From NCBI GenBank assembly GCA_021792795.1, contig JAJYUB010000015.1:1-64000 (forward strand): a stretch of DNA of 64,000 nucleotides. Direction: 5' to 3'. Shown here piece by piece: positions 1-64,000 of this stretch. The stretch comes from Acidobacteriota bacterium. Lineage in GTDB: Bacteria > Acidobacteriota > Terriglobia > Terriglobales > Acidobacteriaceae. The notes below the pieces were generated by a model. It was not told where the DNA came from, did not search any database, and was given only the letters and a program-made list of their open reading frames with translations. Both the position numbers and the translations under genes were made by a program. Numbering within the stretch: position 1 is the stretch's first letter; the number at the start of each line of letters is the position of its first letter.

Positions 1-118
1 TCACAAAAAGCATGGTATCACGGGTGGCATCATTTGATTTGTCTTCGCATTGGTTTTGCTGGGAGATGGAAGTGATGTGACATTCCCCGGATAAATGGAG
101 ATTATGTGCCGAGGTCGC
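1..118. other. Left edge, no gene assigned
   Basis: The first 75 bases read open on the plus strand to a TGA at 73-75. They could be the tail of a gene that begins outside the window, but the 24 residues match nothing I recognise. The rest, up to the DUF4338 fragment, shows no gene or clear inverted repeat, and no IS end could be placed here. Confidence 0.3.
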
Positions 119-577
119 TCAGGTCTGCGTCAAGGCCGACCGCAGGTCGCCGCTTACGCGGGCAACCGGCTGTTCGTAACCAAGATAGTGATGTTCCTCC
201 ATCAGGCTGTTGAACAACGGCTCCTGCGCGCCGCGCCGCACCTGCTCGAACTCGAGCGGCTGCAGCGCGCGCAACCGATCTTCGATGGGAGTCTTATCGA
301 TCAACACCGGTTCCGGCCGGACCCTCTGTGCCAGCGGATTATGCCGCGCGTAACTGACCGGCGGCAACGCGATCTGGCCAGATCGCTCCAACATCAGCAG
401 CATGCCGCGGCACACCATGTCGCGCAACGCCCCATTCGTCTGCCGCCACTGCCAGGCTTCGCATACTCTGACCGACAGCTTGCGGCGGCTTTCCTTCGGA
501 TAATGCTCGATCAGCTTGCGGATAGATAAGATGTCTTCCTGATGGATCTCGCGCCCGCGATACCTGAACTCAGTCAT
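119..577 (-). pseudogene. Truncated DUF4338 (DruA-like) protein
   Basis: This 152-residue frame resembles the N-terminal part of DUF4338 proteins, the family that includes DruA of the Druantia defence system and many IS-associated proteins. The family-like stretch runs up to EEHHYLGYEQPV, a conserved block normally followed by a long C-terminal half. Here the sequence turns into unrelated residues and stops about 20 codons later, so most of the protein is missing. It lies 64 bases downstream of an IS66-type tnpA-tnpB pair on the same strand, where tnpC would usually be. The family call is from memory of its motifs; the truncation is seen directly. Confidence 0.6.
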
Positions 578-641
578 TGCCCAGAAGTATGGATCATTTT
601 TTCCTGGAACGCAAGGGGAAAATCTGTGCGCGTTGCGATCT

Positions 642-1001
642 TTACTTCAGCTCGCTCACTCGCCGCCACATCGGCGCGGCGCGGATGCGCGACACATCGC
701 CAGCCACCATCAACAACTGGGCTTCGTAGGCCTCCAACTGCTTGGCCGCCGAGTTCGATTCCGGCCACCACGTGAACCGTCCTTGGGAAAGGCGCTTTTG
801 CGCCAGCCAATATCCCTGGCCGTCATAAGCAAGTACGCGTATCGACGTTCCTCCGCGGCTTCTGAAAACGAAAACACAGCCGCTGATCGGATCCTCGGAA
901 AGCTTCTCCTGGCAAACGCGCACAAGACTGTCAATGCCCTTGCGGCCATCGACCGACTCGATTGCCACCAGCACCCGCATCTGCGCCGTGATATGGATCA
1001 T
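642..1001 (-). CDS. tnpB: IS66-family accessory protein TnpB
   Basis: A 119-residue protein typical in length for the IS66 Orf2 (TnpB) family, a small accessory protein needed for IS66 transposition. The MRVLVAIESVDGRKGIDSL block, the FVFRSRGGTSIRVLAYDG block and the aromatic GYWLAQKRLSQGRFTWWP stretch match the family. The ATG at 1001 was chosen because it overlaps the tnpA stop as ATGA and matches the normal family start; an in-frame ATG at 1112 would lie deep inside tnpA. It looks intact, but no full tnpC is present, so the element is unlikely to move by itself. Confidence 0.85.
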   Translation of the reverse strand: MIHITAQMRVLVAIESVDGRKGIDSLVRVCQEKLSEDPISGCVFVFRSRGGTSIRVLAYDGQGYWLAQKRLSQGRFTWWPESNSAAKQLEAYEAQLLMVAGDVSRIRAAPMWRRVSELK

Positions 1002-1399
1002 CGCTCCGATTCCCGCCAGGCACGAAACAGACTTGCCCAATCGGGTGGGATGGATGCCTTCCATTGAATCCGCATCTTGCTCCCAACCGAGGACTCCAAC
1101 TCGATCACGCAATCCGCCATCGTCGCCGAATGGTCCGCGATCAGTTCAACGAATGTCGGCTCGGCCATCCTCTTTTTCGGATCCGAAACACCGTCGAGTC
1201 GCTTCTTCAGCCTCGTATGGTCCAATCGCAACGGATGAGCCACTGCATACACACCATGTTGCCGAGCCAGCTCCACCGCCGCCTGCCACAGCGTCTCAGG
1301 CAGCTTCGTCCGATGCGGCCGCATGCTGCGAAACTCATCCAACTGCCGTTGCAACTGCTCGATCGCACCAGGAATGGGCGTTGCGCTTTTGCTGTTCAA
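998..1399 (-). CDS. tnpA: IS66-type TnpA-like protein
   Basis: A 133-residue protein immediately before tnpB, overlapping it by four bases. It has a basic N-terminal half with LRLDHTRLKKRLDG and a second half (FVELIA, CVIELES, KMRIQWKA) like the small first ORF of acidobacterial IS66-type elements. The order tnpA-tnpB is that of IS66; the third gene of the usual trio, the DDE transposase tnpC, is missing and a DUF4338 fragment follows instead. The function is inferred mainly from position. Confidence 0.6.
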   Translation of the reverse strand: MNSKSATPIPGAIEQLQRQLDEFRSMRPHRTKLPETLWQAAVELARQHGVYAVAHPLRLDHTRLKKRLDGVSDPKKRMAEPTFVELIADHSATMADCVIELESSVGSKMRIQWKASIPPDWASLFRAWRESER

Positions 1400-1441
1400 T
1401 CTCAGCCGACCTCAGCGGCTGATTGAACGTAGCAGTCTGAT

Positions 1442-1720
1442 TCACGTGGCGTCACGCACGCTTGCCGAAAACACACAAGCTTCCCAAAGCACCACCAAGG
1501 CTTCATTGACGGCCTCATCAACAACAATTCGACAAGTATGTTGTCGAGCCGGTGTCGCATGCCCAGTCAAAATTCTGATTGCATGCTTGCGATGATAGCC
1601 GGTGATCTTCGTAAATTCATCCAGAATCACTTTCCTGCCCGTACGGTCAGCCTCGCTACACCTGCTGCGGACAGCACCTATCAGTTCCTTCCGCGCTGCA
1701 AGAGTCATGTCTCTCCTCAC
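1442..1720 (-). pseudogene. N-terminal fragment of integrase-like (ISNCY-type) transposase
   Basis: The 92 residues begin like the helix-turn-helix N-terminus of large integrase-core transposases, with MTLAARKELIGAVRSR, ILDEFTKITGYHRKHAIRIL and ALVVLWEA. Just after LWEA the reading frame leaves the family pattern; a one-base change near the TTTT run around 1466 would restore a plausible GKR continuation. The whole DDE catalytic domain is missing. It sits upstream of tnpA on the same strand and is one of four unrelated transposase pieces in about 2 kb. Confidence 0.6.
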
Positions 1721-1788
1721 CTCCGCCTCCCAACTCAGTCCTGTAGACCGACGCTGGTAGCATTTTCAATGAGGCAACCACCCAATGC

Positions 1789-2145
1789 TCAGTAGCAATT
1801 ATGGTGCGGCAATGCGACCAGCGCCTTCAGTTGTCGTCCGGCCTTGACGAGCAAACGCTTCAGGTCGAAGTTCGCCATCGTCTTCTCCCGTGGCAGCCCC
1901 GACTCGCGCAGCAGTACGGCGATGCGATTGCGGCGCCGCGACTCGTACTCCCGCTCCAACAAAGCGCCCAGCGAGACGCCGGTAAACTGGCACGCAAACA
2001 GAAATCCGGCCCGTGCATCGGTGAAATTCCATGCGGAGTACGAGGCGGGAAGAAGGCAGCCTAATAAGGTAGTTCCGAAGCCTGTGGCGGCAAATCCAAT
2101 ATGCAGCCACACAACTGCGGCCAGCCGCCGCTCAGTGTTTGGCAA
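1789..2145 (-). pseudogene. Broken MFS transporter fused to IS21-type IstB piece
   Basis: The first 62 or so residues look like the start of a major facilitator transporter: a hydrophobic helix followed by GCLLPASYSAWNFTDARAG and FLFACQFTGVSLGALL. From about residue 64 (near base 1957) the sequence switches to the N-terminal region of the IS21 helper ATPase IstB, with SRRRNRIAVLLRESGLPREKT and DLKRL. The frame stops at 1789 before the IstB Walker A motif. The start overlaps the lacI stop by 14 bases, so lacI and the transporter were once one operon. The chimera is read from sequence; how it arose (insertion then deletion) is inferred. Confidence 0.65.
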
Positions 2146-3286
2146 GGGAGGCTATCCGATTCCTGGACGCCTTGTCGCGGCCCTTCACGCTCTTTCTTGC
2201 CTTTCCGACCGACACAGGCGCGTGTTCGATCAGCTTCACTGCGCCGGTCGATTCGCGCACAGCCAGCTCTGGATAAATCAATATCTGCTCGCGAAACTTT
2301 TCCGTTCCCTGTAGACGTCCCATCAGGCATTGGGCCGCCATCCAGCCCATCTCCCGCAACGGTTGATGGACCGTCGTAAGGCTGGGATTGATGAGGGCCG
2401 CCGCCTTAATATCGTCGAAACCGATGACAGAGACGTCTTGCGGTATCCTCAGCCCTGCATCCTGCAGTGCGCGCATGGCGCCAATCGCGGCGTTGTCGTT
2501 GAAGGAAACTAGGGCCGTAAACGGCTTTTTGCTGGAGAGCAACTGCTGCATGATCGGATAGACCAGGTCTGGGTTGATGATGTCGCGGTCCAGTTGAATG
2601 ATAAGCTCCGGCCGCATCCTGAGACCAAGTTTTCGCGCCATCTGAACGGTGCTCCGCCAGCGGTCAGCCGTGTCGGAACTGAAGGGATGCCCTCGCATAA
2701 AGGCAAGGTTGCGGTGTCCCAGCGAATAGAGGTGCGTCAGCGCCAGCGCAGCGGCCCGGTCATGGTCAAGGAGCAAATTGGAAACGCCATCGATTCGCTT
2801 ATGACCCGCCACCGCAACCACGGGAACCGGAAATGGGTGCTCCAACAAGGTATCGATCGCGATCAGGCCTTCCGCTCCGCGGCTGAGGAGAATATGGCAG
2901 TATTCCTCCACCAGGTCTTCGCGATGGCGATGATGCACGGTGAAGTAAAAATATCCTTTCGCGATGAGATAATCGCCGATTCCGCTCATGATCTGCGTGT
3001 GGTAATCTTCGGCCAGCTCCGGAACCAGAACGCCAATGGTGTGTGTCTTTCGGTTGCGCAGGGAACGCGCCAGCAAGTTAGGTTGGTAGCCCAGCTTGTC
3101 GGCCGCAGCCTTGATGCGTTCGCGGGTGGGTTGCGGGATGGAGCGGCCGGGAACATTGTTCAACACAACCGACACTGTCGCCGGATTCAGGCCAAGATAT
3201 TCCGCGAGCTTCTTCAGGCTGATGGGTTCGCCGGCAGCATGCTGCTTCAATTTTCGACTGTGGTCAGCGTTCCCTGGCATTCTCAT
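2132..3286 (-). CDS. LacI-family transcriptional regulator
   Basis: A 384-residue LacI/GalR-type regulator. The N-terminal helix-turn-helix is at about residues 22-48 (SLKKLAEYLGLNPATVSVVL), followed by the hinge KLGYQPNLLARSLR. The sugar-binding periplasmic-type core follows (TIGVLVPEL, GLIAID, DHDRAAALALTHLYSLGH, VIGFDDIKAAALINPSLTTVHQP). The length is normal apart from about 18 extra N-terminal and 30 extra basic C-terminal residues. It diverges from the GH30 gene and overlaps the remains of an MFS transporter, so it most likely controls uptake and breakdown of a glucoside. The ligand is unknown. Confidence 0.9.
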   Translation of the reverse strand: MRMPGNADHSRKLKQHAAGEPISLKKLAEYLGLNPATVSVVLNNVPGRSIPQPTRERIKAAADKLGYQPNLLARSLRNRKTHTIGVLVPELAEDYHTQIMSGIGDYLIAKGYFYFTVHHRHREDLVEEYCHILLSRGAEGLIAIDTLLEHPFPVPVVAVAGHKRIDGVSNLLLDHDRAAALALTHLYSLGHRNLAFMRGHPFSSDTADRWRSTVQMARKLGLRMRPELIIQLDRDIINPDLVYPIMQQLLSSKKPFTALVSFNDNAAIGAMRALQDAGLRIPQDVSVIGFDDIKAAALINPSLTTVHQPLREMGWMAAQCLMGRLQGTEKFREQILIYPELAVRESTGAVKLIEHAPVSVGKARKSVKGRDKASRNRIASLAKH

Positions 3287-3564
3287 TCACCTTGTTTGTC
3301 ACCGGCAGTCACCCTGCATCGCCAGACCTGCATATTTTGCAGCGCAAACGTGAGCCTATCTTAAAATTCCAGATATGACTGCTGCAAGGCAAATGGTGCT
3401 CCAGATGAAAGCTCCCAGGCGAAAGTCCTCCGCGAACTGGATTGCGTCTTGCGGCGGTGAATCTTGAAGGTCCCATGAATTCTGCCGAAGACCGTCAGAA
3501 GGCCATCCAGGCAAAGCAGGGCTACAATTCATTTGGCCCGAGTGGGCTGAAATGGGAGGCTGAT
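3287..3564. other. Divergent promoter region between lacI and GH30 gene
   Basis: This 278-base stretch separates the start of the LacI regulator from the chosen start of the GH30 gene, so it must hold both promoters. It has a short dyad TTTGC-AGC-GCAAA at 3336-3348. A GGGAGG at 3554-3559 serves the GH30 ATG at 3565. No clear -35/-10 pair stood out. Confidence 0.5.
3336..3348. promoter_or_regulatory. Candidate LacI-family operator
   Basis: An inverted repeat TTTGC-AGC-GCAAA lies 50 bases upstream of the lacI start, in the divergent region facing the GH30 gene. LacI-family proteins bind dyads of about this size as dimers. The assignment rests only on symmetry and position. Confidence 0.35.
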
Positions 3565-4980
3565 ATGCAATCGAAATCGATCGTACATCCGTTCTGTGCT
3601 CTTGTTGCTCTGCTGCCTTTTGCGGCTTGCGCGTTGACGGCCCAAACTGCGACGGTCTGGCTGACAACTCCAGATAGGTCGTCCCTGGTGGCGCAGCAGC
3701 CGGATACTCTCCATTTCTCTGCAACTATAGGGAAGAACGATTCGCCCACCATTGCCGTAGACGACGCGAAGAAATTTCAATCGATCGATGGATTCGGTTT
3801 CGCTTTGACAGGCGGAAGCGCGCAGTTGCTGATGCACATGTCGGCGCCGGCACGAGCTTCCCTGCTGAAACAACTTTTCTCGACCGATGGCGATGGTATT
3901 GGCGTGAGCTATCTTCGCGTGAGCATCGGTTCCTCCGACATGAATGCCCATGTGTATTCCTACGACGACATGGCGGCGGGAGAGACGGACCCAACCCTGG
4001 CGAAGTTCAGCCTGGCACCCGACCAGGTGGATGTGATTCCGGCGATGCAAGAAATCCTGGCGATCAATCCTCACATTAAAATTCTCGGGTCTCCGTGGTC
4101 GGCCCCGGCCTGGATGAAGTCCAACGACAATGCCAAGGGTGGCACGCTGAAGCCCGAATACTACAAAGCCTACGCGAAGTATTTTGTGAAGTACGTGGAA
4201 GGCATGAAGGCCGCTGGAATCACGATCGACGCGATCACGGCGCAGAACGAACCGCTGAATCCAAAGAACACGCCAAGCATGGCGATGTTCGCCAAGCAGG
4301 AAGACAACTTCATCAAGGACGCGCTGGGGCCGGCGTTTCACAAAGCAGGAATACGGACGAAAATTCTGATCTACGACCACAATCCCGACGTCACCTCCTA
4401 CGCGCTTTCAATTTTGAGGGACCCGGACGCCCGCAAGTATGTCGATGGATCGGCCTGGCATTTATACGGCGGCGGAATCGCCGCGTTGACAGCAGTGCAT
4501 GACGCCTTTCCCAACAAGAACATCTATTTCACGGAGCAGTCGATTACCGGGCGGCATCACGATAGGGGCATCGATATTTCGGAGCCGGTCAGCGATGTTG
4601 TGATTGGGGCCACCCGGAACTGGAGCAAGAACGTTTTGCTGTGGAACCTCGCCGCCGATCCCGAGGATGGCCCGCACACCAACGACGGCGGATGCACTTC
4701 CTGTTCGGGCGCAATCACTCTGGACGGTGACGCCGCAACGTTGAATGTTGCCTATTATGTGATCGCGCAGGTTTCTAAATTTGTCCTGCCGGGCTCTGTC
4801 CGCGTTGGGTCCAACGATGTGGAGCAGTTGGCCAACGTGGCCTTTCGCACGCCCGACGGAAAAATGGTGCTGGTCGTCTCCAACACCGGCAATTTCCCGA
4901 CAACGTTCAACGTCAGCTATCGCGGCAAAACGACGACCGCCACCTTGCCGGAGGGCGATGTCGCCACCTACGTCTGGTAG
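3565..4980 (+). CDS. Secreted GH30 family glycoside hydrolase
   Basis: A 471-residue exported enzyme with the GH30 (glucosylceramidase / beta-1,6-glucanase type) fold. A signal peptide covers about residues 1-27 (hydrophobic core VALLPFAACALT). Family marks include FQSIDGFGFALTGGSAQ, GSPWSAPAWMK, the acid/base glutamate E229 in AQNEP and the nucleophile E324 in YFTEQS, with a small beta domain at the C-terminus. The ATG at 3565 is preferred over 3442 because it gives a clean signal peptide and follows GGGAGG. It probably releases glucose from beta-glucans or glucosides outside the cytoplasm, under the divergent LacI regulator. The exact substrate cannot be read from sequence. Confidence 0.9.
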   Translation: MQSKSIVHPFCALVALLPFAACALTAQTATVWLTTPDRSSLVAQQPDTLHFSATIGKNDSPTIAVDDAKKFQSIDGFGFALTGGSAQLLMHMSAPARASLLKQLFSTDGDGIGVSYLRVSIGSSDMNAHVYSYDDMAAGETDPTLAKFSLAPDQVDVIPAMQEILAINPHIKILGSPWSAPAWMKSNDNAKGGTLKPEYYKAYAKYFVKYVEGMKAAGITIDAITAQNEPLNPKNTPSMAMFAKQEDNFIKDALGPAFHKAGIRTKILIYDHNPDVTSYALSILRDPDARKYVDGSAWHLYGGGIAALTAVHDAFPNKNIYFTEQSITGRHHDRGIDISEPVSDVVIGATRNWSKNVLLWNLAADPEDGPHTNDGGCTSCSGAITLDGDAATLNVAYYVIAQVSKFVLPGSVRVGSNDVEQLANVAFRTPDGKMVLVVSNTGNFPTTFNVSYRGKTTTATLPEGDVATYVW

Positions 4981-5486
4981 GCAAACCGAATCGCGCGCGA
5001 CTCCATGAAGGTCCGCAAAGTTCGACTGTGCAAGTGCCGCCACAGCAAGCCACAGGCGCAACAATGTCCATCCATATTGCGTCCTGATCTTTTACCGGCT
5101 TCCTAAAGAACAACAATGTTTTACAAGTGGGACTGAGACGTCGCTGGCGCGACGAACGATACCAGGAAAAGAGGTAGCGCCACAAATCCTGCCGGTCTGA
5201 ATTTCTTCAGGCTTTCCTCATTCGCGGCGAGAAGTCGTAGGTCCCTGGTCAACGATTCACAGTGCTCAATCTCTGTCCAATGGACCTTTCAACCCGTTGA
5301 GCTCAGTTTGTTCGCCAAGCTTCGTATGATGGGGTAAGACTTGTCAACCTACTTAGGATGGAGGTCCGATTACACCTTTAGGTGGATGCGGAGGCGCGCA
5401 AAGCTTTCGTACTATAACTGTAAGTACCTTCCACAGAAGAAAATTCTCCCCTCGCGGGATTCCGCGTCGAGCGTTCAGGCTTGGGC
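4981..5486. other. 506-base gap with candidate leader of the redox operon
   Basis: No convincing gene was found here. A small hairpin CGTCGC-TGGC-GCGACG at 5139-5154 lies after the GH30 gene but has no T-run, so a terminator is doubtful. A dyad around TATAAC at 5409-5427 is the best promoter candidate for the operon that begins at 5487. Confidence 0.4.
5409..5427 (+). promoter_or_regulatory. Candidate promoter/operator of redox operon
   Basis: Inverted arms GTACT and AGTAC flank nine bases, and the TATAAC at 5413-5418 overlapping the left arm could be a -10 element, 69 bases before the first start codon. No good -35 was seen, so this is a weak call. Confidence 0.25.
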
Positions 5487-6971
5487 ATGAAGCGATTCTG
5501 GAGCACGTTGGCAGCCAGTCTGTTCCTGGTGTTATGCGCAATGCATGGGGCCTCAGGAGCCACCGAGGCGCCCTTCGAGAGCACCGCACCCGCCCATTCT
5601 CAAACCTATCCAGCCATTGCATTCGTTTCCGCTCCCATCGTGACGGCGGGCGATCTTACCCAGCGCTTCCCGCAAGGGAGCAGGCTGGCGCGAATGACGC
5701 CGGGCGTACAGCCTTCCCCCGTGGTTCCCCTGACGCCGGAATTCTTTGCCGCCGCCGATCCCCAGGTTTCCTTCGATGGGACCAGAATTCTCTTCTCTGC
5801 CCAGCAGAGAAAGAGCGCCGATTGGCAGATCTGGGAGATGGCCGTGGACGGGTCCGCACAACGCCAGGTCACGCACTGTCCGGGCGATTGCCTCGAACCC
5901 AAGTACCTGCCGCGAAACCGGATCGTGTACACGGCCATCCGTGGCACGGGCGCGCGGCGCAGTTCGACGGTCGATGTGTGCCAAATGGATGGAGAAGGCG
6001 CTCATCCCATCACATTTGGGCCGGGAAATTTTCAAGTGGAAACGGTGCTTCGCAGCGGACGAATCCTGGTCTCCGCAGAGTCGCCTCTGCTGGCAGGCGG
6101 CAGCCCCCATCGATCCCGCACTCTCTTCACTCTTCGACCCGACGGGTCGGGACTTGCGCTGCTTCGCGACGGGCCCACCGCCAACCGGAACCGCACCGGA
6201 GCGGTAGAACTGGCGGATGGCGCCATCCTGTTTCTTGAGACGAAGAACTCAGCCGGAAATTCCACCGGCGGACAGCTTGCGTGGATCCAGCCCGGTGCAT
6301 TGCGCGCGTCCGTCCTGACAGACCCGGCGTCGGGCTTTGCCTCCGCGCAAGAACTTCAAGCGGCCACGCTGGTCGTTGCGAAGGAGAGTTCCGCGCGACC
6401 CTCCAATCGCAATTTCAATCTCTATGCGTTCGATCTTGCCAGCAAACTTCCTGGAGACTTGCTCTACCAAAACGCAAAGACTTCCAGCGTGCAGGCTGTC
6501 CCGCTGGCGCCGCATCCGCTTCCGGAAATTTACTGGAGCATCCTCCATCCAACCGCGCAAACCGGGCGCATTCTCTGCCTCGACTCCTACATTTCGCAAG
6601 ATGTGGCGAGTGGCCGCCTGGCAGGACGCATCGCCAGGGTCCGCGTTCTGACGCTGGAGCAGCCCGGAAACCGCGAACGAGTTGTGGGAGACGCGCTCGT
6701 GGAATCCGACGGGTCTTTTTATGCCACCGTTCCCGCCGACGTTCCCATCCGATTTGAACTGTTGGGTCGGACCGGAGAGGTCCTGCACGCGCAGCGAAGC
6801 TGGATATGGGTGCGAAACGGAGAAGACCGCGGATGCCAGGGATGCCATGACAGCCCGTCGCTGGCCCCGGCAAATCACTTTCCGCTGGCGCTGTTGCGCT
6901 TCGATACACCCACACCGCTTGGCGGCACGTTGCGCGCGCAGCGGTCCGGGCAACCACGAGGGAACCGATGA
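5487..6971 (+). CDS. Secreted PD40 / hydrazine-synthase-alpha-like protein with one haem site
   Basis: A 494-residue exported protein. After a signal peptide (residues 1-24) comes a TolB/PD40-like propeller (FDGTRILFSAQ, WQIWEMAVDGS, PDGSGLALL). The C-terminal part is like the middle domain of hydrazine synthase alpha homologues and carries one haem-c site, CQGCH, at residues 450-454. The longest frame begins with TTG at 5481; the ATG at 5487 is preferred. It is the first gene of a nine-gene run and overlaps the next as ATGA. It is probably a periplasmic electron-carrying or scaffold protein. Hydrazine chemistry is not implied; the resemblance is to a widespread domain, and the match is from memory. 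Confidence 0.65.
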   Translation: MKRFWSTLAASLFLVLCAMHGASGATEAPFESTAPAHSQTYPAIAFVSAPIVTAGDLTQRFPQGSRLARMTPGVQPSPVVPLTPEFFAAADPQVSFDGTRILFSAQQRKSADWQIWEMAVDGSAQRQVTHCPGDCLEPKYLPRNRIVYTAIRGTGARRSSTVDVCQMDGEGAHPITFGPGNFQVETVLRSGRILVSAESPLLAGGSPHRSRTLFTLRPDGSGLALLRDGPTANRNRTGAVELADGAILFLETKNSAGNSTGGQLAWIQPGALRASVLTDPASGFASAQELQAATLVVAKESSARPSNRNFNLYAFDLASKLPGDLLYQNAKTSSVQAVPLAPHPLPEIYWSILHPTAQTGRILCLDSYISQDVASGRLAGRIARVRVLTLEQPGNRERVVGDALVESDGSFYATVPADVPIRFELLGRTGEVLHAQRSWIWVRNGEDRGCQGCHDSPSLAPANHFPLALLRFDTPTPLGGTLRAQRSGQPRGNR

Positions 6972-8695
6972 GATATTTTCCGCGCCAGCTCAAACCGAGG
7001 ATGGCAACGGGAACGCCGCTGCTTGCGCTGACTGTGGCCTTCGGGCTTTTCGGGCAGGGGTCGCCTTCAGCAACGACGGCACCGCCGTCCCCGTTGCCTC
7101 AATTTGAGGATGTAACCCAGAAGGCTGGAATCGATTTCCAGGGCTCCTTCGGCGAAAAAGACCTGAGTTCCATCCAGGAAGGGGCCGGTTCCGGCTGCGC
7201 CTGGATTGACTACAACAACGACGGCCTGCTCGATCTGTACGTGGTCAACGGCCGACATATCGCCGGCCTTACCGACCATTCCGCGCCCGATGGCATGAAC
7301 GCCACCAACCACCTGTACCGCAACAACGGCGACGGGACCTTTACCGATGTCACGGCCCAGGCCGGAGTGGCCGGGAAGGGTTTTGGCGTCGGCGTCACCG
7401 CAGGGGACTTCGACAACGACGGCAACGAAGACCTTTACGTCACCAACTACAACTCCGCCATTCTTTATCGCAACAATGGCAATGGGACTTTTACGGACGT
7501 TACGGAGAAGGCGGGCGTGCAGAATCCGCACTTCGGGACTGGCGCAGCTTTTGTTGATTACGACCGCGACGGCCGACTGGATCTTTTTGTCGGCAATTAT
7601 CTGAAGTTCGATCCAAACTATCGGCAGTATTACACCGCCCAGCACTATCCAGGCCCGTTGGGGTACGCTCCGGAGACGAACCGGTTGTTTCATAACAACG
7701 GCGACGGCACCTTTACCGACGTGTCGCAGGCATCGGGGATTGCCAGCCAGCCAGGTCGGGCCATGGGAATGACCGTCGGAGACTACGACAATGACGGCTG
7801 GCCGGACATTTATGTGGCCAACGATACGATGCCGAGCTTTCTTTATCACAACAACCACAACGGGACCTTTACCGACGTGGCTTCCGATCTCTACGTCGCG
7901 TACGGGCAGAATGGTGAAGCTTCGACCGCGATGGGCCCCATTTTCGGCGACTACAACAACGATGGATGGCAGGACCTGTTCGTTTCCGATGCCCACTTTC
8001 ATCGCTTCTACCAGAATCCCGGCAAAGCGGGAGGCGCATTTCTGGACGTGACCAATGCCTCCGACGTGGGAGCGGTCTCCGGCCAGTTTGCCGGCTGGGG
8101 AGACGGATTTTTCGACTTCGACAACGATGGATGGAAGGACCTCTTCATCGTGAATGGCGGCATGGTATGGCTGGTTCCCATGCCGAGCTCGCTGCTGCGC
8201 AACAACGGCGATGGAACGTTCACCGATGTCTCGCTGCACGCTGGAGATTTCTTTCGGGAGCAAATTGTCGGACGCGGGGCCTGCTTCGCCGACTATGACA
8301 ACGACGGATACATCGACGCCTTTGTGACCACGCTTGGCGGCAAGGGCATTCTGCTGCACAACACGCCGCCGCCAGGAAAGCGAAACCATTGGCTGACCAT
8401 CAAACTGGTGGGGACGCGCAGCAATCGGGATGGCTACGGCGCAAGTCTGGAGGCGGTGGCTGGCTCTCTGCGCCAGTTCGTCCAATCGACTTCAGAAAGC
8501 GGCTACCTATCCCAGAGCGATCCCCGGCCGCATTTCGGTTTGGGCCCGCACACCGAAGTCGATACGCTGACGATCCGTTGGCCCAGCGGGACGGTCCAGA
8601 CACTGAAGAACATTCGCGCCAACCAGATCCTGACGGTGACCGAGCCTGCGGGCCCGTCTGCCGCCGAGGCAACAAAGAGCGGGGCGACACCATGA
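6968..8695 (+). CDS. CRTAC1-family FG-GAP/ASPIC-UnbV propeller protein
   Basis: A 575-residue exported protein. A signal region precedes FEDVTQKAGI at about residue 46. Then come at least seven repeats with Asp/Asn-rich calcium loops (DYNNDGLLDLYVVNG, DFDNDGNEDLYVTN, DYDNDGWPDIYVAND), each followed by NNGDGTFTDV. The C-terminal ASPIC/UnbV domain covers about 460-560 (NHWLTIKLVGTRSNRDGYG, LTIRWPSG). It starts in an ATGA overlap with the gene before and ends in another with the gene after. Such proteins are extracytoplasmic, calcium-binding and of poorly known role; here it is probably a structural or adhesion partner of the redox proteins around it. Confidence 0.85.
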   Translation: MRYFPRQLKPRMATGTPLLALTVAFGLFGQGSPSATTAPPSPLPQFEDVTQKAGIDFQGSFGEKDLSSIQEGAGSGCAWIDYNNDGLLDLYVVNGRHIAGLTDHSAPDGMNATNHLYRNNGDGTFTDVTAQAGVAGKGFGVGVTAGDFDNDGNEDLYVTNYNSAILYRNNGNGTFTDVTEKAGVQNPHFGTGAAFVDYDRDGRLDLFVGNYLKFDPNYRQYYTAQHYPGPLGYAPETNRLFHNNGDGTFTDVSQASGIASQPGRAMGMTVGDYDNDGWPDIYVANDTMPSFLYHNNHNGTFTDVASDLYVAYGQNGEASTAMGPIFGDYNNDGWQDLFVSDAHFHRFYQNPGKAGGAFLDVTNASDVGAVSGQFAGWGDGFFDFDNDGWKDLFIVNGGMVWLVPMPSSLLRNNGDGTFTDVSLHAGDFFREQIVGRGACFADYDNDGYIDAFVTTLGGKGILLHNTPPPGKRNHWLTIKLVGTRSNRDGYGASLEAVAGSLRQFVQSTSESGYLSQSDPRPHFGLGPHTEVDTLTIRWPSGTVQTLKNIRANQILTVTEPAGPSAAEATKSGATP

Positions 8696-10668
8696 AGGTC
8701 CGTTCCGCGAGTCCGGCCATTGGGGGCAGCCGCCCGCGCAATCTGATTGCAGGCATCGCCCTGGTCGCGGTCATAGCGATCCTGGGGCGACCCTCGGTTG
8801 CCAGTGCCGCTCCCCAGGCAGCCGGCGCGGATTCCGGCAACTACATTCCGCGATCGCAATATCTCAGCCCGGTGGCCATGACGCTTTCCGCGGATGGCCG
8901 CTGGTTGTATATCGCCTGCGAGGACAGCGACCTGGTGCTGGCCGTGGACACCCGTTCGCAGAAGGTCGAGCGGCGCGTTCACGTGGGCAGGATGCCGAGA
9001 GGAATCGCGTTGTCTCCCGGCGGAAAATTTCTGTACGTTTCCAATGAAGACAGCAATGATGTCACGGAAGTCGATGCGGAGACATTTCGGGTTCGCCGCA
9101 CGCTTGCTGTTGGCTGGGGCCCTGTCGGGCTGACCACCGACCGCGCTGGAAAAGTTTTGTACGTGGCCAACACCTTGGGCGATGACATCTCGCTCGTGGA
9201 CCTGAAGTCCGGGAGGGAACTTAAGCGGCTCGAAGCCGGGCATTATCCGGAATATGTAGCGCTTTCGCGAGACGGCAGCCGCGTCTACGTTGCGAACCTG
9301 CTGGCTCGCGTTGCGCCGGTCGACCAGCCGCCGGTGTCGGAGCTGACCGTCATCGACACGAGTCGTCAGATTGTTGCCGCGCGGGTCGATGTGCCGGGCG
9401 TGATCCAGATGCGGCACATCGCCGAGTTGCCTGCCATTGCCGGCGGATATCTTCTGGTCCCGTTCATGCGGCCCAAGAACCTGAACCCGCTGGTCCAGAT
9501 TCAGCAGGGATGGTACCTGACCCATGGCCTGGCGGCGATTCGGCCCGCTGCCGTCGCCTCGGATGGACCGAAAAAATATCAGGTAGCTGAGGTCCTGCTG
9601 GACGATATCGACCGCTACTACGCCGACGGCTTCGGCGTTGCCGCCACTCCAGATGGCCGCTGGGCGCTGGTGACAGCCTCCGGGGCCAACGTGGTTTCCG
9701 TCGTCGATTCAGCCAAACTGCGCCACCTGTTGCAGAACACCCCGCCTGCTCGGCAACAGGAACTGGCGAACCGCCTCGACTCCGCAAGCCAATTCGTCGT
9801 TCAGCGCTTCCCTGTGGGACAGAACCCTACGGACGTGCTCGTCTCGCCGGACAGCCGCTTCGCGTACATTGCCAATCGCATGGACGATACGGTCAGCGTG
9901 GTGGATCTGGGCCGAATGCGGATCGCATCGACCATCGACCTGGGGGGCCCCAAAGAAATTTCGCGTGAGCGACGCGGCGAGCGCCTCTTCTTCAACGCTA
10001 GCCACTGCTACCAGGGGCAGATGGCCTGCGCCACCTGTCATCCGCATGAGGGACTTTCCGATGGCCTGGCGTGGAGCCTGGAAACGCCGCAACTGGGCCG
10101 CGATGTGGTGGAAAACCGCACCTTGTTCGGCATCGATGGGACCTCGCCCTTCAAGTGGAATGGAAAAAATCCTAACCTGGAGACGCAGGACGGTCCTCGC
10201 ACCGCGATGTATATTTTCCGCTCTCAGGGATTCAGCCCAAAGCAAGTCAACGATCTGGTGACATATATCCACTCGCTCCAACTGCCGCGCAATCCGCATC
10301 TGGCTCCCAACGGGCACTTGACCGACGCTCAGGCGCGTGGACGCGCCATCTTCTTCCGCGACCGAACCACCGACGGCCGGCTGATTCCGCCGTTGGATCG
10401 TTGTTATACCTGCCATTCGCCGCTGACCCGTTATACCTCGCGGGTTTCCATGGACGTGGGCACCGCGACGCATTATGACACCATCCACGCCTTCGACGTG
10501 CCCCAGTTGACTGGCGTCTCTACAAGACAGCCGTATCTGCACAACGGCGAAGCGCTGGAACTGGAAGATATCTGGACCATCTTCAATCCGGAAGACAAGC
10601 ATGGAATCACTTCCGACCTGAACAAAGCGCAGTTGAACGACCTGATTGAGTTTCTAAAGACACTATGA
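8692..10668 (+). CDS. YVTN beta-propeller with C-terminal dihaem cytochrome c (MauG-like)
   Basis: A 658-residue exported fusion protein. A signal peptide ends near residue 41. Residues about 50-430 hold YVTN-type repeats (ADGRWLYIACEDSDLVLAVDT, GKFLYVSNEDSNDVTEVD, SRFAYIANRMDDTVSVVDL). The C-terminal part carries two haem-c sites, CATCH at 446-450 and CYTCH at 571-575, as in dihaem peroxidase/MauG-type proteins (RGERLFFNASHCYQGQMACA; GRAIFFRDRTTD; LHNGEALELEDIW). The ATG at 8692 gives ATGA coupling to the CRTAC1 gene; the longer frame from 8389 is inside that gene. It is a good candidate for the electron acceptor or relay of the flavoprotein encoded downstream. Confidence 0.8.
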   Translation: MKVRSASPAIGGSRPRNLIAGIALVAVIAILGRPSVASAAPQAAGADSGNYIPRSQYLSPVAMTLSADGRWLYIACEDSDLVLAVDTRSQKVERRVHVGRMPRGIALSPGGKFLYVSNEDSNDVTEVDAETFRVRRTLAVGWGPVGLTTDRAGKVLYVANTLGDDISLVDLKSGRELKRLEAGHYPEYVALSRDGSRVYVANLLARVAPVDQPPVSELTVIDTSRQIVAARVDVPGVIQMRHIAELPAIAGGYLLVPFMRPKNLNPLVQIQQGWYLTHGLAAIRPAAVASDGPKKYQVAEVLLDDIDRYYADGFGVAATPDGRWALVTASGANVVSVVDSAKLRHLLQNTPPARQQELANRLDSASQFVVQRFPVGQNPTDVLVSPDSRFAYIANRMDDTVSVVDLGRMRIASTIDLGGPKEISRERRGERLFFNASHCYQGQMACATCHPHEGLSDGLAWSLETPQLGRDVVENRTLFGIDGTSPFKWNGKNPNLETQDGPRTAMYIFRSQGFSPKQVNDLVTYIHSLQLPRNPHLAPNGHLTDAQARGRAIFFRDRTTDGRLIPPLDRCYTCHSPLTRYTSRVSMDVGTATHYDTIHAFDVPQLTGVSTRQPYLHNGEALELEDIWTIFNPEDKHGITSDLNKAQLNDLIEFLKTL

Positions 10669-11840
10669 AAACCAGATCGGAGATTTCGATGGAGCGGGCA
10701 AGCGCAGCATCCCACGGCCGCAAAATCCTGTGGATCGTCGGCATCTTCCTGCTGGCCACGAGCGTGGCGGCGGCGCAGGATCCTTCTTTCTATACCAAGT
10801 GGACGAATTACACCTCGGCGAATGGCTTTCCGCCCGGCGAAGTCTATTGCGTCACCGTGGATGGCAATCGAGTGTGGGCAGGGACCGGCCATGGATTGGT
10901 GTTGCTGGAAAATGGCCGCATACAAAAGGTCTTTACCACAAAAGACGGCCTGGCCGGCAGGGCGGTGATGTCGGTGGCCGTGGACAGACTCACCGGGGAT
11001 GTCTGGATCGGGACCTTTGGCGGACTCAGTCGCTACTCCGGCGGGCAATTCAAAAACTACACCAACCTGACCAGCGGCCTGGCGAATGACCTGGTGTATG
11101 GGGTTGCCGTGCAGGGGCAATACCTCTGGGTGGCCACCACGGCGGGCGTCAACCGTCTGGATACCCATACCGGAAGCTGGTCGATTTTTAACGAATCCAA
11201 TGCTCCGTTTGAAGAGCCCTGGACCTATGGCATTTCCGTGGGCGCCGAAAAGATCTATTTCGCGGTGTGGGGCGGCGGAGTGCTTTCCTATGACCTGGCA
11301 AATCATTATTGGAAGCCGTACACCGATCCTGACGGCGAAATGGAACTGGTCCTCTATCGCAATCAGGGGCTCATTCACAACATTGTCAGCAGCGTCTCCT
11401 GGAACCCCGACACAAAAACGTTCTGGGCCTCCACCTATTTCGGCCTCAGCAGTTATGACGGGCGGAACTGGCACAACTATCTGACCAAGGACAGCGGCCT
11501 GCCCTCCAATTTCATCAACGCAGTCAAATCGCGCGGCAATCAGGTCTGGGCCTGCACGCAGAAGGGCCTCAGCGAATTCAATCCCACGACCAACACCTGG
11601 ATCACGTACCGTCCGGATGCAAAAACCGGACGCGGAGAAATCCTGATCACTCGACCGGACGGCAGCAAGCGCCAGATCGCATCCAGCACCACCCTGGCGC
11701 ACAACTATATTCTGAATCTCGACTTTCAAGGCGACGATATTTGGGTGGCCACAGCAAACGGACTGAGCCATGGCGCCCGACAGCCCTACAAACAGCAAGC
11801 ATCTGGGGCGCAAAGCACCGCCCGATCCCTTGGGAGATAA
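10665..11840 (+). CDS. Secreted two-component-regulator-type beta-propeller protein
   Basis: A 391-residue protein with an N-terminal signal/anchor (residues about 20-38, WIVGIFLLATSVAAA), then repeats of the two-component regulator propeller kind: GNRVWAGTGHGLVLLENG, TGDVWIGTFGGLSRYSGGQF, WVATTAGVNRLD, FWASTYFGLSSYDG, VWACTQKGLSEFN. No kinase or other signalling domain follows, so it is a free sensor-like propeller. It overlaps the dihaem protein gene as ATGA and is followed six bases later by the DAHP-synthase-like gene. Its role in the module is unknown; binding a substrate or a partner is the obvious guess. Confidence 0.75.
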   Translation: MKTRSEISMERASAASHGRKILWIVGIFLLATSVAAAQDPSFYTKWTNYTSANGFPPGEVYCVTVDGNRVWAGTGHGLVLLENGRIQKVFTTKDGLAGRAVMSVAVDRLTGDVWIGTFGGLSRYSGGQFKNYTNLTSGLANDLVYGVAVQGQYLWVATTAGVNRLDTHTGSWSIFNESNAPFEEPWTYGISVGAEKIYFAVWGGGVLSYDLANHYWKPYTDPDGEMELVLYRNQGLIHNIVSSVSWNPDTKTFWASTYFGLSSYDGRNWHNYLTKDSGLPSNFINAVKSRGNQVWACTQKGLSEFNPTTNTWITYRPDAKTGRGEILITRPDGSKRQIASSTTLAHNYILNLDFQGDDIWVATANGLSHGARQPYKQQASGAQSTARSLGR

Positions 11841-11846
11841 AAAGAA

Positions 11847-12785
11847 ATGATGCGAAGAAAAATCGCCGGACAAGTGACCGTGGACGACCTCGCACGGATT
11901 TGTCCGATCGTAAGCCGCAGGACCCATCCCGAGTTCGACGAAGGCCGACAGCTCGAAGTCGAGGTCTCCGGAGTGCGTTTCGGGTCCGGACTGCCGGTTG
12001 TGATCGCTGGCCCCTGCGCCGTGGAAAGCGAGCGGCAAACGATGGATCTGGCACGCAGCGTCCGCGCTGCCGGTGCGCAGATGCTGCGTGGGGGCGCCTT
12101 CAAGCCGCGCACCTCGCCGCACGATTTTCAAGGCCTCGGACTGGAAGGCTTGAAAATTCTTCGCGCCGCCGGCGACGAAACCGGGCTGCCTCTGGTGACG
12201 GAAGTGATGGATGTGCGACTGGTGGCGCTGGTGGCCGAATATGCCGACATGTTGCAGATCGGTTCCCGCAATATGCAGAATTATCCCTTGCTGGTGGAAG
12301 TAGGCCGCTCGGGAAAGCCGGTCCTGCTGAAGCGCGGCATGGCTGCCAGCTTGTGCGAGTGGCTGGGCGCCGCGGAGTACATCGCCAACGAGGGAAACCT
12401 GAAGATCGTTCTCTGCGAGCGTGGGATCAAGATGCACGCGAGCGGCGAGTATTCCCGTTATCTGCTCGATCTGAACGTGGTCCTGGCGGTGCATGAGGAG
12501 ACCTACCTGCCCGTCATCGTGGACCCGAGCCACGCCACCGGTTTGGCTGCCGCGGTGGAGTCGGCCAGCCGCGCCGCGATCGAGTTCGGCAGCGATGGTC
12601 TTCTCATCGAGGTGTCGAATTACGGCTCCGAACCTGGTGTTCCTCGACCGTTATGCGACGCGGACCAGGCGATCTCACCCGCGACGCTCGGCAGAATCGT
12701 TGCCTTCATCCACCATCGGGAATCCAGGTTGGATTCCGACAACAACGCCGTGACGGTCATCCGCGGCTTGCCGCGAAGCAGATAA
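11847..12785 (+). CDS. Divergent DAHP-synthase-like (type I-beta) aldolase
   Basis: A 312-residue cytoplasmic enzyme of the family that joins phosphoenolpyruvate to erythrose 4-phosphate. The PEP and metal machinery looks intact: GPCAVE (C57), GGAFKPRTSP (K86, R88), QIGSRNMQN, LLKRGMAAS, DPSHATG (H229), LIEV (E255) and an acidic residue in CDAD (D271 or D273). The region after CERGI is unusual. Typical enzymes read TRNTLDL there; this one has a two-residue-longer loop, GEYSRYLLDL. The usual EVH is EVSNYG. It sits among exported redox genes rather than aromatic genes. It may be a supply enzyme or may use another aldehyde; the symbol is left empty for that reason. Confidence 0.75.
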   Translation: MMRRKIAGQVTVDDLARICPIVSRRTHPEFDEGRQLEVEVSGVRFGSGLPVVIAGPCAVESERQTMDLARSVRAAGAQMLRGGAFKPRTSPHDFQGLGLEGLKILRAAGDETGLPLVTEVMDVRLVALVAEYADMLQIGSRNMQNYPLLVEVGRSGKPVLLKRGMAASLCEWLGAAEYIANEGNLKIVLCERGIKMHASGEYSRYLLDLNVVLAVHEETYLPVIVDPSHATGLAAAVESASRAAIEFGSDGLLIEVSNYGSEPGVPRPLCDADQAISPATLGRIVAFIHHRESRLDSDNNAVTVIRGLPRSR

Positions 12786-12832
12786 CGCGAAAGGCATGGA
12801 AAGGCTTTGCCCAGCCGGAATGGAGGCGGGGA

Positions 12833-14212
12833 ATGAAAGGAAGGAACGTCGTGGTCCTGAAAATTAGAAACGGCGCCGCGGTCCTGATCGTTGCGCTGGC
12901 TTGCCTTCAGACGCTACCCGCCAGGGCTCAGTCCGCTCCGGCCCCAACTCCCGCGAAACAAGCGCCGACCGCCATCCCCTACGCCAACATGCCGCCGGCT
13001 GCGGTGCCGTTTGGACGCTACCGCAAGCCCTATCAGGATTGGTTCGTGGATTCCTCCACGCTGGAATACTACGGCGCTGCCCGCGAGAGGCCGGACGGCG
13101 ACCTGGCCGCGTTGAAAACCATCAACATTGGATTTCTGGGGCCGCTGGATGCGAACAACTACGATTCCCCCTATGGAATCGCCATGCTGCATGGATCGCA
13201 AATGGCCGTGGACGATGCCAACGCCCACGGCGGCTATCACGGCAAGCCGTTTGCCCTGAAGGTGCATGACGACCTTCCGCTGTGGGGTGCTTCGTCGATG
13301 GCCATCGTCAACATGGTCTACGACGATCATGATTGGGCCATGCTGGGTTCCGTCGACTCCGCCTCCACCCATATCGAATTGCGCGCCACGCTGAAGCTCG
13401 AACTGCCCATCATGGATACGGCGACCAACGATCCCACCGTGACGCAAACGCGCATTCCCTGGCTGATGCACAACTTCCCCGATGATCGCCAGCAAGGGTA
13501 CGCGCTGGCCGATTACGTCTTCAACCAGCGCCACTTGAAGCGCGTGGGCATTCTGCAGGTCAACAACCGTTACGGGCGGGCAGGGAAAGATGTGTTTTTT
13601 GAAACTGCGCGGCGCATCGGCCACCAGCCGCTGGTCGAAGTCTGGTATGCGCCAGACGCCACAGATTTCTCCGCGCAACTGGAAACCCTGAAGGCCTCCG
13701 GAATCGATGGACTGGTCATCTGGGGAGATGCCGCGCAAGCCGGTTTGGTTCTGAAGCAGATGCGCGCCATGGCGATGCAGCAACCTGTGTTTGCTTCCAG
13801 CCGTGCCTGCTATCCGGAAGTCCTGAAAATCGCGGGTCCGGCAGCGGAAGGCCTGGTGATGGTCAGCGCCATCGATCCCACTCGCATGGATCCTGAGTGG
13901 CAACAATTTCGCCAGCGTTTTCTCGCTCGCTTTCATACCGAGCCCGATGCGTATGCAGCCTATGCCTATGACGGCATGAATCTCCTGATCGCGTCTATCC
14001 AGAAGGCTGGCCTCAACCGTGGAACGATCATGGATGCGCTGCGGCAGTATGAGATGAAGCGTTACACCGGGGTCAGCGGGACCGCTTTCTTCGACTACAC
14101 CCTGAACAATATTGCCCCTGTCACCTTCGCCAAAATTCAGAATGGTCAGTTTGTGTACTGGCCGGAACAACGCACAGATTGGCACGGGAAACCGGTGTCA
14201 TTTTTGCGATGA
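12833..14212 (+). CDS. Orphan ABC-type periplasmic binding protein (Peripla_BP_6 type)
   Basis: A 459-residue exported protein of the branched-chain amino acid binding protein fold. The signal peptide covers about residues 1-32 (AAVLIVALACLQTLPARA). The core shows INIGFLGPL, GSQMAVDDANAHGGYHGKPF, DWAMLGSVDSASTHIELR, VGILQVNNRYGRAGKDVFFE and GIDGLVIWGDAAQAGLVLKQM. The ATG at 12833 follows GGAGG and is preferred to 12653. No permease or ATPase genes lie nearby, so it is not a normal transporter part. Similar lone binding proteins accompany PQQ-dependent alcohol dehydrogenase systems, which would fit a substrate- or cofactor-binding role beside the dehydrogenase here. Confidence 0.8.
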   Translation: MKGRNVVVLKIRNGAAVLIVALACLQTLPARAQSAPAPTPAKQAPTAIPYANMPPAAVPFGRYRKPYQDWFVDSSTLEYYGAARERPDGDLAALKTINIGFLGPLDANNYDSPYGIAMLHGSQMAVDDANAHGGYHGKPFALKVHDDLPLWGASSMAIVNMVYDDHDWAMLGSVDSASTHIELRATLKLELPIMDTATNDPTVTQTRIPWLMHNFPDDRQQGYALADYVFNQRHLKRVGILQVNNRYGRAGKDVFFETARRIGHQPLVEVWYAPDATDFSAQLETLKASGIDGLVIWGDAAQAGLVLKQMRAMAMQQPVFASSRACYPEVLKIAGPAAEGLVMVSAIDPTRMDPEWQQFRQRFLARFHTEPDAYAAYAYDGMNLLIASIQKAGLNRGTIMDALRQYEMKRYTGVSGTAFFDYTLNNIAPVTFAKIQNGQFVYWPEQRTDWHGKPVSFLR

Positions 14213-15507
14213 ACGCGATCGATCCCTCTATGTCAAACCGGACCCACGACCGCGCAACGACCTTCCTGGCGTCCATCGCCATGTTTGCTGTTTTGCTGCT
14301 ACAGCCGGTTGCCGGTCGATGGGCCTCAGCGCAGAGCAAAACGAAGACCGCTGTCCCCTACGCTTCCATCGCCACCGATGGCGAAAGTTATGCAGGCCCG
14401 GCGCGGGGACCCGCATGGGATGAGACCGGCCCAGTGCTCTACATCGGGTTGCTGGCGCCGCTGCATGGGTCGGAGAAGGCCGAAGGAGAGGCGCTGGTTG
14501 CAGCCGCCAAAATGGCGCTGCACGATGCGACCCGGCGCCCCATGCCAGCCGGTCAACGGCTGGAACTTGCCATCGGAGATGAAAGCGGTCCTTCCTGGGG
14601 ACACGTTTCAGACGTGGTCCTTCATCTGGTGCTGCAGCAGGATGTGATAGCGCTGGTTACCTCCGCCAACGGCACCGACGCCCATATCAGCGAGCAGGTC
14701 GGCAACCGGATCGGCGTTCCTGTCCTCACGCTTGCGAACGATGCAACGACCACGCAGATCGACATTCCATGGATCTTCCGGCTTGGCCCAAGCGATGACC
14801 TTCAGGCGCAAATCATGGCCTCGAACCTCTACCGCAAACGCGGCCTGAAGAGTGTCCTGTTGATTTCCGATGCGGACCACGACGGACGGGGTGGCGACGA
14901 AGCCATGCAGCAGGCGGCCCGCTCGCTGGGCGCACCGCCTCCAGATACGCTTGTTCTCGATCCTCTGCATCCAGATTTCGCATCTGTGGTCGCGCGAATC
15001 CATGCGCATCCTCCCCAGGCAATCGTTCTCTGGACGCGAGCGGACATTGCGGCAACGTTGTTGTCATTCCTTCAGCACGCCGACATTCACGCGCCTGTCT
15101 ATCTTTCACAGCAGGCCGCTCAGTCGGGTCCTGGGCTGGCCTTTTCGCCGCTCGCCGGACAGGCTACAGGCGCTCCGACGTCAGGGGATGCCTGGACAAT
15201 CGACGGGGATGGACAGAACGCGGCCGCGAGAGCGAGCTTCGCCAGCCGCTATCGGCAGCGAACGGGAAGCTCCCCCAGCGCGGCCGCCGCCGAAGCCTAC
15301 GATGCCGTTTGCCTGACAGTGCGCGCGGTGCGCGCCGCTGGCCCCAATCGAGCTCGCGTGCGCGACCAGATCGCAAGGGTAAGGGATTTTCCCTGCGTCT
15401 CAGGGACCATCACCTTCGATCGCCAGGGCAACAATCTCACGCAGGTCCATCTCGCCGCTCTGGAGCAGCAAACAACTTCGACCGTCACTGGAGACTTCCC
15501 GAAATGA
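14209..15507 (+). CDS. Second orphan periplasmic binding protein
   Basis: A 432-residue exported paralogue of the gene before it, more diverged. The ATG at 14209 forms an ATGA overlap with the previous stop; a signal peptide covers about residues 18-42 (FLASIAMFAVLLLQPVAG). Core motifs are YIGLLAPLHGSEKAEGEALV, VIALVTSANGTDAHISEQVG, VPVLTLANDATTTQIDIPW, VLLISDADHDGRGG and PPQAIVLWTRADIAATLL. It ends in another overlap, with the GMC gene. With its neighbour it may form a two-component binding pair. There is no transporter partner, and the ligand is unknown. Confidence 0.75.
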   Translation: MNAIDPSMSNRTHDRATTFLASIAMFAVLLLQPVAGRWASAQSKTKTAVPYASIATDGESYAGPARGPAWDETGPVLYIGLLAPLHGSEKAEGEALVAAAKMALHDATRRPMPAGQRLELAIGDESGPSWGHVSDVVLHLVLQQDVIALVTSANGTDAHISEQVGNRIGVPVLTLANDATTTQIDIPWIFRLGPSDDLQAQIMASNLYRKRGLKSVLLISDADHDGRGGDEAMQQAARSLGAPPPDTLVLDPLHPDFASVVARIHAHPPQAIVLWTRADIAATLLSFLQHADIHAPVYLSQQAAQSGPGLAFSPLAGQATGAPTSGDAWTIDGDGQNAAARASFASRYRQRTGSSPSAAAAEAYDAVCLTVRAVRAAGPNRARVRDQIARVRDFPCVSGTITFDRQGNNLTQVHLAALEQQTTSTVTGDFPK

Positions 15508-17210
15508 TGCAGTCCATTCTCACCGGCGACATGTACGACGCGATCATTGTTGGCTCTGGGGCTGGCGGCGGCATGGCCGCGTATACCCTGACGCGCGCTG
15601 GGGCCAAGTGCCTGATGCTGGAAGCCGGGGACTGGTACGACACGGCCAAGGACTCGAAATGGCTACAGTGGGGCTACGATGCGCCACACCGGGGCGCGTC
15701 CAAGACCCCGTTCGGCCCCGGGGGATTTGAAGCCGTCGTCGGCGGCTATAACGTCGAAGGGGAACCCTACACCTGCGCCACTGGGACCGACTGGAAGTGG
15801 TTTCGCTCCCGCATGTTGGGGGGGCGTACCAATGCCTGGGGCCGCATTTCGCTGCGCAATGGCCCCTACGACTTCAAACCGTACAGCCGCGACGGCAAGG
15901 GCTTCGACTGGCCGATCACGTATGAGGAACTCGCGCCGTATTACGACAAGACGGAAGAACTGATCGGCGTATTCGGCTCTGTTGAAGGGATGGAAAACCT
16001 GCCGGATGGAAAATTTCAGCCGCCGCCGACTCCTCGCTGCTATGAACTCCTTGTGCAAAAGGCCTGCAAGGACCTGAACATTCCCTGCATTCCTTCGCGG
16101 CTCGCCATCCTCACCCGTCCGCTGAACGATCGTCCCGCGTGCCATTATGTGTCGCAATGCAATCGCGGTTGCCGGATGGGATCGAACTTCTCGTCGCCGG
16201 ACGTGCTGCTGTATCCGGCCCATCTCACCGGGAATCTGGAGATTCGCTGCGGCGCGATGGTGCGAGAAGTCTTGACCGGTCCCGACGGACGCGCCACGGG
16301 CGTTTCCTATATCGACAAAAAATCCGGCGAGGAGGTCCAGGTGCGCGGCAAGGTCGTTGTTCTGGCGGCAAGCGCATGCGAAACAGCGCGGCTGTTACTG
16401 AACTCCCGCAGCCCGCATTTCCCCGATGGCCTGGCCAATTCCAGCGGACTGGTCGGACGCTATCTGATGGATACCGTCATGTCCGACGTGACCGGATGGA
16501 TTCCATCGATGATGCATCTGCCCGCTCATAACGAGGACGGCGTGGGCGGCATGCATCTCTACATGCCTTGGTGGAATTACCGGCAGCAGTTGCAGGGGAA
16601 GCTCCCCTTTTCCCGCGGCTACCATATTGAAATCGGCGGCGGCCGATGCGGCATGCCCGCACCCGGATTGATGACTGGATCGGAAACCATGCTGGGCGGC
16701 GGCTATGGCAAGTCCCTGAAACAGAGAAGCCGCAGCCTGTACGGTTCTCTGGTCGGCTTTCATGGCAGGGGAGAAATGATTCCCAACCCGCAAAGCTATT
16801 GCGAGATCGACAAAACTGCCGTGGACCAGTGGGGAATCCCCGTTCTGAAATTCCACTTTCAGTGGAGCGACGAGGAGATTCACATGGCCCGCCACATGCA
16901 GGAAACCTTTCAGCAGATTGTCGAGACGATGGGCGGCAAGACGATCGAGTCCTACGGAGCGGAGCAGCAATGGGGAATTTCGGCGGGCGGCGTGGGCTTT
17001 CACGAGGTCGGCGGCGCGCGCATGGGAAGCGATCCAAAGACCAGTGTGCTCAACTCCCACTGCCAGGCCTGGGACTGCAGGAACCTTTTCGTCACCGATG
17101 GCGCGCCCTTCGTCAGCCTGTCGGACAAGAATCCTACGTTGACGATTTTGGCCCTGGCCTGGCGCACATCCGAATACATCGCGGCGCAGGTTCGCACACA
17201 GAACGTGTAG
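15504..17210 (+). CDS. GMC-type FAD dehydrogenase, large subunit, with likely 3Fe-4S site
   Basis: A 568-residue flavoprotein. The Rossmann FAD site is GSGAGGGMAAYTLTRAG near the N-terminus, with the GMC signature region MLGGRTNAWGRISLR. Three cysteines, C213, C219 and C223, have the C-x5-C-x3-C spacing known for the 3Fe-4S cluster of bacterial FAD glucose dehydrogenase. The active-site pair is H500 (FHEVGGARMG) and N543 (NPTLTI). It has no signal peptide and would be carried out by the Tat signal of the small subunit encoded next. It starts ATGATG over the previous stop. It should oxidise a sugar, sugar acid or alcohol; which one is unknown. Confidence 0.85.
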   Translation: MMQSILTGDMYDAIIVGSGAGGGMAAYTLTRAGAKCLMLEAGDWYDTAKDSKWLQWGYDAPHRGASKTPFGPGGFEAVVGGYNVEGEPYTCATGTDWKWFRSRMLGGRTNAWGRISLRNGPYDFKPYSRDGKGFDWPITYEELAPYYDKTEELIGVFGSVEGMENLPDGKFQPPPTPRCYELLVQKACKDLNIPCIPSRLAILTRPLNDRPACHYVSQCNRGCRMGSNFSSPDVLLYPAHLTGNLEIRCGAMVREVLTGPDGRATGVSYIDKKSGEEVQVRGKVVVLAASACETARLLLNSRSPHFPDGLANSSGLVGRYLMDTVMSDVTGWIPSMMHLPAHNEDGVGGMHLYMPWWNYRQQLQGKLPFSRGYHIEIGGGRCGMPAPGLMTGSETMLGGGYGKSLKQRSRSLYGSLVGFHGRGEMIPNPQSYCEIDKTAVDQWGIPVLKFHFQWSDEEIHMARHMQETFQQIVETMGGKTIESYGAEQQWGISAGGVGFHEVGGARMGSDPKTSVLNSHCQAWDCRNLFVTDGAPFVSLSDKNPTLTILALAWRTSEYIAAQVRTQNV

Positions 17211-17241
17211 GAACAATGCATTTCTGTTTCAGAGGGAAAGA

Positions 17242-17877
17242 ATGAGAGACCTCGAAGGAAAAACCGCTCCGCCGAACAGGACCCTGCGCTTTCAGCGGCG
17301 GGCCATGCTGAAAATGATGATGGCCCTGCCCGTTGCAGCGCTTCTGCCTCTCTCATCGCTGGCCGCGGAAGTGGCGCAATCGCTGCCCGGCGCCTCCGCG
17401 ATGCCGCAGGATTCAACTCCCTGGAAGCTGCGCGTCCTCACTCCCCACGAGTGGAAAACAGTCGGCGTGTTGAGCGACTGGGTGCTTCCCGCGGACGAGA
17501 TTTCCGGCAGCGCCACCGATGCTGGCGTGCCGGAGTTCATCGACGATTGGCTTGACTTTCAGCGCGGCGACCTTCTGGTGGAGATTCGCGAAGGGCTGGC
17601 GTGGCTCGACGCCGAGTGCAACCGCAGCTACAATCACAGCTTCGTGGATTGCGCCTCGGACGAGCAACAAAAAATCCTCGACCGCATCGCCTGGCCTGAA
17701 AAAGCCGCGACGCAGGACGCCCACGCCGTCGCATTCTTCAACCAGTTTCGCGACCTGACGCTGAGCGGGTTCTATACCAGCGAGATGGGAATCCGCGATC
17801 TGCCGTATGTCGGCAACGAACCGCAAGCCGACTGGCAGGGCTGCCCGTCCGCTGTGCTCGCCAAACTTGGAGTCTGA
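17242..17877 (+). CDS. Gluconate 2-dehydrogenase subunit 3-like small subunit (Tat signal)
   Basis: A 211-residue partner of the GMC flavoprotein. The N-terminus has a twin-arginine-like signal, QRRAMLK followed by a hydrophobic run to about residue 42. The mature part has the family pattern: LTPHEWKTVGVLSDWVLPAD, GVPEFIDDWL, AWLDAECN, QQKILDRIAWPE, FFNQFRDLTLSGFYTSEMG. In known enzymes this subunit escorts the folded FAD subunit through the Tat pathway. It starts 31 bases after the large subunit, with GAGGGAAAG before the ATG. The cytochrome subunit of classical gluconate dehydrogenase is not encoded next to it. Confidence 0.85.
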   Translation: MRDLEGKTAPPNRTLRFQRRAMLKMMMALPVAALLPLSSLAAEVAQSLPGASAMPQDSTPWKLRVLTPHEWKTVGVLSDWVLPADEISGSATDAGVPEFIDDWLDFQRGDLLVEIREGLAWLDAECNRSYNHSFVDCASDEQQKILDRIAWPEKAATQDAHAVAFFNQFRDLTLSGFYTSEMGIRDLPYVGNEPQADWQGCPSAVLAKLGV

Positions 17878-17917
17878 CGCCCCGCTGTGCAATCGGAGTC
17901 AATCCACGAATCCATCA

Positions 17918-18240
17918 TCACGAGAAATGAACAGTCATGTGATGCCACGTGGTCAGGCCAGCTTGCTTGGCGACATCCATTAAAGACCACCGGAACCGTC
18001 TTCACAAAAACCGCCGGCGGTGATGGGGCGATGCTGCGGATCGTAGACCGCTTTGGCAAGCGGGCCGCTGGCCATTCCGCTCCGCGGCTGCGCAGCGGCG
18101 CAGGCCGGTCCGCCGGACGTGGCCAAGAAGAGCACAGGAACCAGGAGACGCGAAAGCAGCACGCTGCCAAGCAAGAATGCTCCCCATTGCGAAGGACTGC
18201 ACCCGACGCGTGGGCTGAATGGCGGCAAAAAACCGGCGAG
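17918..18240 (-). pseudogene. Remnant of a CRTAC1-family gene (N-terminus only)
   Basis: On the minus strand one frame reads a secretion-signal-like run (LLVPVLFLATSGGPACAAA) followed by AVYDPQHRPITAGGF. It is interrupted at about 17980, and the next frame continues MDVAKQAGLTTWHHMT before stopping at 17918. This matches the start of CRTAC1 proteins; the intact copy at 6968 has FEDVTQKAGI in the same place. The repeats and the ASPIC domain are gone. The frame change and truncation are read from sequence; the family call is an inference from a short stretch. Confidence 0.5.
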
Positions 18241-18253
18241 CAAGGCTGCGTTT

Positions 18254-19387
18254 TTAGACGGAAATCTCGCGGATCGCGTCCTGCAATCTTTCGCAAACCT
18301 CGCGAACGTCTGCGAGCGAAATTTTATTGAAGAATGGCAGCGCAATCGAACGCTGCCCGGCCTGTTCCGTCACTGTCAGGGGATCGTTCGGCTTTGGCAG
18401 GTCACGATACGCAGGCTGCAAATGGACCGGAGCAAAATATCGTCCGCAGCCGATTCCCTGTTCGCGAAGGGTTTGAACGATCGCGTCCCGATCCTCAAGT
18501 TGAAATCGCTCCCTGAGCCGAACCACGTAGACGAACCAGCTGATTTTCCCGTCTGGAATTTGTAGCTCGGGCAAAATCAGGTCAGTATTTCCGCGCAAAC
18601 ACTCGTCGTACCAGCTAGCCACTTCGGCCCGTCGCCGTAAAATGCTGTCCACGCGACGCAACTGTTCCAACCCAAGCGCGCAATGGACCTCCGACAACCG
18701 GTAGTTGTATCCGACGACGGTATGCTCCAGCCAATGGCCTGCGTTCCCGCGGCCCTGGTTGCGCAGCGCGCGCGCCATCGCCGCCAACCCAGCGTCATTG
18801 GTAACGATCATGCCGCCTTCCCCGGTGGTGATCTGCTTGTTGGGATAAAAAGCGAACACTCCGGCATCTCCCAAGGACCCTGCTTTTTGCCCGCGAACTT
18901 CGGCGCCGATCGCCTCGCAAGCGTCTTCGATGACGCGTAAGCCATGACGTTTTGCGATGGGAAGCAGTCGCGCCATCGCCGCGGGGCGTCCGAATGTGTG
19001 GACAACGAGGATCGCGCGCGTACGGGGAGTGATGGCCGCTTCCACTTTGTCGGGATCGAGATTCAGCGTGGCTGGATCAATGTCGACGAAGACGGGAACC
19101 GCCCGCTCCATGCGAACCACATTCGCGGCGGCGATGAAGGTGAACGACGGAACAATCACTTCGTCGCCTTCGCCAATGCCGAGGCAGCGAATGCACAGAT
19201 GCAGGCCGCTGGTGCCGGAGTTGACGGCCACAGCGTGGCTCGCTCCAGCGTAGTCTGCTGTCGCGCGTTCAAAGGCCTCCAGCTTCGGCCCCAGGCTGAG
19301 CTGCGGCGTCCGCAAAACGTTCACGACCGCTTCAATCTCGGCCTCTGTGATGTCGGGAGCGGACAACGGAACGCGCATTTGCGTCAT
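18254..19387 (-). CDS. DegT/DnrJ/EryC1-type sugar aminotransferase
   Basis: A 377-residue PLP enzyme that puts an amino group on a keto-sugar nucleotide. Motifs: VNSGTSGLHLCIRCLGIGEG, DEVIVPSFTFIAAANVV, FVDIDPATLNLDP, VVHTFGRPA, EDACEAIGAE, the PLP-lysine segment FYPNKQITTGEGGM, and NYRLSEVHCALGLEQL. The ATG at 19387 overlaps the stop of the epimerase gene as ATGA; an upstream start at 19744 lies inside that gene. It is the last of three coupled genes with a 4,6-dehydratase and a 2-epimerase. That order resembles part of the legionaminic-type pathway (LegB, LegG, LegC). Which sugar is made is not certain. Confidence 0.9.
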   Translation of the reverse strand: MTQMRVPLSAPDITEAEIEAVVNVLRTPQLSLGPKLEAFERATADYAGASHAVAVNSGTSGLHLCIRCLGIGEGDEVIVPSFTFIAAANVVRMERAVPVFVDIDPATLNLDPDKVEAAITPRTRAILVVHTFGRPAAMARLLPIAKRHGLRVIEDACEAIGAEVRGQKAGSLGDAGVFAFYPNKQITTGEGGMIVTNDAGLAAMARALRNQGRGNAGHWLEHTVVGYNYRLSEVHCALGLEQLRRVDSILRRRAEVASWYDECLRGNTDLILPELQIPDGKISWFVYVVRLRERFQLEDRDAIVQTLREQGIGCGRYFAPVHLQPAYRDLPKPNDPLTVTEQAGQRSIALPFFNKISLADVREVCERLQDAIREISV

Positions 19388-20577
19388 GGGTTTGCCTGGA
19401 TCGGCCCCGACGACTGCGCCGTCAGCGGAGATTCCTGCTTGATAAGGAGTCGCTCTGAAAGCGGCACGGTGGTGAGGACGCGAACGATCGTCTCTGACGC
19501 ATTTCCGTCGCCGTACGGGTTCGCCATCCCGATCAGTCCAGCACGAAATTCCGGATCGCGGCCTTGTTCGACGGCGCGCAGGATTTGCTGTTCGTCCGCC
19601 TCGGCATCGATCACGTTGCGGGCGCGTTCTCTTCCCTGCTGTCGAATCCCCACGTTCACCGTGGGCAATGCGAACGAGCCAGACTCCATGATGCCGCTGC
19701 TGGAATTCCCCAGCAACAGTTCCACCTGCGCCAGCAAACTCCAATAGGTGAGCGGATCGAGGTTGGTGAAGATCCGTCCGGTTGCGCGGTCAAAGAGAAA
19801 ATCGCGCGTGCGCTCCAGCAATTCACGGCTGCCCGCGTCGGCATTGGGGAAACAGAAAAGAAATTGAGCGTCAGTCTTGCAGAGCGCGGCGAATAAAGCA
19901 TCCGCCTCCCGCACCGTATCGCGTGCGATGGTCACCGGATGATACGCCACCAAAATCGTCGGCTGGCTCAGGTCGAGTTGCAAACGCCTTTCGACTTCAT
20001 CGCGGCGCAGCAGCGTTGCTCGCCGCAGATGGTCGAGCGACGGAGCGCCGGCCCGATGCACGCGCCACGGTCCTTCTCCCATGGCAATGACCCGTTGGCG
20101 CGCCCTCTCGGTCGACGTAAAGTGGACGTGGGCCATCTTCGTCAATGCATTTCGTACGGCATCATCGATGGCGCCCTGGCTGATTTCGCCCCCTTCAATG
20201 TGCGCGACGGGGATGCGGAGTGCAAGCGCAACGGAGGCCGGCGCCAGCATCTCATAGCGGTCCGCGATCAGCAGCAGCAGGTCGGGGCGTGTCGCTCCCA
20301 GATGGTCCGCCAGGCCCAACGTCGCCAGGCCGATGGTCTTTGCCATGCCAACGTCGGTGTCGGAACTCAGCAGGCATTCGATTCTTGCGTCGATCTTGAG
20401 GCCGTCTTTGTCAATCTCCCGCACCGTATTGCCAAACTCTGGCGACAAGTGAGGACCCATGACGATCAATCGCAAATCGACGTCAGGATGCGCCGCGAGA
20501 TCGCGCAGCGGCCAGTACAGGTGGCTGTAATCCGCGCGCGAAGTAGTGACGACAGCGATCTTTCGCTTCTCAGGCAT
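19384..20577 (-). CDS. Hydrolysing UDP-sugar 2-epimerase (NeuC/LegG-like)
   Basis: A 397-residue enzyme of the UDP-N-acetylglucosamine 2-epimerase fold, hydrolysing subfamily. Motifs: KIAVVTTSRADYSHLYW, DLRLIVMGPHLSPEFG, LLLIADRYEMLAPASVAL, PVAHIEGGEISQGAIDDAVR, AYHPVTIARDTV, LLGNSSSGIMESGSF and PTVNVGIRQQGRERA. The ATG at 20577 overlaps the preceding gene by eight bases and gives the family's usual N-terminus. In sialic-type pathways this enzyme inverts C2 and removes UDP to give a free amino-sugar for condensation with PEP. No NeuB-type synthase lies next to it. Confidence 0.85.
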   Translation of the reverse strand: MPEKRKIAVVTTSRADYSHLYWPLRDLAAHPDVDLRLIVMGPHLSPEFGNTVREIDKDGLKIDARIECLLSSDTDVGMAKTIGLATLGLADHLGATRPDLLLLIADRYEMLAPASVALALRIPVAHIEGGEISQGAIDDAVRNALTKMAHVHFTSTERARQRVIAMGEGPWRVHRAGAPSLDHLRRATLLRRDEVERRLQLDLSQPTILVAYHPVTIARDTVREADALFAALCKTDAQFLFCFPNADAGSRELLERTRDFLFDRATGRIFTNLDPLTYWSLLAQVELLLGNSSSGIMESGSFALPTVNVGIRQQGRERARNVIDAEADEQQILRAVEQGRDPEFRAGLIGMANPYGDGNASETIVRVLTTVPLSERLLIKQESPLTAQSSGPIQANP

Positions 20578-21697
20578 GATGGCCAGCCACAGGTTCAGAA
20601 TGTTTTGCTTCCAGCGATGCGCTGGGACGGTATTCCGGAACCAGACGCTCGATCGCCTGCAACACGCCTTGAAGATTTCGCGCGCAGACCGCTGCATCGA
20701 GGTCCCTCATCGCGCGATGGAGAGTTTCTTCCTGGATTGCAGGTCCGTCAATTGCATGGAGACGAGGCCCGACCCAAGCCGCGAGCCGCTCGCCAGGGCC
20801 GACAAACTCCTCATACAATTTTTCTCCCGGGCGCAGCCCCGTAAACACAATGGCAGGCCCGCCGGGAGGCTGGCCTTTTCGCTGAATCAAATTATTTGCC
20901 AGGTCCAGTATCTTCGTTGGCCTTCCCGTGTCGGGAACCAGGATTTGCTTGTCCTGCGTTGCGGACGCTGCCCCCAGAATCAAGCAGACGGCTTCTTCCA
21001 TCGTAAAGAAGTATCGCTCCGCATCGCGATGCGTCACCGTCACACTGTCGCCCCTGGCAATCTGGTCGAGAAAAACTCCGGCCACGCTGCCCTGCGAACC
21101 GAGGACATTGCCGAGCCGAACGCAGGTCATGCGCGTGGAAGCGGTCGCGCATCCGAGCAGGGCCAACTCCGCCATCCGCTTCGACGCGCCCATGATGCTT
21201 GCGGGACGCACAGCTTTGTCCGTCGAGACCATCAGCATGTGGCGGATGCGATTTCGCACCGCTGCCTGAACCAGGCGATAGGTGCCGAGCGCATTGTTGC
21301 GGACCACTGCAAGCGGATTGGATTCCATCAGCGGGACATGTTTGTGCGCGGCGGCGTGGTACAGCATCTCCGGACGGTATTGCGCGCACAGTTCGTCGAG
21401 TAAGCCGTTGTCGCAGATACTGCCCAGGACCGCAACGTAAAAGACCGGAGATGCGAGCCGCTTGAGCCTTGCGTCCAACTCATACAAGTTCTGTTCGGAG
21501 GCGTCCAGCAGCAGAAGAAGCCTCGACTGCAACTCCGCGAGTCGCATCGTCAACGCGCAGCCGATCGATCCGCCGGCGCCGCTGATGAAAACGCACTGGT
21601 CTCGATGAAGGCCCGCGGGCGGATCGATAATTTCCATCTCCGATGAGCGTCCCAGCAACTCTCGCCAATCCACGCCCGTCATGTCATTGCCAGACAA
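20570..21697 (-). CDS. UDP-GlcNAc 4,6-dehydratase-like (CapD/LegB family)
   Basis: A 375-residue short-chain dehydrogenase-type enzyme. The NAD(P) site is VFISGAGGSIGCALTMRL; other family marks are YHAAAHKHVPLMESNP, the catalytic segment STDKAVRPASIMGASKR, VRLGNVLGSQGSV, MEEAVCLILGAA and GLRPGEKLYEE. The first codon is TTG at 21697, just after GGAGGA; an ATG at 21682 is the alternative but has no good ribosome site. It starts a three-gene operon with the 2-epimerase and aminotransferase, so it should make the 4-keto-6-deoxy intermediate of an amino-sugar. Confidence 0.85.
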   Translation of the reverse strand: MSGNDMTGVDWRELLGRSSEMEIIDPPAGLHRDQCVFISGAGGSIGCALTMRLAELQSRLLLLLDASEQNLYELDARLKRLASPVFYVAVLGSICDNGLLDELCAQYRPEMLYHAAAHKHVPLMESNPLAVVRNNALGTYRLVQAAVRNRIRHMLMVSTDKAVRPASIMGASKRMAELALLGCATASTRMTCVRLGNVLGSQGSVAGVFLDQIARGDSVTVTHRDAERYFFTMEEAVCLILGAASATQDKQILVPDTGRPTKILDLANNLIQRKGQPPGGPAIVFTGLRPGEKLYEEFVGPGERLAAWVGPRLHAIDGPAIQEETLHRAMRDLDAAVCARNLQGVLQAIERLVPEYRPSASLEAKHSEPVAGHHA

Positions 21698-21961
21698 ACT
21701 TCCTCCGTGCTGGATCTCTATGCTCGCCTGTCGACACTTCTATCCGTACATCCATGACGGTAATATCGTTCTCACGCTCGATGCACAACGTTTCCGCGTA
21801 GCGCGGCCGATTGTATCCGGAATGCAAAAACCGTCCGACACATTCGTTCTTGTCAATCGCACTTTGAACAGACGCCCGGCAACGTTTGCTTCTATTTTCT
21901 ATCTTGTAGACTAAAGGATCGAAGGCTTCAATCGTAGCGAACCGAGGTAAGTCGTATTTCC
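21698..21961. other. Divergent promoter region
   Basis: The 264 bases between the sugar dehydratase (minus) and the TPR/FG-GAP gene (plus) contain no gene. GGAGGA before the TTG start of the dehydratase and GAGGTAAG before the plus-strand ATG are visible. Confidence 0.5.
21885..21912 (+). promoter_or_regulatory. Candidate promoter of TPR/FG-GAP gene
   Basis: TTTGCT (21885-21890) and TAGACT (21907-21912) are 16 bases apart and lie about 50 bases before the ATG at 21962, in an AT-richer patch. Both boxes are imperfect. Confidence 0.3.
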
Positions 21962-24900
21962 ATGCTCCCGCGCATCCGGATGGCCCAGGTCCTCGCCCTT
22001 TGTTTTCTCGTCACCCTGGCTGCCTGGGGCGAAGCTGGTACCCACACCGCGCAAACGGACGCCATCCAGTTGAACAATCTCGGCGTGGCGTACATGAATC
22101 AGCAGAACTTTGCCAAAGCCGAACAATTGTTTGTGGAAGCCGCCCAGAACGACCCCACGCTGCTGGCCGCGCAACTGAACCAGGGAATCGCGCTGCTCAA
22201 CTCCCAGCAACTTTCGCAGGCGAGCGCGGTGTTGCGACGGGTGATCGAGCAGGCCCCTAAGAACATTGCAGCGTGGTACAACCTGGGTCTGGTGGCGCGT
22301 AAAGACGGCAATACGCAGGAAACGATCGGGGATTTCAAGCACGTCGTCCATCTCGATCCGAACGATGCGGATGCCCACTACCTGCTGGGCAGCGGCTACC
22401 AGCAAAGCAAGGACTATCAAGACGCAATTCTCGAGTTTCAGCGGGCATTGCAGTTGAGTCCGCTGCATGCTTCTGCGGAGTTCGGACTGGCCCGGGCCCA
22501 TCAGCAAGCCGGAATGCTGGACCTCGCAAAGCAGGACTTCCAGCGGTTCCAGCACATCACCGGCGAAAAACTGGGCTCTCCCATGACCATTTCCTACGGG
22601 GAAATGGGCCACTACTCCATGGCACAGTCGATCCATGCAGCGGAGCCGGAAGTCGCCCCCATGATTCCTGTCCGCTTCGTGCGCGCGCCGATCGGCGACG
22701 GTTCGCAAACCTCGTCGACCGTTGCCGAACCGGGCGAAGACGAAGTTGGTGGCGGCGCCTGCATGGCTGACCTATTCGGCGACGGGAAAACCGACCTCAT
22801 CTCGCTGGATGAAGGCGCACACGCAGTCCATGCGTACCGCAACCTGGGCGGCGGCCGTTTTGAAGAGGTCCCTCCCAGCCAGACAGGACTGGACCTGAGC
22901 GGCCGCGCAATCGCCTGCACGGTGGGCGACTTTGACAACGACGGACTGCCCGATATTGCGATCTCGCTGCGGCATCGCGTGGTACTTTTCAGAAATCTCG
23001 GCCACGGAAAATTCTCCGATGTCACCAAATCCGTCGGCATTACGACGAACAATCAGCCTGCGGGCCTCACCTTTGTGGATTACGACCACGACGGCGACCT
23101 CGACCTCTTTGTTACTGGAAAACCAGTGGCTGGCGCGGACGCTCCGAATGTGTTGTGGCGCAACAATGGCAATGGGACATTCACCAACTGGACTGGCCCG
23201 ACTGGGCTCGCCGGACACGGGACCACCCGCAACGCGACGCTCTCCGACCTGAACAGCGACCGCGCGGTCGATCTGGTCGTCACCGGCTCTGGAGCTGCGC
23301 CAACCTTTTACGCCAATCCCCGCGAAGGCGCGTTTCCTGCCTCGCCGCTCTTCAGCGACACCAGCCTGCCTGCGACGAATGGCGTTTACGTTTTCGACTT
23401 CAATAAAGACGGCTGGATGGATGTCGCGCTGACGCACACCGGCGCACCTGGGATTACTCTGTGGCGCAACGTCGACGGAAAGCGCTTTGAACGTGTGCCG
23501 CTGCCGATCGCGGACGCCACCCGCGGCTGGGGGCTCACCGCCATCGACATTGACAACGACGGCTGGATCGACCTGGCCGTGCTGGTCGACACCGCGCATG
23601 GATCCGAACTGCGAGTGCTGCGCAACCTGGGGCCGCGAGGATTTCAAGATGTAACGAAGGCGGTGGGGCTTGCCAACCTGAAGCTCGATCATCCGCGCGC
23701 TGTGCTTGCCGGCGACATCGATGGAGATGGCGACGCGGACCTGATCGTGACTCAATTGCACGGGCCTCCGGTACTGCTGCGCAACGATGGCGGCAATAAA
23801 AACCACTGGGTGCGGCTGTCGTTCCGCGGCCTGGCCGACAACAAATCCGCGCTGGGGACCAAGGTGGAAATCTTTTCCGGCAGCCTTTGGCAGAAGTGGG
23901 AGATCGCCGGCGCCACCGGATACATGGGACAAGGCGCGCCGGAAATTCTGGCCGGCCTCGGCAGCCGCACGCATGTGGACATCGTGCGCATGTTGTGGCC
24001 CACCGGTGTCCTGCAGGATGAACTCAAGGTCCCCGCCGATACATTCACGCCGCTGGATGAAATCGATCGCCGCGGAAGCTCCTGTCCGGTGCTGTTCGCC
24101 TGGGACGGCAAGAAATATCAGTTCGTCGCGGACGTGATTGGCGCGGGCGTCGTGGGTCATTGGGTTTCGCCGACCGCTAGAAATATTCCCGATCCCGAGG
24201 AGTGGATCAAAGTCGCAGGCAGCCAATTGAAGCCGCACAACGGCTACCTGAGCCTGCGTTTCGGCGAGCCGATGGAAGAAGTAAACTTCATCGATCAGCT
24301 GCGCCTGGTCGCCATCGATCACCCTGCTGGGACAGCGGTCTATCCGAATGAGCGCTTCATCGAGGCACCGCCATTTCCTTCGGGCAGAGTGATTGTCAGC
24401 AGCGCGGCGCGTCCTGTACTGGCGGCGTGGAACGATCATGGAGAAGATGTTCGCAGTGTCCTGCTGAACCGCGACCATCGCTATGTGCATGACTTCACCA
24501 ACCTTCCCTTCGCGGGCTTCGCAAATCCCCATACGCTCACGCTGGACATCGGCCCATGGACGGCGCGGCGCCCGCTACGGCTGCTGCTGCACGGCTACGT
24601 GGAGTACTTCAGCGCATCGTCGATGTATGCGGCCTGGCAGGCTGGGTTGAAGCCGGAGCCGCCCGTCCTGCAAGCGCAAATAGCGAACGGAAGCTGGAAA
24701 ACGATCCTGCCGGACATGGGTTTCCCCGCCGGCCTGCCGCGCACGATCCCGGTTGACCTGACCGGCAAGCTGCCGCCGGAAACGAGGCGGTTGCGCATCG
24801 TCACCAATCTGCAGATCTACTGGGACCAGATTCTGGTGGACAATGGACCGGATAGGACCAGCGAAATCCGCCAAACGGAATTGCCGCTCGCACTTTCTAC

Positions 24901-25447
24901 TCTGAAATTTCGCGGCTACCCGCAGCAGATTGAGCAGAAGAGTCCCGGTGATTTGACCTATCGTTACGACCGCATCAGCGCCACCGGCCCATTCGCCCGC
25001 CAGCGGGGAGAATACACCCACTACGGCAACGTCACGCCGCTGCTGAAGACAGTCGACAATCGCTTCGTCATCTTCGGCAGTGGAGAAGACATCGATGCGG
25101 AATTCAGTGCCGCCGCGCTGCCGCCGCTGCCAGCCCACTGGAAACGCGACTACCTCTTCTACGCCAACGGTTATGTCAAGGACATGGATTTCTACGAGGC
25201 ATCGCCATTCACAGTGAACGAGATGCCATTTCACGGGATGAAGTCCTATCCGTATTCCAGCCCGATATCGTATCCGACGGCCCCCGCAGCCCTGCGATAC
25301 CGCCTGCAATGGAATGACCGATTCAACTCCGGCGAAAGCCCGCAGGAATACCGTTTCCACTACCTGCCGGCAAACTCCACGCCCATCGACCCTGTTCCTG
25401 CGGCCCACGGCGCGTCCAGAATCTCAGATATTCAGGGCGCAAATTGA
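21962..25447 (+). CDS. Large secreted TPR plus FG-GAP/ASPIC-UnbV protein
   Basis: A 1161-residue exported protein. A signal peptide (residues 1-26) is followed by about five TPR repeats up to residue 200 (NNLGVAYMNQQNFAKAEQLF, AWYNLGLVARKDGNTQETI, AHYLLGSGYQQSKDYQDAI). FG-GAP repeats with calcium loops cover about 250-610 (DFDNDGLPDIAIS, DYDHDGDLDLFVTG, DIDGDGDADLIVTQ), then an ASPIC/UnbV domain at about 614-690 (NHWVRLSFRGLADNKSALG, MLWPTGVLQDE). The last 460 residues, from about 700, look like an ordered domain I do not recognise. GAGGTAAG precedes the ATG. It overlaps the amidase gene, so the two are translated together. Function unknown. Confidence 0.8.
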   Translation: MLPRIRMAQVLALCFLVTLAAWGEAGTHTAQTDAIQLNNLGVAYMNQQNFAKAEQLFVEAAQNDPTLLAAQLNQGIALLNSQQLSQASAVLRRVIEQAPKNIAAWYNLGLVARKDGNTQETIGDFKHVVHLDPNDADAHYLLGSGYQQSKDYQDAILEFQRALQLSPLHASAEFGLARAHQQAGMLDLAKQDFQRFQHITGEKLGSPMTISYGEMGHYSMAQSIHAAEPEVAPMIPVRFVRAPIGDGSQTSSTVAEPGEDEVGGGACMADLFGDGKTDLISLDEGAHAVHAYRNLGGGRFEEVPPSQTGLDLSGRAIACTVGDFDNDGLPDIAISLRHRVVLFRNLGHGKFSDVTKSVGITTNNQPAGLTFVDYDHDGDLDLFVTGKPVAGADAPNVLWRNNGNGTFTNWTGPTGLAGHGTTRNATLSDLNSDRAVDLVVTGSGAAPTFYANPREGAFPASPLFSDTSLPATNGVYVFDFNKDGWMDVALTHTGAPGITLWRNVDGKRFERVPLPIADATRGWGLTAIDIDNDGWIDLAVLVDTAHGSELRVLRNLGPRGFQDVTKAVGLANLKLDHPRAVLAGDIDGDGDADLIVTQLHGPPVLLRNDGGNKNHWVRLSFRGLADNKSALGTKVEIFSGSLWQKWEIAGATGYMGQGAPEILAGLGSRTHVDIVRMLWPTGVLQDELKVPADTFTPLDEIDRRGSSCPVLFAWDGKKYQFVADVIGAGVVGHWVSPTARNIPDPEEWIKVAGSQLKPHNGYLSLRFGEPMEEVNFIDQLRLVAIDHPAGTAVYPNERFIEAPPFPSGRVIVSSAARPVLAAWNDHGEDVRSVLLNRDHRYVHDFTNLPFAGFANPHTLTLDIGPWTARRPLRLLLHGYVEYFSASSMYAAWQAGLKPEPPVLQAQIANGSWKTILPDMGFPAGLPRTIPVDLTGKLPPETRRLRIVTNLQIYWDQILVDNGPDRTSEIRQTELPLALSTLKFRGYPQQIEQKSPGDLTYRYDRISATGPFARQRGEYTHYGNVTPLLKTVDNRFVIFGSGEDIDAEFSAAALPPLPAHWKRDYLFYANGYVKDMDFYEASPFTVNEMPFHGMKSYPYSSPISYPTAPAALRYRLQWNDRFNSGESPQEYRFHYLPANSTPIDPVPAAHGASRISDIQGAN

Positions 25448-26874
25448 GCCAAATCACGCTGCTGTCCGCAGTCGAACAGCTCGCCTTGCTCCGTGCGGAA
25501 AAAATCTCGCCGCTGGAATTGGCCGAGGAACACATTCGTCAAATCGAGCGGCTGAATCCGCATCTGAATGCAATCGTCAACTTCAGCGAACTCGACGCAG
25601 AGCGCATCCGGGCACAGGCGCGCGCGTTGATGACCGCAAGCGGACCGCGCGGTCCGCTGTACGGGCTGCCGATGACGATCAAGTCTTCCATTGCGACCGC
25701 CGGGCTTCAATGCGAAGTCGGCAGCCTGCTGCGGCAAGGCATGGTGGCGGAGAAAGATGCGGTCGTCGTCTCCCGCGTACGCCAGGCGGGAGCCAACATT
25801 CTGGGGACCACGAATTGTCCGGAATTTTTGATGGCGTATGAAACTGACAATCGCCTGCACGGCCAGACCCGCAATCCATGGGACGTTGCCTTTACCTCCG
25901 GCGGGTCGAGCGGCGGCGAATCCGCGGCGATTGCCGCCGGCATGTCCGCGGCCGGCCTTGGCAGCGATAGCGGCGGCTCGGTCCGCACGCCCGCGCACTT
26001 CACGGGCATCTGCTCGCTCAAACCCACGCCGGGACGCATCCCCGCGACGGGCCATGTACCGCCTTGCATCGGGCCGTTTTCCATTCTTGGCGCCATCGGC
26101 CCCATGGCCCGCACCATCGAAGATGCGCGCCTCCTGTTTGAAACGCTTTGCGCTCCCCATGCGACGGACCCCGTCAGCCCGCCGGTCGCGCTGCGGCCCA
26201 TCGGTAGAAGCGAATTGAAGCAGGTCCCCATCGGCTATTTTGAAGACGACGGCCTTGTGCCTGTCACGCTTGAGACACGTCTCGCCGTCCACGCGGCGGT
26301 CCGCGCTTTGCAAGAACAAGGATTTTCTGTCACTCCATTTCACCCCAACGCATTGGAAGACGCGCGCAAACTCTGGTGGAAATTTTTTGTGCGCTGCGGG
26401 GCCATGTTGGTCGAATCGATGGTCACCGATCGCCGCGACCAACTCAGTCCGGTGCTGCTCGACTTTCTTTCCATCGCGCATCAAGACCCGCCGCTGGGCG
26501 GAGAGGAATTACTGCAAGCTTGGGCGAACCTAGACCTGGTTCGAGGCCAATTGCTGCGCGAGATGCAGCCGTTTCCGGTGCTGCTTTGTCCCGTGTGCGC
26601 AGTCCCGGCCTTTCGCCATGGCGAGCGCTCGTGGATGGTCGATGGGCAGCAGGTCGATTATCTCGACGCCATGCGATACACGCAATGGTTCAACTTGCTG
26701 GGAGCGCCGGCAGCCGTCGTTCCCGTCGGCAGATCACCGGAAGGATTGCCGATTGGCGTGCAAGTCGCAGGACGCCCTTTCGAAGACGAAATCGTCCTGG
26801 GGATCGCGGACGCGATCGACAAGGAATTCGGTTTCGTCCCGCCGCCAGGACTGGAAACCACGCAGTCCTGGTGA
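25444..26874 (+). CDS. Amidase-signature family hydrolase
   Basis: A 476-residue amidase (GatA-like fold, acting on an unknown amide). The catalytic lysine is in GLPMTIKSSIATAG and the Gly/Ser-rich signature TSGGSSGGESAAIAAG...GSDSGGSVRTPAHFTG holds the cis-serine and nucleophilic serine. The C-terminal substrate region includes ALVVP-like GAPAAVVPVGRSPEGLPIGVQ. The start is a TTG that overlaps the previous stop as TTGA; the next in-frame ATG is about 60 codons inside the domain. No gatB or gatC lies near, so a tRNA-dependent role is unlikely. Coupling to the TPR/FG-GAP gene suggests a shared task. Confidence 0.85.
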   Translation: MSQITLLSAVEQLALLRAEKISPLELAEEHIRQIERLNPHLNAIVNFSELDAERIRAQARALMTASGPRGPLYGLPMTIKSSIATAGLQCEVGSLLRQGMVAEKDAVVVSRVRQAGANILGTTNCPEFLMAYETDNRLHGQTRNPWDVAFTSGGSSGGESAAIAAGMSAAGLGSDSGGSVRTPAHFTGICSLKPTPGRIPATGHVPPCIGPFSILGAIGPMARTIEDARLLFETLCAPHATDPVSPPVALRPIGRSELKQVPIGYFEDDGLVPVTLETRLAVHAAVRALQEQGFSVTPFHPNALEDARKLWWKFFVRCGAMLVESMVTDRRDQLSPVLLDFLSIAHQDPPLGGEELLQAWANLDLVRGQLLREMQPFPVLLCPVCAVPAFRHGERSWMVDGQQVDYLDAMRYTQWFNLLGAPAAVVPVGRSPEGLPIGVQVAGRPFEDEIVLGIADAIDKEFGFVPPPGLETTQSW

Positions 26875-26969
26875 AGCTGCCGCCCGAACCACGCCGAACA
26901 GCGGACTCGTCGACGGTAACCCTCTCCCATAAATGGATGCGATTGCGTGGCTTCGCGGTCAGGCAGACT

Positions 26970-27659
26970 TTACGCTGCCGCTCCAAACAAAGCGCCGACG
27001 CCCGCGGTGACGGCCATCGCCAGCGCTCCCCAGAAAGTAACTCGCAGCGCGCCTGCCAGAACCATCGCTCCGCCGACGCGGGCCGCCAACGCTCCAAGCG
27101 ACGCAAGAAACAGTAGCGAAGTCCCGGCGACCAAATACAATAGATGCGTGTCCGGCGCCATGGCGGCAACACCCAGCGGCAGTGCCGCTCCCACGGCAAA
27201 GCTGGCAGCGGATGCGAGCGCCGCTTGGATCGGACGCGGCTTATTGGTCGTGGTGATGCCTAGTTCATCGCGGGCGTGCGCCTCCAGCGCATCGTGGGCC
27301 ATTAACTGCTGCGCCACCTGCTTTGCCAGCGAGGCATCGATGCCTCGCTCGACATAAATCGCAGCCAGTTCTTTGTGCTCACCCTTATTGTCCGTTTTCA
27401 GTTCTGTTCGTTCCAGCTCCAGTTCGGCGCGTTCCGTGTCCGCCTGCGAATGGACGGAGACATATTCTCCCGCCGCCATCGACATGGCCCCGGCGACCAG
27501 GCCGGCAACGCCGGCGACAACCACATTGCTATGGGAGGCGTGCGAGGTCGCCACGCCCAGCACCAGGCTTGCCGTCGATAGAATGCCGTCATTCGCGCCC
27601 AGCACCGCCGCCCTCAGCCAACCCACCCGCCCAATGCGATGCAGTTCCGGACTGCGCAT
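26970..27659 (-). CDS. VIT1/CCC1-family metal transporter
   Basis: A 229-residue membrane protein of the iron/manganese transporter family. The N-terminal signature GWLRAAVLGANDGILSTASLVLGVA and the second helix region AGLVAGAMSMAAGEYVSVHSQAD are typical; a charged middle loop (ERAELELERTEL) and three C-terminal helices follow. The ATG at 27659 shares one base with the rmuC stop (TAATG), so it is translated after rmuC. It likely moves Fe2+ or Mn2+ out of the cytoplasm. Its link to RmuC is only positional. Confidence 0.85.
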   Translation of the reverse strand: MRSPELHRIGRVGWLRAAVLGANDGILSTASLVLGVATSHASHSNVVVAGVAGLVAGAMSMAAGEYVSVHSQADTERAELELERTELKTDNKGEHKELAAIYVERGIDASLAKQVAQQLMAHDALEAHARDELGITTTNKPRPIQAALASAASFAVGAALPLGVAAMAPDTHLLYLVAGTSLLFLASLGALAARVGGAMVLAGALRVTFWGALAMAVTAGVGALFGAAA

Positions 27660-29008
27660 TATTCCTCCGGCCCTTCTTCCGCAGCGGCCAGGGAAAGACC
27701 TTCCGAATGACCCTGTGCCTGCCAATCTTGCGCCTGCAATTGCCGTGTTGTCTTATCAAGCGGCGCAAGCGACGGCAATTCCTCCCCGATGATCCCCAAT
27801 TCCTTCATGCGGCGCGCGGCAGGAAATACATTGCGCTCCAGAGAGCCAATCAGTTTGTCGTAGCTTTCGACGCTCTTGTTTAGATTGCCCCCCAGCCCTG
27901 TCAGATGGCCTACGGCCGTGGTCAGCCGGTCATATACGGCCTGCGCTTGTTTGAGGATTTCCTTTGCCTCGCGGCGTGAGGAATCCTGCTGCCAGCCGAA
28001 GGCCGCGGCCTTTAACAATGCAATCAATGTGGTCGGCGTGGCAAAGATGATCTTCTCGTTTGCGGCGACTTCAAACAGTCCGGGATCGACTTGCAGTGCT
28101 GCGTAATAATAGACATCGCCCGGGATAAAACAGACCGTTAAGTCAATCGCGTCCTCAAATGTTTTTTCATATCGACGCTTGGCCAAGCCAAGTGCATGTG
28201 CGCGAATGTTCCGCGCATGCTCTTTGAGCTTCTGTTGTCGCATGGTTTCATCCTGCGCATCGGCGGCGTCCAGAAAGCTGCTGATGGATGTTTTTGCATC
28301 CACGATGATTTTGCGCCCATTGGGCAGGTGGACGATCATGTCGGGGCGGTTCTCGTCCTGCGTATGTTGCTGGGTAAAGTCGCAGTGTTCGGTCATTCCT
28401 GCAAGCTCCACCACGCGGCGCAACACAATTTCCCCCCATTTTCCTGTAGTACGCGTGTCCCGCAACGCGGAGGACAATGCAGTTGCAGCCTGCTGTAGCT
28501 TTTTCTGGTCTTGGTCCAATTGCAAGAGTTGCTGCCCCAGCTCTTTATACGCGCCTTCCCGCTTGGATTCGAGATGCCGCGTTTGCTCGTCCAACTTGAC
28601 GAGCGTCTCTTTCACGGGCTTCAGCAAGGTGTCGATAGCCTGCTGTTTGGCTTCGAATTTTTCTGTCGCTAACGCAAGGAACTGCTTATTCGTGTTCTGG
28701 AGCGCATCGGCAGCCAGCGCTTTAAACGTGTCGGCCAAATCATTTCTGGCCTGTGCCAGCACTACCAATGCTTGCTGGGCGGCCTTCAATTGTTCTTCCG
28801 AACGCGTCTTTCCCATCTCCAGCGTGGCCTTCTCTTTGCGCAGCCCTTGAATCTCGCCTTCCTGTTGCGTGTTCCTCGATTCCAGGTCCCTTGCGCGCTG
28901 CTGGCTGGCCGCCAGGGCTGCACCCACAGAGGTCCTTCCCAGCCACCAGCTCACCAGCAGGCCCAAAACAGCCAGCCCGACCATACCCACAACGGAAGCG
29001 ATATTCAT
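27659..29008 (-). CDS. rmuC: DNA recombination protein RmuC
   Basis: A 449-residue RmuC family protein, thought to limit DNA inversion and rearrangement at repeats. An N-terminal membrane helix (residues about 4-24) is followed by a long coiled coil (about 30-190). The nuclease-like core has GKWGEIVLRRVVELAGM, RPDMIVHLPNGRKIIVDAKTSISSFLDA and IPGDVYYYAAL. The length is normal. It heads a two-gene unit with the CCC1-type transporter and diverges from acpP. The biochemical activity of the family is not well established. Confidence 0.9.
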   Translation of the reverse strand: MNIASVVGMVGLAVLGLLVSWWLGRTSVGAALAASQQRARDLESRNTQQEGEIQGLRKEKATLEMGKTRSEEQLKAAQQALVVLAQARNDLADTFKALAADALQNTNKQFLALATEKFEAKQQAIDTLLKPVKETLVKLDEQTRHLESKREGAYKELGQQLLQLDQDQKKLQQAATALSSALRDTRTTGKWGEIVLRRVVELAGMTEHCDFTQQHTQDENRPDMIVHLPNGRKIIVDAKTSISSFLDAADAQDETMRQQKLKEHARNIRAHALGLAKRRYEKTFEDAIDLTVCFIPGDVYYYAALQVDPGLFEVAANEKIIFATPTTLIALLKAAAFGWQQDSSRREAKEILKQAQAVYDRLTTAVGHLTGLGGNLNKSVESYDKLIGSLERNVFPAARRMKELGIIGEELPSLAPLDKTTRQLQAQDWQAQGHSEGLSLAAAEEGPEE

Positions 29009-29324
29009 TCCAAATTTGCCTCTGACCTACTGTAACCTTGCCGGAGACAGTCGCGAAAAACCCAGCCGATTCCAACCGCCTTTGTTCCGAAACCCTTCCC
29101 GCCGCTTTACACTGGATCAGCCCCTCAGTACACTCGAATTTCGAGCAGAAACGCTGACATGGGAACAGTGTGCCTGCAAGCGGGGTTTGGCTGTACTCTG
29201 AATGAGGTGCCCGAAGAAGGATTGCCCGTGCGTGCCTCTCCACCAGGAAGCTGCATCACGTTGATCCCGTCTTCGCGCTTGAGAAAAAGTTTTGGGGTCC
29301 AAACAAAAGTTTTAGGAGAAAGAC
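29009..29324. other. Divergent region between rmuC and acpP
   Basis: This 316-base stretch holds no recognisable gene. AGGAG at 29314-29318 serves the acpP ATG. An A-rich run with AAAAAG and AAACAAAAG lies just before it. No clear -35/-10 pair was picked for either gene. Confidence 0.4.
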
Positions 29325-29567
29325 ATGGCCGTTGAAGAAAAAGTGAAGCAGATTATCGTGGAGCAGTTGCAGGTGGATGAAGCCGAAGTAACTCCTACAG
29401 CATCGTTCCAGGAAGACCTCGGAGCGGACTCGCTCGATGTGGTCGAGCTGGTCATGCAGTTTGAAGAAGCATTCGATCTGGAGATTCCGGACGAAGAAGC
29501 CGAAAAGATCAAGACCGTGCAGGATGCTGTCGATTACATCAAAAAAAACGGCAAAGCCGGCAACTAA
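29325..29567 (+). CDS. acpP: Acyl carrier protein
   Basis: An 80-residue acidic acyl carrier protein that holds growing fatty acids on a phosphopantetheine arm. The attachment serine is S36 in [14 protein letters not shown], and the four-helix pattern and length are standard. A strong AGGAG precedes the ATG. fabF follows 106 bases later on the same strand, the common acpP-fabF order of fatty-acid synthesis loci. Confidence 0.97.
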
Positions 29568-29610
29568 GCCGGCCCTCCTGTAGGTTATTGTCCGCGGAAA
29601 GAAAGTGTAC

Positions 29611-29636
29611 GCATCCGTTCCTTGCAGAGCGGATGC
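29611..29636 (+). other. Hairpin between acpP and fabF
   Basis: GCATCCG and CGGATGC can pair around a 12-base loop in the acpP-fabF spacer. There is no T-run, so a full terminator is unlikely. Partial termination or RNA processing, which would keep acpP mRNA more abundant than fabF mRNA, is possible. Confidence 0.35.
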
Positions 29637-29673
29637 ACGAGAGGGCTGCTTGCAAGCGAACGGCAACAGGAAA

Positions 29674-30933
29674 ATGGGTCAAGCCTTGAAGCGGCGCGTC
29701 GTTGTCACGGGCATTGGCCTTATTTGCGGCGTGGGCAAGACCGCAACCGAGGTATGGAGCAATCTGTTGGCGGGCGTAAGCGGCATGGCACCCATCACCG
29801 CCTTTGATACCGCCGGCTTCTCCGTCACCTTTGCAGCGGAAGTCAAAGATTTTGACCCGCATCTTTTCATTGAGAAAAAAGAAGCGCGCAAGATGGGTCG
29901 CTTCATCCATTTTGCGCTGGCAGCGGCCCAGGAGGCCCTTGAGTCCTCGGGGTTGAAGATCACCCCCGCGAACGCCGAGCGGGTAGGCGTCCACATTGGC
30001 TCCGGCATCGGCGGTTTCGACATCATTGAGCGGGAACACAGCGCCATGCTGGCCGGCGGTCCCCGCAAAATCTCTCCTTTTTTCATTCCCGCCGCCATCA
30101 TCAACCTTGCCGCCGGACAGGTCAGCATTCGCTGGGGCGCCAAGGGTCCGAACGAGGCCACGGCGACCGCCTGCACCACCAGCGCGCATTCCATTGGCGA
30201 TGCGTACCGCCTGGTGGAACGCGACGATGCCGATGTGATGATTGCCGGCGGAGCGGAAGCCGCCATCACTCCCATGGGCGTCGGCGGATTTGCCGCCATG
30301 CGCGCTCTTTCCACCCGCAACAGCGACCCCACGCACGCTTGCCGCCCGTTCGACAAGGACCGCGACGGTTTTGTCATCGGCGAAGGCGCGGGAATTTTGA
30401 TCCTCGAAGAGATGGAACACGCCAAGGCGCGCGGCGCAAAAATTCTGGCGGAAATCATCGGCTATGGCATGAGCGCCGATGCCTATCACATGTCCGGCAT
30501 GGCACCGGAAGGCGAGGGCTGCGCGCGCGCCATGCGGAACGCCATCCGCAGCGCCGGGATCGATCCTGTGCAGATCGACTACGTCAACGCCCACGCAACG
30601 TCCACGCAGTTGGGCGATGCACTGGAGACGGCGGCCATCACCACGGTCTTCGGCGAACATGCCACCAGCCACAAGCTCAAGATCAGTTCGACCAAGTCGA
30701 TGACGGGCCACCTGCTCGGGGGCGCCGGCGGTCTGGAGGCGGGCATCACCGTCATGGCCATGCAACACGGCTTGCTGCCCCCCACGATGAACCTGGTAGA
30801 CCCCGACCCCGCCTGCACGCTCGACTATGTTCCGAACAAGCCCATCCCGGCCAAGGTCGACATGGCGTTGTCGAATTCCTTCGGCTTCGGCGGCACCAAC
30901 GGCTCCCTCATCTTCCGCCGCTGGACGGAGTAA
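29674..30933 (+). CDS. fabF: 3-oxoacyl-ACP synthase II (FabF)
   Basis: A 419-residue condensing enzyme that lengthens acyl-ACP with malonyl-ACP. The catalytic Cys is C167 in TACTTSAHSIG; the two histidines are in NAHATST and MTGHLLGGAGG, and the C-terminal SFGFGGTNGS loop is present. The ATG at 29674 follows CAGGAAA and gives the normal N-terminus; a start at 29605 would add 23 odd residues. It follows acpP on the same strand. Confidence 0.95.
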   Translation: MGQALKRRVVVTGIGLICGVGKTATEVWSNLLAGVSGMAPITAFDTAGFSVTFAAEVKDFDPHLFIEKKEARKMGRFIHFALAAAQEALESSGLKITPANAERVGVHIGSGIGGFDIIEREHSAMLAGGPRKISPFFIPAAIINLAAGQVSIRWGAKGPNEATATACTTSAHSIGDAYRLVERDDADVMIAGGAEAAITPMGVGGFAAMRALSTRNSDPTHACRPFDKDRDGFVIGEGAGILILEEMEHAKARGAKILAEIIGYGMSADAYHMSGMAPEGEGCARAMRNAIRSAGIDPVQIDYVNAHATSTQLGDALETAAITTVFGEHATSHKLKISSTKSMTGHLLGGAGGLEAGITVMAMQHGLLPPTMNLVDPDPACTLDYVPNKPIPAKVDMALSNSFGFGGTNGSLIFRRWTE

Positions 30934-30955
30934 CGTCCTTCTTCTCAGACCTGTG

Positions 30956-31004
30956 CGCTTTCAGAAGTACGAGTGAATTTCCGGCCCTCGCGTTCCTGAA
31001 AGCG
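30956..31004. other. Long-loop inverted repeat between convergent fabF and yceI
   Basis: Nine-base arms CGCTTTCAG (30956-30964) and CTGAAAGCG (30996-31004) lie in the 101-base gap between the two converging genes. The 31-base loop and lack of a T-run make a classical terminator uncertain, but the position fits an end-of-transcript structure for both strands. Confidence 0.3.
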
Positions 31005-31034
31005 ATTCAAGCAGCATTGCGTTTCGAGTAGCTC

Positions 31035-31565
31035 TTACCCGCGCACAACTTCCACATCGAGGGTGATCTTCACCTCATCGCCGACCATCACTCCACCTGT
31101 TTCCAACGCTACATTCCATGTCAGCCCAAAGTCCTTCCGGCTCAGCTTGCCGGTCGCGGACGCGCCGATGCGCTGCTTGCCCCACGGGTCCTTGATTTCC
31201 GGCGTCGGGCCTTCCACGTCCAGGACGATTTCGCGAGTGACCCCATGAATCGTCAAATCGCCCGTCACTTTTCCGCCGTCCGAAACGATTTCAACCGTCT
31301 TGCTGCGAAACGCGATGGCCGGGAACTTCTCCGTGTCCAGAAAGTCCGGGCTCTTCAAATGTCCGTCACGCTGCGGGTCTCGCGTACTGATGGAGGTGGC
31401 GTCAATCGTGGCTTCAATAGTGGACGTTTCCGGTTTTTCCGGATCGAAGTTCACCGTGCCGGATACCTTGGTGAACTCCCCTCGTACATAGGAGACCATC
31501 AAGTGGCGAACACTGAAGTGAACGGAAGAATGGGCTGGATCGATGGCGTAGGTTAACGGTGGCAT
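31035..31565 (-). CDS. YceI-family lipid/isoprenoid-binding protein
   Basis: A 176-residue YceI-like beta-barrel protein that in relatives binds a polyisoprenoid. Motifs: YAIDPAHSSVHFSVRHLMVSY, GTVNFDPEKPETSTIEATID, HLKSPDFLDTEKFPAIAF, GDLTIHGVTREIVLDVEG and GKLSRKDFGLTWN. There is no signal peptide, so this copy appears cytoplasmic, unlike many YceI proteins. GGAGAAA precedes the ATG. It converges with fabF; its true ligand is not known. Confidence 0.9.
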   Translation of the reverse strand: MPPLTYAIDPAHSSVHFSVRHLMVSYVRGEFTKVSGTVNFDPEKPETSTIEATIDATSISTRDPQRDGHLKSPDFLDTEKFPAIAFRSKTVEIVSDGGKVTGDLTIHGVTREIVLDVEGPTPEIKDPWGKQRIGASATGKLSRKDFGLTWNVALETGGVMVGDEVKITLDVEVVRG

Positions 31566-31729
31566 GGGGTATTTCTCCTTTTCTGCCTAGTCTAGTATGG
31601 ATGCGTCGATTTTAGGATCGATGCTCGTTATCACAACTAATTTTAGCACTCCCGGGTTCGCTCGGCGAATTGAGGCTGCCGCGCCCCCATCGGCGCCGCA
31701 TTTCGCCCGGCACGCAGCATTCTGTTGCG

Positions 31730-33409
31730 CTACTGCAGCAGTCCAAAAACCGCGACGCCGTTGGTCGTCCCCACATATACCTTTCCATTCACGATCATCG
31801 GTGTAATGTATTTGTTCCCCGGTCCGAACTGATCGCGTCCTCCGGCCGCCTGGTTGCTGTCGTATAACTCGTGGGTCAAATTCGTCGCATCGTACGCATA
31901 CAAGATTGCTGGACTGCTGTTATCGATCGCCCAGACAATTCCGTTGGAGGAGCCATTCGACGAGATACTTGGCGTCGCGCCGGGATACTGAAACTGGTGC
32001 GCTGTTTTTGAGCTGGGACTGGTGGCCAACTTTGCCTGCGCAATCGGATAGGCGCGAATCGAGTCCCCAACGCCGCCGTAATAGACCGCGTTGTTCCAAT
32101 ACGCTGCCATGCCGAATTCCTGGCCGGACAGCGCCCCACCCAATTCCTGGTAGATGGTATTGCCGCTTGCATGAAACTTGCCCAAGTTGTCGCGATCGAC
32201 GACATAGATGTTGGCGTCTTTACCAGCGCCGACCGCCAGGTGCCGTACGGTTCCAGACGCATCCGTCTCATCCGGCAGCAACATGGCTCCGCCCGAGCCC
32301 AGGTCTTCATCGGCATTCGACTCCGCCACCGTGTTTGACATGGTGAAGTAATCCACGGGCGTCAGCTTGTTGCCGCTGGTAGAAACCTTCATGAACGCGT
32401 TGCCGTAGTCGCCGTTGGAAGGCTGCCCGCTCGTGTTCAGCGTCGTGCCAAAGCTCCCGTTGGCGTCGAGAAAATAAATATTGCCCGAGGAATCGGCCGC
32501 CAGTCCCGCGCCGGACTGCCAGATGGAGCCCTCCGAGCCATTGGGCGTCAAATTCAACACGCTGGTTTGCGCCAGCGTGTTCTCGTTGTAGCCCATCAGC
32601 CAGCCGGTGTAGGGGTCAATGTCGCAATGGGAAGACCAGCCGAGGTACACCACTCCATTCAGCAGCAGCAGCCCGGCGCGCTCGTTATATTGCCTGGGAT
32701 CGAATACCACCTGGCCATTGGAGCTTCCCAGTCCCGTGCCAGGATAGGTGGCCTGCACCGTCACCGGGCTCCCCGTCTGCTCCGCGCCCGTCGTCAGGTC
32801 CAGCGCGTGCAGGCGCTGATGGTAATTTCCGCTGCTGTCCTTGCTGGCTGCCACCATGTAGATGGTCCCATGCGCGCCCGCCTTGGGGTCGATCACCGGG
32901 GTGGAAGTCATGCCGATTTCGGGAACCACCTGGCCGCAGTTGCGCGGATCGCTGGTGGTTTCATTTGCGGCCAGCGCGGAGACATGCCACAGTACCGTCC
33001 CCGTATCGGCATCGAAGGCGTAGGCGGAATCGTGCTCCGTCACCACGTACAGCACGTTATGGCTCGCCCCGCCAATCGTCTCTCCAGGAACATACAGCGG
33101 CTCGGCATCCACCTTGCCATCCACGGAATAAAATCCCACTTTGCCAAAGGTGGAGGAGGTCACATTCGTTGTGGTCAGCGTCGTCTCCTGAGTATTTTGA
33201 CCCTCGCGTGTATTGTCGTTGTGATACGTCAGCACCTGCGCCATCCCTGTCGGCGGCGGATTGCCCCCGCTTCCGGTCGTACCAGTCGTGCCTGTGGTAC
33301 TTCCAGAAGATCCGCTGGATCCGCAACCGTTGCATCCCACCGCGCACGCGACGCTCAATATGACTAATCCGAACAAAGCCTGGATCCCCCCACGAAGCCG
33401 TGGACGCAT
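31730..33409 (-). CDS. Secreted PQQ-like beta-propeller protein
   Basis: A 559-residue exported protein. The N-terminus has a signal region ending near CAVGCNGCG, which could be a lipobox or a plain signal peptide, then a low-complexity linker of Gly, Ser and Thr (about residues 30-52). The rest is an eight-bladed pyrroloquinoline-quinone-like propeller (LYVVTEHDSAYAFDADTGTV, LHALDLTTGAE, YFLDANGSFG, VYVGTTNGVAVFGLL). No haem site is seen, and whether it binds PQQ is not clear. It lies upstream of yceI and diverges from glmU. Confidence 0.75.
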   Translation of the reverse strand: MRPRLRGGIQALFGLVILSVACAVGCNGCGSSGSSGSTTGTTGTTGSGGNPPPTGMAQVLTYHNDNTREGQNTQETTLTTTNVTSSTFGKVGFYSVDGKVDAEPLYVPGETIGGASHNVLYVVTEHDSAYAFDADTGTVLWHVSALAANETTSDPRNCGQVVPEIGMTSTPVIDPKAGAHGTIYMVAASKDSSGNYHQRLHALDLTTGAEQTGSPVTVQATYPGTGLGSSNGQVVFDPRQYNERAGLLLLNGVVYLGWSSHCDIDPYTGWLMGYNENTLAQTSVLNLTPNGSEGSIWQSGAGLAADSSGNIYFLDANGSFGTTLNTSGQPSNGDYGNAFMKVSTSGNKLTPVDYFTMSNTVAESNADEDLGSGGAMLLPDETDASGTVRHLAVGAGKDANIYVVDRDNLGKFHASGNTIYQELGGALSGQEFGMAAYWNNAVYYGGVGDSIRAYPIAQAKLATSPSSKTAHQFQYPGATPSISSNGSSNGIVWAIDNSSPAILYAYDATNLTHELYDSNQAAGGRDQFGPGNKYITPMIVNGKVYVGTTNGVAVFGLLQ

Positions 33410-33419
33410 TCTTCCCTCC

Positions 33420-33467
33420 TCCGCGGACCGCGGACACCGCTCTGACGCTGATCTTTACTAACGTTAG
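33420..33467. promoter_or_regulatory. Two palindromes in the propeller-glmU divergent region
   Basis: TCCGCGG-A-CCGCGGA (33420-33434) and the perfect 10-base palindrome CTAACGTTAG (33458-33467) lie between the divergent starts at 33409 and 33596. Either could be a binding site for a dimeric regulator; nothing in the window says which. Confidence 0.25.
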
Positions 33468-33595
33468 ATGCAGACCCGCCGCGGAACGTCGGGCCTTGGC
33501 CCAGCCTACACGAGGGCTGTCGCGGGCGGCACGCGGGTACATTTGCCCGTCAATGTTTACTCTCGGCCACTTCGCTGTGAGACGATGGGTACGTT

Positions 33596-35005
33596 ATGGA
33601 ACCTCAACATTTTGCCACTGCCATTCTCGCCGCCGGAAAAGGGACGCGGCTCAAGTCCAAACGCGCCAAGGTCCTGCACTCCATCGCCGGCAAGCCTTTG
33701 TTGCAGCACGTCCTCGACGCCGTGCTAAGTGTCACCCGGCCCGATCAGGTGTTTGTTGTCGTCGGCCATCAAGCGGAGGAGGTGGAGCGCGCGGTCGGAG
33801 CCACCGGCGTGCATTTTGTACTTCAGATGCAGCAGCTTGGCACCGGACATGCGGTGCAGTGCCTGCGCGACTCCGTTAGCGGCTTGGGCGACCTGCTGGT
33901 GCTCTCCGGCGATGTCCCGCTGATCCGGCCCGAAACCATCGAACAGCTAGGAAATTTTCATCAGGCCCAGCAAGCCGCCATGACCATCCTGACCGCCCGC
34001 CCGGAAAATCCCTTTGGATACGGCCGCGTGGTGCGCGTGTCACCCACCAGCCCGGAGGTCGCCGCCATCGTCGAGCAGAAAGCGCTGGCTGCGGACCAGC
34101 AGTACATTGGAGAAATCAACTCCGGCATCTATGTCTTTCGCATCGACGCTCTCTATCGCCATATCGATTCGCTACAAGCCAACAACGCCCACGGGGAGTA
34201 CTACTTGACCGACATGGCTGCCATTCTCCGCGCAGCCGGCGAACGCGTCGTGGCGTTTGAAATCGGCGACGCGACGGAGGTGCTGGGCGCAAACACCATC
34301 GCCGAAATGATGGATCTGGACGCAGCTATGCGGATGCAGTCGGCACGCCGCTTGATGGCCGAAGGCGTCACCATCCATCGGCCGGAAACCTGCGTCATCG
34401 ACGCGGCTGTCACTGTGGGCGCGGACACCATCCTCGAACCCTTCGTGCAATTGCTGGGCAACACCCGCATTGGAGAGGACTGTCGCATCCGCTCCTACTC
34501 CGTGATCCAGGATTCGACGATTGGAAGCGGTGTGCTGATTCACAATGGTTGCGTGCTGGACGGAGCGACGATCAGCGACGGTGCCTTCATCGGTCCGTTC
34601 GCGCACCTGCGCCCGGGCAGCCAGATTGGCCGCGAGGCCCATGTCGGCAACTTTGTCGAAATCAAGAATGCGCGGGTCGGCGACAAGTCAAAAGCGAACC
34701 ATCTTACCTACCTTGGGGATGCTGCCATTGGCTCCGGCTGCAACATCGGCGCCGGCGTCATCACCTGCAATTACGACGGCGTTAACAAACATCCCACGAA
34801 GATTGGGGACCGCGTCTTTGTCGGCAGCAATTCCACTCTGGTCGCGCCAGTCGCGCTGGAAGACGACAGCTATATTGCCGCCGCTTCCTGCATCACCGAG
34901 CCCGTTCCCGCTGGCGCGCTAGCTCTCGGCCGCTCCCGCCAGACAGTGAAATCTGGCTGGGTGAAGCAGCGCCGAGCCGCCCAACAACGGAAGAAAGACG
35001 GATAA
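33596..35005 (+). CDS. glmU: Bifunctional GlmU (glucosamine-1-P acetyltransferase / UDP-GlcNAc pyrophosphorylase)
   Basis: A 469-residue enzyme making UDP-N-acetylglucosamine. The N-terminal uridylyltransferase shows LAAGKGTRLKSKRAKVLH, GTGHAVQCL, LVLSGDVPLI and GEINSGIYVF. The C-terminal left-handed beta helix (from about 250) has HLRPGSQIGREAHVGNFVEI, KANHLTYLGDAAIGSG and NIGAGVITCNYDGVNKH. The tail is basic (KQRRAAQQRKKDG), and its coding end is partly repeated 657 bases downstream. GlmU would also feed the sugar-nucleotide genes at 18-21 kb. Confidence 0.97.
   Translation: MEPQHFATAILAAGKGTRLKSKRAKVLHSIAGKPLLQHVLDAVLSVTRPDQVFVVVGHQAEEVERAVGATGVHFVLQMQQLGTGHAVQCLRDSVSGLGDLLVLSGDVPLIRPETIEQLGNFHQAQQAAMTILTARPENPFGYGRVVRVSPTSPEVAAIVEQKALAADQQYIGEINSGIYVFRIDALYRHIDSLQANNAHGEYYLTDMAAILRAAGERVVAFEIGDATEVLGANTIAEMMDLDAAMRMQSARRLMAEGVTIHRPETCVIDAAVTVGADTILEPFVQLLGNTRIGEDCRIRSYSVIQDSTIGSGVLIHNGCVLDGATISDGAFIGPFAHLRPGSQIGREAHVGNFVEIKNARVGDKSKANHLTYLGDAAIGSGCNIGAGVITCNYDGVNKHPTKIGDRVFVGSNSTLVAPVALEDDSYIAAASCITEPVPAGALALGRSRQTVKSGWVKQRRAAQQRKKDG
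34964..34983 (+). repeat. 20-bp direct repeat, copy 1 (glmU tail)
   Basis: AAGCAGCGCCGAGCCGCCCA here encodes KQRRAA in the last codons of glmU. An exact second copy is at 35621-35640. The bases after both copies are also alike (CAACAACGGAAGAAAG versus GCAAGAAAAGAAGAAA). Confidence 0.85.
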
Positions 35006-35055
35006 CTCCCCAGTCCGATTTCTCCCGGAATGCGCAACTCTGTTGGAGGTCACAC

Positions 35056-35490
35056 ATGAAGAAGTTCCTTCTTGCATTGGTTCTGTTCGCCGCATCGGCG
35101 GCTACGGCCTTTGCGGCGCAGAACCCATGGGTGGGGCGCTGGAAACCCGATGCCGCGAAGAGCAATTTCGTCGAAGTCGAAGACACGTTGATCATCTCCT
35201 CGCCTGCGGCGGGTGTTCTGCGATGGGAATATCCCGCCATCAAGTTCAAAATGCAAGGGAACCCCGACGGCTCGAACATGATCCTTTCCTATCCAAACAT
35301 GCCAACAGACTTGACGGAGTCAGTCACGATGCTGACACCCACAAAGCTGATGTACCTAGTGAAGGTCGACGGGTAGCTGGTGCAGGACGGGACAGATGAG
35401 CTTTCCGCCGACGGAAAGACCCTGACGGCTGTGTCCTGGGCTGTCGGCAAAAACTCGAAAAAAAGGATTGAAGTCTTTCACCGGCAGTAA
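35056..35490 (+). pseudogene. Small secreted protein gene interrupted by in-frame TAG
   Basis: An open frame of 106 codons starts after GGAGG with a clear signal peptide (MKKFLLALVLFAASAATAFA) and continues WVGRWKPDAAKSNF. It stops at a TAG at 35374-35376. The same frame then runs on for 37 sense codons (LVQDGTDELSADGKTLTAVS, then WAVGKNSKKRIEVFHRQ) to TAA at 35488-35490, and that part reads like the normal end of such a protein. One base change (AAG to TAG) would explain it. Readthrough or a sequencing error are the alternatives. The family is a small exported protein of unknown role. Confidence 0.7.
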
Positions 35491-35620
35491 CTTTCTGTGT
35501 GTTTTCAAAACCCCAGCAAACTGCATCCGGAGTTTGCTCTTTCATTTCTTGTGCGTCTCCTGCCTCATCTCCCTCCAGTCGCACTTCGTCATTTCGACTT
35601 TTGGCCAACCCGGTTGAGGC

Positions 35621-35655
35621 AAGCAGCGCCGAGCCGCCCAGCAAGAAAAGAAGAA
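35621..35655 (+). repeat. 20-bp direct repeat, copy 2 (decayed glmU-like tail)
   Basis: The exact 20-mer of the glmU end recurs at 35621-35640. Read in the glmU frame it gives GKQRRAAQQEKKKL and a stop, close to the real glmU C-terminus, but a TGA lies where the glmU tryptophan codon would be. It looks like a leftover of a duplicated glmU end. Confidence 0.6.
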
Positions 35656-35685
35656 ACTATAGCGCCTGCGCCTGCGATCCATTGG

Positions 35686-36927
35686 CTACATGTACCCGTT
35701 TCCTCCGTATGTTCCTCCTCCAGAGTTACCGTACGTGATGGTTGGCCCATAATTGCTGCCCGCAGGCGCGTTCAATGTAGTTGTAGCACCCACAATGAAC
35801 ACATTGGGAGCGACAGCCCCGCCCGCCATTAGCTGGGAAGCGCTATAGATACCGACGCCGAAGGGAGTGGCCGAACTGACTACCGACAGATCGCCTGAGC
35901 TGTCGAAAGCGATCCCGTTGGGCGAACTAAGGCTTGGGGTTCCGCTGACCATGGCGGAACTCAATGTGACCGCTGGCGTCGGGCTCCCGCTGGCTGCCAG
36001 GCTTGCCTTGGAGAATTGGACGATCGTGTCCGGGGAGTTGGCGTTACTCGACCAGAGGTTGCCTGAGCTATCGAATGCCAGCGCCCACGGCCCTTGGATG
36101 GAGCCTTGGCCGTCATCCGACAACATGATATTGGGCGTCAGAGTCACGCTGCCGCTGGCTGTCGGAAGCGCAGACGCGTTGAACTCGAAGATCGTCGTGG
36201 TCCCGTTATTGGCAACCCACAGGTCGCCGCTGGAATCGAAAGCGATACCCAGCGCGCCGTTGAAAGAGGGCGTGGATTTGATGGTGATATTCGGCATGAC
36301 GTTCGCGCCCGAGGCCGTCAATTGCGCAGCCGTAAATTCAAACACCTCGTTGGCCCCGTTGTCGCTGACCCACAGGTTGCCCTTGCCGTCCCCCACAGCC
36401 TGCTGCGGAAAGACAAAGGCGCTGGAATTGATGGTCATGTTCGGCGTCACGCTGGACCCGGACTGGATGCCAGAGAGTTGCGAGGACGTGAACTCATACA
36501 GCGCCGGTTTGACTTTGCCTCCGGTGCCGATGTTTCCGCCGTCGATGACCCACAAGTTGGCGGACGTATCGAAAATCACTCCTTGCGGGGCCGCAAAAGC
36601 GCTGCTGTTCACAACTAACGACGGCGCGGCGGCGGCGCTTCCCGCAGTCAGTGAGGTGGAAGCGAACTCCAGCACATTGGCGCCGTTGGCGACCCACAAA
36701 GCCTGGCTGCCGGACGTTGGATACGTTTTGCCCTTGGAGGAATAACTGCCGCACCCTTGCAACACCGGAAGCGCCATCGCTAAAAAAATCGCGCACCAAA
36801 ATGCTTTGGAACGATGCTTCCCGATATTCGGTTTTGTGCTGCTACTTTCCGCTGCGCATGCGCAGGCCAATCTGGCTGGGACAGATGGATACTCGGAAGA
36901 TGGGTTGAATAGCTGTTCGCGCGTCAT
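35686..36927 (-). CDS. NHL-repeat lipoprotein
   Basis: A 413-residue exported protein. A long basic N-terminus leads to a signal helix at about 43-57 and a lipobox LQGC at about residues 56-59, so it is probably lipid-anchored; a shorter start is possible. The rest is about six NHL-like blades with the pattern GIAFDSSGDLWVANNGT, AVGDGKGNLWVSDNGANEVFEF and ALAFDSSGNLWSSN, ending in a Gly/Tyr/Asn-rich tail. GGAGA precedes the ATG. The role is unknown; such proteins commonly bind partners at the cell surface. Confidence 0.75.
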   Translation of the reverse strand: MTREQLFNPSSEYPSVPARLACACAAESSSTKPNIGKHRSKAFWCAIFLAMALPVLQGCGSYSSKGKTYPTSGSQALWVANGANVLEFASTSLTAGSAAAAPSLVVNSSAFAAPQGVIFDTSANLWVIDGGNIGTGGKVKPALYEFTSSQLSGIQSGSSVTPNMTINSSAFVFPQQAVGDGKGNLWVSDNGANEVFEFTAAQLTASGANVMPNITIKSTPSFNGALGIAFDSSGDLWVANNGTTTIFEFNASALPTASGSVTLTPNIMLSDDGQGSIQGPWALAFDSSGNLWSSNANSPDTIVQFSKASLAASGSPTPAVTLSSAMVSGTPSLSSPNGIAFDSSGDLSVVSSATPFGVGIYSASQLMAGGAVAPNVFIVGATTTLNAPAGSNYGPTITYGNSGGGTYGGNGYM

Positions 36928-37650
36928 GACTGATCTCCTTTTCTATAAAGCGGCCGCATCGAACAGCCAGGCTAGATAGGCAAGGACCGCCTTACAGCCC
37001 AAATAAGATGCTGTTTGGCAAGGCGCGAGTTGCCAGCTTGGTGACCTGAATCACACTGGTCTACTGACTGACGTTCGTAATGGCGGTTGCCTCCCGCATC
37101 GCCCAGCAAAAGAAGGGCCAGTCGACCGAACAACCACAATCGACAGCACTTTGGGCCCCCAAGGGATTGGCCCGGCTGGATTCCGGCCCGTTCCACAGGC
37201 CCTGGCAAACTGACGATATCTATAATATTTTCAAGTATATATAGGTTAAAGGAGAGGACCGATCGGGCAGCAGCGCGACCGCCATTTTGGGACCATGCCG
37301 CTTTCCGGCAGGTGTCGAACCAGGAACACATTCCCGCCGTGGGGCTGGCAGCATTCCATTACGGCAACCCGGCACTGATCGGAAAACGTTGTCTGGTGCC
37401 ACGCCGGTCGTCGGAAAAAGCGCCATACAAGGCATTTCCTCTCGAACTCCACCGCTCCGGCTTTGTGATCGTAATCACTGCTGCTGCGTCCGTCAGATCA
37501 AACTCCTCCGCGGCCGGACTGTGATTGAGAAAGGAAATGAACCGTTGCACGTTCGGCGTCCGGGGAAGAGCGGGGAATTCTTCTCGTTGATGCTGCGATG
37601 GACCGGGGGCTAGGGCCTTGGGCAGATGCCATCTCGTGCCGCAAGTCAGA
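36928..37650. other. 723-base stretch without a convincing gene
   Basis: Between the NHL lipoprotein start and the end of the small DUF protein no frame on either strand has a family signature, a signal peptide or a good start. The stretch contains one AT-rich island (37215-37258) with promoter- and RBS-like elements but no start codon behind them. A decayed gene is possible. Confidence 0.5.
37215..37258 (+). other. AT-rich island with orphan -10 and RBS-like sequence
   Basis: TATAAT at 37222-37227 and a TATATATAGG at 37238-37247 are followed by AAAGGAGAGG at 37249-37258. No ATG, GTG or TTG at a normal distance opens a frame, so this could be the dead front end of a gene, an unannotated small RNA promoter, or chance. 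Confidence 0.3.
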
Positions 37651-37938
37651 TCATTCCCACTGCGAGCGATGCCGCTTCAACCACCAGCAGGGCGGCCGCC
37701 ATTGTTGCGGAAACATTGACCGGGCGCATGTCTCCTCGGTTGTCCCCATCAGGTCATACTCGGTCTTCTCGCCTTTCAAATGCGTTGCCAGAAACTGGTC
37801 CACGCGCACAGTGCTGTAGGCCGTTCCATGCGCCACGCGGACCTGAAACACGGCCCAGTCCCCGGCATACAACAACACAGCCGCGCCCACCAGCACGGGA
37901 AAAAATCGGATGAGTTGCCGTATCCACCGCAGGACCAC
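37651..37938 (-). CDS. Small membrane-anchored protein, conserved-looking, function unknown
   Basis: A 95-residue protein with one N-terminal membrane helix (FFPVLVGAAVLLYAGDWAVF, about residues 11-30) and an extracytoplasmic tail rich in conserved-looking residues: VAHGTAYSTVRVDQFLAT, KTEYDLMG, and CARSMFPQQWRPPCWWL with two cysteines. The start is taken as GTG at 37938 because GAGGAG lies six bases before it; a longer frame begins at 38118 inside the phosphatase gene. It follows the histidine phosphatase gene on the same strand after 41 bases, so they are probably co-transcribed. I recall similar acidobacterial proteins but know no function. Confidence 0.6.
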   Translation of the reverse strand: MVLRWIRQLIRFFPVLVGAAVLLYAGDWAVFQVRVAHGTAYSTVRVDQFLATHLKGEKTEYDLMGTTEETCARSMFPQQWRPPCWWLKRHRSQWE

Positions 37939-37979
37939 GCGAATCTCCTCGGATGCTTCAACTTTGCCGGCTCGCCCAT

Positions 37980-38636
37980 CTACTGCGGGCCGGAGCAGGT
38001 GTTTGTCAGCTTGCCGCCCAGGTTTTCCTGCTGAATATTGAGCGTTGCATGAGGCTTGCCCCCGTCTGGCCGTGCGATATGGAAAACATAAATCGTCCCA
38101 TAGTCCCAGCCCGGCCATGCGGGTAATTTGGCAGCCCCGTCCCCGTAGGTCTCCAGCATTTGCTCGGCAAACCTGTGCAGATTGTAGTGTTCCCAGACAA
38201 CAAAGATCAGCGAATGGGCATAGGCGGCCTGCAGCATCGCCTGTTGCAATTCCGCAATCCGGTCGAACCCAATCTGCGTATTTACCGGCATCCCCAGGCG
38301 AATCGCAGTCGGCTCAATCGTTGCCAGCGGCCGCACATAGGAATCCATCGCCCCGCCAGGTCCGTCGTGGATTTGCGCTGCGGGGTCCGGCGCATACAGA
38401 AAGTCGGACTTGCCAAATCGCCCAATCAGCAAGGGTGGCAGCGCCAGCGCCCGGTTCAATCCTTTGCAGTCCAGTTGTCCCTGCCCCGGGGACGGCTTCT
38501 CCCCATGCCGAATCATCACGATCGTCTCTCCATTGCCTCGCGTCGCATGTGCGGCAAAAACCGGCAAGCTGCCATAAGCAAAGCTGAACGCCAACGCCGT
38601 TTGGACCATCCGCCGCTGTAAGTTGGGCCGTTTCAT
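37980..38636 (-). CDS. Exported histidine phosphatase family protein
   Basis: A 218-residue protein with a signal peptide (about residues 1-30, ALAFSFAYGSLPVFAAHA). It has the RHG core VMIRHGEKP, where the histidine is the phospho-acceptor, and GQLDCKGLNRALALP after it. Later family features include a second histidine in VVWEHYNL. The ATG at 38636 follows AAGGAA; the longer frame from 39074 lies antisense to the next gene. It may remove phosphate from an extracytoplasmic substrate; the substrate is unknown. Confidence 0.75.
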   Translation of the reverse strand: MKRPNLQRRMVQTALAFSFAYGSLPVFAAHATRGNGETIVMIRHGEKPSPGQGQLDCKGLNRALALPPLLIGRFGKSDFLYAPDPAAQIHDGPGGAMDSYVRPLATIEPTAIRLGMPVNTQIGFDRIAELQQAMLQAAYAHSLIFVVWEHYNLHRFAEQMLETYGDGAAKLPAWPGWDYGTIYVFHIARPDGGKPHATLNIQQENLGGKLTNTCSGPQ

Positions 38637-38805
38637 GCCATTTCCTTGTACCGGAATGGATGCATCTGCGTGCGACCGCGCCATTCCGATGAAAAGGGTA
38701 TAGTATGTTGCTCGATTCATGAAACCTTCCAGCCGACAAAACGTCACCCTCTGTAGGCCATACGCCGGCAACCCGAGCTGTGGCATCCGGAGAGAAAGGA
38801 TTTCC

Positions 38806-40068
38806 ATGGGTCCATTCAGGTTCTTCTGCTCGCTTGTCCTGGTTGGCGGATTGACTGGCGTTTTTCCGCCGAGCGCTTGTACCGTCTCTGCCCAACAAAC
38901 GGGCGCCCAGCCGGCGACCCTAAGCCGCCTGGTGGGATCGGTCGTTTCCGTCCAGGGCCAGTCCCTCACCGTCAAGCCCGATTCTGGACAGTCGGCCACG
39001 GTGAAAGTTGCCGATACGGCGCGCATTCTTGAAACCATGCCCGGCGCAAAAACCATTGCCGGCGCGGCCCCCATTCACCTCACGGACCTGGCGGTCGGCG
39101 ATCGCGTGCTGGTTGCGGTTCGTCCCGCTGCGGATGGATCGGGGCCAATAGCAACCACAGTCATCGCCATGAGGCAAGCGGATATTGCCAAAGAGCACCA
39201 GGCGGAAGAGGCAGACTGGCAGCGACGCGGCATTGGCGGCATCGTGAAGACCGTCGATGCGGCCGCCGGGACCGTGACAATCGTCCACCTTCGCACCACC
39301 GTGACCATCCACACCACACCCAAGACTGCGATTCGCCGCTACGACCCCGGCTCCATCAAGTTCTCCGACACAAAGGTATCGACCCTGGATCAAATCCATC
39401 CCGGCGACCAGCTTCGTGCCCGAGGAGATCACAATGCCGACGGCAGCGAAATGCAGGCCGACGAAATTGTCGCGGGCAGCTTTCGCAATATTGCCGGGTC
39501 CGTCGCCTCGACCGATCCAGCAGCCAACACCGTCACGGTCACCGACTTCGCGACCAAGAAACCGCTGCTCATTCACGTCAACGCCGACTCCCAACTGCAC
39601 AAACTGCCCGCGATGATGGCGCAAGCGATTGCCGCGCGCTTCAAGGCAGGGAGCGGCCATGGCCCAGGCGCACCCACCCAAAATCCGCGCGCCGGAGACG
39701 CGACCCATGCACCCTCCCCGGCCACGACCTCCGCGACCGCGCAGCCCGTAAACGGTCCGCATGCGCCTTTCCCTGCAATGGCCAAGGGCCAGCACAATGC
39801 AAATATCTCGCAGATGCTGCAGCGGACTCCGGTGGTGCAACTGGCTGACCTGCATCACGGCGACGCAGTGATGATCGTCGCGACCCAGGGATCGCCCGGC
39901 TTGCTCACCGTTTGTACCTTGCTGGCCGGCGTCGAGCCGATTCTGAGCGCCTCGCCCTCCGCCGGCCAGAATCTGTTCTCTGCCTCCTGGAACCTGGGTG
40001 GACAAGGCGGCGGTGGCGGCGGTGACGCTGGTGGCGGTGGCGGCGGTAACGCAGCAGGCGGCCCGTAG
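38806..40068 (+). CDS. Exported DUF5666 protein with glycine-rich tail
   Basis: A 420-residue exported protein. A signal peptide at about residues 1-30 is followed by three related OB-like DUF5666 segments (LVGSVVSVQGQSLTVKPDSG, GIGGIVKTVDAAAGTVTIV, GSVASTDPAANTVTVTDF), each with a DLAVGDRVLV or IHPGDQLRARG element. A Pro/Thr/Ala-rich linker (about 305-345) and a C-terminal run of glycines (about 398-418) follow. AGAAAGGA precedes the ATG. It diverges from the phosphatase gene. The function of DUF5666 is unknown; surface or cell-wall association is a guess. Confidence 0.75.
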   Translation: MGPFRFFCSLVLVGGLTGVFPPSACTVSAQQTGAQPATLSRLVGSVVSVQGQSLTVKPDSGQSATVKVADTARILETMPGAKTIAGAAPIHLTDLAVGDRVLVAVRPAADGSGPIATTVIAMRQADIAKEHQAEEADWQRRGIGGIVKTVDAAAGTVTIVHLRTTVTIHTTPKTAIRRYDPGSIKFSDTKVSTLDQIHPGDQLRARGDHNADGSEMQADEIVAGSFRNIAGSVASTDPAANTVTVTDFATKKPLLIHVNADSQLHKLPAMMAQAIAARFKAGSGHGPGAPTQNPRAGDATHAPSPATTSATAQPVNGPHAPFPAMAKGQHNANISQMLQRTPVVQLADLHHGDAVMIVATQGSPGLLTVCTLLAGVEPILSASPSAGQNLFSASWNLGGQGGGGGGDAGGGGGGNAAGGP

Positions 40069-40112
40069 AGACTTGCCCGTCCGCTGCGTCCCTGTAAACT
40101 GCCAACATACCC

Positions 40113-42986
40113 ATGGGCCTGTCCGTCGCCGAATTTGTCAATCGCTGGAAGATATTCTCGCAATCTGAGGATGCTGGGTCCCAGTCGCACTTTCTCAATC
40201 TGTGCGACATGCTCGGAGAATCTGGGCCCGCCGCGAGCGATTCCATTGGGGACCGTTATGCCTTTGAGAAACACGTAAGCAAAACTCGCGGAGGCAAAGG
40301 CTTCGCCGATGTCTGGCTCCGCGATCACTTCGCATGGGAGTACAAAGGCAAGCACAAGAGCCTAAAGAAGGCCTACGACCAACTCAACGACTACCGCGAG
40401 GACCTGGGAAATCCTCCTCTGCTGGTGGTTTGCGACCTCGACCGCTTCGAAGTCCATACCAACTTCACTGCCACAAACAAGCGTGTCTATGCCTTCAACC
40501 TGGACGACCTCAATCACAACAAAGTCACAGCGACTTGTCCTCTTCCGCCGCTGGAAGTTTTGCGCGCGCTCTTCGGCGACTACAACGTACTGCGTCCAGA
40601 GTTTACCGATGCCCAGGTCACCAAGGAAACGGCGGCGCATTTCAGCCGTCTAGCTGAACGCCTCGAACTCGAAGGACGCAATCTCGGCGCCAGCCGCGCT
40701 GAAATAGCTCATTTCCTGGTGCGACTGCTCTTCTGCCTCTTCGCGGATTCCATCGGCTTGTTGCCCAACCATGTCTTCCGCAACCTTCTGCAAAGCGAAG
40801 ATCGTTTGCTCCCCACCAAATTCCTTCGCAAGCTCAAGCTACTGTTTGAGGCGATGAGCCAACCTGAGGGCATTTTCGGCGAGCACAGCATCAAGTATTT
40901 CAATGGCGGCCTCTTCGATAGCTCCTCGATCATTCAGCTCGACCTCGCCGATCTCGGCATCTTGTACGAGGTCTCAAAAAATTACGACTGGTCCCACGTT
41001 GCTCCCGCGATCTTCGGCACACTGTTCGAGCGTTCTCTCGATCCGGCCCGCCGTTCCCTCATTGGCGCGCACTACACCAGCGAAGAGGACATCCTGCTGC
41101 TGATCGAACCTGTCCTGATGCGCCCGTTGGAACAGCGCTGGGCCATTGTGCGGCAGCGGGTTCTGGAGGCGCTGGAGATCGAGCGCGCCGAGGAAGCCGC
41201 CCGCAATAGCCGTCAGGCGCGTCTTCGCACCGATCTTCCATCGCAAAAACTTCTTGCCGACTGGATCGACGAATTGACCTCGGTCCGCGTGCTCGACCCG
41301 GCCTGCGGCTCCGGCAACTTCCTGTACGTCGCTTTACGCCGCATGTTGGATCTGTGGCTGGAAGCCAGAAAATTCGCAGCCGAGCAGGGTATTTCCCTCG
41401 TCATCCCGAAGATGGTTTCGCCCACGCAATTGTTTGGCATCGAGACCGAGTTCTATGCACACGAGCTTGCCTCCATCGTGGTGTGGATCGGATTTCTGCA
41501 GTGGAAACACGAACACGGCGTCCAGGAAGATCGCGAACCTGTTCTCCAGAAACTGGACAATATCGAACACGGCGATGCCATCCTCCGCTATGACTCCGAA
41601 GGCAAACCCTACGAACCCGAATGGCCCAAAGCCGACTTCATCATCGGCAACCCTCCATTCCTGGGCGATAAACGGATGCGAAGCGAACTTGGCGACAAGT
41701 ATGTGGAGGACGTACGCAGACTGTATGAAGGACGAGTACCCGGCGGCGCCGATCTTGTCACCTATTGGTTTGAAAAGGCGCGTCATCAGGTAGAAATGAA
41801 CGCAGCAAAGCGCGTTGGTCTGCTTGCCACCAACTCCATTCGGATGGTTGGCAATCGCCCAGTCCTCGAACGCATCAAAGCGTCCGGAAACATCTTCATG
41901 GCGTGGAGCGATCGCCCATGGCTACTCGATGGCGCAGCCGTCCGCGTCTCCATGATCGGGTTCGACGATGGGTCGGAGCAGGAGCGTACGCTCGACGGCA
42001 ACAGCGTAAGCCAGATTCATGCCGACCTAACCGCCGAATCGAACGTTGTCAGTGCTCTCCCACTGAAGGAGAATGCCGGTCTATGCTTTCTCGGGGTGAT
42101 GAAGGGTGGCCCGTTTGACATCAGCAGCGAAGAAGCCCGCAAAATGCTGTCGCGGCCCCTGAACCCAAATGGGCGTCCAAACAGTGACGTCGTCAAACGA
42201 CGCCTTGGGGGTCAAGACATTACCGGGAGAGACGGGGACGGGTGGATCATCGATTTTGGCGTAAATATGACTCAAGCAGAGGCAGCGCTCTATGAGTGGC
42301 CGTTCGAGTATGTGAAGAAACACGTCAAGCCACTCCGAGACGTGAACAGGCGTCTTAGGATGCAGCAGAGGTGGTGGATTCACGGAGAAGCCCGGCCGGG
42401 ACTTAGGCGCGCGATAAGCGGCTTGGGGCGCTACATCGTGACACCGGAAGTGGCGAAACATAGGATATTTGTCTGGGTTGATAGCGATGTAATTCCGGAT
42501 CATAAATTACATGTTTTCCCGCGGGCGGACGACTATTTCTTTGGTGTTTTACATTCATCCGTGCATGAGGCTTGGACTCTGGCTACATGCTCCTGGATTG
42601 GGAAAGGAAATGATCCTTCATACAACTCAGACACGGTGTTCCTAACTTTCCCATTTCCGTGGCCACCCGGCACCGAACCTACCGAAGAGGAAGACACTCG
42701 TGTCCAGGCCATCGCCGAAGCTGCCCGCGAACTTGTTCGTCTGCGCGACGCATGGCTCAACCCGCCGGATGCCTCTGAAGCCGAGCTGAAAGCCCGCACC
42801 CTCACCAATCTTTACAATCAGCGTCCTGAGTGGCTCGCCAACGCTCACCGCGTCCTGGATGAGGCTGTTTTTGCCGCCTACGGCTGGCCGTCGGATCTGC
42901 CCAAGCAGGAAATTCTAGCGCGGCTGCTCGCCCTGAATCATGAGCGCGCCGCGGCTCAAAATCGCGGCGCCGGCCCCTCGCCGTAG
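40113..42986 (+). CDS. MmeI-like single-chain restriction-modification enzyme (type IIL)
   Basis: A 957-residue protein with nuclease, adenine methyltransferase and specificity parts in one chain. The N-terminal nuclease has D66-x9-E76-x-K78 (FADVWLRDHFAWEYKGK), the same spacing as the MmeI active site. A helical linker follows, then the methyltransferase: SAM motif DPACGSGNF from D395 and the N6-adenine motif NPPF from N513. The target-recognition part lies at about 620-850. No separate partner gene is needed. No RBS was seen before the ATG, and codon use looks like its neighbours. It should cut foreign DNA and methylate its own; the recognition site cannot be read here. Confidence 0.85.
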   Translation: MGLSVAEFVNRWKIFSQSEDAGSQSHFLNLCDMLGESGPAASDSIGDRYAFEKHVSKTRGGKGFADVWLRDHFAWEYKGKHKSLKKAYDQLNDYREDLGNPPLLVVCDLDRFEVHTNFTATNKRVYAFNLDDLNHNKVTATCPLPPLEVLRALFGDYNVLRPEFTDAQVTKETAAHFSRLAERLELEGRNLGASRAEIAHFLVRLLFCLFADSIGLLPNHVFRNLLQSEDRLLPTKFLRKLKLLFEAMSQPEGIFGEHSIKYFNGGLFDSSSIIQLDLADLGILYEVSKNYDWSHVAPAIFGTLFERSLDPARRSLIGAHYTSEEDILLLIEPVLMRPLEQRWAIVRQRVLEALEIERAEEAARNSRQARLRTDLPSQKLLADWIDELTSVRVLDPACGSGNFLYVALRRMLDLWLEARKFAAEQGISLVIPKMVSPTQLFGIETEFYAHELASIVVWIGFLQWKHEHGVQEDREPVLQKLDNIEHGDAILRYDSEGKPYEPEWPKADFIIGNPPFLGDKRMRSELGDKYVEDVRRLYEGRVPGGADLVTYWFEKARHQVEMNAAKRVGLLATNSIRMVGNRPVLERIKASGNIFMAWSDRPWLLDGAAVRVSMIGFDDGSEQERTLDGNSVSQIHADLTAESNVVSALPLKENAGLCFLGVMKGGPFDISSEEARKMLSRPLNPNGRPNSDVVKRRLGGQDITGRDGDGWIIDFGVNMTQAEAALYEWPFEYVKKHVKPLRDVNRRLRMQQRWWIHGEARPGLRRAISGLGRYIVTPEVAKHRIFVWVDSDVIPDHKLHVFPRADDYFFGVLHSSVHEAWTLATCSWIGKGNDPSYNSDTVFLTFPFPWPPGTEPTEEEDTRVQAIAEAARELVRLRDAWLNPPDASEAELKARTLTNLYNQRPEWLANAHRVLDEAVFAAYGWPSDLPKQEILARLLALNHERAAAQNRGAGPSP

Positions 42987-43037
42987 AAAGCAGACGAGCC
43001 GCCCAGGAAACTTTCCTAACTCGAGTGACGGTTGCGC

Positions 43038-43066
43038 TTGTGCGCTGCGAACCGGACTCGTATGAT
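43038..43066 (+). promoter_or_regulatory. Candidate promoter of the pyr operon
   Basis: TTGTGC (43038-43043) and TATGAT (43061-43066) are 17 bases apart. Transcription from this site would begin only about five bases before the pyrR ATG, so either the leader is extremely short or a different promoter is used. Confidence 0.35.
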
Positions 43067-43077
43067 CAGCGGAGAAC

Positions 43078-43662
43078 ATGAAAAAGACTGCCAAAGACAT
43101 AGATTCTGCCCCGTTGCTGCGGGAAAAGTCCCGCCTGATGTCTTCGTCGGAGATTGAACGCACTCTGGTGCGGCTGGCGCATGAGATCGTCGAGAAAAAT
43201 AATGGGACAGACGGGCTGATTCTGGTCGGAATCCACCGGCGTGGGGTACCCCTGGCGAAGCGACTGGCGAAGTTGCTGGAGACGATCGAGCATAAGCCGA
43301 TCGATGTTGGGACGCTCGACATCAGTTTCTACCGCGACGATCTTTCCACGCGCGGGCCTCGTCCCGTGGTCAACCCGGGCGCTCTCGGTTTCGATGTCAC
43401 CGGTCGCGATGTCGTGCTGGTCGATGACGTCCTCTACACTGGGCGGACTGTACGCGCCGCCCTCGATGCGCTCATCGACCATGGCCGTCCCAAGCGCGTG
43501 CAACTGCTGGCGTTGATCGATCGCGGACATCGGGAATTGCCGATCGAGGCGACCTTTGTGGGACGCGCGATCCAAACCGCGGACCGCGAAATTATCGAAG
43601 TCAAGCTGGATGAGATTGACGACAATGAGCAGGTGTTGCTGATGGAGCGACTCGACGGATGA
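43078..43662 (+). CDS. pyrR: PyrR bifunctional regulator / uracil phosphoribosyltransferase
   Basis: A 194-residue phosphoribosyltransferase-fold protein. The PRPP-binding loop is VVLVDDVLYTGRTVRAALDAL; other marks are LILVGIHRRGVPLAKRLA, LDISFYRDDLSTRGPRP and LIDRGHRELPIEATFVG. PyrR proteins bind pyr mRNA in response to UMP and have weak uracil phosphoribosyltransferase activity. GGAG precedes the ATG. It leads pyrR-pyrB-pyrC. No clear anti-terminator or PyrR-binding hairpin was seen in the short spacer upstream. Confidence 0.95.
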   Translation: MKKTAKDIDSAPLLREKSRLMSSSEIERTLVRLAHEIVEKNNGTDGLILVGIHRRGVPLAKRLAKLLETIEHKPIDVGTLDISFYRDDLSTRGPRPVVNPGALGFDVTGRDVVLVDDVLYTGRTVRAALDALIDHGRPKRVQLLALIDRGHRELPIEATFVGRAIQTADREIIEVKLDEIDDNEQVLLMERLDG

Positions 43663-43714
43663 GCCATGCGTGGCCCCTTTTGCCATCGCAGTTGGATGGA
43701 TCTTGAACGGAAGT

Positions 43715-44902
43715 ATGCCAATCAAACGAAAGATGTCGGCAAAAAAAGCGGCAAGAATAACGCGCTCGGCCAAAATCGCCGGCAACGGAGCGGGCAACGG
43801 CCATTCCTCATCGAGCCGGCCTCTTCTTACCCTTGAAGTTTCTCCCAGCATCTCGCCGCGAAACAAAATCGCAATTCCGCAATTCCACGGCCCCGTTCCG
43901 CCTGGATTTCTTCATCCTGGCTCCGCAATATCGGTCTCCCATTTCACGCTGGAAGATGTGGGCCGCATCCTGGCGGAAGCTTCTGAACTGGAAGCGATGC
44001 CCGCTGCCCGCCGCGCCCTGCGCTACACCAAACGCCGCGTGGCCCTGCTGTTTTATGAGTCGAGCACGCGCACCCGCACCTCGTTTGAACTTGCCGCCAA
44101 ATCGCTGGGGGCGGATACGGCCCTGGTCAGCGCTTTGTCTTCCAGCATTGAAAAAGGCGAATCGCTCAAAGATACCGGCATCACGCTGCGCTCGCTGGGC
44201 GCGGAATGCATTATCCTGCGGCATCCCAACTCCGGCGCGCCTTATCTGCTGGCCCGCTCGACTGGCTTACCGATCCTGAATGCAGGCGATGGCAGCCACG
44301 AACATCCATCCCAGGCGCTGCTCGACTTGCGCACCATCCTGGCCCACCTGCCGCCAAGCGCGCGAACGGCAGGCAAGCGAAATCATTCCATCGGCGATCG
44401 CGCGTTACAGGGAGTCACGGTCACCATCGTCGGCGATATCCTGCACAGTCGTGTTGCCCGCTCGAATGCGCTGCTTCTGCCCCGACTGGGAGCGCGGGTC
44501 ATCTTCTGCGGACCAGAAGTACTGTTGCCGGAATGCGCCGCCGCCATCGGCCCTGGCGTGGAAATCGAGCGCGATTTTGAGCGCGCCTTGAAACAGTCCA
44601 ATGTCGTGATGATGCTGCGCATCCAAAAAGAGCGGCTGGCCGGCCTCGAAATCGACTTGGAAGATTATATAGAACAGTATCAGTTACATATGCAGCGTCT
44701 CGCCGCGCACGCCCCGGCGGCGATCGTCCTCCATCCAGGCCCGGTGATTCGCGGACTTGAAATCACCGGCGAAATCGCGGATGGACCGAATTCCGTCGTC
44801 GCGGAACAGGTCTACCACGGTTCGATCATCCGCATGGCCTTGCTTGCGCGCGCGTTGGATGCACATCCCAAAAGAAATGAACAATCGAGTAAGAATCGAT
44901 GA
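43715..44902 (+). CDS. pyrB: Aspartate carbamoyltransferase catalytic chain
   Basis: A 395-residue enzyme for the first committed step of pyrimidine synthesis. The carbamoyl-phosphate site is FYESSTRTRTSFELAAKSLG; HPSQALLDLRTI, VGDILHSRVARSNALLLPRLG and LHPGPVIRGLEI are also typical. Residues 1 to about 60 are an unusual basic, Ser/Gly/Asn-rich extension before the normal fold begins at SVSHFTLEDV. The ATG at 43715 is chosen; a GTG at 43670 would add 15 hydrophobic residues. It overlaps pyrC as ATGA. Confidence 0.93.
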   Translation: MPIKRKMSAKKAARITRSAKIAGNGAGNGHSSSSRPLLTLEVSPSISPRNKIAIPQFHGPVPPGFLHPGSAISVSHFTLEDVGRILAEASELEAMPAARRALRYTKRRVALLFYESSTRTRTSFELAAKSLGADTALVSALSSSIEKGESLKDTGITLRSLGAECIILRHPNSGAPYLLARSTGLPILNAGDGSHEHPSQALLDLRTILAHLPPSARTAGKRNHSIGDRALQGVTVTIVGDILHSRVARSNALLLPRLGARVIFCGPEVLLPECAAAIGPGVEIERDFERALKQSNVVMMLRIQKERLAGLEIDLEDYIEQYQLHMQRLAAHAPAAIVLHPGPVIRGLEITGEIADGPNSVVAEQVYHGSIIRMALLARALDAHPKRNEQSSKNR

Positions 44903-46230
44903 CAACGATTTTGATTCAGGGCGGCCATCTCGTCGACCCCTCCACCGGGATGGATGAAAGGCGCGACCTTTATTTGCGCGATGGCCGCGTCGCGGCGCTG
45001 GAACTTCCTGGCAAGCTGAATGCGCTGGCAAAAAAAGAAAAAACGACGATCGTCAATGCGACCGGGATGGTCGTTGCTCCCGGTTTGGTCGACATCCATG
45101 TGCATCTGCGCGAACCCGGCCAGGCCTACAAAGAGACCATTGCCAGCGGCACTCACGCCGCCGCGGCCGGAGGATTTACCAGCGTCTGCGCCATGCCGAA
45201 CACGTCGCCGGTGAACGATTCGCCGGAAATTACGCGCTGGATGCAAGCCGCCGATCGCAAGGCTGTGGCGCGCGTGTTTCCCATTGCAGCGGCCACGCTA
45301 GGCAGCAGGGGCGAAGCCGTTGCCGATTGCAAATCGCTGCAGGCTGCCGGCGCGGTCGCGGTTTCCGACGATGGCAAGCCGATTCTGGAAGGCAGCATTA
45401 TGTTGGAGGCTTTGGTCCAAGCCGGGCGCGTCGGCCTGCCGGTGATTCAACATGCGGAAGACACGCGGGTCACGCAGGGAGCGAGCATGAACGCCGGCGC
45501 CCTGGCCTTTCGCCTGGGCCTGCGCGGAATGTCCGTCGACGCCGAAAGTGGCATCGTGGAGCGCGATATTGAACTGCTGTCGCGCCTCCGCAAAAGCGAC
45601 CCCGCCAGTCGCGCTCATTTGCATGTGGCACACCTCTCCACGGCAAAGGCTCTGGAAGCCGTCCGCCGCGCCAAACGCAGCGGCCTGCACGTTACCTGCG
45701 AAGTGGCGCCGCATCATTTCGCTTTGACCCAGGCTGCCATCGGCGATTACAACACCGATGCCAAAATGAATCCGCCGCTGCGCAATGAAGAAGATCGCGC
45801 GGCGCTGATCGGCGGAATCATGGATGGGACCGTGGACGCCATCGCCACCGACCATGCTCCGCATGCCCTGCATGAAAAGGAACAGGAATTTGAGCGCGCG
45901 CCCAACGGAATTATCGGGCTGGAGACGGCGCTGGGACTGTCGTTGCTGGTGCTGCACCGGCAGCACCGCATGCCGCTGACGCGTGTCCTGGCGCTACTCA
46001 GCAGCCAACCGGCGCAGTTGTTGCATTTGAAACATCGCGGTTCGCTCGCAGTGGGTTCGTTCGCGGATGTCGTTCTGTTCCGGCCGAACGACGATTGGCC
46101 ATTCCATGCCTGCGAATCCAAATCCAAGTCGAGGAACACTCCGTTCGACGGATGGAAACTGCCCGGCCGCATCCAGATGACCATCTGCGAAGGCCGCATC
46201 GTTCACGATGCGCGTTTTTCTGCAAAATAG
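44899..46230 (+). CDS. pyrC: Dihydroorotase
   Basis: A 443-residue zinc amidohydrolase closing carbamoyl-aspartate to dihydroorotate. Metal ligands are in DIHVHLREPG; later marks are AAAAGGFTSVCAMPNTSP, VIQHAEDT, HLHVAHLSTAKALEAV, CEVAPHHFALT, NPPLRNEEDRAAL and IATDHAPHALHEKE. It is the class I length and is coupled to pyrB by a four-base overlap, consistent with a pyrB-pyrC unit under PyrR. Confidence 0.95.
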   Translation: MTTILIQGGHLVDPSTGMDERRDLYLRDGRVAALELPGKLNALAKKEKTTIVNATGMVVAPGLVDIHVHLREPGQAYKETIASGTHAAAAGGFTSVCAMPNTSPVNDSPEITRWMQAADRKAVARVFPIAAATLGSRGEAVADCKSLQAAGAVAVSDDGKPILEGSIMLEALVQAGRVGLPVIQHAEDTRVTQGASMNAGALAFRLGLRGMSVDAESGIVERDIELLSRLRKSDPASRAHLHVAHLSTAKALEAVRRAKRSGLHVTCEVAPHHFALTQAAIGDYNTDAKMNPPLRNEEDRAALIGGIMDGTVDAIATDHAPHALHEKEQEFERAPNGIIGLETALGLSLLVLHRQHRMPLTRVLALLSSQPAQLLHLKHRGSLAVGSFADVVLFRPNDDWPFHACESKSKSRNTPFDGWKLPGRIQMTICEGRIVHDARFSAK

Positions 46231-46297
46231 TTTCCGGCGACACGTCCATCTCTCAGTGCCACATGGTCGCAGTCAACATTTTTTACAATAATTCGTA

Positions 46298-46334
46298 TTG
46301 AATGATATTGATTCGCTTGAATGATTTGTATAGT
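46298..46334 (+). promoter_or_regulatory. Candidate promoter with TTGAATGAT repeats
   Basis: TTGATT (46308-46313) and TATAGT (46329-46334) are 15 bases apart, and TTGAATGAT occurs twice at 46298 and 46317, 19 bases apart. The patch is strikingly AT-rich for this window. It would start RNA near 46341, after the possible start at 46321, supporting the ATG at 46357. Confidence 0.35.
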
Positions 46335-46356
46335 TTCAAGTACATTCAACACCAAT

Positions 46357-47187
46357 ATGGCTGTGCGCCGCTTCTTGCTCCTCTTGGCTTTTGTTGTTTT
46401 TCTTTGTGGCGGCGATGCCTCCGCGCAGACTTCCTGGACAGCGCGATGGCTGGCCAATGTGACCGCGACGCAAAACAAGCAGCCGCATTGGATCACTCCA
46501 CTTGTGCTGGTGACACCCCGGCTGGAACAGGAGTTTCGCGCCGATTTCGTCCGGCAATTGCTGCCCGACAATCAGCAGAGCTGGAATTACGACAACGGCA
46601 AGGGGCTGGAGATCATTCCGCAGTCGCGCATCGAGTTGCTTTTCAATGCGCCACCCTACCTGCTGCACAGCCAGTCTGGAGCCGCGAACGGCCTGGGCGA
46701 CGTCAGTTTTCTGATGAAATACCGCGTCCTCACTGCAAATGAGCAGCACGGCAACTACATCCTGACCGTATTTTTTGGAGGTTCTGTTCCGACGGGGACC
46801 TACAAAAATGGCGCGCCGAGTTCGACCGTATTGCCGACGCTGGCAGGCGGCAAGGGCTGGGGCCGGTTCGACGTGGAATCCACGCTCGGCGGTATCCTAC
46901 CAGTCGATAGCGTCGAGAAGATCGGGCGCACTATCGTGTGGAACACGGTTGCGCAGGAGCACGTGGGGCGGTGTCTGTGGCCTGAGCTTGAACTGAATTC
47001 GTCCTTCATCAAGGGTGGCCCCAATGACGGGAAAAAGCAGTCCTTCATCATGCCAGGAGTTCTCGCGGGACGATTTCCGATTCACAACCGGGTCGGTTTA
47101 ACCTTGGGGGCAGGAATGCAGATCGCAGCCACCCATTACCACTCCTACGACCATGCATTGATCTTTACCGCGCGAATTCCATTTTAG
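46357..47187 (+). CDS. Exported outer-membrane beta-barrel-like protein
   Basis: A 276-residue protein with a signal peptide at about residues 1-24 (FLLLLAFVVFLCGGDASA). The rest alternates polar and hydrophobic residues in short strands (LGDVSFLMKYRVLTA, YILTVFFGGSVPTGTY, GRFDVESTLGGILP, VGLTLGAGMQIA) and ends with ALIFTARIPF, the aromatic last residue usual for outer-membrane barrels. No RBS is obvious. It resembles transporter-like barrels of the phenol/MetA-pathway group, but I am not sure of the family. Confidence 0.6.
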   Translation: MAVRRFLLLLAFVVFLCGGDASAQTSWTARWLANVTATQNKQPHWITPLVLVTPRLEQEFRADFVRQLLPDNQQSWNYDNGKGLEIIPQSRIELLFNAPPYLLHSQSGAANGLGDVSFLMKYRVLTANEQHGNYILTVFFGGSVPTGTYKNGAPSSTVLPTLAGGKGWGRFDVESTLGGILPVDSVEKIGRTIVWNTVAQEHVGRCLWPELELNSSFIKGGPNDGKKQSFIMPGVLAGRFPIHNRVGLTLGAGMQIAATHYHSYDHALIFTARIPF

Positions 47188-47214
47188 TAACTGTTAGCGT
47201 TACATATATGGAAA

Positions 47215-48432
47215 TCACGGAAGAATTTCCATCTGCTTTCCGATGCGCGCCATCGTTTCCAGGGCCTGGTCGAGCTGGGCGCGAGTATGCTCGCTTGTCA
47301 TGATGGTGCGGATGCGCGCCTTGCCTTCCGGCACGGTAGGAAAAGCGATTCCAGTGGCCATCACGCCGGCGTCGAACAGCTTGCGGGAGAAATCCATCGC
47401 GACCCGTCCATCTCCCAGGATGATGGGCGTAATGGGCGTCTCGCTTGCCGGTGTATTGACGCCGCCAATGTTGAATCCAGTCATTGCCAATTGCTGTTTG
47501 AAATAGCGAGTGTTCTCCCACAGGCGCTCGATCCGTTCCGGCTCGTTCTCCAGGATGTCGAACGCGGCGATGCAGGTGGCCGCTACCGACGGAGGGTGCG
47601 ACGTGGAAAACAAAAATGGACGCGCCCGGTGGTAAAGATAGTCGATCAGTTCGCGCGAGCCGCAGACATATCCGCCCAGGGCGCCAATCGCTTTTGAAAG
47701 CGTACCCACCTGAACGTCGACCCTCCCGTCGCAGTGGAAATGGTCTACACTGCCTCGCCCGTTGCGGCCCAGCACCCCGGAGGCATGCGCATCGTCGACC
47801 ATCATGATGACGTCGTATTTGTCGGCAAGATCGCACAGCTTGTCGACTGGCCCAATGTCGCCATCCATGGAAAAGACGCCGTCGGTGATCAGCAGCTTAT
47901 GTCCCGGCTCCGTTTGAACTTCCCGCAACAATTCTTCGGCATGGGCGGTATCGCGGTGTCGAAACACTTTCACCTTGGCGCGGGAAAGCCGAGCGCCATC
48001 GATAATGCTGGCGTGGTTCAATTCATCCGAGATGATGAAGTCGTCTTTGCCCAGGATGGAAGAGACCGTCCCCGCGTTCGCGGTAAATCCGGACTGAAAC
48101 ACCACACACGCTTCAACATTCTTGAAGCGCGCGATTTTTTCTTCCAGTTCCATGTGGATACGCATCGTTCCGGCGATAGTTCGCACTGCGCCGGAGCCCA
48201 CCCCATACTTGCGCGTGGCCTCAATTGCTGCCTCGCGCAGCTTTGGATGCGCCGTCAGGCCCAGATAATTGTTGGACGCAAGATTGATGACGCGCTTGCC
48301 GTCGTAGGTGCAATCCGGCTCCTGCTGGTCTTCCAGAATGCGCAGATGGAAGTAGGTCCCTTTTTGCTTCATCTCATCCAGATGGGCGGAGAGGTGTGCC
48401 AATTGCGGGCGCGGGGCAATCTTGCTGTTCAT
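47215..48432 (-). CDS. kbl: Glycine C-acetyltransferase (2-amino-3-ketobutyrate CoA ligase)
   Basis: A 405-residue PLP enzyme of the alpha-oxoamine synthase family, which splits 2-amino-3-ketobutyrate with CoA into glycine and acetyl-CoA. Marks are NLASNNYLGLTAHPKLREAA, GSGAVRTIAGTMRIHMELE, FSMDGDIGPVDKLCDLADKY, VDDAHASGVLGRNGRGSVDH and the PLP-lysine segment VGTLSKAIGALGGYVCG. The ATG at 48432 follows GGAG. The threonine dehydrogenase gene that usually goes with kbl is not adjacent. An 8-amino-7-oxononanoate synthase is the main alternative, but the motif pattern fits kbl better. Confidence 0.88.
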   Translation of the reverse strand: MNSKIAPRPQLAHLSAHLDEMKQKGTYFHLRILEDQQEPDCTYDGKRVINLASNNYLGLTAHPKLREAAIEATRKYGVGSGAVRTIAGTMRIHMELEEKIARFKNVEACVVFQSGFTANAGTVSSILGKDDFIISDELNHASIIDGARLSRAKVKVFRHRDTAHAEELLREVQTEPGHKLLITDGVFSMDGDIGPVDKLCDLADKYDVIMMVDDAHASGVLGRNGRGSVDHFHCDGRVDVQVGTLSKAIGALGGYVCGSRELIDYLYHRARPFLFSTSHPPSVAATCIAAFDILENEPERIERLWENTRYFKQQLAMTGFNIGGVNTPASETPITPIILGDGRVAMDFSRKLFDAGVMATGIAFPTVPEGKARIRTIMTSEHTRAQLDQALETMARIGKQMEILP

Positions 48433-48522
48433 TCTGCAGCTCCATCGTTCGGGAAAATTCCAACGGTTCCATCCTACCCGGTTCGTCGCAACAGCGGAAA
48501 TGGAGTTGAAGTCCTCAGCCAC

Positions 48523-48966
48523 TCACGGAAGATCGCGCAGCGCAGGCCAGCCCTTTCGATCGGTGATCGTCCCAAAGAAACCCAGGGAAACGGCGACCGC
48601 GCCTGACAGAAAAAGCAACAGTAAATTCGGGATTCCGCGAGTACTCAGCGGGAAAACGACCTGTCCGCCGACGGCCACCATCAACAAAAAAATGCCGCCA
48701 GCAAGTAAAAGCCGGGATGCGATGCGGCGACGATAAAAAGCCAGGATCGAAGCGCTGAAGGTCAGCAGGCCGCCGGCAAGAATGATAAAAACCTCCAGCC
48801 AGGAACTGCCGACGATGCTGGTCAGCGCCGCAACTGGGAAATAGACAAAATTTGCGAATCCCCACAGGGTTCCCAGCGAGAAAACGGCCGATCCCCAAAA
48901 GCGACGGAGCCGGACCTGCTGGTCTGCATCTCCCATTTGGCCAATCCGAAACCTAGCCGCAGCCAT
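48523..48966 (-). CDS. Small four-helix membrane protein at the end of the respiratory operon
   Basis: A 147-residue protein with about four membrane helices (AVFSLGTLWGFANFVYFPVA, WLEVFIILAGGLLTFSASIL, LLLAGGIFLLMVAVGGQVVF, LLLLFLSGAVAVSLGFFG). It begins seven bases after the oxidase subunit IV gene on the same strand, so it is part of the operon. A later start at 48936 is possible. I do not recognise a family; an oxidase assembly or stability role is suggested only by position. Confidence 0.55.
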   Translation of the reverse strand: MAAARFRIGQMGDADQQVRLRRFWGSAVFSLGTLWGFANFVYFPVAALTSIVGSSWLEVFIILAGGLLTFSASILAFYRRRIASRLLLAGGIFLLMVAVGGQVVFPLSTRGIPNLLLLFLSGAVAVSLGFFGTITDRKGWPALRDLP

Positions 48967-48973
48967 CCCTGCT

Positions 48974-49297
48974 CTAAAACATGCCCCAGGCGCGGCTGAT
49001 GTAGTCCGTCATCGTTAGGCTGATGAGCAGCATGAAGGTAAACAATCCCGCCGCCACGGTCAGCTTCAGCAGCCGGGAGCTGTAGTGGATGTGCATAAAA
49101 AACAACACTACCAGCGACGCCTTCAGGCAAGCGATTGCCAACGCAATCACAGCGTTGAACACGCCCAGGTCAATGAACGAGATACCGGTGGTCAATGCGG
49201 TCAATACCAGCAGAGCGAAAAAGATTGCCAGGTATACTGGCGGCTTCACTACATGGACTTCGGCATCCTGATGCGTGGATTGGGTCTTCTCGGTCAT
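48974..49297 (-). CDS. ctaF: Cytochrome c oxidase subunit IV
   Basis: A 107-residue three-helix membrane protein of the bacterial CoxIV family: YLAIFFALLVLTALTTGISF, FNAVIALAIACLKASLVVLFFMHI with a histidine inside the membrane, and TVAAGLFTFMLLISLTM. It helps assemble the heme-copper oxidase. It follows subunit III by 66 bases. Confidence 0.88.
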   Translation of the reverse strand: MTEKTQSTHQDAEVHVVKPPVYLAIFFALLVLTALTTGISFIDLGVFNAVIALAIACLKASLVVLFFMHIHYSSRLLKLTVAAGLFTFMLLISLTMTDYISRAWGMF

Positions 49298-49363
49298 GCT
49301 CGACGCTCCATATTCCCCGCGGTTGCGGGCATGTTCAAATTCTGTTGACCAAATATCGCTGCG

Positions 49364-50113
49364 CTATCGATAGCGGCTGATCAGATAGAGCAACGGGAAA
49401 AGGAAGATCCAAACAATGTCGACGAAATGCCAATACAGCCCGAAATTTTCTACCGGGATCACATGGCCTGCGGTGTAGGCGCCTCGTGATGCCCGCGCAA
49501 CCATGAAAAGCAGCAGCCCGATGCCGATAATCATGTGCAGCGCGTGCATTCCCGTCATCGCGAAATACAGGAAAAAATATAACTGCGTTTTTTCCGCCAT
49601 GTCCGGGGCAAGCGGAATCGCCTTCGGGTTCGTCGGATGAACAAATTCCTGAATGGAGAAGTTCATCCCAGGAATGTGATGATCGACGTACTTCTGGTGA
49701 TATTCCACGGCCTTAATGCCCAAAAACACTCCACCCAGCAGAATCGTTAGCACCAGGAAAAGAACCAATTGCCCCTTCCGCCGCATTTCAGCGCTATAGA
49801 CAGCCATCGCCATCGTGAAGCTGGAGCCAATCAAGACCGCCGTGTTCGTCGTGCCCAAGGTGATGTCCAGCGTGTTGCTGCCAGCGACGAAAGCCGGATG
49901 GTACCAGTTCCGGAAGATCAGATAAGCGCAAAACAATCCGCCAAAAAACATGATTTCCGTCAACAGGAAAACCCACATGCCAAAGCTGGCCGCTTCGCGC
50001 TGCTGGCCAATGTCTTCAAAATGGTGCCGCATAAACGCAGGGTGGTCGTGCGCGTGCGGTAGTCCAGAGCTCCCCAGCTCGTGTGGCGTCGTCGCAATCG
50101 ATGGGCTATCCAA
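49364..50113 (-). CDS. ctaE: Cytochrome c oxidase subunit III (TTG start)
   Basis: A 249-residue membrane subunit with family marks [60 protein letters not shown] and [18 protein letters not shown]. An in-frame ATG at 50170 would place about 20 codons inside ctaD. A TTG at 50113 that overlaps the ctaD stop and is preceded by GAGGT at 50122-50126 is a better start. An ATG at 50032 is a third choice but would cut away family-like residues. It forms the core oxidase with subunits I and II. Confidence 0.9.
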
Positions 50114-51767
50114 CGGTCTGTACCTCGTGATGGGTCTTGTTTGCCAGCCATTCGTAGTCGTACGCTTCATGATCCATGATCGGAATCTCAGAGAAATTCT
50201 CGGTCAAAGGCGGCGACTGAATCTGCCACTCCAGCCCTGTAGCCTGCCAGGGATTGTCGCCGGCAATTTCTCCGTATTTCAACGACCACGGCAGGTACAG
50301 CATGGGGAGCAAGTAACCGATCCCCAGGATGGAAGCGCCGGCGGTTGAGAAAACATTCAGTACCTGGAAATCCGCCGGATAGGCTGCATATCGGCGCGGC
50401 ATCCCTAGGTAGCCCAAAATAAACTGCGGGAAGAAGGTGACGATGAACCCGATAAATGTGATGACCGCGGCTGTCTTCGAGATCGCTTCGGGATACATGC
50501 GTCCCGTCATTTTCGGCCACCAGAAATGCACGCCAGCCAAGTACGCCATCAGCATTCCGCCCACCATCACAAAGTGGAAATGGGCCACGATGAAATACGT
50601 CTCAGTCAGGTGAACGTCCATGCCAAGCGTCGCCAGAAAAATACCCGTCAGCCCGCCGATGGTGAACAGGCCGATAAACCCGAACGCGTACAGCATCGGC
50701 GTTTCAAACGTGATGGAACCCTTGTACAGCGTCATCGACCAGTTGAAAATCTTGATCGCGGATGGCACGGCCACCAGCATGGTCAGCAACGAAAAAACCA
50801 GCGCCGAATATTGGCTGACGCCCATGATGAACATGTGGTGCTCCCAAACCAGAAAGCCGAAGACCGCAATGGCGACCGAAGAAAACGCCACCGCGGTATA
50901 CCCGAACACGCGCTTCCGAGAAAACGTGCTGATTACCTCTGAGATCACCGCCATTCCAGGCAGGATCATGATGTAGACCGCCGGATGCGAATAGAACCAG
51001 AACAGATGCTGAAACAGCAGCGGGTCGCCGCCCTTGCTCGGATCGAACACGCCAATGTTCATCGTACGTTCCAGCGCCACCAGCACCAGCGTAATCGCCA
51101 GCACCGGCGTGCCCAGAATCATGATGATCGAAGTTGCATAGTGTCCCCACACAAACAGCGGCAGGCGGAACCAGGTCATCCCTGGGCAACGCATACGGTG
51201 AATAGTGACGATAAAGTTCAGGCCGGTAAAGATCGAGGAGAATCCGGCAAGGAAGATTCCCATCGCGGCCGTCACCACATGCGTGTTCAGGTAATGCGTA
51301 GAGAGCGGAGTTGTGAAGGTCCATCCTGTATCCACTCCGCCCAGCACCATGGTCGCCAGCACAAGCAGGCCGCCGCCCATATACAGGTACCAACTCAGCA
51401 GGTTGATCTTCGGGAAGGCCAGGTCTCTGGCGCCAACCATCAGAGGGATCAGAAAATTTCCGATCGTCGCCGGTACCGACGGCACCAGAAAAAGAAAGAT
51501 CATGATGATGCCGTGCATGCTGAACACTTTGTTGTAGGTGTCTGTCGCCATCAGATCGGCGGGCGGCGTCAACAGTTCCAGCCGAATCAAACCCGCAAGC
51601 ACGCCGCCAATCACGAAAAAGAAAGTAATGGAAAACAGATACAGCATCGCGATCCGTTTATGATCGCCGGTCAGCAGCCAGCTCTTCAACCCATACTCTT
51701 GATTGAGATAGCTTTTCGCCGGCAGCTTCGCGGTCGACTGGTCTGGTAGCGATACGATGGTGCTCAT
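50106..51767 (-). CDS. ctaD: Cytochrome c oxidase subunit I, A2 type
   Basis: A 553-residue, about 12-helix catalytic subunit with haem a, haem a3 and CuB. It shows [15 protein letters not shown] (haem a ligand), [20 protein letters not shown] (CuB histidine and cross-linked tyrosine) and [15 protein letters not shown] (haem ligands). Subunit I of the A1 type has a glutamate in the proton path at GHPEV; here the sequence is YSHPAV, as in A2-type caa3 oxidases such as that of Rhodothermus. It starts in an ATGA overlap with ctaC. Confidence 0.96.
50111..50126 (-). promoter_or_regulatory. RBS and TTG start of ctaE
   Basis: On the minus strand GAGGT is followed after eight bases by TTG, which overlaps the TAG stop of ctaD. 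This decides the ctaE start and gives a coupled junction like others in the operon. Confidence 0.6.
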
Positions 51768-52831
51768 GGCTTTGCTGCTCCTTGTGCTGGGACCGTCTTT
51801 CCTTCGGTTGAGGCTTGCGCGGAGGATATCTGAGATTTATTCAACATCTGCTGGATGCGATAGTTGGAATCCAGACTCTTGATGTACTCCACCAGGTCGA
51901 TGAGTCCATCTTCGCTGATTTGTCCCTGGTAGGTGGGCATGATCTGCGCATATCCGGCGGGCACATGCATCGAAGGGGCCAGAATGGCTTCGCGAAGATA
52001 GGCTTCGTTCGCAATCGCGGTGGAGCCGTCCGTCAAACGAATGCGGGTGTTGTAGACGTTGGCCAGGTTCGGGCCGCGGGCCGTTGCGCTGCCGTTATGG
52101 CAGGCGTTGCACCCCACGCTGGCAAAAAGACGCTCCCCGTTCTGCGCCAGCGAAGCGCCGCTGGTGTTCCCCGCCTCCCACGCGCTGTAATCCGCCGGTG
52201 TCATCACGTAGACCCATCCAATCATCGCGGAATGGTTCGTGCCGCAATATTGGGTGCAGAACAGATGATATTTGCCCGGCGTCGTGGCCTCGAAGTAGAC
52301 GGTGGTGTAGCGCCCGGGAATGGCCTCGCGCTTCACCCGAAATGCAGGGATCGAGAAGCTATGGAACACATCCTGCGAGATCAACGTCACCTGGATCGGC
52401 ACGCCCGTCGGGATGTGCAGCGCGTTGATTTCATGCTGACCGCCTTGATGCTCCACTTTCCACATCCACTGCTTGCCCACCACGTAGATATTCATGGAAT
52501 TCGGCGGCGGGTTGAACACGCGGAAATACAGCAGCGCCCCCCATACGAAGAACACCAGAAAAATTCCCAGCGGGATCAACGTCCAAGTCGCTTCCAGCAG
52601 CGTCGAACCCTCAATCTGGACCGCTTCCGGATGCCGCTCTTTGCGATAACGAATGGAAAAGACCAGGACCATGGTCATCACCAGCGCCAGACCCGTGACC
52701 GTCATCCCCACCAAGGCAAAATACAAGGCATCCGCATACGGAGCGATGGTGGACGCCTCCGGCGGAAAGATCGCAAAGTTCTTAAGCCAATGGACTAAAA
52801 ATTCCCAAAGTACAGGACTGATGTGCGACAT
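51764..52831 (-). CDS. ctaC: Cytochrome c oxidase subunit II fused to cytochrome c (caa3)
   Basis: A 355-residue subunit II. Two membrane helices are at about 30-50 and 80-100; the CuA site is in [18 protein letters not shown] and [16 protein letters not shown]. The C-terminal cytochrome c domain carries CNACH, with a methionine ligand probably in [20 protein letters not shown]. The fusion defines a caa3 oxidase. The ATG at 52831 is chosen over 52876, which lies inside the SCO gene. It has no cleaved lipobox that I can see. Confidence 0.95.
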
Positions 52832-52838
52832 GTATGTT

Positions 52839-53765
52839 TTACCCGTTCGCCTTTTTCGTGGCTGCGGAGTTGCCACCCTGCATGGCTTCCTGCCGCAGCG
52901 AAATCAAAATAAATGCGCCCAATGCCAGCACCGTCAGCATGCAACCCAGTTGCACAATTCGCACCACGATCATGCTGTTCTTCGCCATGTGCGGATCGTA
53001 CCGATAGCAATAGGTATAGATCAGGTCCACTGGAGTGCCGATCTGGCCGTGCGAGGCTTCCACCAACCCGGCGCGCATATCGCGCGCGGAATATTCGACC
53101 CCAAGGTAGTATTGCGAAATCTTGCCCTCGGTTGTGATCAGTTCAATGGAACTGGGATGGGCAAACTGGTTCATTTTGTCGTCCGCACTGGGAACGCTGA
53201 CATATCCAAAGCCTACCGCCTTGGTCAGCGCGGCGATAGAACTCTGGGGCCCAGTCAAAAAATGCCAGCCATTCGCTGTATCCGGGCGGCCATAGCGCTT
53301 CAGGTACAGCGCCTTTTGCGAAGCCGCTAATGCCGGCCCTTCACTGGGATCGAAGCTGACCACGAGCACGTCGAAGTCTTTTCCGGGCGTGAATTTCAAC
53401 ATCTCCAGCGCCCCTACCAGCCCATTCAATTCCTCGGAACATAACATCGGGCAGCGGTAGTAGACCAACGCAAGGATTGCAGGACGCTTACCAAAGTAGT
53501 CGCCCAGATGCACCGTGCGCCCAGTCTCATCGCGAAACTCCGCATTCAGCGGAAGCGGCTGATCGAGATTTTGGTGGATCGTCACCTTCTGCAGGATCTC
53601 CGGCAACTTCGTCTGAGATGGATCTCCCATGGACTTCTCGCCAATCGGGGCCACTTGGCCATGGGCGATCGCAGCCACAAATGCAACCATCAAGCATGCA
53701 AACAGTGCTGCCATCCACGCCCTGGACGCCGCAAAGCGAAATCGAATTGTTGGGACTGTTCTCAT
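52839..53765 (-). CDS. SCO1/SenC-family copper chaperone with C-terminal membrane helix
   Basis: A 308-residue exported thioredoxin-fold protein that loads copper into CuA of subunit II. It has a signal helix (about 14-36), the copper-site cysteines in YYRCPMLCSEELNGL and a histidine in FAHPSSIELI. The C-terminus adds a membrane helix (LGCMLTVLALGAFILIS), which is less usual. AGGATCG precedes the ATG. It sits between the act genes and ctaC, so copper delivery is coordinated with oxidase synthesis. Confidence 0.9.
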   Translation of the reverse strand: MRTVPTIRFRFAASRAWMAALFACLMVAFVAAIAHGQVAPIGEKSMGDPSQTKLPEILQKVTIHQNLDQPLPLNAEFRDETGRTVHLGDYFGKRPAILALVYYRCPMLCSEELNGLVGALEMLKFTPGKDFDVLVVSFDPSEGPALAASQKALYLKRYGRPDTANGWHFLTGPQSSIAALTKAVGFGYVSVPSADDKMNQFAHPSSIELITTEGKISQYYLGVEYSARDMRAGLVEASHGQIGTPVDLIYTYCYRYDPHMAKNSMIVVRIVQLGCMLTVLALGAFILISLRQEAMQGGNSAATKKANG

Positions 53766-53770
53766 CGATC

Positions 53771-54466
53771 CTAGCGGGCCGGGTGCATCTCCGCATGAAT
53801 GTCGGAATATGGCCCAATTCCCAGTCGCTGGTCTCGTGCCTCGATCATTTGCAACTCCGGTCCGGTGCGCGCAAATCCATTCGTCAGGGGCACGGTCACG
53901 GTTGTCTGGCTGTCTCCAAACATTGCCTGCTCCTGCGGCCCTTGCTGGCTTTCGACTGGGAGCCCTTTCTGGGCGACGATCTGCATCGCGCGGGCGATCG
54001 GAATTCTGACTATTTGCTTTTTCTCGTCTACCCAGGAGTAGTGATGCAGCAGCATGTCCTCGCGCGCGTGCATCTCGGCGACGTCCATATTGCCATCGTC
54101 CGCCTGCAGTCGAGGCGTGGGGAATCTCTTTACCAACTGCTGCAACTGCTGCTGTTCAATCTGCGGGTTCGATTCCATGTTGCCCGGCTTCGCGCCGGCC
54201 ATTTGCCGCCACTTGTCGGCCGGGCCGTCCTGCTGATTCAGTTCGTGATAGATCAACTTCCCGATGCCGAATGCAAGCACGAATACCACCGCAATCGAAG
54301 CCGCCATCACCACCAGAAATCCGGCAATGTCGGCGATGTTGGCGTCCGACAGTTCGTATCCGACCTTCTTGCTTTCCGGATCGCTCCCCTGATGCAGCGC
54401 CATAAAATCGTCCGGCGCGTCCGGGTTGTTGCGATCGTGTGGATCGTTGGGTTTATGCGTGGGCAT
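53771..54466 (-). CDS. Membrane-anchored periplasmic protein of the act-cta operon, function unknown
   Basis: A 231-residue protein with a short hydrophilic N-terminus, one membrane helix at about 46-70 (ADIAGFLVVMAASIAVVFVL) and a long soluble C-terminal part with LHHYSWVDEKKQIVRIPIARAMQIVAQKGLP. Its start overlaps the actF end by 14 bases. It occupies the place where other alternative complex III operons have small extra subunits (ActG/ActH), but no direct similarity to those is claimed. The motif HYSWVDEKKQ-VRIPI is, from memory, found in many ACIII-caa3 loci without a known role. Confidence 0.65.
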   Translation of the reverse strand: MPTHKPNDPHDRNNPDAPDDFMALHQGSDPESKKVGYELSDANIADIAGFLVVMAASIAVVFVLAFGIGKLIYHELNQQDGPADKWRQMAGAKPGNMESNPQIEQQQLQQLVKRFPTPRLQADDGNMDVAEMHAREDMLLHHYSWVDEKKQIVRIPIARAMQIVAQKGLPVESQQGPQEQAMFGDSQTTVTVPLTNGFARTGPELQMIEARDQRLGIGPYSDIHAEMHPAR

Positions 54467-55742
54467 GTTCAGGCTCCAGAATTTCAGGCAGATGCGGATC
54501 GTTCAATGCCACCAGACCGCGCGTCCGCAGGGTCGTGAAGTAGTAGGCCATCCACAGGGCGACCATCGCCGCGGGAACAAATATGTATTGCAGCATGCCA
54601 AAGCTGAAATGGAGATTGCGGCTATCTCCAGAAAAGTTCGGAGCAATCAGCCACCACGTGTCCCAGAAGCGCGCAAACAGCATGATGCAGCAAACCGTTG
54701 CCAGCCTTCGCTTATTGCGCTTCAGGTCGCGCGACAGCAGCAGAAAGAACGGCAGCACCCAGTGGAACAGGAAGTCAAGCCCAGCGATCGGCCCCCAGCC
54801 TCCTGTAATGCGGTCCATGTACCAGCGAATTTCGTTGGGCAGGTTGCCAGACCAGATGATCAGATATTGCGAAAACGCCATGTAAATGTTCAGCATCACG
54901 AAAGCGAACAACAGCTTGCCCAGATCGTGCTGCTCGGTGACGCGAAAAATCGATTGGATCGGCTCATACTGCGCCAGCGCCAGCACCATCAGGATCGCCA
55001 GCGCCAGCGCCGCATATCCTTGCGAGACGATAAACATGAAGCCGAACATCGACGAAAACCAGGTGGGATCCAGAGACATCACCCAATCCACGCACATGCC
55101 AGTCAGCACCAGCGAATAGACGACCAGGCCAGGCCCGCTGAGATTTTCAAAACGCTTTTGCCAGAACCGGTTGCCGTGTTGGGTGTCGAAATCGCGCTGC
55201 AGCGACCAGCGGTTCAGAAAATACACAAAAATCCCGAAAATGATGAAGTATGCAACGCCGCGAATCCAGAAGCCTTCGACGTTCAGATACGGCCGCTTGT
55301 ACGCGATGGCGTGCGCTTGCATGGCGTCGATGAGGCCAGCATGCAAGGCCGCCTGCGGATCGGTCACCCGCGCCCAGATATACAAACGTTTGGCAAAAAT
55401 CGCAATTGGCAAAAACATCAGAAACACCAGCGGCAGGGTGCGGCTCATCGCCTCCAGCGGCCGGCGAAGCAGCAGGCCCCACTTGCCGCCCGTCACCCAT
55501 TGCACCATCAGCAGCGCCAGGCCGCCGATGCAAAAACTCAGGCAGATCATCAACCCCATCAGCCAGCCGCGCAGGACATAGTCGAAACGGTGGCTGATGA
55601 GCAAGTCTATCCCTGACAAGACCGCAAAAATCGCGGTCGCAGACATGGCGCGAAAACGCCAGCGCAGCACCGGGGCGGGAGCGCCCAGATCTGTCGGCAA
55701 TTGATGTGCGTGGTTCCCGTATTCCATGCTTGTGTCCGTCAC
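54453..55742 (-). CDS. actF: Alternative complex III subunit ActF
   Basis: A 429-residue polytopic membrane subunit of quinol:cytochrome c oxidoreductase, related to ActC/NrfD. About ten helices are visible, e.g. FAVLSGIDLLISHRFDYV, GLALLMVQWVTGGKWG, YFIIFGIFVYFLNRWSLQRD, SLDPTWFSSMFGFMFIVSQG and FHWVLPFFLLLSRDLKRNKR. The start is a GTG at 55742 with AAGGT just before it, three bases after actE ends; an ATG at 55727 is the alternative. It should help with quinol oxidation or proton movement. Confidence 0.9.
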   Translation of the reverse strand: MTDTSMEYGNHAHQLPTDLGAPAPVLRWRFRAMSATAIFAVLSGIDLLISHRFDYVLRGWLMGLMICLSFCIGGLALLMVQWVTGGKWGLLLRRPLEAMSRTLPLVFLMFLPIAIFAKRLYIWARVTDPQAALHAGLIDAMQAHAIAYKRPYLNVEGFWIRGVAYFIIFGIFVYFLNRWSLQRDFDTQHGNRFWQKRFENLSGPGLVVYSLVLTGMCVDWVMSLDPTWFSSMFGFMFIVSQGYAALALAILMVLALAQYEPIQSIFRVTEQHDLGKLLFAFVMLNIYMAFSQYLIIWSGNLPNEIRWYMDRITGGWGPIAGLDFLFHWVLPFFLLLSRDLKRNKRRLATVCCIMLFARFWDTWWLIAPNFSGDSRNLHFSFGMLQYIFVPAAMVALWMAYYFTTLRTRGLVALNDPHLPEILEPEHAHA

Positions 55743-55745
55743 CGT

Positions 55746-56516
55746 CTACCTTGCTCCCCTGCGTGGGGAGTTGTTCTTGGATGCGCTTTGCGTTGTCGCC
55801 GGCATACTCTTTTTCCCGGCATCGATCGCTGCCTTCATGTCCGCCGCGCTGGGCACGTTCGTCAGCTCCGGAAGCGTCCATTCATCGGGAAAGTTGGGCG
55901 AATATCCCATCTGCTGCGAGACCTCGGCCATCGTCTGAATGTTCGTCCCCGGAGGAACATCTGACAGCGTGGCATTTTGGCTTAGCTGCAACGCCCGGAT
56001 GTAAGCCGCGATGGCCCAGCGATCCTGCGTCGTAACCTGCGCCGAATAATCCGGCATGGCGCCGTATCCGCTCGTCATCACGCGAAAATAATGACTCAAC
56101 GGCTTATTGCGGATGATAGGGGCCTGGAAGTTTCCTGCCGGCTTATAACCGCGCTCCACGATCATCCCCCGGCCATTTCCAACGCGAGAATGGCAGGGCG
56201 TGCAGTAGATGTCGAACCGCTCTTGACCGCGCTCAAGCACCGTCATTGTCACTGGGAACGGCATCGCGTCCTGCTCCTTATTGTCGATCAGGCCGGTATA
56301 GAAATACGTGTCGGCGTCGAGCTGCCCGCGCGCCACCGTGCCAAGCACTTGCGGCCGCACAGAACGTCCGCTGGCGAAGAACTTGGATTCGCGCTGGGGG
56401 ATCATTTTTGGCTCATTCTGCATGTCCTGCCTGCAACCGGCAAGCGGTATCAGCGTAGCCAGGGCGGCAGCAGCCATCGCCCAGCGAAGCAATGAATTCG
56501 TCGAATGCGTTGGCAT
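55746..56516 (-). CDS. actE: Alternative complex III subunit ActE (monohaem cytochrome c lipoprotein)
   Basis: A 256-residue exported cytochrome. The lipobox is LAGC at about residues 25-28, so it is lipid-anchored outside. One haem site CTPCH is at about 104-108, in RFDIYCTPCHSRVGNGRGM, with a likely methionine ligand in GYGAMPDYS. In characterised complexes this subunit takes electrons from the pentahaem subunit and passes them to the oxidase. The C-terminal tail is long and lysine-rich. Confidence 0.92.
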   Translation of the reverse strand: MPTHSTNSLLRWAMAAAALATLIPLAGCRQDMQNEPKMIPQRESKFFASGRSVRPQVLGTVARGQLDADTYFYTGLIDNKEQDAMPFPVTMTVLERGQERFDIYCTPCHSRVGNGRGMIVERGYKPAGNFQAPIIRNKPLSHYFRVMTSGYGAMPDYSAQVTTQDRWAIAAYIRALQLSQNATLSDVPPGTNIQTMAEVSQQMGYSPNFPDEWTLPELTNVPSAADMKAAIDAGKKSMPATTQSASKNNSPRRGAR

Positions 56517-56520
56517 GAAT

Positions 56521-57072
56521 TTAATGTTCCACCTCGATGACGGAGACCGGGTGCAGCGACTCCAGCAGGGAACGTGTGTCCGTCATGGAAAACCGCGGAT
56601 CGTCGGCCTCCAGGCAAAGGAAAAATTTGTCGGATGTTGCGCCGTTGCGAAAATTCGGGGCATTGAAGAGGGGATGGTACGGCGCAGGCAGCCGATTCAG
56701 CGCCAACATGCCGAAACCTGCGCAGAGCCCCGCCCATAGAATGGTCCACTCATACGCCGGAATAATGAAGGCCACCCAGGAAAACTTGCCGCGGCCAGCG
56801 ATGTTGAGCGGATAGGCCCAGATGGAAATCCAGGATTCCAGCGTGAACATGGCCAGTCCGCCCAAGATGCCCCCCAGAAGGCATACCCTGGACACGCCCT
56901 TCTCCTTCGGCTCATCAAAGCCCATCGCCTCCGCCGCCTCCTCCACCGGGTACGGCGTGTAGCAGTCCATGCGCCGATATCCGGCGTTATACGACGCCTT
57001 CGCCGCCACCACCAGTTCCGTGGGCGTATCGAATTCCGCCAGCAATCCGTAAATCCCTTCGCGCACTGGCAT
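56521..57072 (-). CDS. actD: Alternative complex III subunit ActD (DUF3341)
   Basis: A 183-residue DUF3341 protein with two membrane helices (about 63-85 and 99-122). The N-terminal soluble part (IYGLLAEFDTPTELVVAAKA, MDCYTPYPVEEAAEAMGF) and the helix region LNIAGRGKFSWVAFIIPAYE are typical. Its ATG shares two bases with the actC stop (TGATG), showing translational coupling. It is a structural subunit. Confidence 0.92.
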   Translation of the reverse strand: MPVREGIYGLLAEFDTPTELVVAAKASYNAGYRRMDCYTPYPVEEAAEAMGFDEPKEKGVSRVCLLGGILGGLAMFTLESWISIWAYPLNIAGRGKFSWVAFIIPAYEWTILWAGLCAGFGMLALNRLPAPYHPLFNAPNFRNGATSDKFFLCLEADDPRFSMTDTRSLLESLHPVSVIEVEH

Positions 57073-58496
57073 CAGTCACCACCCTTGTGCTGAAGTTCCG
57101 CTTCATTGATCTTTGCGCCAGGCAAAATCTGGCGAATTTCCGACATGGGAATCATGGGCAACAAACGAATAAACAGGAAGAACAGGGCCGTGAATAGGCC
57201 CATCGTTCCGACGAACGTCATGTAGTCCCAACGCGTGGCGCGATAGGTCCCCCAGGAAGACGGCAGGTAGTCGCGCGTCAGACTGGTCACGACAATCACA
57301 AAGCGTTCAAACCACATTCCCGTGTTCACAATCAGGGACACAATAAACAGGTACACCACATTCTGCCGCAGCCGGCGGGACCAAAGGGTTGTGAGCGGAA
57401 ACGCGATGTTGGAGAAGATGAGAATCCAATACGACCAGCCCATGGGCCCGAAGATACGGTTCCATGCCATAAAGAATTCCCATTTGTCCGCCGAATACCA
57501 GGCATACGCGATGTCCGTCATGTAGCCGTAGGCCACGATAAATCCGGTGGCCAGCATCACCTTGCCGCAATTGTCCAGATGCCGCAGGGTAATCAGATCT
57601 TCCAGGTGATAGAACTTGCGAATTGGAATCGCCAGCGTCAGCACCATGGCGAACCCGGAGTAGATGGCCCCGGCGACGAAATACGGCGGAAAAATTGTTG
57701 TGTGCCAGCCGGGCATGATGGCCACGGCAAAATCGAAGCTGATGACGGTATGCACGGAAAGGACCAGCGGCGTCGCCAACCCCGCCAACAGCAGCGAGGC
57801 AGTTTCATACCGCATCCAGTGGCGGGCGGAACCGCGCCAGCCAAGCGCCATCTGGCCATAGATAAAACGGCCGAATTTGGACTTCGCGCGGTCTCGCATC
57901 GTGCCCAGATCGGGAATCATCCCGATATACCAGAACACCACCGAGATGGTCGCGTAGGTTGAGACCGCAAACACGTCCCACATCAGCGGGGAACGGAATT
58001 GCGGCCAATAATTCATCGTGTTCGGATACGGAAAGAGCCAGTAAATCGCCAGCCACGGTCGCCCTGTGTGGATCACCGGGAACATGGCGGCGCAGACCAC
58101 GGCAAACAGCGTCATCGCTTCCGCAAAGCGGTTGATGGAGTTGCGCCACTTCTGCTTGAACAAAAGAAGAATGGCCGAGATCAGCGTTCCGGCGTGGCCA
58201 ATCCCGATCCACCAGACAAAGTTGATGATCGCGAAGCCCCACGCGACCGGCATGGTGATGCCCCAGATGCCCGTGCCTTTCAGGAACAGCCAGGTCACCG
58301 CCACCAGCAGCATCATCGCGATGCTGCCCGCCAGCGTGAAGCCGAAGAACCATCCCAACGGGGTATGCGGCGTCAGCACAATGCGCGTCAGCTTCTCAGT
58401 GATCGAGCGGAAGGTATGCCCAGGCGCGATGACCCGCTGTTCTCCCGTCTCCGGGTCGATCATCGGATTTTGCGGCGAAATATCTTTGGTAGCCAT
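57072..58496 (-). CDS. actC: Alternative complex III subunit ActC (NrfD-like)
   Basis: A 474-residue ten-helix membrane subunit thought to hold the quinol site. Marks include WGFAIINFVWWIGIGHAGTLISAILLLF, NRFAEAMTLFAV, LAIYWLFPYPNTMNYWPQF, SPLMWDVFAVSTYATISVVFW and HTVISFDFAVAIMPGWHTTIFPPYFVAG, all typical. It is coupled to actD. Confidence 0.94.
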   Translation of the reverse strand: MATKDISPQNPMIDPETGEQRVIAPGHTFRSITEKLTRIVLTPHTPLGWFFGFTLAGSIAMMLLVAVTWLFLKGTGIWGITMPVAWGFAIINFVWWIGIGHAGTLISAILLLFKQKWRNSINRFAEAMTLFAVVCAAMFPVIHTGRPWLAIYWLFPYPNTMNYWPQFRSPLMWDVFAVSTYATISVVFWYIGMIPDLGTMRDRAKSKFGRFIYGQMALGWRGSARHWMRYETASLLLAGLATPLVLSVHTVISFDFAVAIMPGWHTTIFPPYFVAGAIYSGFAMVLTLAIPIRKFYHLEDLITLRHLDNCGKVMLATGFIVAYGYMTDIAYAWYSADKWEFFMAWNRIFGPMGWSYWILIFSNIAFPLTTLWSRRLRQNVVYLFIVSLIVNTGMWFERFVIVVTSLTRDYLPSSWGTYRATRWDYMTFVGTMGLFTALFFLFIRLLPMIPMSEIRQILPGAKINEAELQHKGGD

Positions 58497-58575
58497 GCTT
58501 CGTGCGACCCTCTTTAGTTCGCTGAGGTTTCCCTTATTGCATCCGTCTTCAAATACTTTTGCGTCGCTTCGTCGA

Positions 58576-61500
58576 TCAGACGTTTTCCATCAGGTCCGGG
58601 CTGGGATTGACCACTCCGGCAATGTACGACGTGCGAGGACGCGTGTTCAGATCTGCCAGGACTGTATAGTTGCGTGTCTGCGCTTTGATCTTCGACACGC
58701 GGCTGTTTTTGTCGTTGATATTTCCGAATGTAATGGCATGGGTCGGGCACGCCTCCTGACAGGCGGTCACAATCTCTCCATCCGCGACGGTACGGTTTTC
58801 CTTGTCGGCGCGAATCTTCGCCTTGCTGATCCGCTGCACGCAGTAGGTACACTTTTCCATCACGCCGCGGCTGCGGACCGTGACTTCCGGATTGCGCATC
58901 AGCTTCAGAGATTCCGTCTCGTAGTCCGAAAACAGCAGCCAGTTGAACCGGCGCACCTTGTACGGGCAGTTGTTCGAACAGTAGCGCGTGCCGACGCAAC
59001 GGTTGTAGATCATCGCGTTCAGCCCTTCGGGTGTATGGACGGTCGCGCCCACCGGACATACCTGCTCGCATGGCGCGTTCTCGCACTGCTGGCAGGTCAT
59101 CGGCTGAAAGTAGGCCTTCGGCGCATTCAAATCGCCTTCAAAATAGGTGTCGATGCGAATCCACTGCATATCGCGGCCCACCTTCACCTGGTGCTTGCCG
59201 ACGACCGCAATGTTGTTTTCCGCGTAGCAACTCACAATGCAGGCATTGCAGCCAACGCAGGAGTTCAAATCGATCGACAACGCCCATTGATATCCCTTGC
59301 TGTAGTCCCATGCCGGAAACAACGTCGTGTTCTTCGACGGCGCGTTAAATTCCGCATTCGCCGCGGCGAAACTTGGATTTTGCTTGTACTGCTCCAGCGT
59401 GGCGAAGCGAATAATGCCGCGCTCTTCCGCTTCGCGCCCTTCCAGCGAATGCGGCGTCGCATCCGGCTTCAGATCTTTCGCTTCCTCCACATTGCCGTAG
59501 GCGCGTGCAAATGCATCTCGATGGTCGATGTAGTGGCTCTTGGTGGACGCGCATTCGTAGGTTTCGCCCGTCTTTTTCACCGTCGCGCCCACCGCGAACA
59601 ATGGCGACGAAGCCAGCCGAATCGGAAATGCGTCGAATCCTGCGCCGGTACCGACGCGTCCCGCCTTGCGGCGACCGTAGCCAAGATAAATCGTGATGCT
59701 TTGGTCCGGATGCCCAGGCGCGACCAGGGCCGACGCCTTGATCTTTCTGCCTTGATATTCGATTTCGACCACGTCGCTTTCGCTGGCATTCAGCTTCACC
59801 AGAGTCTGGATGCTCATCAGCGCGGCGTTGTCCCAGGAAAGATTGACGATCGGCTTGGGCAGCTCCTGCATCCAGCCAAGGTTCGAATAGCGGCCATCGT
59901 AGATCGTCGGATCGGGCCGGAAAATCACTTCCATCGCCATCGCATCCGGCATCGCGGCGGCAGTCGAGCCTGTATTTTTCGCGCTCACCTGCTTAGGCGC
60001 AAATGCCGTGTTGGCAATCCATCCGTCATGCAGCGCCTTGCGCCATGGCAAGTCAGCATCGCCGTCCCCTGACTTGGCCGCGCCCGTCTTGACCGCGCTG
60101 CCCGTACCGCCCAGCACAGATTTCCAGTTGTCGCGCACCGCGTCCATCGGGGAGACATCGGGCTTCTCCAGCATGGCCTGCAGCATGTGGTGCGCGGACT
60201 TCCCGCCATACAGCGGGTCAATCATCGGCTGCACGATGCTGACAGTCCCGTCGTAGGCGCGAACATCCGACCAGCTCTCCAGATAGTGCGCCGCATTGAT
60301 GTGCCAGTCCGCGACCTCGGCGGTTTCGTCCACATACAAGCCAAGATGAGCGACCGTCTTCGCGTGGCCCATCGCTTTTTCAAAATTCAGGTCCGCCGGC
60401 GCGCTGTAGACGGGGTTGCTGTCGAGGATGACCAGCCAATCGACCTTGCCCGCGTTCAAATCGGCAACCAACTGCCTCAGGTCGTCGATTTCGACGGTGG
60501 GCATCGGGTTCACGGTTTCCGTATAGACGACCGTCTTGCCAACGTTGCCCAGGGCCTGATTGATCGCGATGGCTGCCAGATGGACTCCCGGCGCTGCCTG
60601 CTCTCCGGGGATCACGACGCACTTGCCGGCATTCGCCTTCAGGTCCTTCACCACGGCGTTCAGATACGCCGTCTGCTCCTCAGTCCACGCGGCGCCATTG
60701 GGGGCCGAACCGGCCCCAACTCCCGCCGCGACGGCCGCCGCAAAACCTTCCATCTGACTGGCGCGCATCCGCAGCCGATGGTCGGCCTTGAATCCCGTGG
60801 TCGAAGGTGTGCTTTCAACCGAATACATGCGGTTCATTTCCACGCCAGGCTCAAGCGAGCGCCGCTGCGCATAATCCGCCGCCAACTTCAGAAATCCTGG
60901 GTGCCACAGACCGGAAAGAAAATCCGCATCGAGCGCAAGCACCACATCCGCCGCATCCAGCTTGTATTGCGGATCGACGAAGTCGCCGAACGCCTGCTTC
61001 GACGCGGTCCGCGACGAGTCGCGATTCACGGGATCGTACTGGAACCATTTGGCATTCGGATATTTCGCGCTGGCGCTCTTCCACTGCGCGGCCAGCGTTG
61101 GCGAGACCACGGTTCCGCTCAGAAAATACAGTCCCTTGCCGCCGCTCGATGCCTTCGATTCCAGCATGGCGGTAAAGTCCGCCAGAAAATTCGGATAGTC
61201 CCGCGTCTCCCCGCGATACAGCACGCGCTTGGAACGGTCCGGATCGTACAGCCCCAGCAGCGTCCCCTGGGTGTACGCATCCGAAGTGCCGTGATTCATG
61301 GGATGTTCCGGATTACCTTCGAGCTTGATCGGCCGATACGCCTCACTTTTTACCAGCAGCGGAACCGAGCCCATGGGAAACGGGTGCGCCGTCGCAAAAT
61401 AAATCGGTTTCCCCAGCACCAAATCTTCCGGCTGTTTCACGTATGGATAAATGGGCTCATCCGGCTGCTTGGTACATCCGGTCAACCCGGCCAGGGCAAT

Positions 61501-61791
61501 CGAGGCGCCCATCAATTTCATGAATCCGCGACGGGAAACAGAATCCACCCACTCGGCGGCATGTTGAGGAAATTCGCGCCGCAAGGCGTCCTGGAAATCC
61601 GGCGTATCGGCCAACTCATCGATGGTTCGCCAATACCGTTTGCCCGACATGCCTGCCAGACGCGCCTGCGCCGTCTCCATCAACTGGGCCGATTTCGACT
61701 TCTCAACCGAATCCATTACCATAGCTTCGCGGGTACCGGTCTTGTGCTCGTTTTCCATCTTAGAATCTTGACCTTTGCGGTTGGCTTTCAT
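58576..61791 (-). CDS. actB: Alternative complex III subunit ActB (Mo-like domain fused to Fe-S domain)
   Basis: A 1071-residue periplasmic subunit. A twin-arginine signal SRRGFMKLMGASIALAG lies at about 86-105. The first two thirds resemble molybdopterin oxidoreductases but, as in other ActB proteins, should not bind molybdenum. The last third is a ferredoxin-like domain with cysteine clusters CVGCNACIVSC, CQQCENAPCEQVCPVGA, CVGTRYCSNNCPYK and CTYC...CQEACP, enough for several Fe-S clusters. A start at 61758 is possible. It is the main electron-wire subunit. Confidence 0.95.
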   Translation of the reverse strand: MKANRKGQDSKMENEHKTGTREAMVMDSVEKSKSAQLMETAQARLAGMSGKRYWRTIDELADTPDFQDALRREFPQHAAEWVDSVSRRGFMKLMGASIALAGLTGCTKQPDEPIYPYVKQPEDLVLGKPIYFATAHPFPMGSVPLLVKSEAYRPIKLEGNPEHPMNHGTSDAYTQGTLLGLYDPDRSKRVLYRGETRDYPNFLADFTAMLESKASSGGKGLYFLSGTVVSPTLAAQWKSASAKYPNAKWFQYDPVNRDSSRTASKQAFGDFVDPQYKLDAADVVLALDADFLSGLWHPGFLKLAADYAQRRSLEPGVEMNRMYSVESTPSTTGFKADHRLRMRASQMEGFAAAVAAGVGAGSAPNGAAWTEEQTAYLNAVVKDLKANAGKCVVIPGEQAAPGVHLAAIAINQALGNVGKTVVYTETVNPMPTVEIDDLRQLVADLNAGKVDWLVILDSNPVYSAPADLNFEKAMGHAKTVAHLGLYVDETAEVADWHINAAHYLESWSDVRAYDGTVSIVQPMIDPLYGGKSAHHMLQAMLEKPDVSPMDAVRDNWKSVLGGTGSAVKTGAAKSGDGDADLPWRKALHDGWIANTAFAPKQVSAKNTGSTAAAMPDAMAMEVIFRPDPTIYDGRYSNLGWMQELPKPIVNLSWDNAALMSIQTLVKLNASESDVVEIEYQGRKIKASALVAPGHPDQSITIYLGYGRRKAGRVGTGAGFDAFPIRLASSPLFAVGATVKKTGETYECASTKSHYIDHRDAFARAYGNVEEAKDLKPDATPHSLEGREAEERGIIRFATLEQYKQNPSFAAANAEFNAPSKNTTLFPAWDYSKGYQWALSIDLNSCVGCNACIVSCYAENNIAVVGKHQVKVGRDMQWIRIDTYFEGDLNAPKAYFQPMTCQQCENAPCEQVCPVGATVHTPEGLNAMIYNRCVGTRYCSNNCPYKVRRFNWLLFSDYETESLKLMRNPEVTVRSRGVMEKCTYCVQRISKAKIRADKENRTVADGEIVTACQEACPTHAITFGNINDKNSRVSKIKAQTRNYTVLADLNTRPRTSYIAGVVNPSPDLMENV

Positions 61792-61843
61792 TGCCTTGCC
61801 AGCATTGCTGCGTCCTGTTGCGCTTGCCCGTGCCCATCGCCGC

Positions 61844-62749
61844 TCATCGATGACAGGTGTCGCAGCTGGTCAGCTGCCGCGGCGGACGAATGTGGTATTG
61901 CACCAATAAATAATTTCCTAGAGATTTCTGGTCCGTGAATTTCACGAAATGCGGGTTGATCGGGACTTGAGCATGAACAGATCCACCGGCTGACGACGAC
62001 CAGGATTGCATGTCCGCAAAGCTCGGCGAATCCGTGCCCGTTCGTGGGTTCGCCGGCGGGTCGAGAGCGGCCATCTGGGCACCATCGTTGTCAGGGTATT
62101 GCGTGGTGCAGTTCACCAGTTGCGCCGTCGGAACGCCCGGCGTGGTGGGCTGGTTCGTACACCAGACCGGGTGCAGCGTCGAGGGGCCTTCCCATGCCAT
62201 CTGGTAGATTTGCGACGTGGGACGAAGGTTCTTGGCCGGGTTGCGATGACAGTTCAGACACCATTCCATCTGCAGCGTGTTGGCCTGGTAAGTCAGCGGC
62301 ATCTCATCGATGCGGCCATGACAGGTCGAACAGCCGATGCCCTTGTTGACATGGATGGAGTGGTCGAAATACACGTAGTCCGGCAGATCGTGCACCTTGG
62401 TCCACACAACCGATTGACCGGTCGCCCAACTGTTGCGCACCGGACCCAGCAAGTCGGCATTGGTCCAGACTTGCGCGTGGCAATTCATGCAGGTCTTGGT
62501 GGGCGGAATGCCCGCGTAGCTCGATTTCTCCACGGAAGTATGACAATACTGGCATTGCAGACCCAGGCCCTGTACATGGTGCTTGTGGCTGAAAGGGACA
62601 GGCTGATCTGGACGCTGGCCCTGGCGCGTGACCCACGGCGAACGCTGCAGGTAATTCAGCGTCACGCCCACTCCGATCAAGACCACTCCAAAAAGAACGA
62701 GGCTAATCCGGGTCAGCGAATTGGAACTGCGATCGAAAATCTGCGCCAT
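61844..62749 (-). CDS. actA: Alternative complex III subunit ActA (pentahaem cytochrome c)
   Basis: A 301-residue cytochrome with an N-terminal membrane helix (about 13-35) and five haem-c sites: CQYCH, CMNCH, CSTCH, CLNCH and, at the very end, CDTCH. Five haems is the number known for ActA. FSHKHHVQGLGL and FDHSIHVNKGIG provide likely distal histidines. It is the first gene of the minus-strand act-cta operon, with no strong RBS. Confidence 0.95.
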   Translation of the reverse strand: MAQIFDRSSNSLTRISLVLFGVVLIGVGVTLNYLQRSPWVTRQGQRPDQPVPFSHKHHVQGLGLQCQYCHTSVEKSSYAGIPPTKTCMNCHAQVWTNADLLGPVRNSWATGQSVVWTKVHDLPDYVYFDHSIHVNKGIGCSTCHGRIDEMPLTYQANTLQMEWCLNCHRNPAKNLRPTSQIYQMAWEGPSTLHPVWCTNQPTTPGVPTAQLVNCTTQYPDNDGAQMAALDPPANPRTGTDSPSFADMQSWSSSAGGSVHAQVPINPHFVKFTDQKSLGNYLLVQYHIRPPRQLTSCDTCHR

Positions 62750-62892
62750 GTGTAGGTGCTTCCCTGCCTGCTTGCCTGGCGTTCAGCCAAGCTTGTTGAA
62801 TTGCCCCGAACTCACCACGAAGGGCGTTCTGTGTAGCGATGAGCGATCACGGGTTTTGGTTTCCTGAAAATTGGGGGCCACGAACAAATCTA

Positions 62893-62920
62893 CGATTAGA
62901 TGTAGAGAGTACAGGAGCAA
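62893..62920 (-). promoter_or_regulatory. Candidate act operon promoter
   Basis: On the minus strand TTGCTC (62920-62915) and TAATCG (62898-62893) are separated by 16 bases, about 145 bases before the actA start. A sigma-70-like match of moderate quality. Confidence 0.35.
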
Positions 62921-62943
62921 TGGAAAGTTCGGCAACCCCAAAC

Positions 62944-62987
62944 GAAAATTTCTAGGAAATATTTTCCCCTGGCAAAAAAATATTTTC
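62944..62987. promoter_or_regulatory. AT-rich near-palindrome and 10-mer direct repeat upstream of actA
   Basis: GAAAATTTC (62944-62952) and GAAATATTTTC (62956-62966) form an imperfect dyad around TAG. AAATATTTTC occurs at 62957 and again at 62978, 21 bases apart, two helix turns. The position about 24 bases beyond the candidate -35 suits an activator or repressor site. Confidence 0.4.
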
Positions 62988-63077
62988 ATCAAACCAGTGC
63001 AGTCCGCCACGGATTCGCGCGATATCTTCGTCGCTCTCAAATGTCCGCTCCTCGACAGTTTCGCCCTACCGTTTCGA

Positions 63078-63545
63078 CTACAGGGCCATCGCCAGCAGAT
63101 GCTTTTCTGTCATCTCGTCGATGGCGTAGCGAACCCCTTCCCGCCCCTCCCCGGAATCCTTCACGCCGCCGTACGGCATCGAGTCCAACCACCACGTTGG
63201 CGCGCCGTCGACAATCAACGGCCCACTTCCAGCGCTCGGAACGCTTCCAGTATGTTTCCCGCATCCCGCGTCAGCAAGCCAGCTTTTAATCCGTAGCGGG
63301 AAGCGTTCACCGCGGCAACCGCATCGGGAAAAATGCTCGTAGGGCTCCACCGTAACCACCGATCCGAAGATTTCCTCATCGCGCACCTTCATCGGCGAAT
63401 GCGTTCCCGTTAAAACAGTTGGACGTACCATCGGGCCGTTTCGTTTTCCTCCAGCCAGCGCGTACCCTCGCGATGTTCCTGTCCGCGCACCATCCATCCA
63501 ATTTCTTCTGTGGGAAAATCCCCGGCTTTCTTCTCCATACCCCAC
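63078..63545 (-). pseudogene. C-terminal remnant of an aldehyde dehydrogenase
   Basis: Read across three frames, the stretch gives an aldehyde dehydrogenase C-terminus: TEEIGWMVRGQEHREGTRWLEE, then ALAGGKRNGPMVRPTVLTG and MKVRDEEIFGSVVTVEPYEHF, then YGLKAGLLTRDAGNILEAFR, then LIVDGAPTWWLDSMPYGGVKDSGEG to a normal family end. Frame changes are near 63440, at the AAAAA run near 63330, and near 63225. The N-terminal domain and catalytic cysteine are absent. The frameshifts are seen directly; a dead gene is the simple reading. Confidence 0.75.
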
Positions 63546-63581
63546 CTCGTCTGTCACGCAACAGTGTATAGACTGGAAACA

Positions 63582-64000
63582 GTGACTGGCGGTCTTCGAA
63601 AAGTTCGGTACGACCACGCGCTCGCGTGCCGGCAATTGACGGCGGCGGACGCGCGCCTCGCGAAACTGATGGCGCGTTCCGGACCGTTCGCCATGCGCCT
63701 GAAGCCCGCGCATTCCACATTCGAGGCGCTGCTGGAATCGATCGTCTACCAGCAACTCCATGGACGCGCCGCAAAAGCCATCCACGGCCGCATTCTGGAC
63801 CTGTTTCCAGACCGCATCCCGACGCCGGCGGCGCTGCTTCGCCTCGACGGCCCAGTGTTGCGGGCCGCCGGCCTTTCCGCCAGTAAGCAACTTGCCATCC
63901 GCGATCTGGCCGAGAAGAGTGCGGCGGGCATTGTGCCGCCGCTGACCAGACTGCATCGCATGGCCGATGAAGAGATTTGCGCCCGGCTCACTGAGGTACG
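63582..64000 (+). CDS. DNA-3-methyladenine glycosylase II (AlkA-like), 3' end outside window
   Basis: The plus strand is open from at least 63564 to the window end. The 139 residues from the GTG at 63582 read like the HhH-GPD glycosylase core: FEALLESIVYQQLHGRAAKA, IHGRILDLFPDRIPTPAALL, LRAAGLSASKQLAIRDLAEK and LHRMADEEICARLTEV. This family removes alkylated bases such as 3-methyladenine. The helix-hairpin-helix and catalytic aspartate would lie beyond the edge. GTG at 63564 is another possible start; no good RBS is visible before either. It diverges from the aldehyde dehydrogenase remnant. Confidence 0.8.
   Translation, partial: MTGGLRKVRYDHALACRQLTAADARLAKLMARSGPFAMRLKPAHSTFEALLESIVYQQLHGRAAKAIHGRILDLFPDRIPTPAALLRLDGPVLRAAGLSASKQLAIRDLAEKSAAGIVPPLTRLHRMADEEICARLTEV

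Follow-up and report, generated by a model that had tools for sequence, protein, structure and literature searches.

A truncated IS66-type transposon that carries druA, a putative Mom-like gene, as a fourth gene

The window analysed here is a stretch of 64,000 nucleotides from an Acidobacteriota genome (G000). It is the start of contig C66, so that base 1 is the contig end. On the minus strand we identified tnpA (998–1399, TTG start assumed) and tnpB (642–1001), which are joined by an ATGA overlap of the tnpA stop (998) and the tnpB start (1001), followed by the front part of a truncated druA gene (DUF4338, 119–577). The sequence-only reading had described this overlap and this gene order, and both the coordinates and homology to a further copy in this genome, on contig C11, agree with it. 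TnpB matches Pfam accession PF05717 (87.9 bits, cut-off 26.6) and shares 57 of 116 residues with the C11 protein. No Pfam or NCBIfam model matched the window tnpA over its cut-off; the gene was named from its position and its identity to the C11 copy (52 of 127 residues). The window druA frame alone scores 13.7 bits with PF14236, below the cut-off of 27. It has 76 of 133 residues identical to the intact C11 DruA, and the homology ends at residue 138, at about base 164.

The left terminal inverted repeat of the element (1452–1476, minus strand) has two mismatches to a 25-base end consensus from relatives. It lies in an interrupted host open reading frame (1442–1720, minus strand) that enters the inverted repeat at position 1476. 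Of the span 119–1720 first proposed for the unit, 1477–1720 belongs to this host frame, as the element's left end lies at 1476–1452. The host frame, which we take to resemble a transposase N-terminus, has no match in Pfam or NCBIfam. A search of the genome for an empty site, through another copy of the interrupted flank, returned only the window itself.

On its other side, druA is cut by a foreign repeat (1–163, minus strand), one half of a large palindrome with copies on contigs C92, C2 and C46 of the same genome. The palindrome arms lie around GTCTGTGTCAAGGC / GCCTTGACACAGAC, and integrase-like genes adjoin the copies on C92 and C46. The palindrome looks like the recombination site of another mobile element, breaking the contig. 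A minus-strand GTAAGCG near 163 was considered as an IS66 end and rejected, as it is part of this palindrome beside integrase-like genes. The absence of tnpC from the window is due to the cut in druA and the end of the contig. The remainder of this copy is absent from the assembly, since C11 has the sole PF14236 match in the genome and PF03050 matches twice, once on C11 and once on C117, where tnpB and tnpC are directly adjacent.

Contig C11 carries, in tight order, tnpA, tnpB, druA and an IS66-type tnpC. The C11 DruA open frame has 338 codons. C11 tnpC is cut near its end, and its product matches PF03050 (132.8 bits, cut-off 23.1) and scores 145.4 with NCBIfam NF033517, below the cut-off of 180; three related loci (L107, L123 and L132) score above it. 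The C11 order thus identifies druA as a fourth gene between tnpB and tnpC and not, as the sequence-only reading had it, as a gene found instead of tnpC.

A scan of named genomes with 14 IS66-type DruAs as queries returned at least 572 relatives, of which the best 80 were kept; three of these (L107, L149 and L127) had already been met as records. The 80 come from Acidobacteriota, Pseudomonadota, Planctomycetota, Chloroflexota, Gemmatimonadota, Myxococcota, a candidate phylum and others, and, having been chosen by DruA similarity, do not measure the frequency of druA among IS66 elements. Among these best 80 of at least 572 relatives, tnpC lies directly downstream of druA in 78, tnpB lies upstream in 62, and all four genes are present in 57. 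The druA–tnpC spacing is often −4 (ATGA-type). The two members without tnpC are L126, which is at a contig end, and L142, where none was seen though the contig continues. Nine loci (L130, L132, L133, L136, L141, L160, L164, L170 and L174) have tnpB and tnpA on the opposite strand after druA–tnpC, and all nine have end repeats on both sides.

These counts bear on two simple explanations of the window. A substitution of DruA for the DDE transposase in third place would account for the absence of a visible tnpC, but with tnpC directly after druA on C11 and in nearly all of the best 80 relatives we regard this as practically excluded. A chance deletion or rearrangement that placed DruA beside tnpB, the other possibility raised from the window alone, would suit a copy that is itself truncated at a repeat and a contig edge; against it, this order is found again elsewhere in the genome and in 57 of the best 80 of at least 572 relatives, in many phyla and inside shared ends, and we assign it a negligible probability. 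Few genomes with this order, or IS ends between tnpB and DUF4338, had been named in advance as signs against a class of IS66-like elements with DUF4338. Neither sign is seen, for the order occurs in many genomes and the inverted ends flank the four-gene unit as a whole; the class is real, with druA added to tnpC and not replacing it. The order tnpA–tnpB–druA–tnpC is therefore a transposon type, and the copy in the window is a truncated representative of a widespread IS66-type transposon whose four genes lie inside its own inverted repeats.

The end consensus GTGTCCTTYCGGCAAGCSTGCRTGA, with variants such as GTGAGC, encloses the whole unit, which usually measures 3.3–4.5 kb. IS66 elements duplicate 8 bp of target DNA, and the terminal repeats of the family begin GTAA. 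Most of the related ends begin GTGTCC or GTGAGC, and one (L135) begins GTAAGC. We identified 42 loci with an inverted repeat pair and eight flanking bases on both sides. Perfect 8-bp duplications flank six of these (L048, L124, L129, L162, L169 and L183) and duplications with exactly one mismatch flank none; in a cross-locus control, 2 of 1722 pairs agreed at zero or one mismatch. The sequence-only reading had proposed looking for shared inverted ends and target-site duplications around the unit, and both are found. The 36 pairs with no clean duplication speak against our reading or are uninformative, and since many of the contigs are metagenome assemblies, their flanks may be mixed.

Several loci depart from the simple four-gene arrangement. 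In L048 (2345–9398), the four-gene element with its perfect 8-bp duplication has tnpB split by an insert of about 3.5 kb. A viral contig (IMGVR_UViG_3300048503_000080, 42,680 bases) carries a four-gene element at both ends in opposite orientation (L309 and L310), which is either a composite transposon or an assembly artefact. In L248 and L249, both on one Desulfobacterales chromosome, an IS66-type tnpC comes after druA and neither tnpA nor tnpB was detected; druA is thus also found in shorter IS66-like elements.

We searched 396 genomes of the phylum with PF14236 and found matches in 32, 31 of them over the cut-off. The 58 matching rows reduce to 57 loci (two rows of one gene were merged), and the neighbourhoods of all 57 were fetched and annotated using C11-seeded profiles together with Pfam, NCBIfam and PADLOC. 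A DDE transposase is linked or fused to DruA in 44 of the 57 loci. These comprise IS66 (25 loci, 24 agreeing with PF03050 places and the remnant L075), ISAs1 (9), IS4 (5), IS1182 (2), IS701 (1), IS1634 (1) and an unnamed DDE_Tnp_1 protein (1). Four further loci (L043, L044, L045 and L057) encode a defence-type DruA, and nine are remnants or unassigned (L046, L072, L076, L090, L092, L095, L096, L097 and L098). Transposases of IS1182, IS701, IS1634 and IS4 occur as DruA neighbours. Some family names fall below NCBIfam cut-offs (IS1182 in L047, 100.7 against 270; IS701 in L055, 162.4 against 170; IS4 in L062, 139.1 against 152). Fusions of DruA to a transposase score above the cut-offs for IS4 (L059), ISAs1 (L088) and IS701 (L257, a locus outside the 57).

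One genome (G322) contains ISAs1–DruA fusion elements of about 2.15 kb at three places, 98.5–100% identical and each flanked by its own 9–10 bp direct repeat; the DruA domain thus sits inside elements that have moved. Among Pseudomonadota, 17 of 398 genomes have a match, with the same kinds of linkage in the short stretches read. In three Pseudomonadota loci (L294, L295 and L302), the C-terminal part of PF14236 is found in open frames 1077, 702 and 1297 codons long, which probably represent a further DruA class. Two plasmid matches contributed nothing on IS66.

IS66 elements also occur without druA, which is absent from 28 of the best 30 IS66 loci in the PF03050 list. Among 20 further loci, hand-picked from that list as having no adjoining DruA row, we identified three (L262–L264) with tnpA–tnpB–tnpC units of the same TnpC clade and with similar ends; the flanks of L264 show a direct repeat of 8 bp at the ends of the element. 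This clade can therefore live without druA. In a TnpC tree (quick method, with long branches L050, L048 and L270), which supersedes a 35-row tree with few druA-less elements, L262–L264 nest among druA-bearing rows, with three changes in all, a pattern that would fit druA loss. Where present, druA is under purifying selection, with a median dN/dS of 0.15 over 126 non-independent pairs, compared with 0.18 over 19 pairs for tnpC; conservation is often higher within druA pairs than within tnpC pairs.

The Pfam family of DruA also includes a defence protein. PMC7251935 describes DruA as part of Druantia, and PMC6174562 lists it once. In the titles and abstract beginnings searched, a scope that leaves subscription journals and ISfinder outside, no link between DUF4338 and IS66 or between DruA and a transposon was found. 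In a quick-method tree, defence-type DruA forms a separate group on a long branch with 100% support, and the transposon DruAs mix across transposase families, with 14 label changes for 10 groups. The PADLOC DruA models match L043–L045 and L057 strongly and L049 and L046 weakly (E 0.0005–0.002); for the two IS66 four-gene DruAs tested (L069 and L008), they returned no family. The IS-sized units between inverted repeats leave little room for druB, druC, druD and druE. The link that the sequence-only reading drew between the DruA defence protein and transposition is a distant family relation, given this separate branch and the missing PADLOC matches.

DruA could nonetheless be a passenger without a part in transposition, acting by itself against phages or plasmids for the benefit of the host or the element. 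The druA-less relatives in the same TnpC clade, the frequently stronger conservation of druA than of tnpC, and the inclusion of defence DruA in the family all agree with this. A passenger would not be expected to be fused to the transposase in three families or to adjoin transposases of different families directly, and the two IS66 four-gene proteins tested lack a PADLOC match. We consider such a role unlikely, though worth keeping in mind.

Structure prediction suggests a different kinship. An AlphaFold2 model of a transposon DruA, built on 45 sequences (pLDDT 87.2, pTM 0.82), has as its best solved match the phage Mu protein Mom (8bv8; Foldseek E 7e-7 in PDB; Z 14.2, rmsd 4.1, 170 residues aligned), and a Mom protein ranks third among viral models in the fold search. 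Ordinary GNAT enzymes follow next after Mom at Z 12–13, and that so many GNATs score nearly as well counts against the Mom reading. PHROG 1384 ('Mom-like DNA modification protein') is matched by an IS4 fusion (E 1.1e-5) and by the IS66-type L107 (E 0.0013). With the Mom family itself (PF25680), the transposon DruAs scanned reach at most 19.3 bits, below the cut-off of 27.1; a phage protein (L316) exceeds both cut-offs, with 68.7 for DruA (cut-off 27) and 27.2 for Mom. DruA-only profiles did not find Mom among PDB sequences. Profile A5, which includes three phage Mom-family rows, reaches it with E 3.9e-6.

Aligned with transposon and phage rows, Mu Mom has H48, R101, S114, G146, Y149, A151, N153 and G158 (GenBank numbering) in common with them. 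The solved Mom chain is titled as an inactive mutant, S124A, and differs in the aligned stretch by an alanine at GenBank S114; S114 is therefore the serine that was changed, with a numbering offset of ten. This serine aligns with one that is invariant in all nine rows of alignment A5, and in IS66-type alignments the matching S206 is nearly invariant or invariant. An N-terminal domain, a candidate helix-turn-helix, is found in stand-alone and IS4-fused DruAs and is absent from ISAs1 fusions; searched by fold on its own, this domain had no PDB match better than E 0.88. The predicted model, together with the shared residues, shows the DruA of this element type as a GNAT-fold protein related to phage Mu Mom, plus an extra N-terminal helical domain.

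Mom-like models also match phage relatives of DruA, some of which are fusions with HNH nucleases. Phage contigs (L312, L313, L314, L315, L318, L319, L320 and L321) encode a DruA/Mom-like gene with a weaker DruA-like open frame a few kb upstream. Related proteins are mentioned in the literature, as Mom fused to nucleases in jumbo phages (PMC7824862), as DruA-like phage proteins recognised by structure (PMC12774648) and as DUF4338, a GNAT domain, in DndF proteins (PMC10853773).

Several observations bear on what the GNAT domain acts on. DruA might tune transposition by acylating a protein such as TnpC, TnpB or a host replication factor. In PDB, most GNATs of closely similar fold acetylate proteins or small molecules, and fusion or coupling to a transposase would place DruA beside a protein target. 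Yet the best fold match is a DNA modifier whose serine, changed in the inactive mutant, is shared, and the phage relatives resemble Mom and are in part nuclease fusions; protein acylation is in our view unlikely but, like a passenger role, a rival to take seriously. A further possibility is addiction, in which DruA, as a GNAT toxin, would stabilise the element. Some GNATs are toxins, but this idea fits poorly with DruA–transposase fusions, and a general reading of the compact unit showed no antitoxin-like gene, which makes it very unlikely.

The best reading, from sequence comparison and the predicted fold, is that IS66-type DruA is an optional, conserved, Mom-like module of DDE transposons that probably acts on DNA. 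Phage Mu, itself a DDE transposon, uses the DNA-modifying Mom to shield its DNA from host restriction and nucleases. By analogy, DruA would be an acyltransferase modifying DNA bases at the element or close to it, brought to that DNA by the transposase, where fused, or by its N-terminal domain. The modification would most likely protect element DNA, whether excised or newly arriving, from host restriction and nucleases. DruA would help the element without being essential, because some relatives lack druA. A small IS moving within one cell has little obvious benefit from restriction evasion, which counts against shielding. We give this explanation as a whole, a four-gene transposon whose Mom-like DruA modifies DNA and shields the element, about an even chance.

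A broader and more tentative proposal, which we hold possible but would not bet on, is that Mom-type DNA modifiers are general, repeatedly recruited partners of DDE transposases (IS66, IS4, ISAs1, IS701, IS1182, IS1634 and Mu) that mark element or target DNA within the transposition cycle and are not mere cargo. Druantia DruA would then be a distant relative taken into defence.

A protein best known from an anti-virus system is thus a built-in gene of jumping DNA elements in many bacteria. If our reading is right, the family filed as 'Druantia DruA' is mostly a transposon component in the genomes sampled, and defence surveys that count PF14236 alone would therefore be inflated. Several unrelated transposase families would share one DNA-modification-like partner, which may explain why Mu, a transposing phage, has Mom. 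Whether a transposon chemically marks DNA to move or to survive arrival would become a testable question.

Compared with known systems, the element resembles the IS66 family in its TnpB (PF05717) and TnpC (PF03050), both over their cut-offs, in the tnpA–tnpB overlap and in the 8-bp duplications at 6 of 42 measurable pairs. It differs in the extra druA between tnpB and tnpC, or before tnpC where tnpA and tnpB are flipped, and in ends that mostly begin GTGTCC or GTGAGC and not GTAA. Its DruA shares a Pfam family (PF14236) and a GNAT-like core with the DruA of type I Druantia, but lies off the long branch of the latter, has no PADLOC match (two tested) and adjoins transposases. Phage Mu Mom (PF25680, 8bv8) is the best fold match and shares the H, R, S, G, Y, A, N and G positions, whereas transposon DruA scores below the Mom Pfam cut-off and has an extra N-terminal domain.
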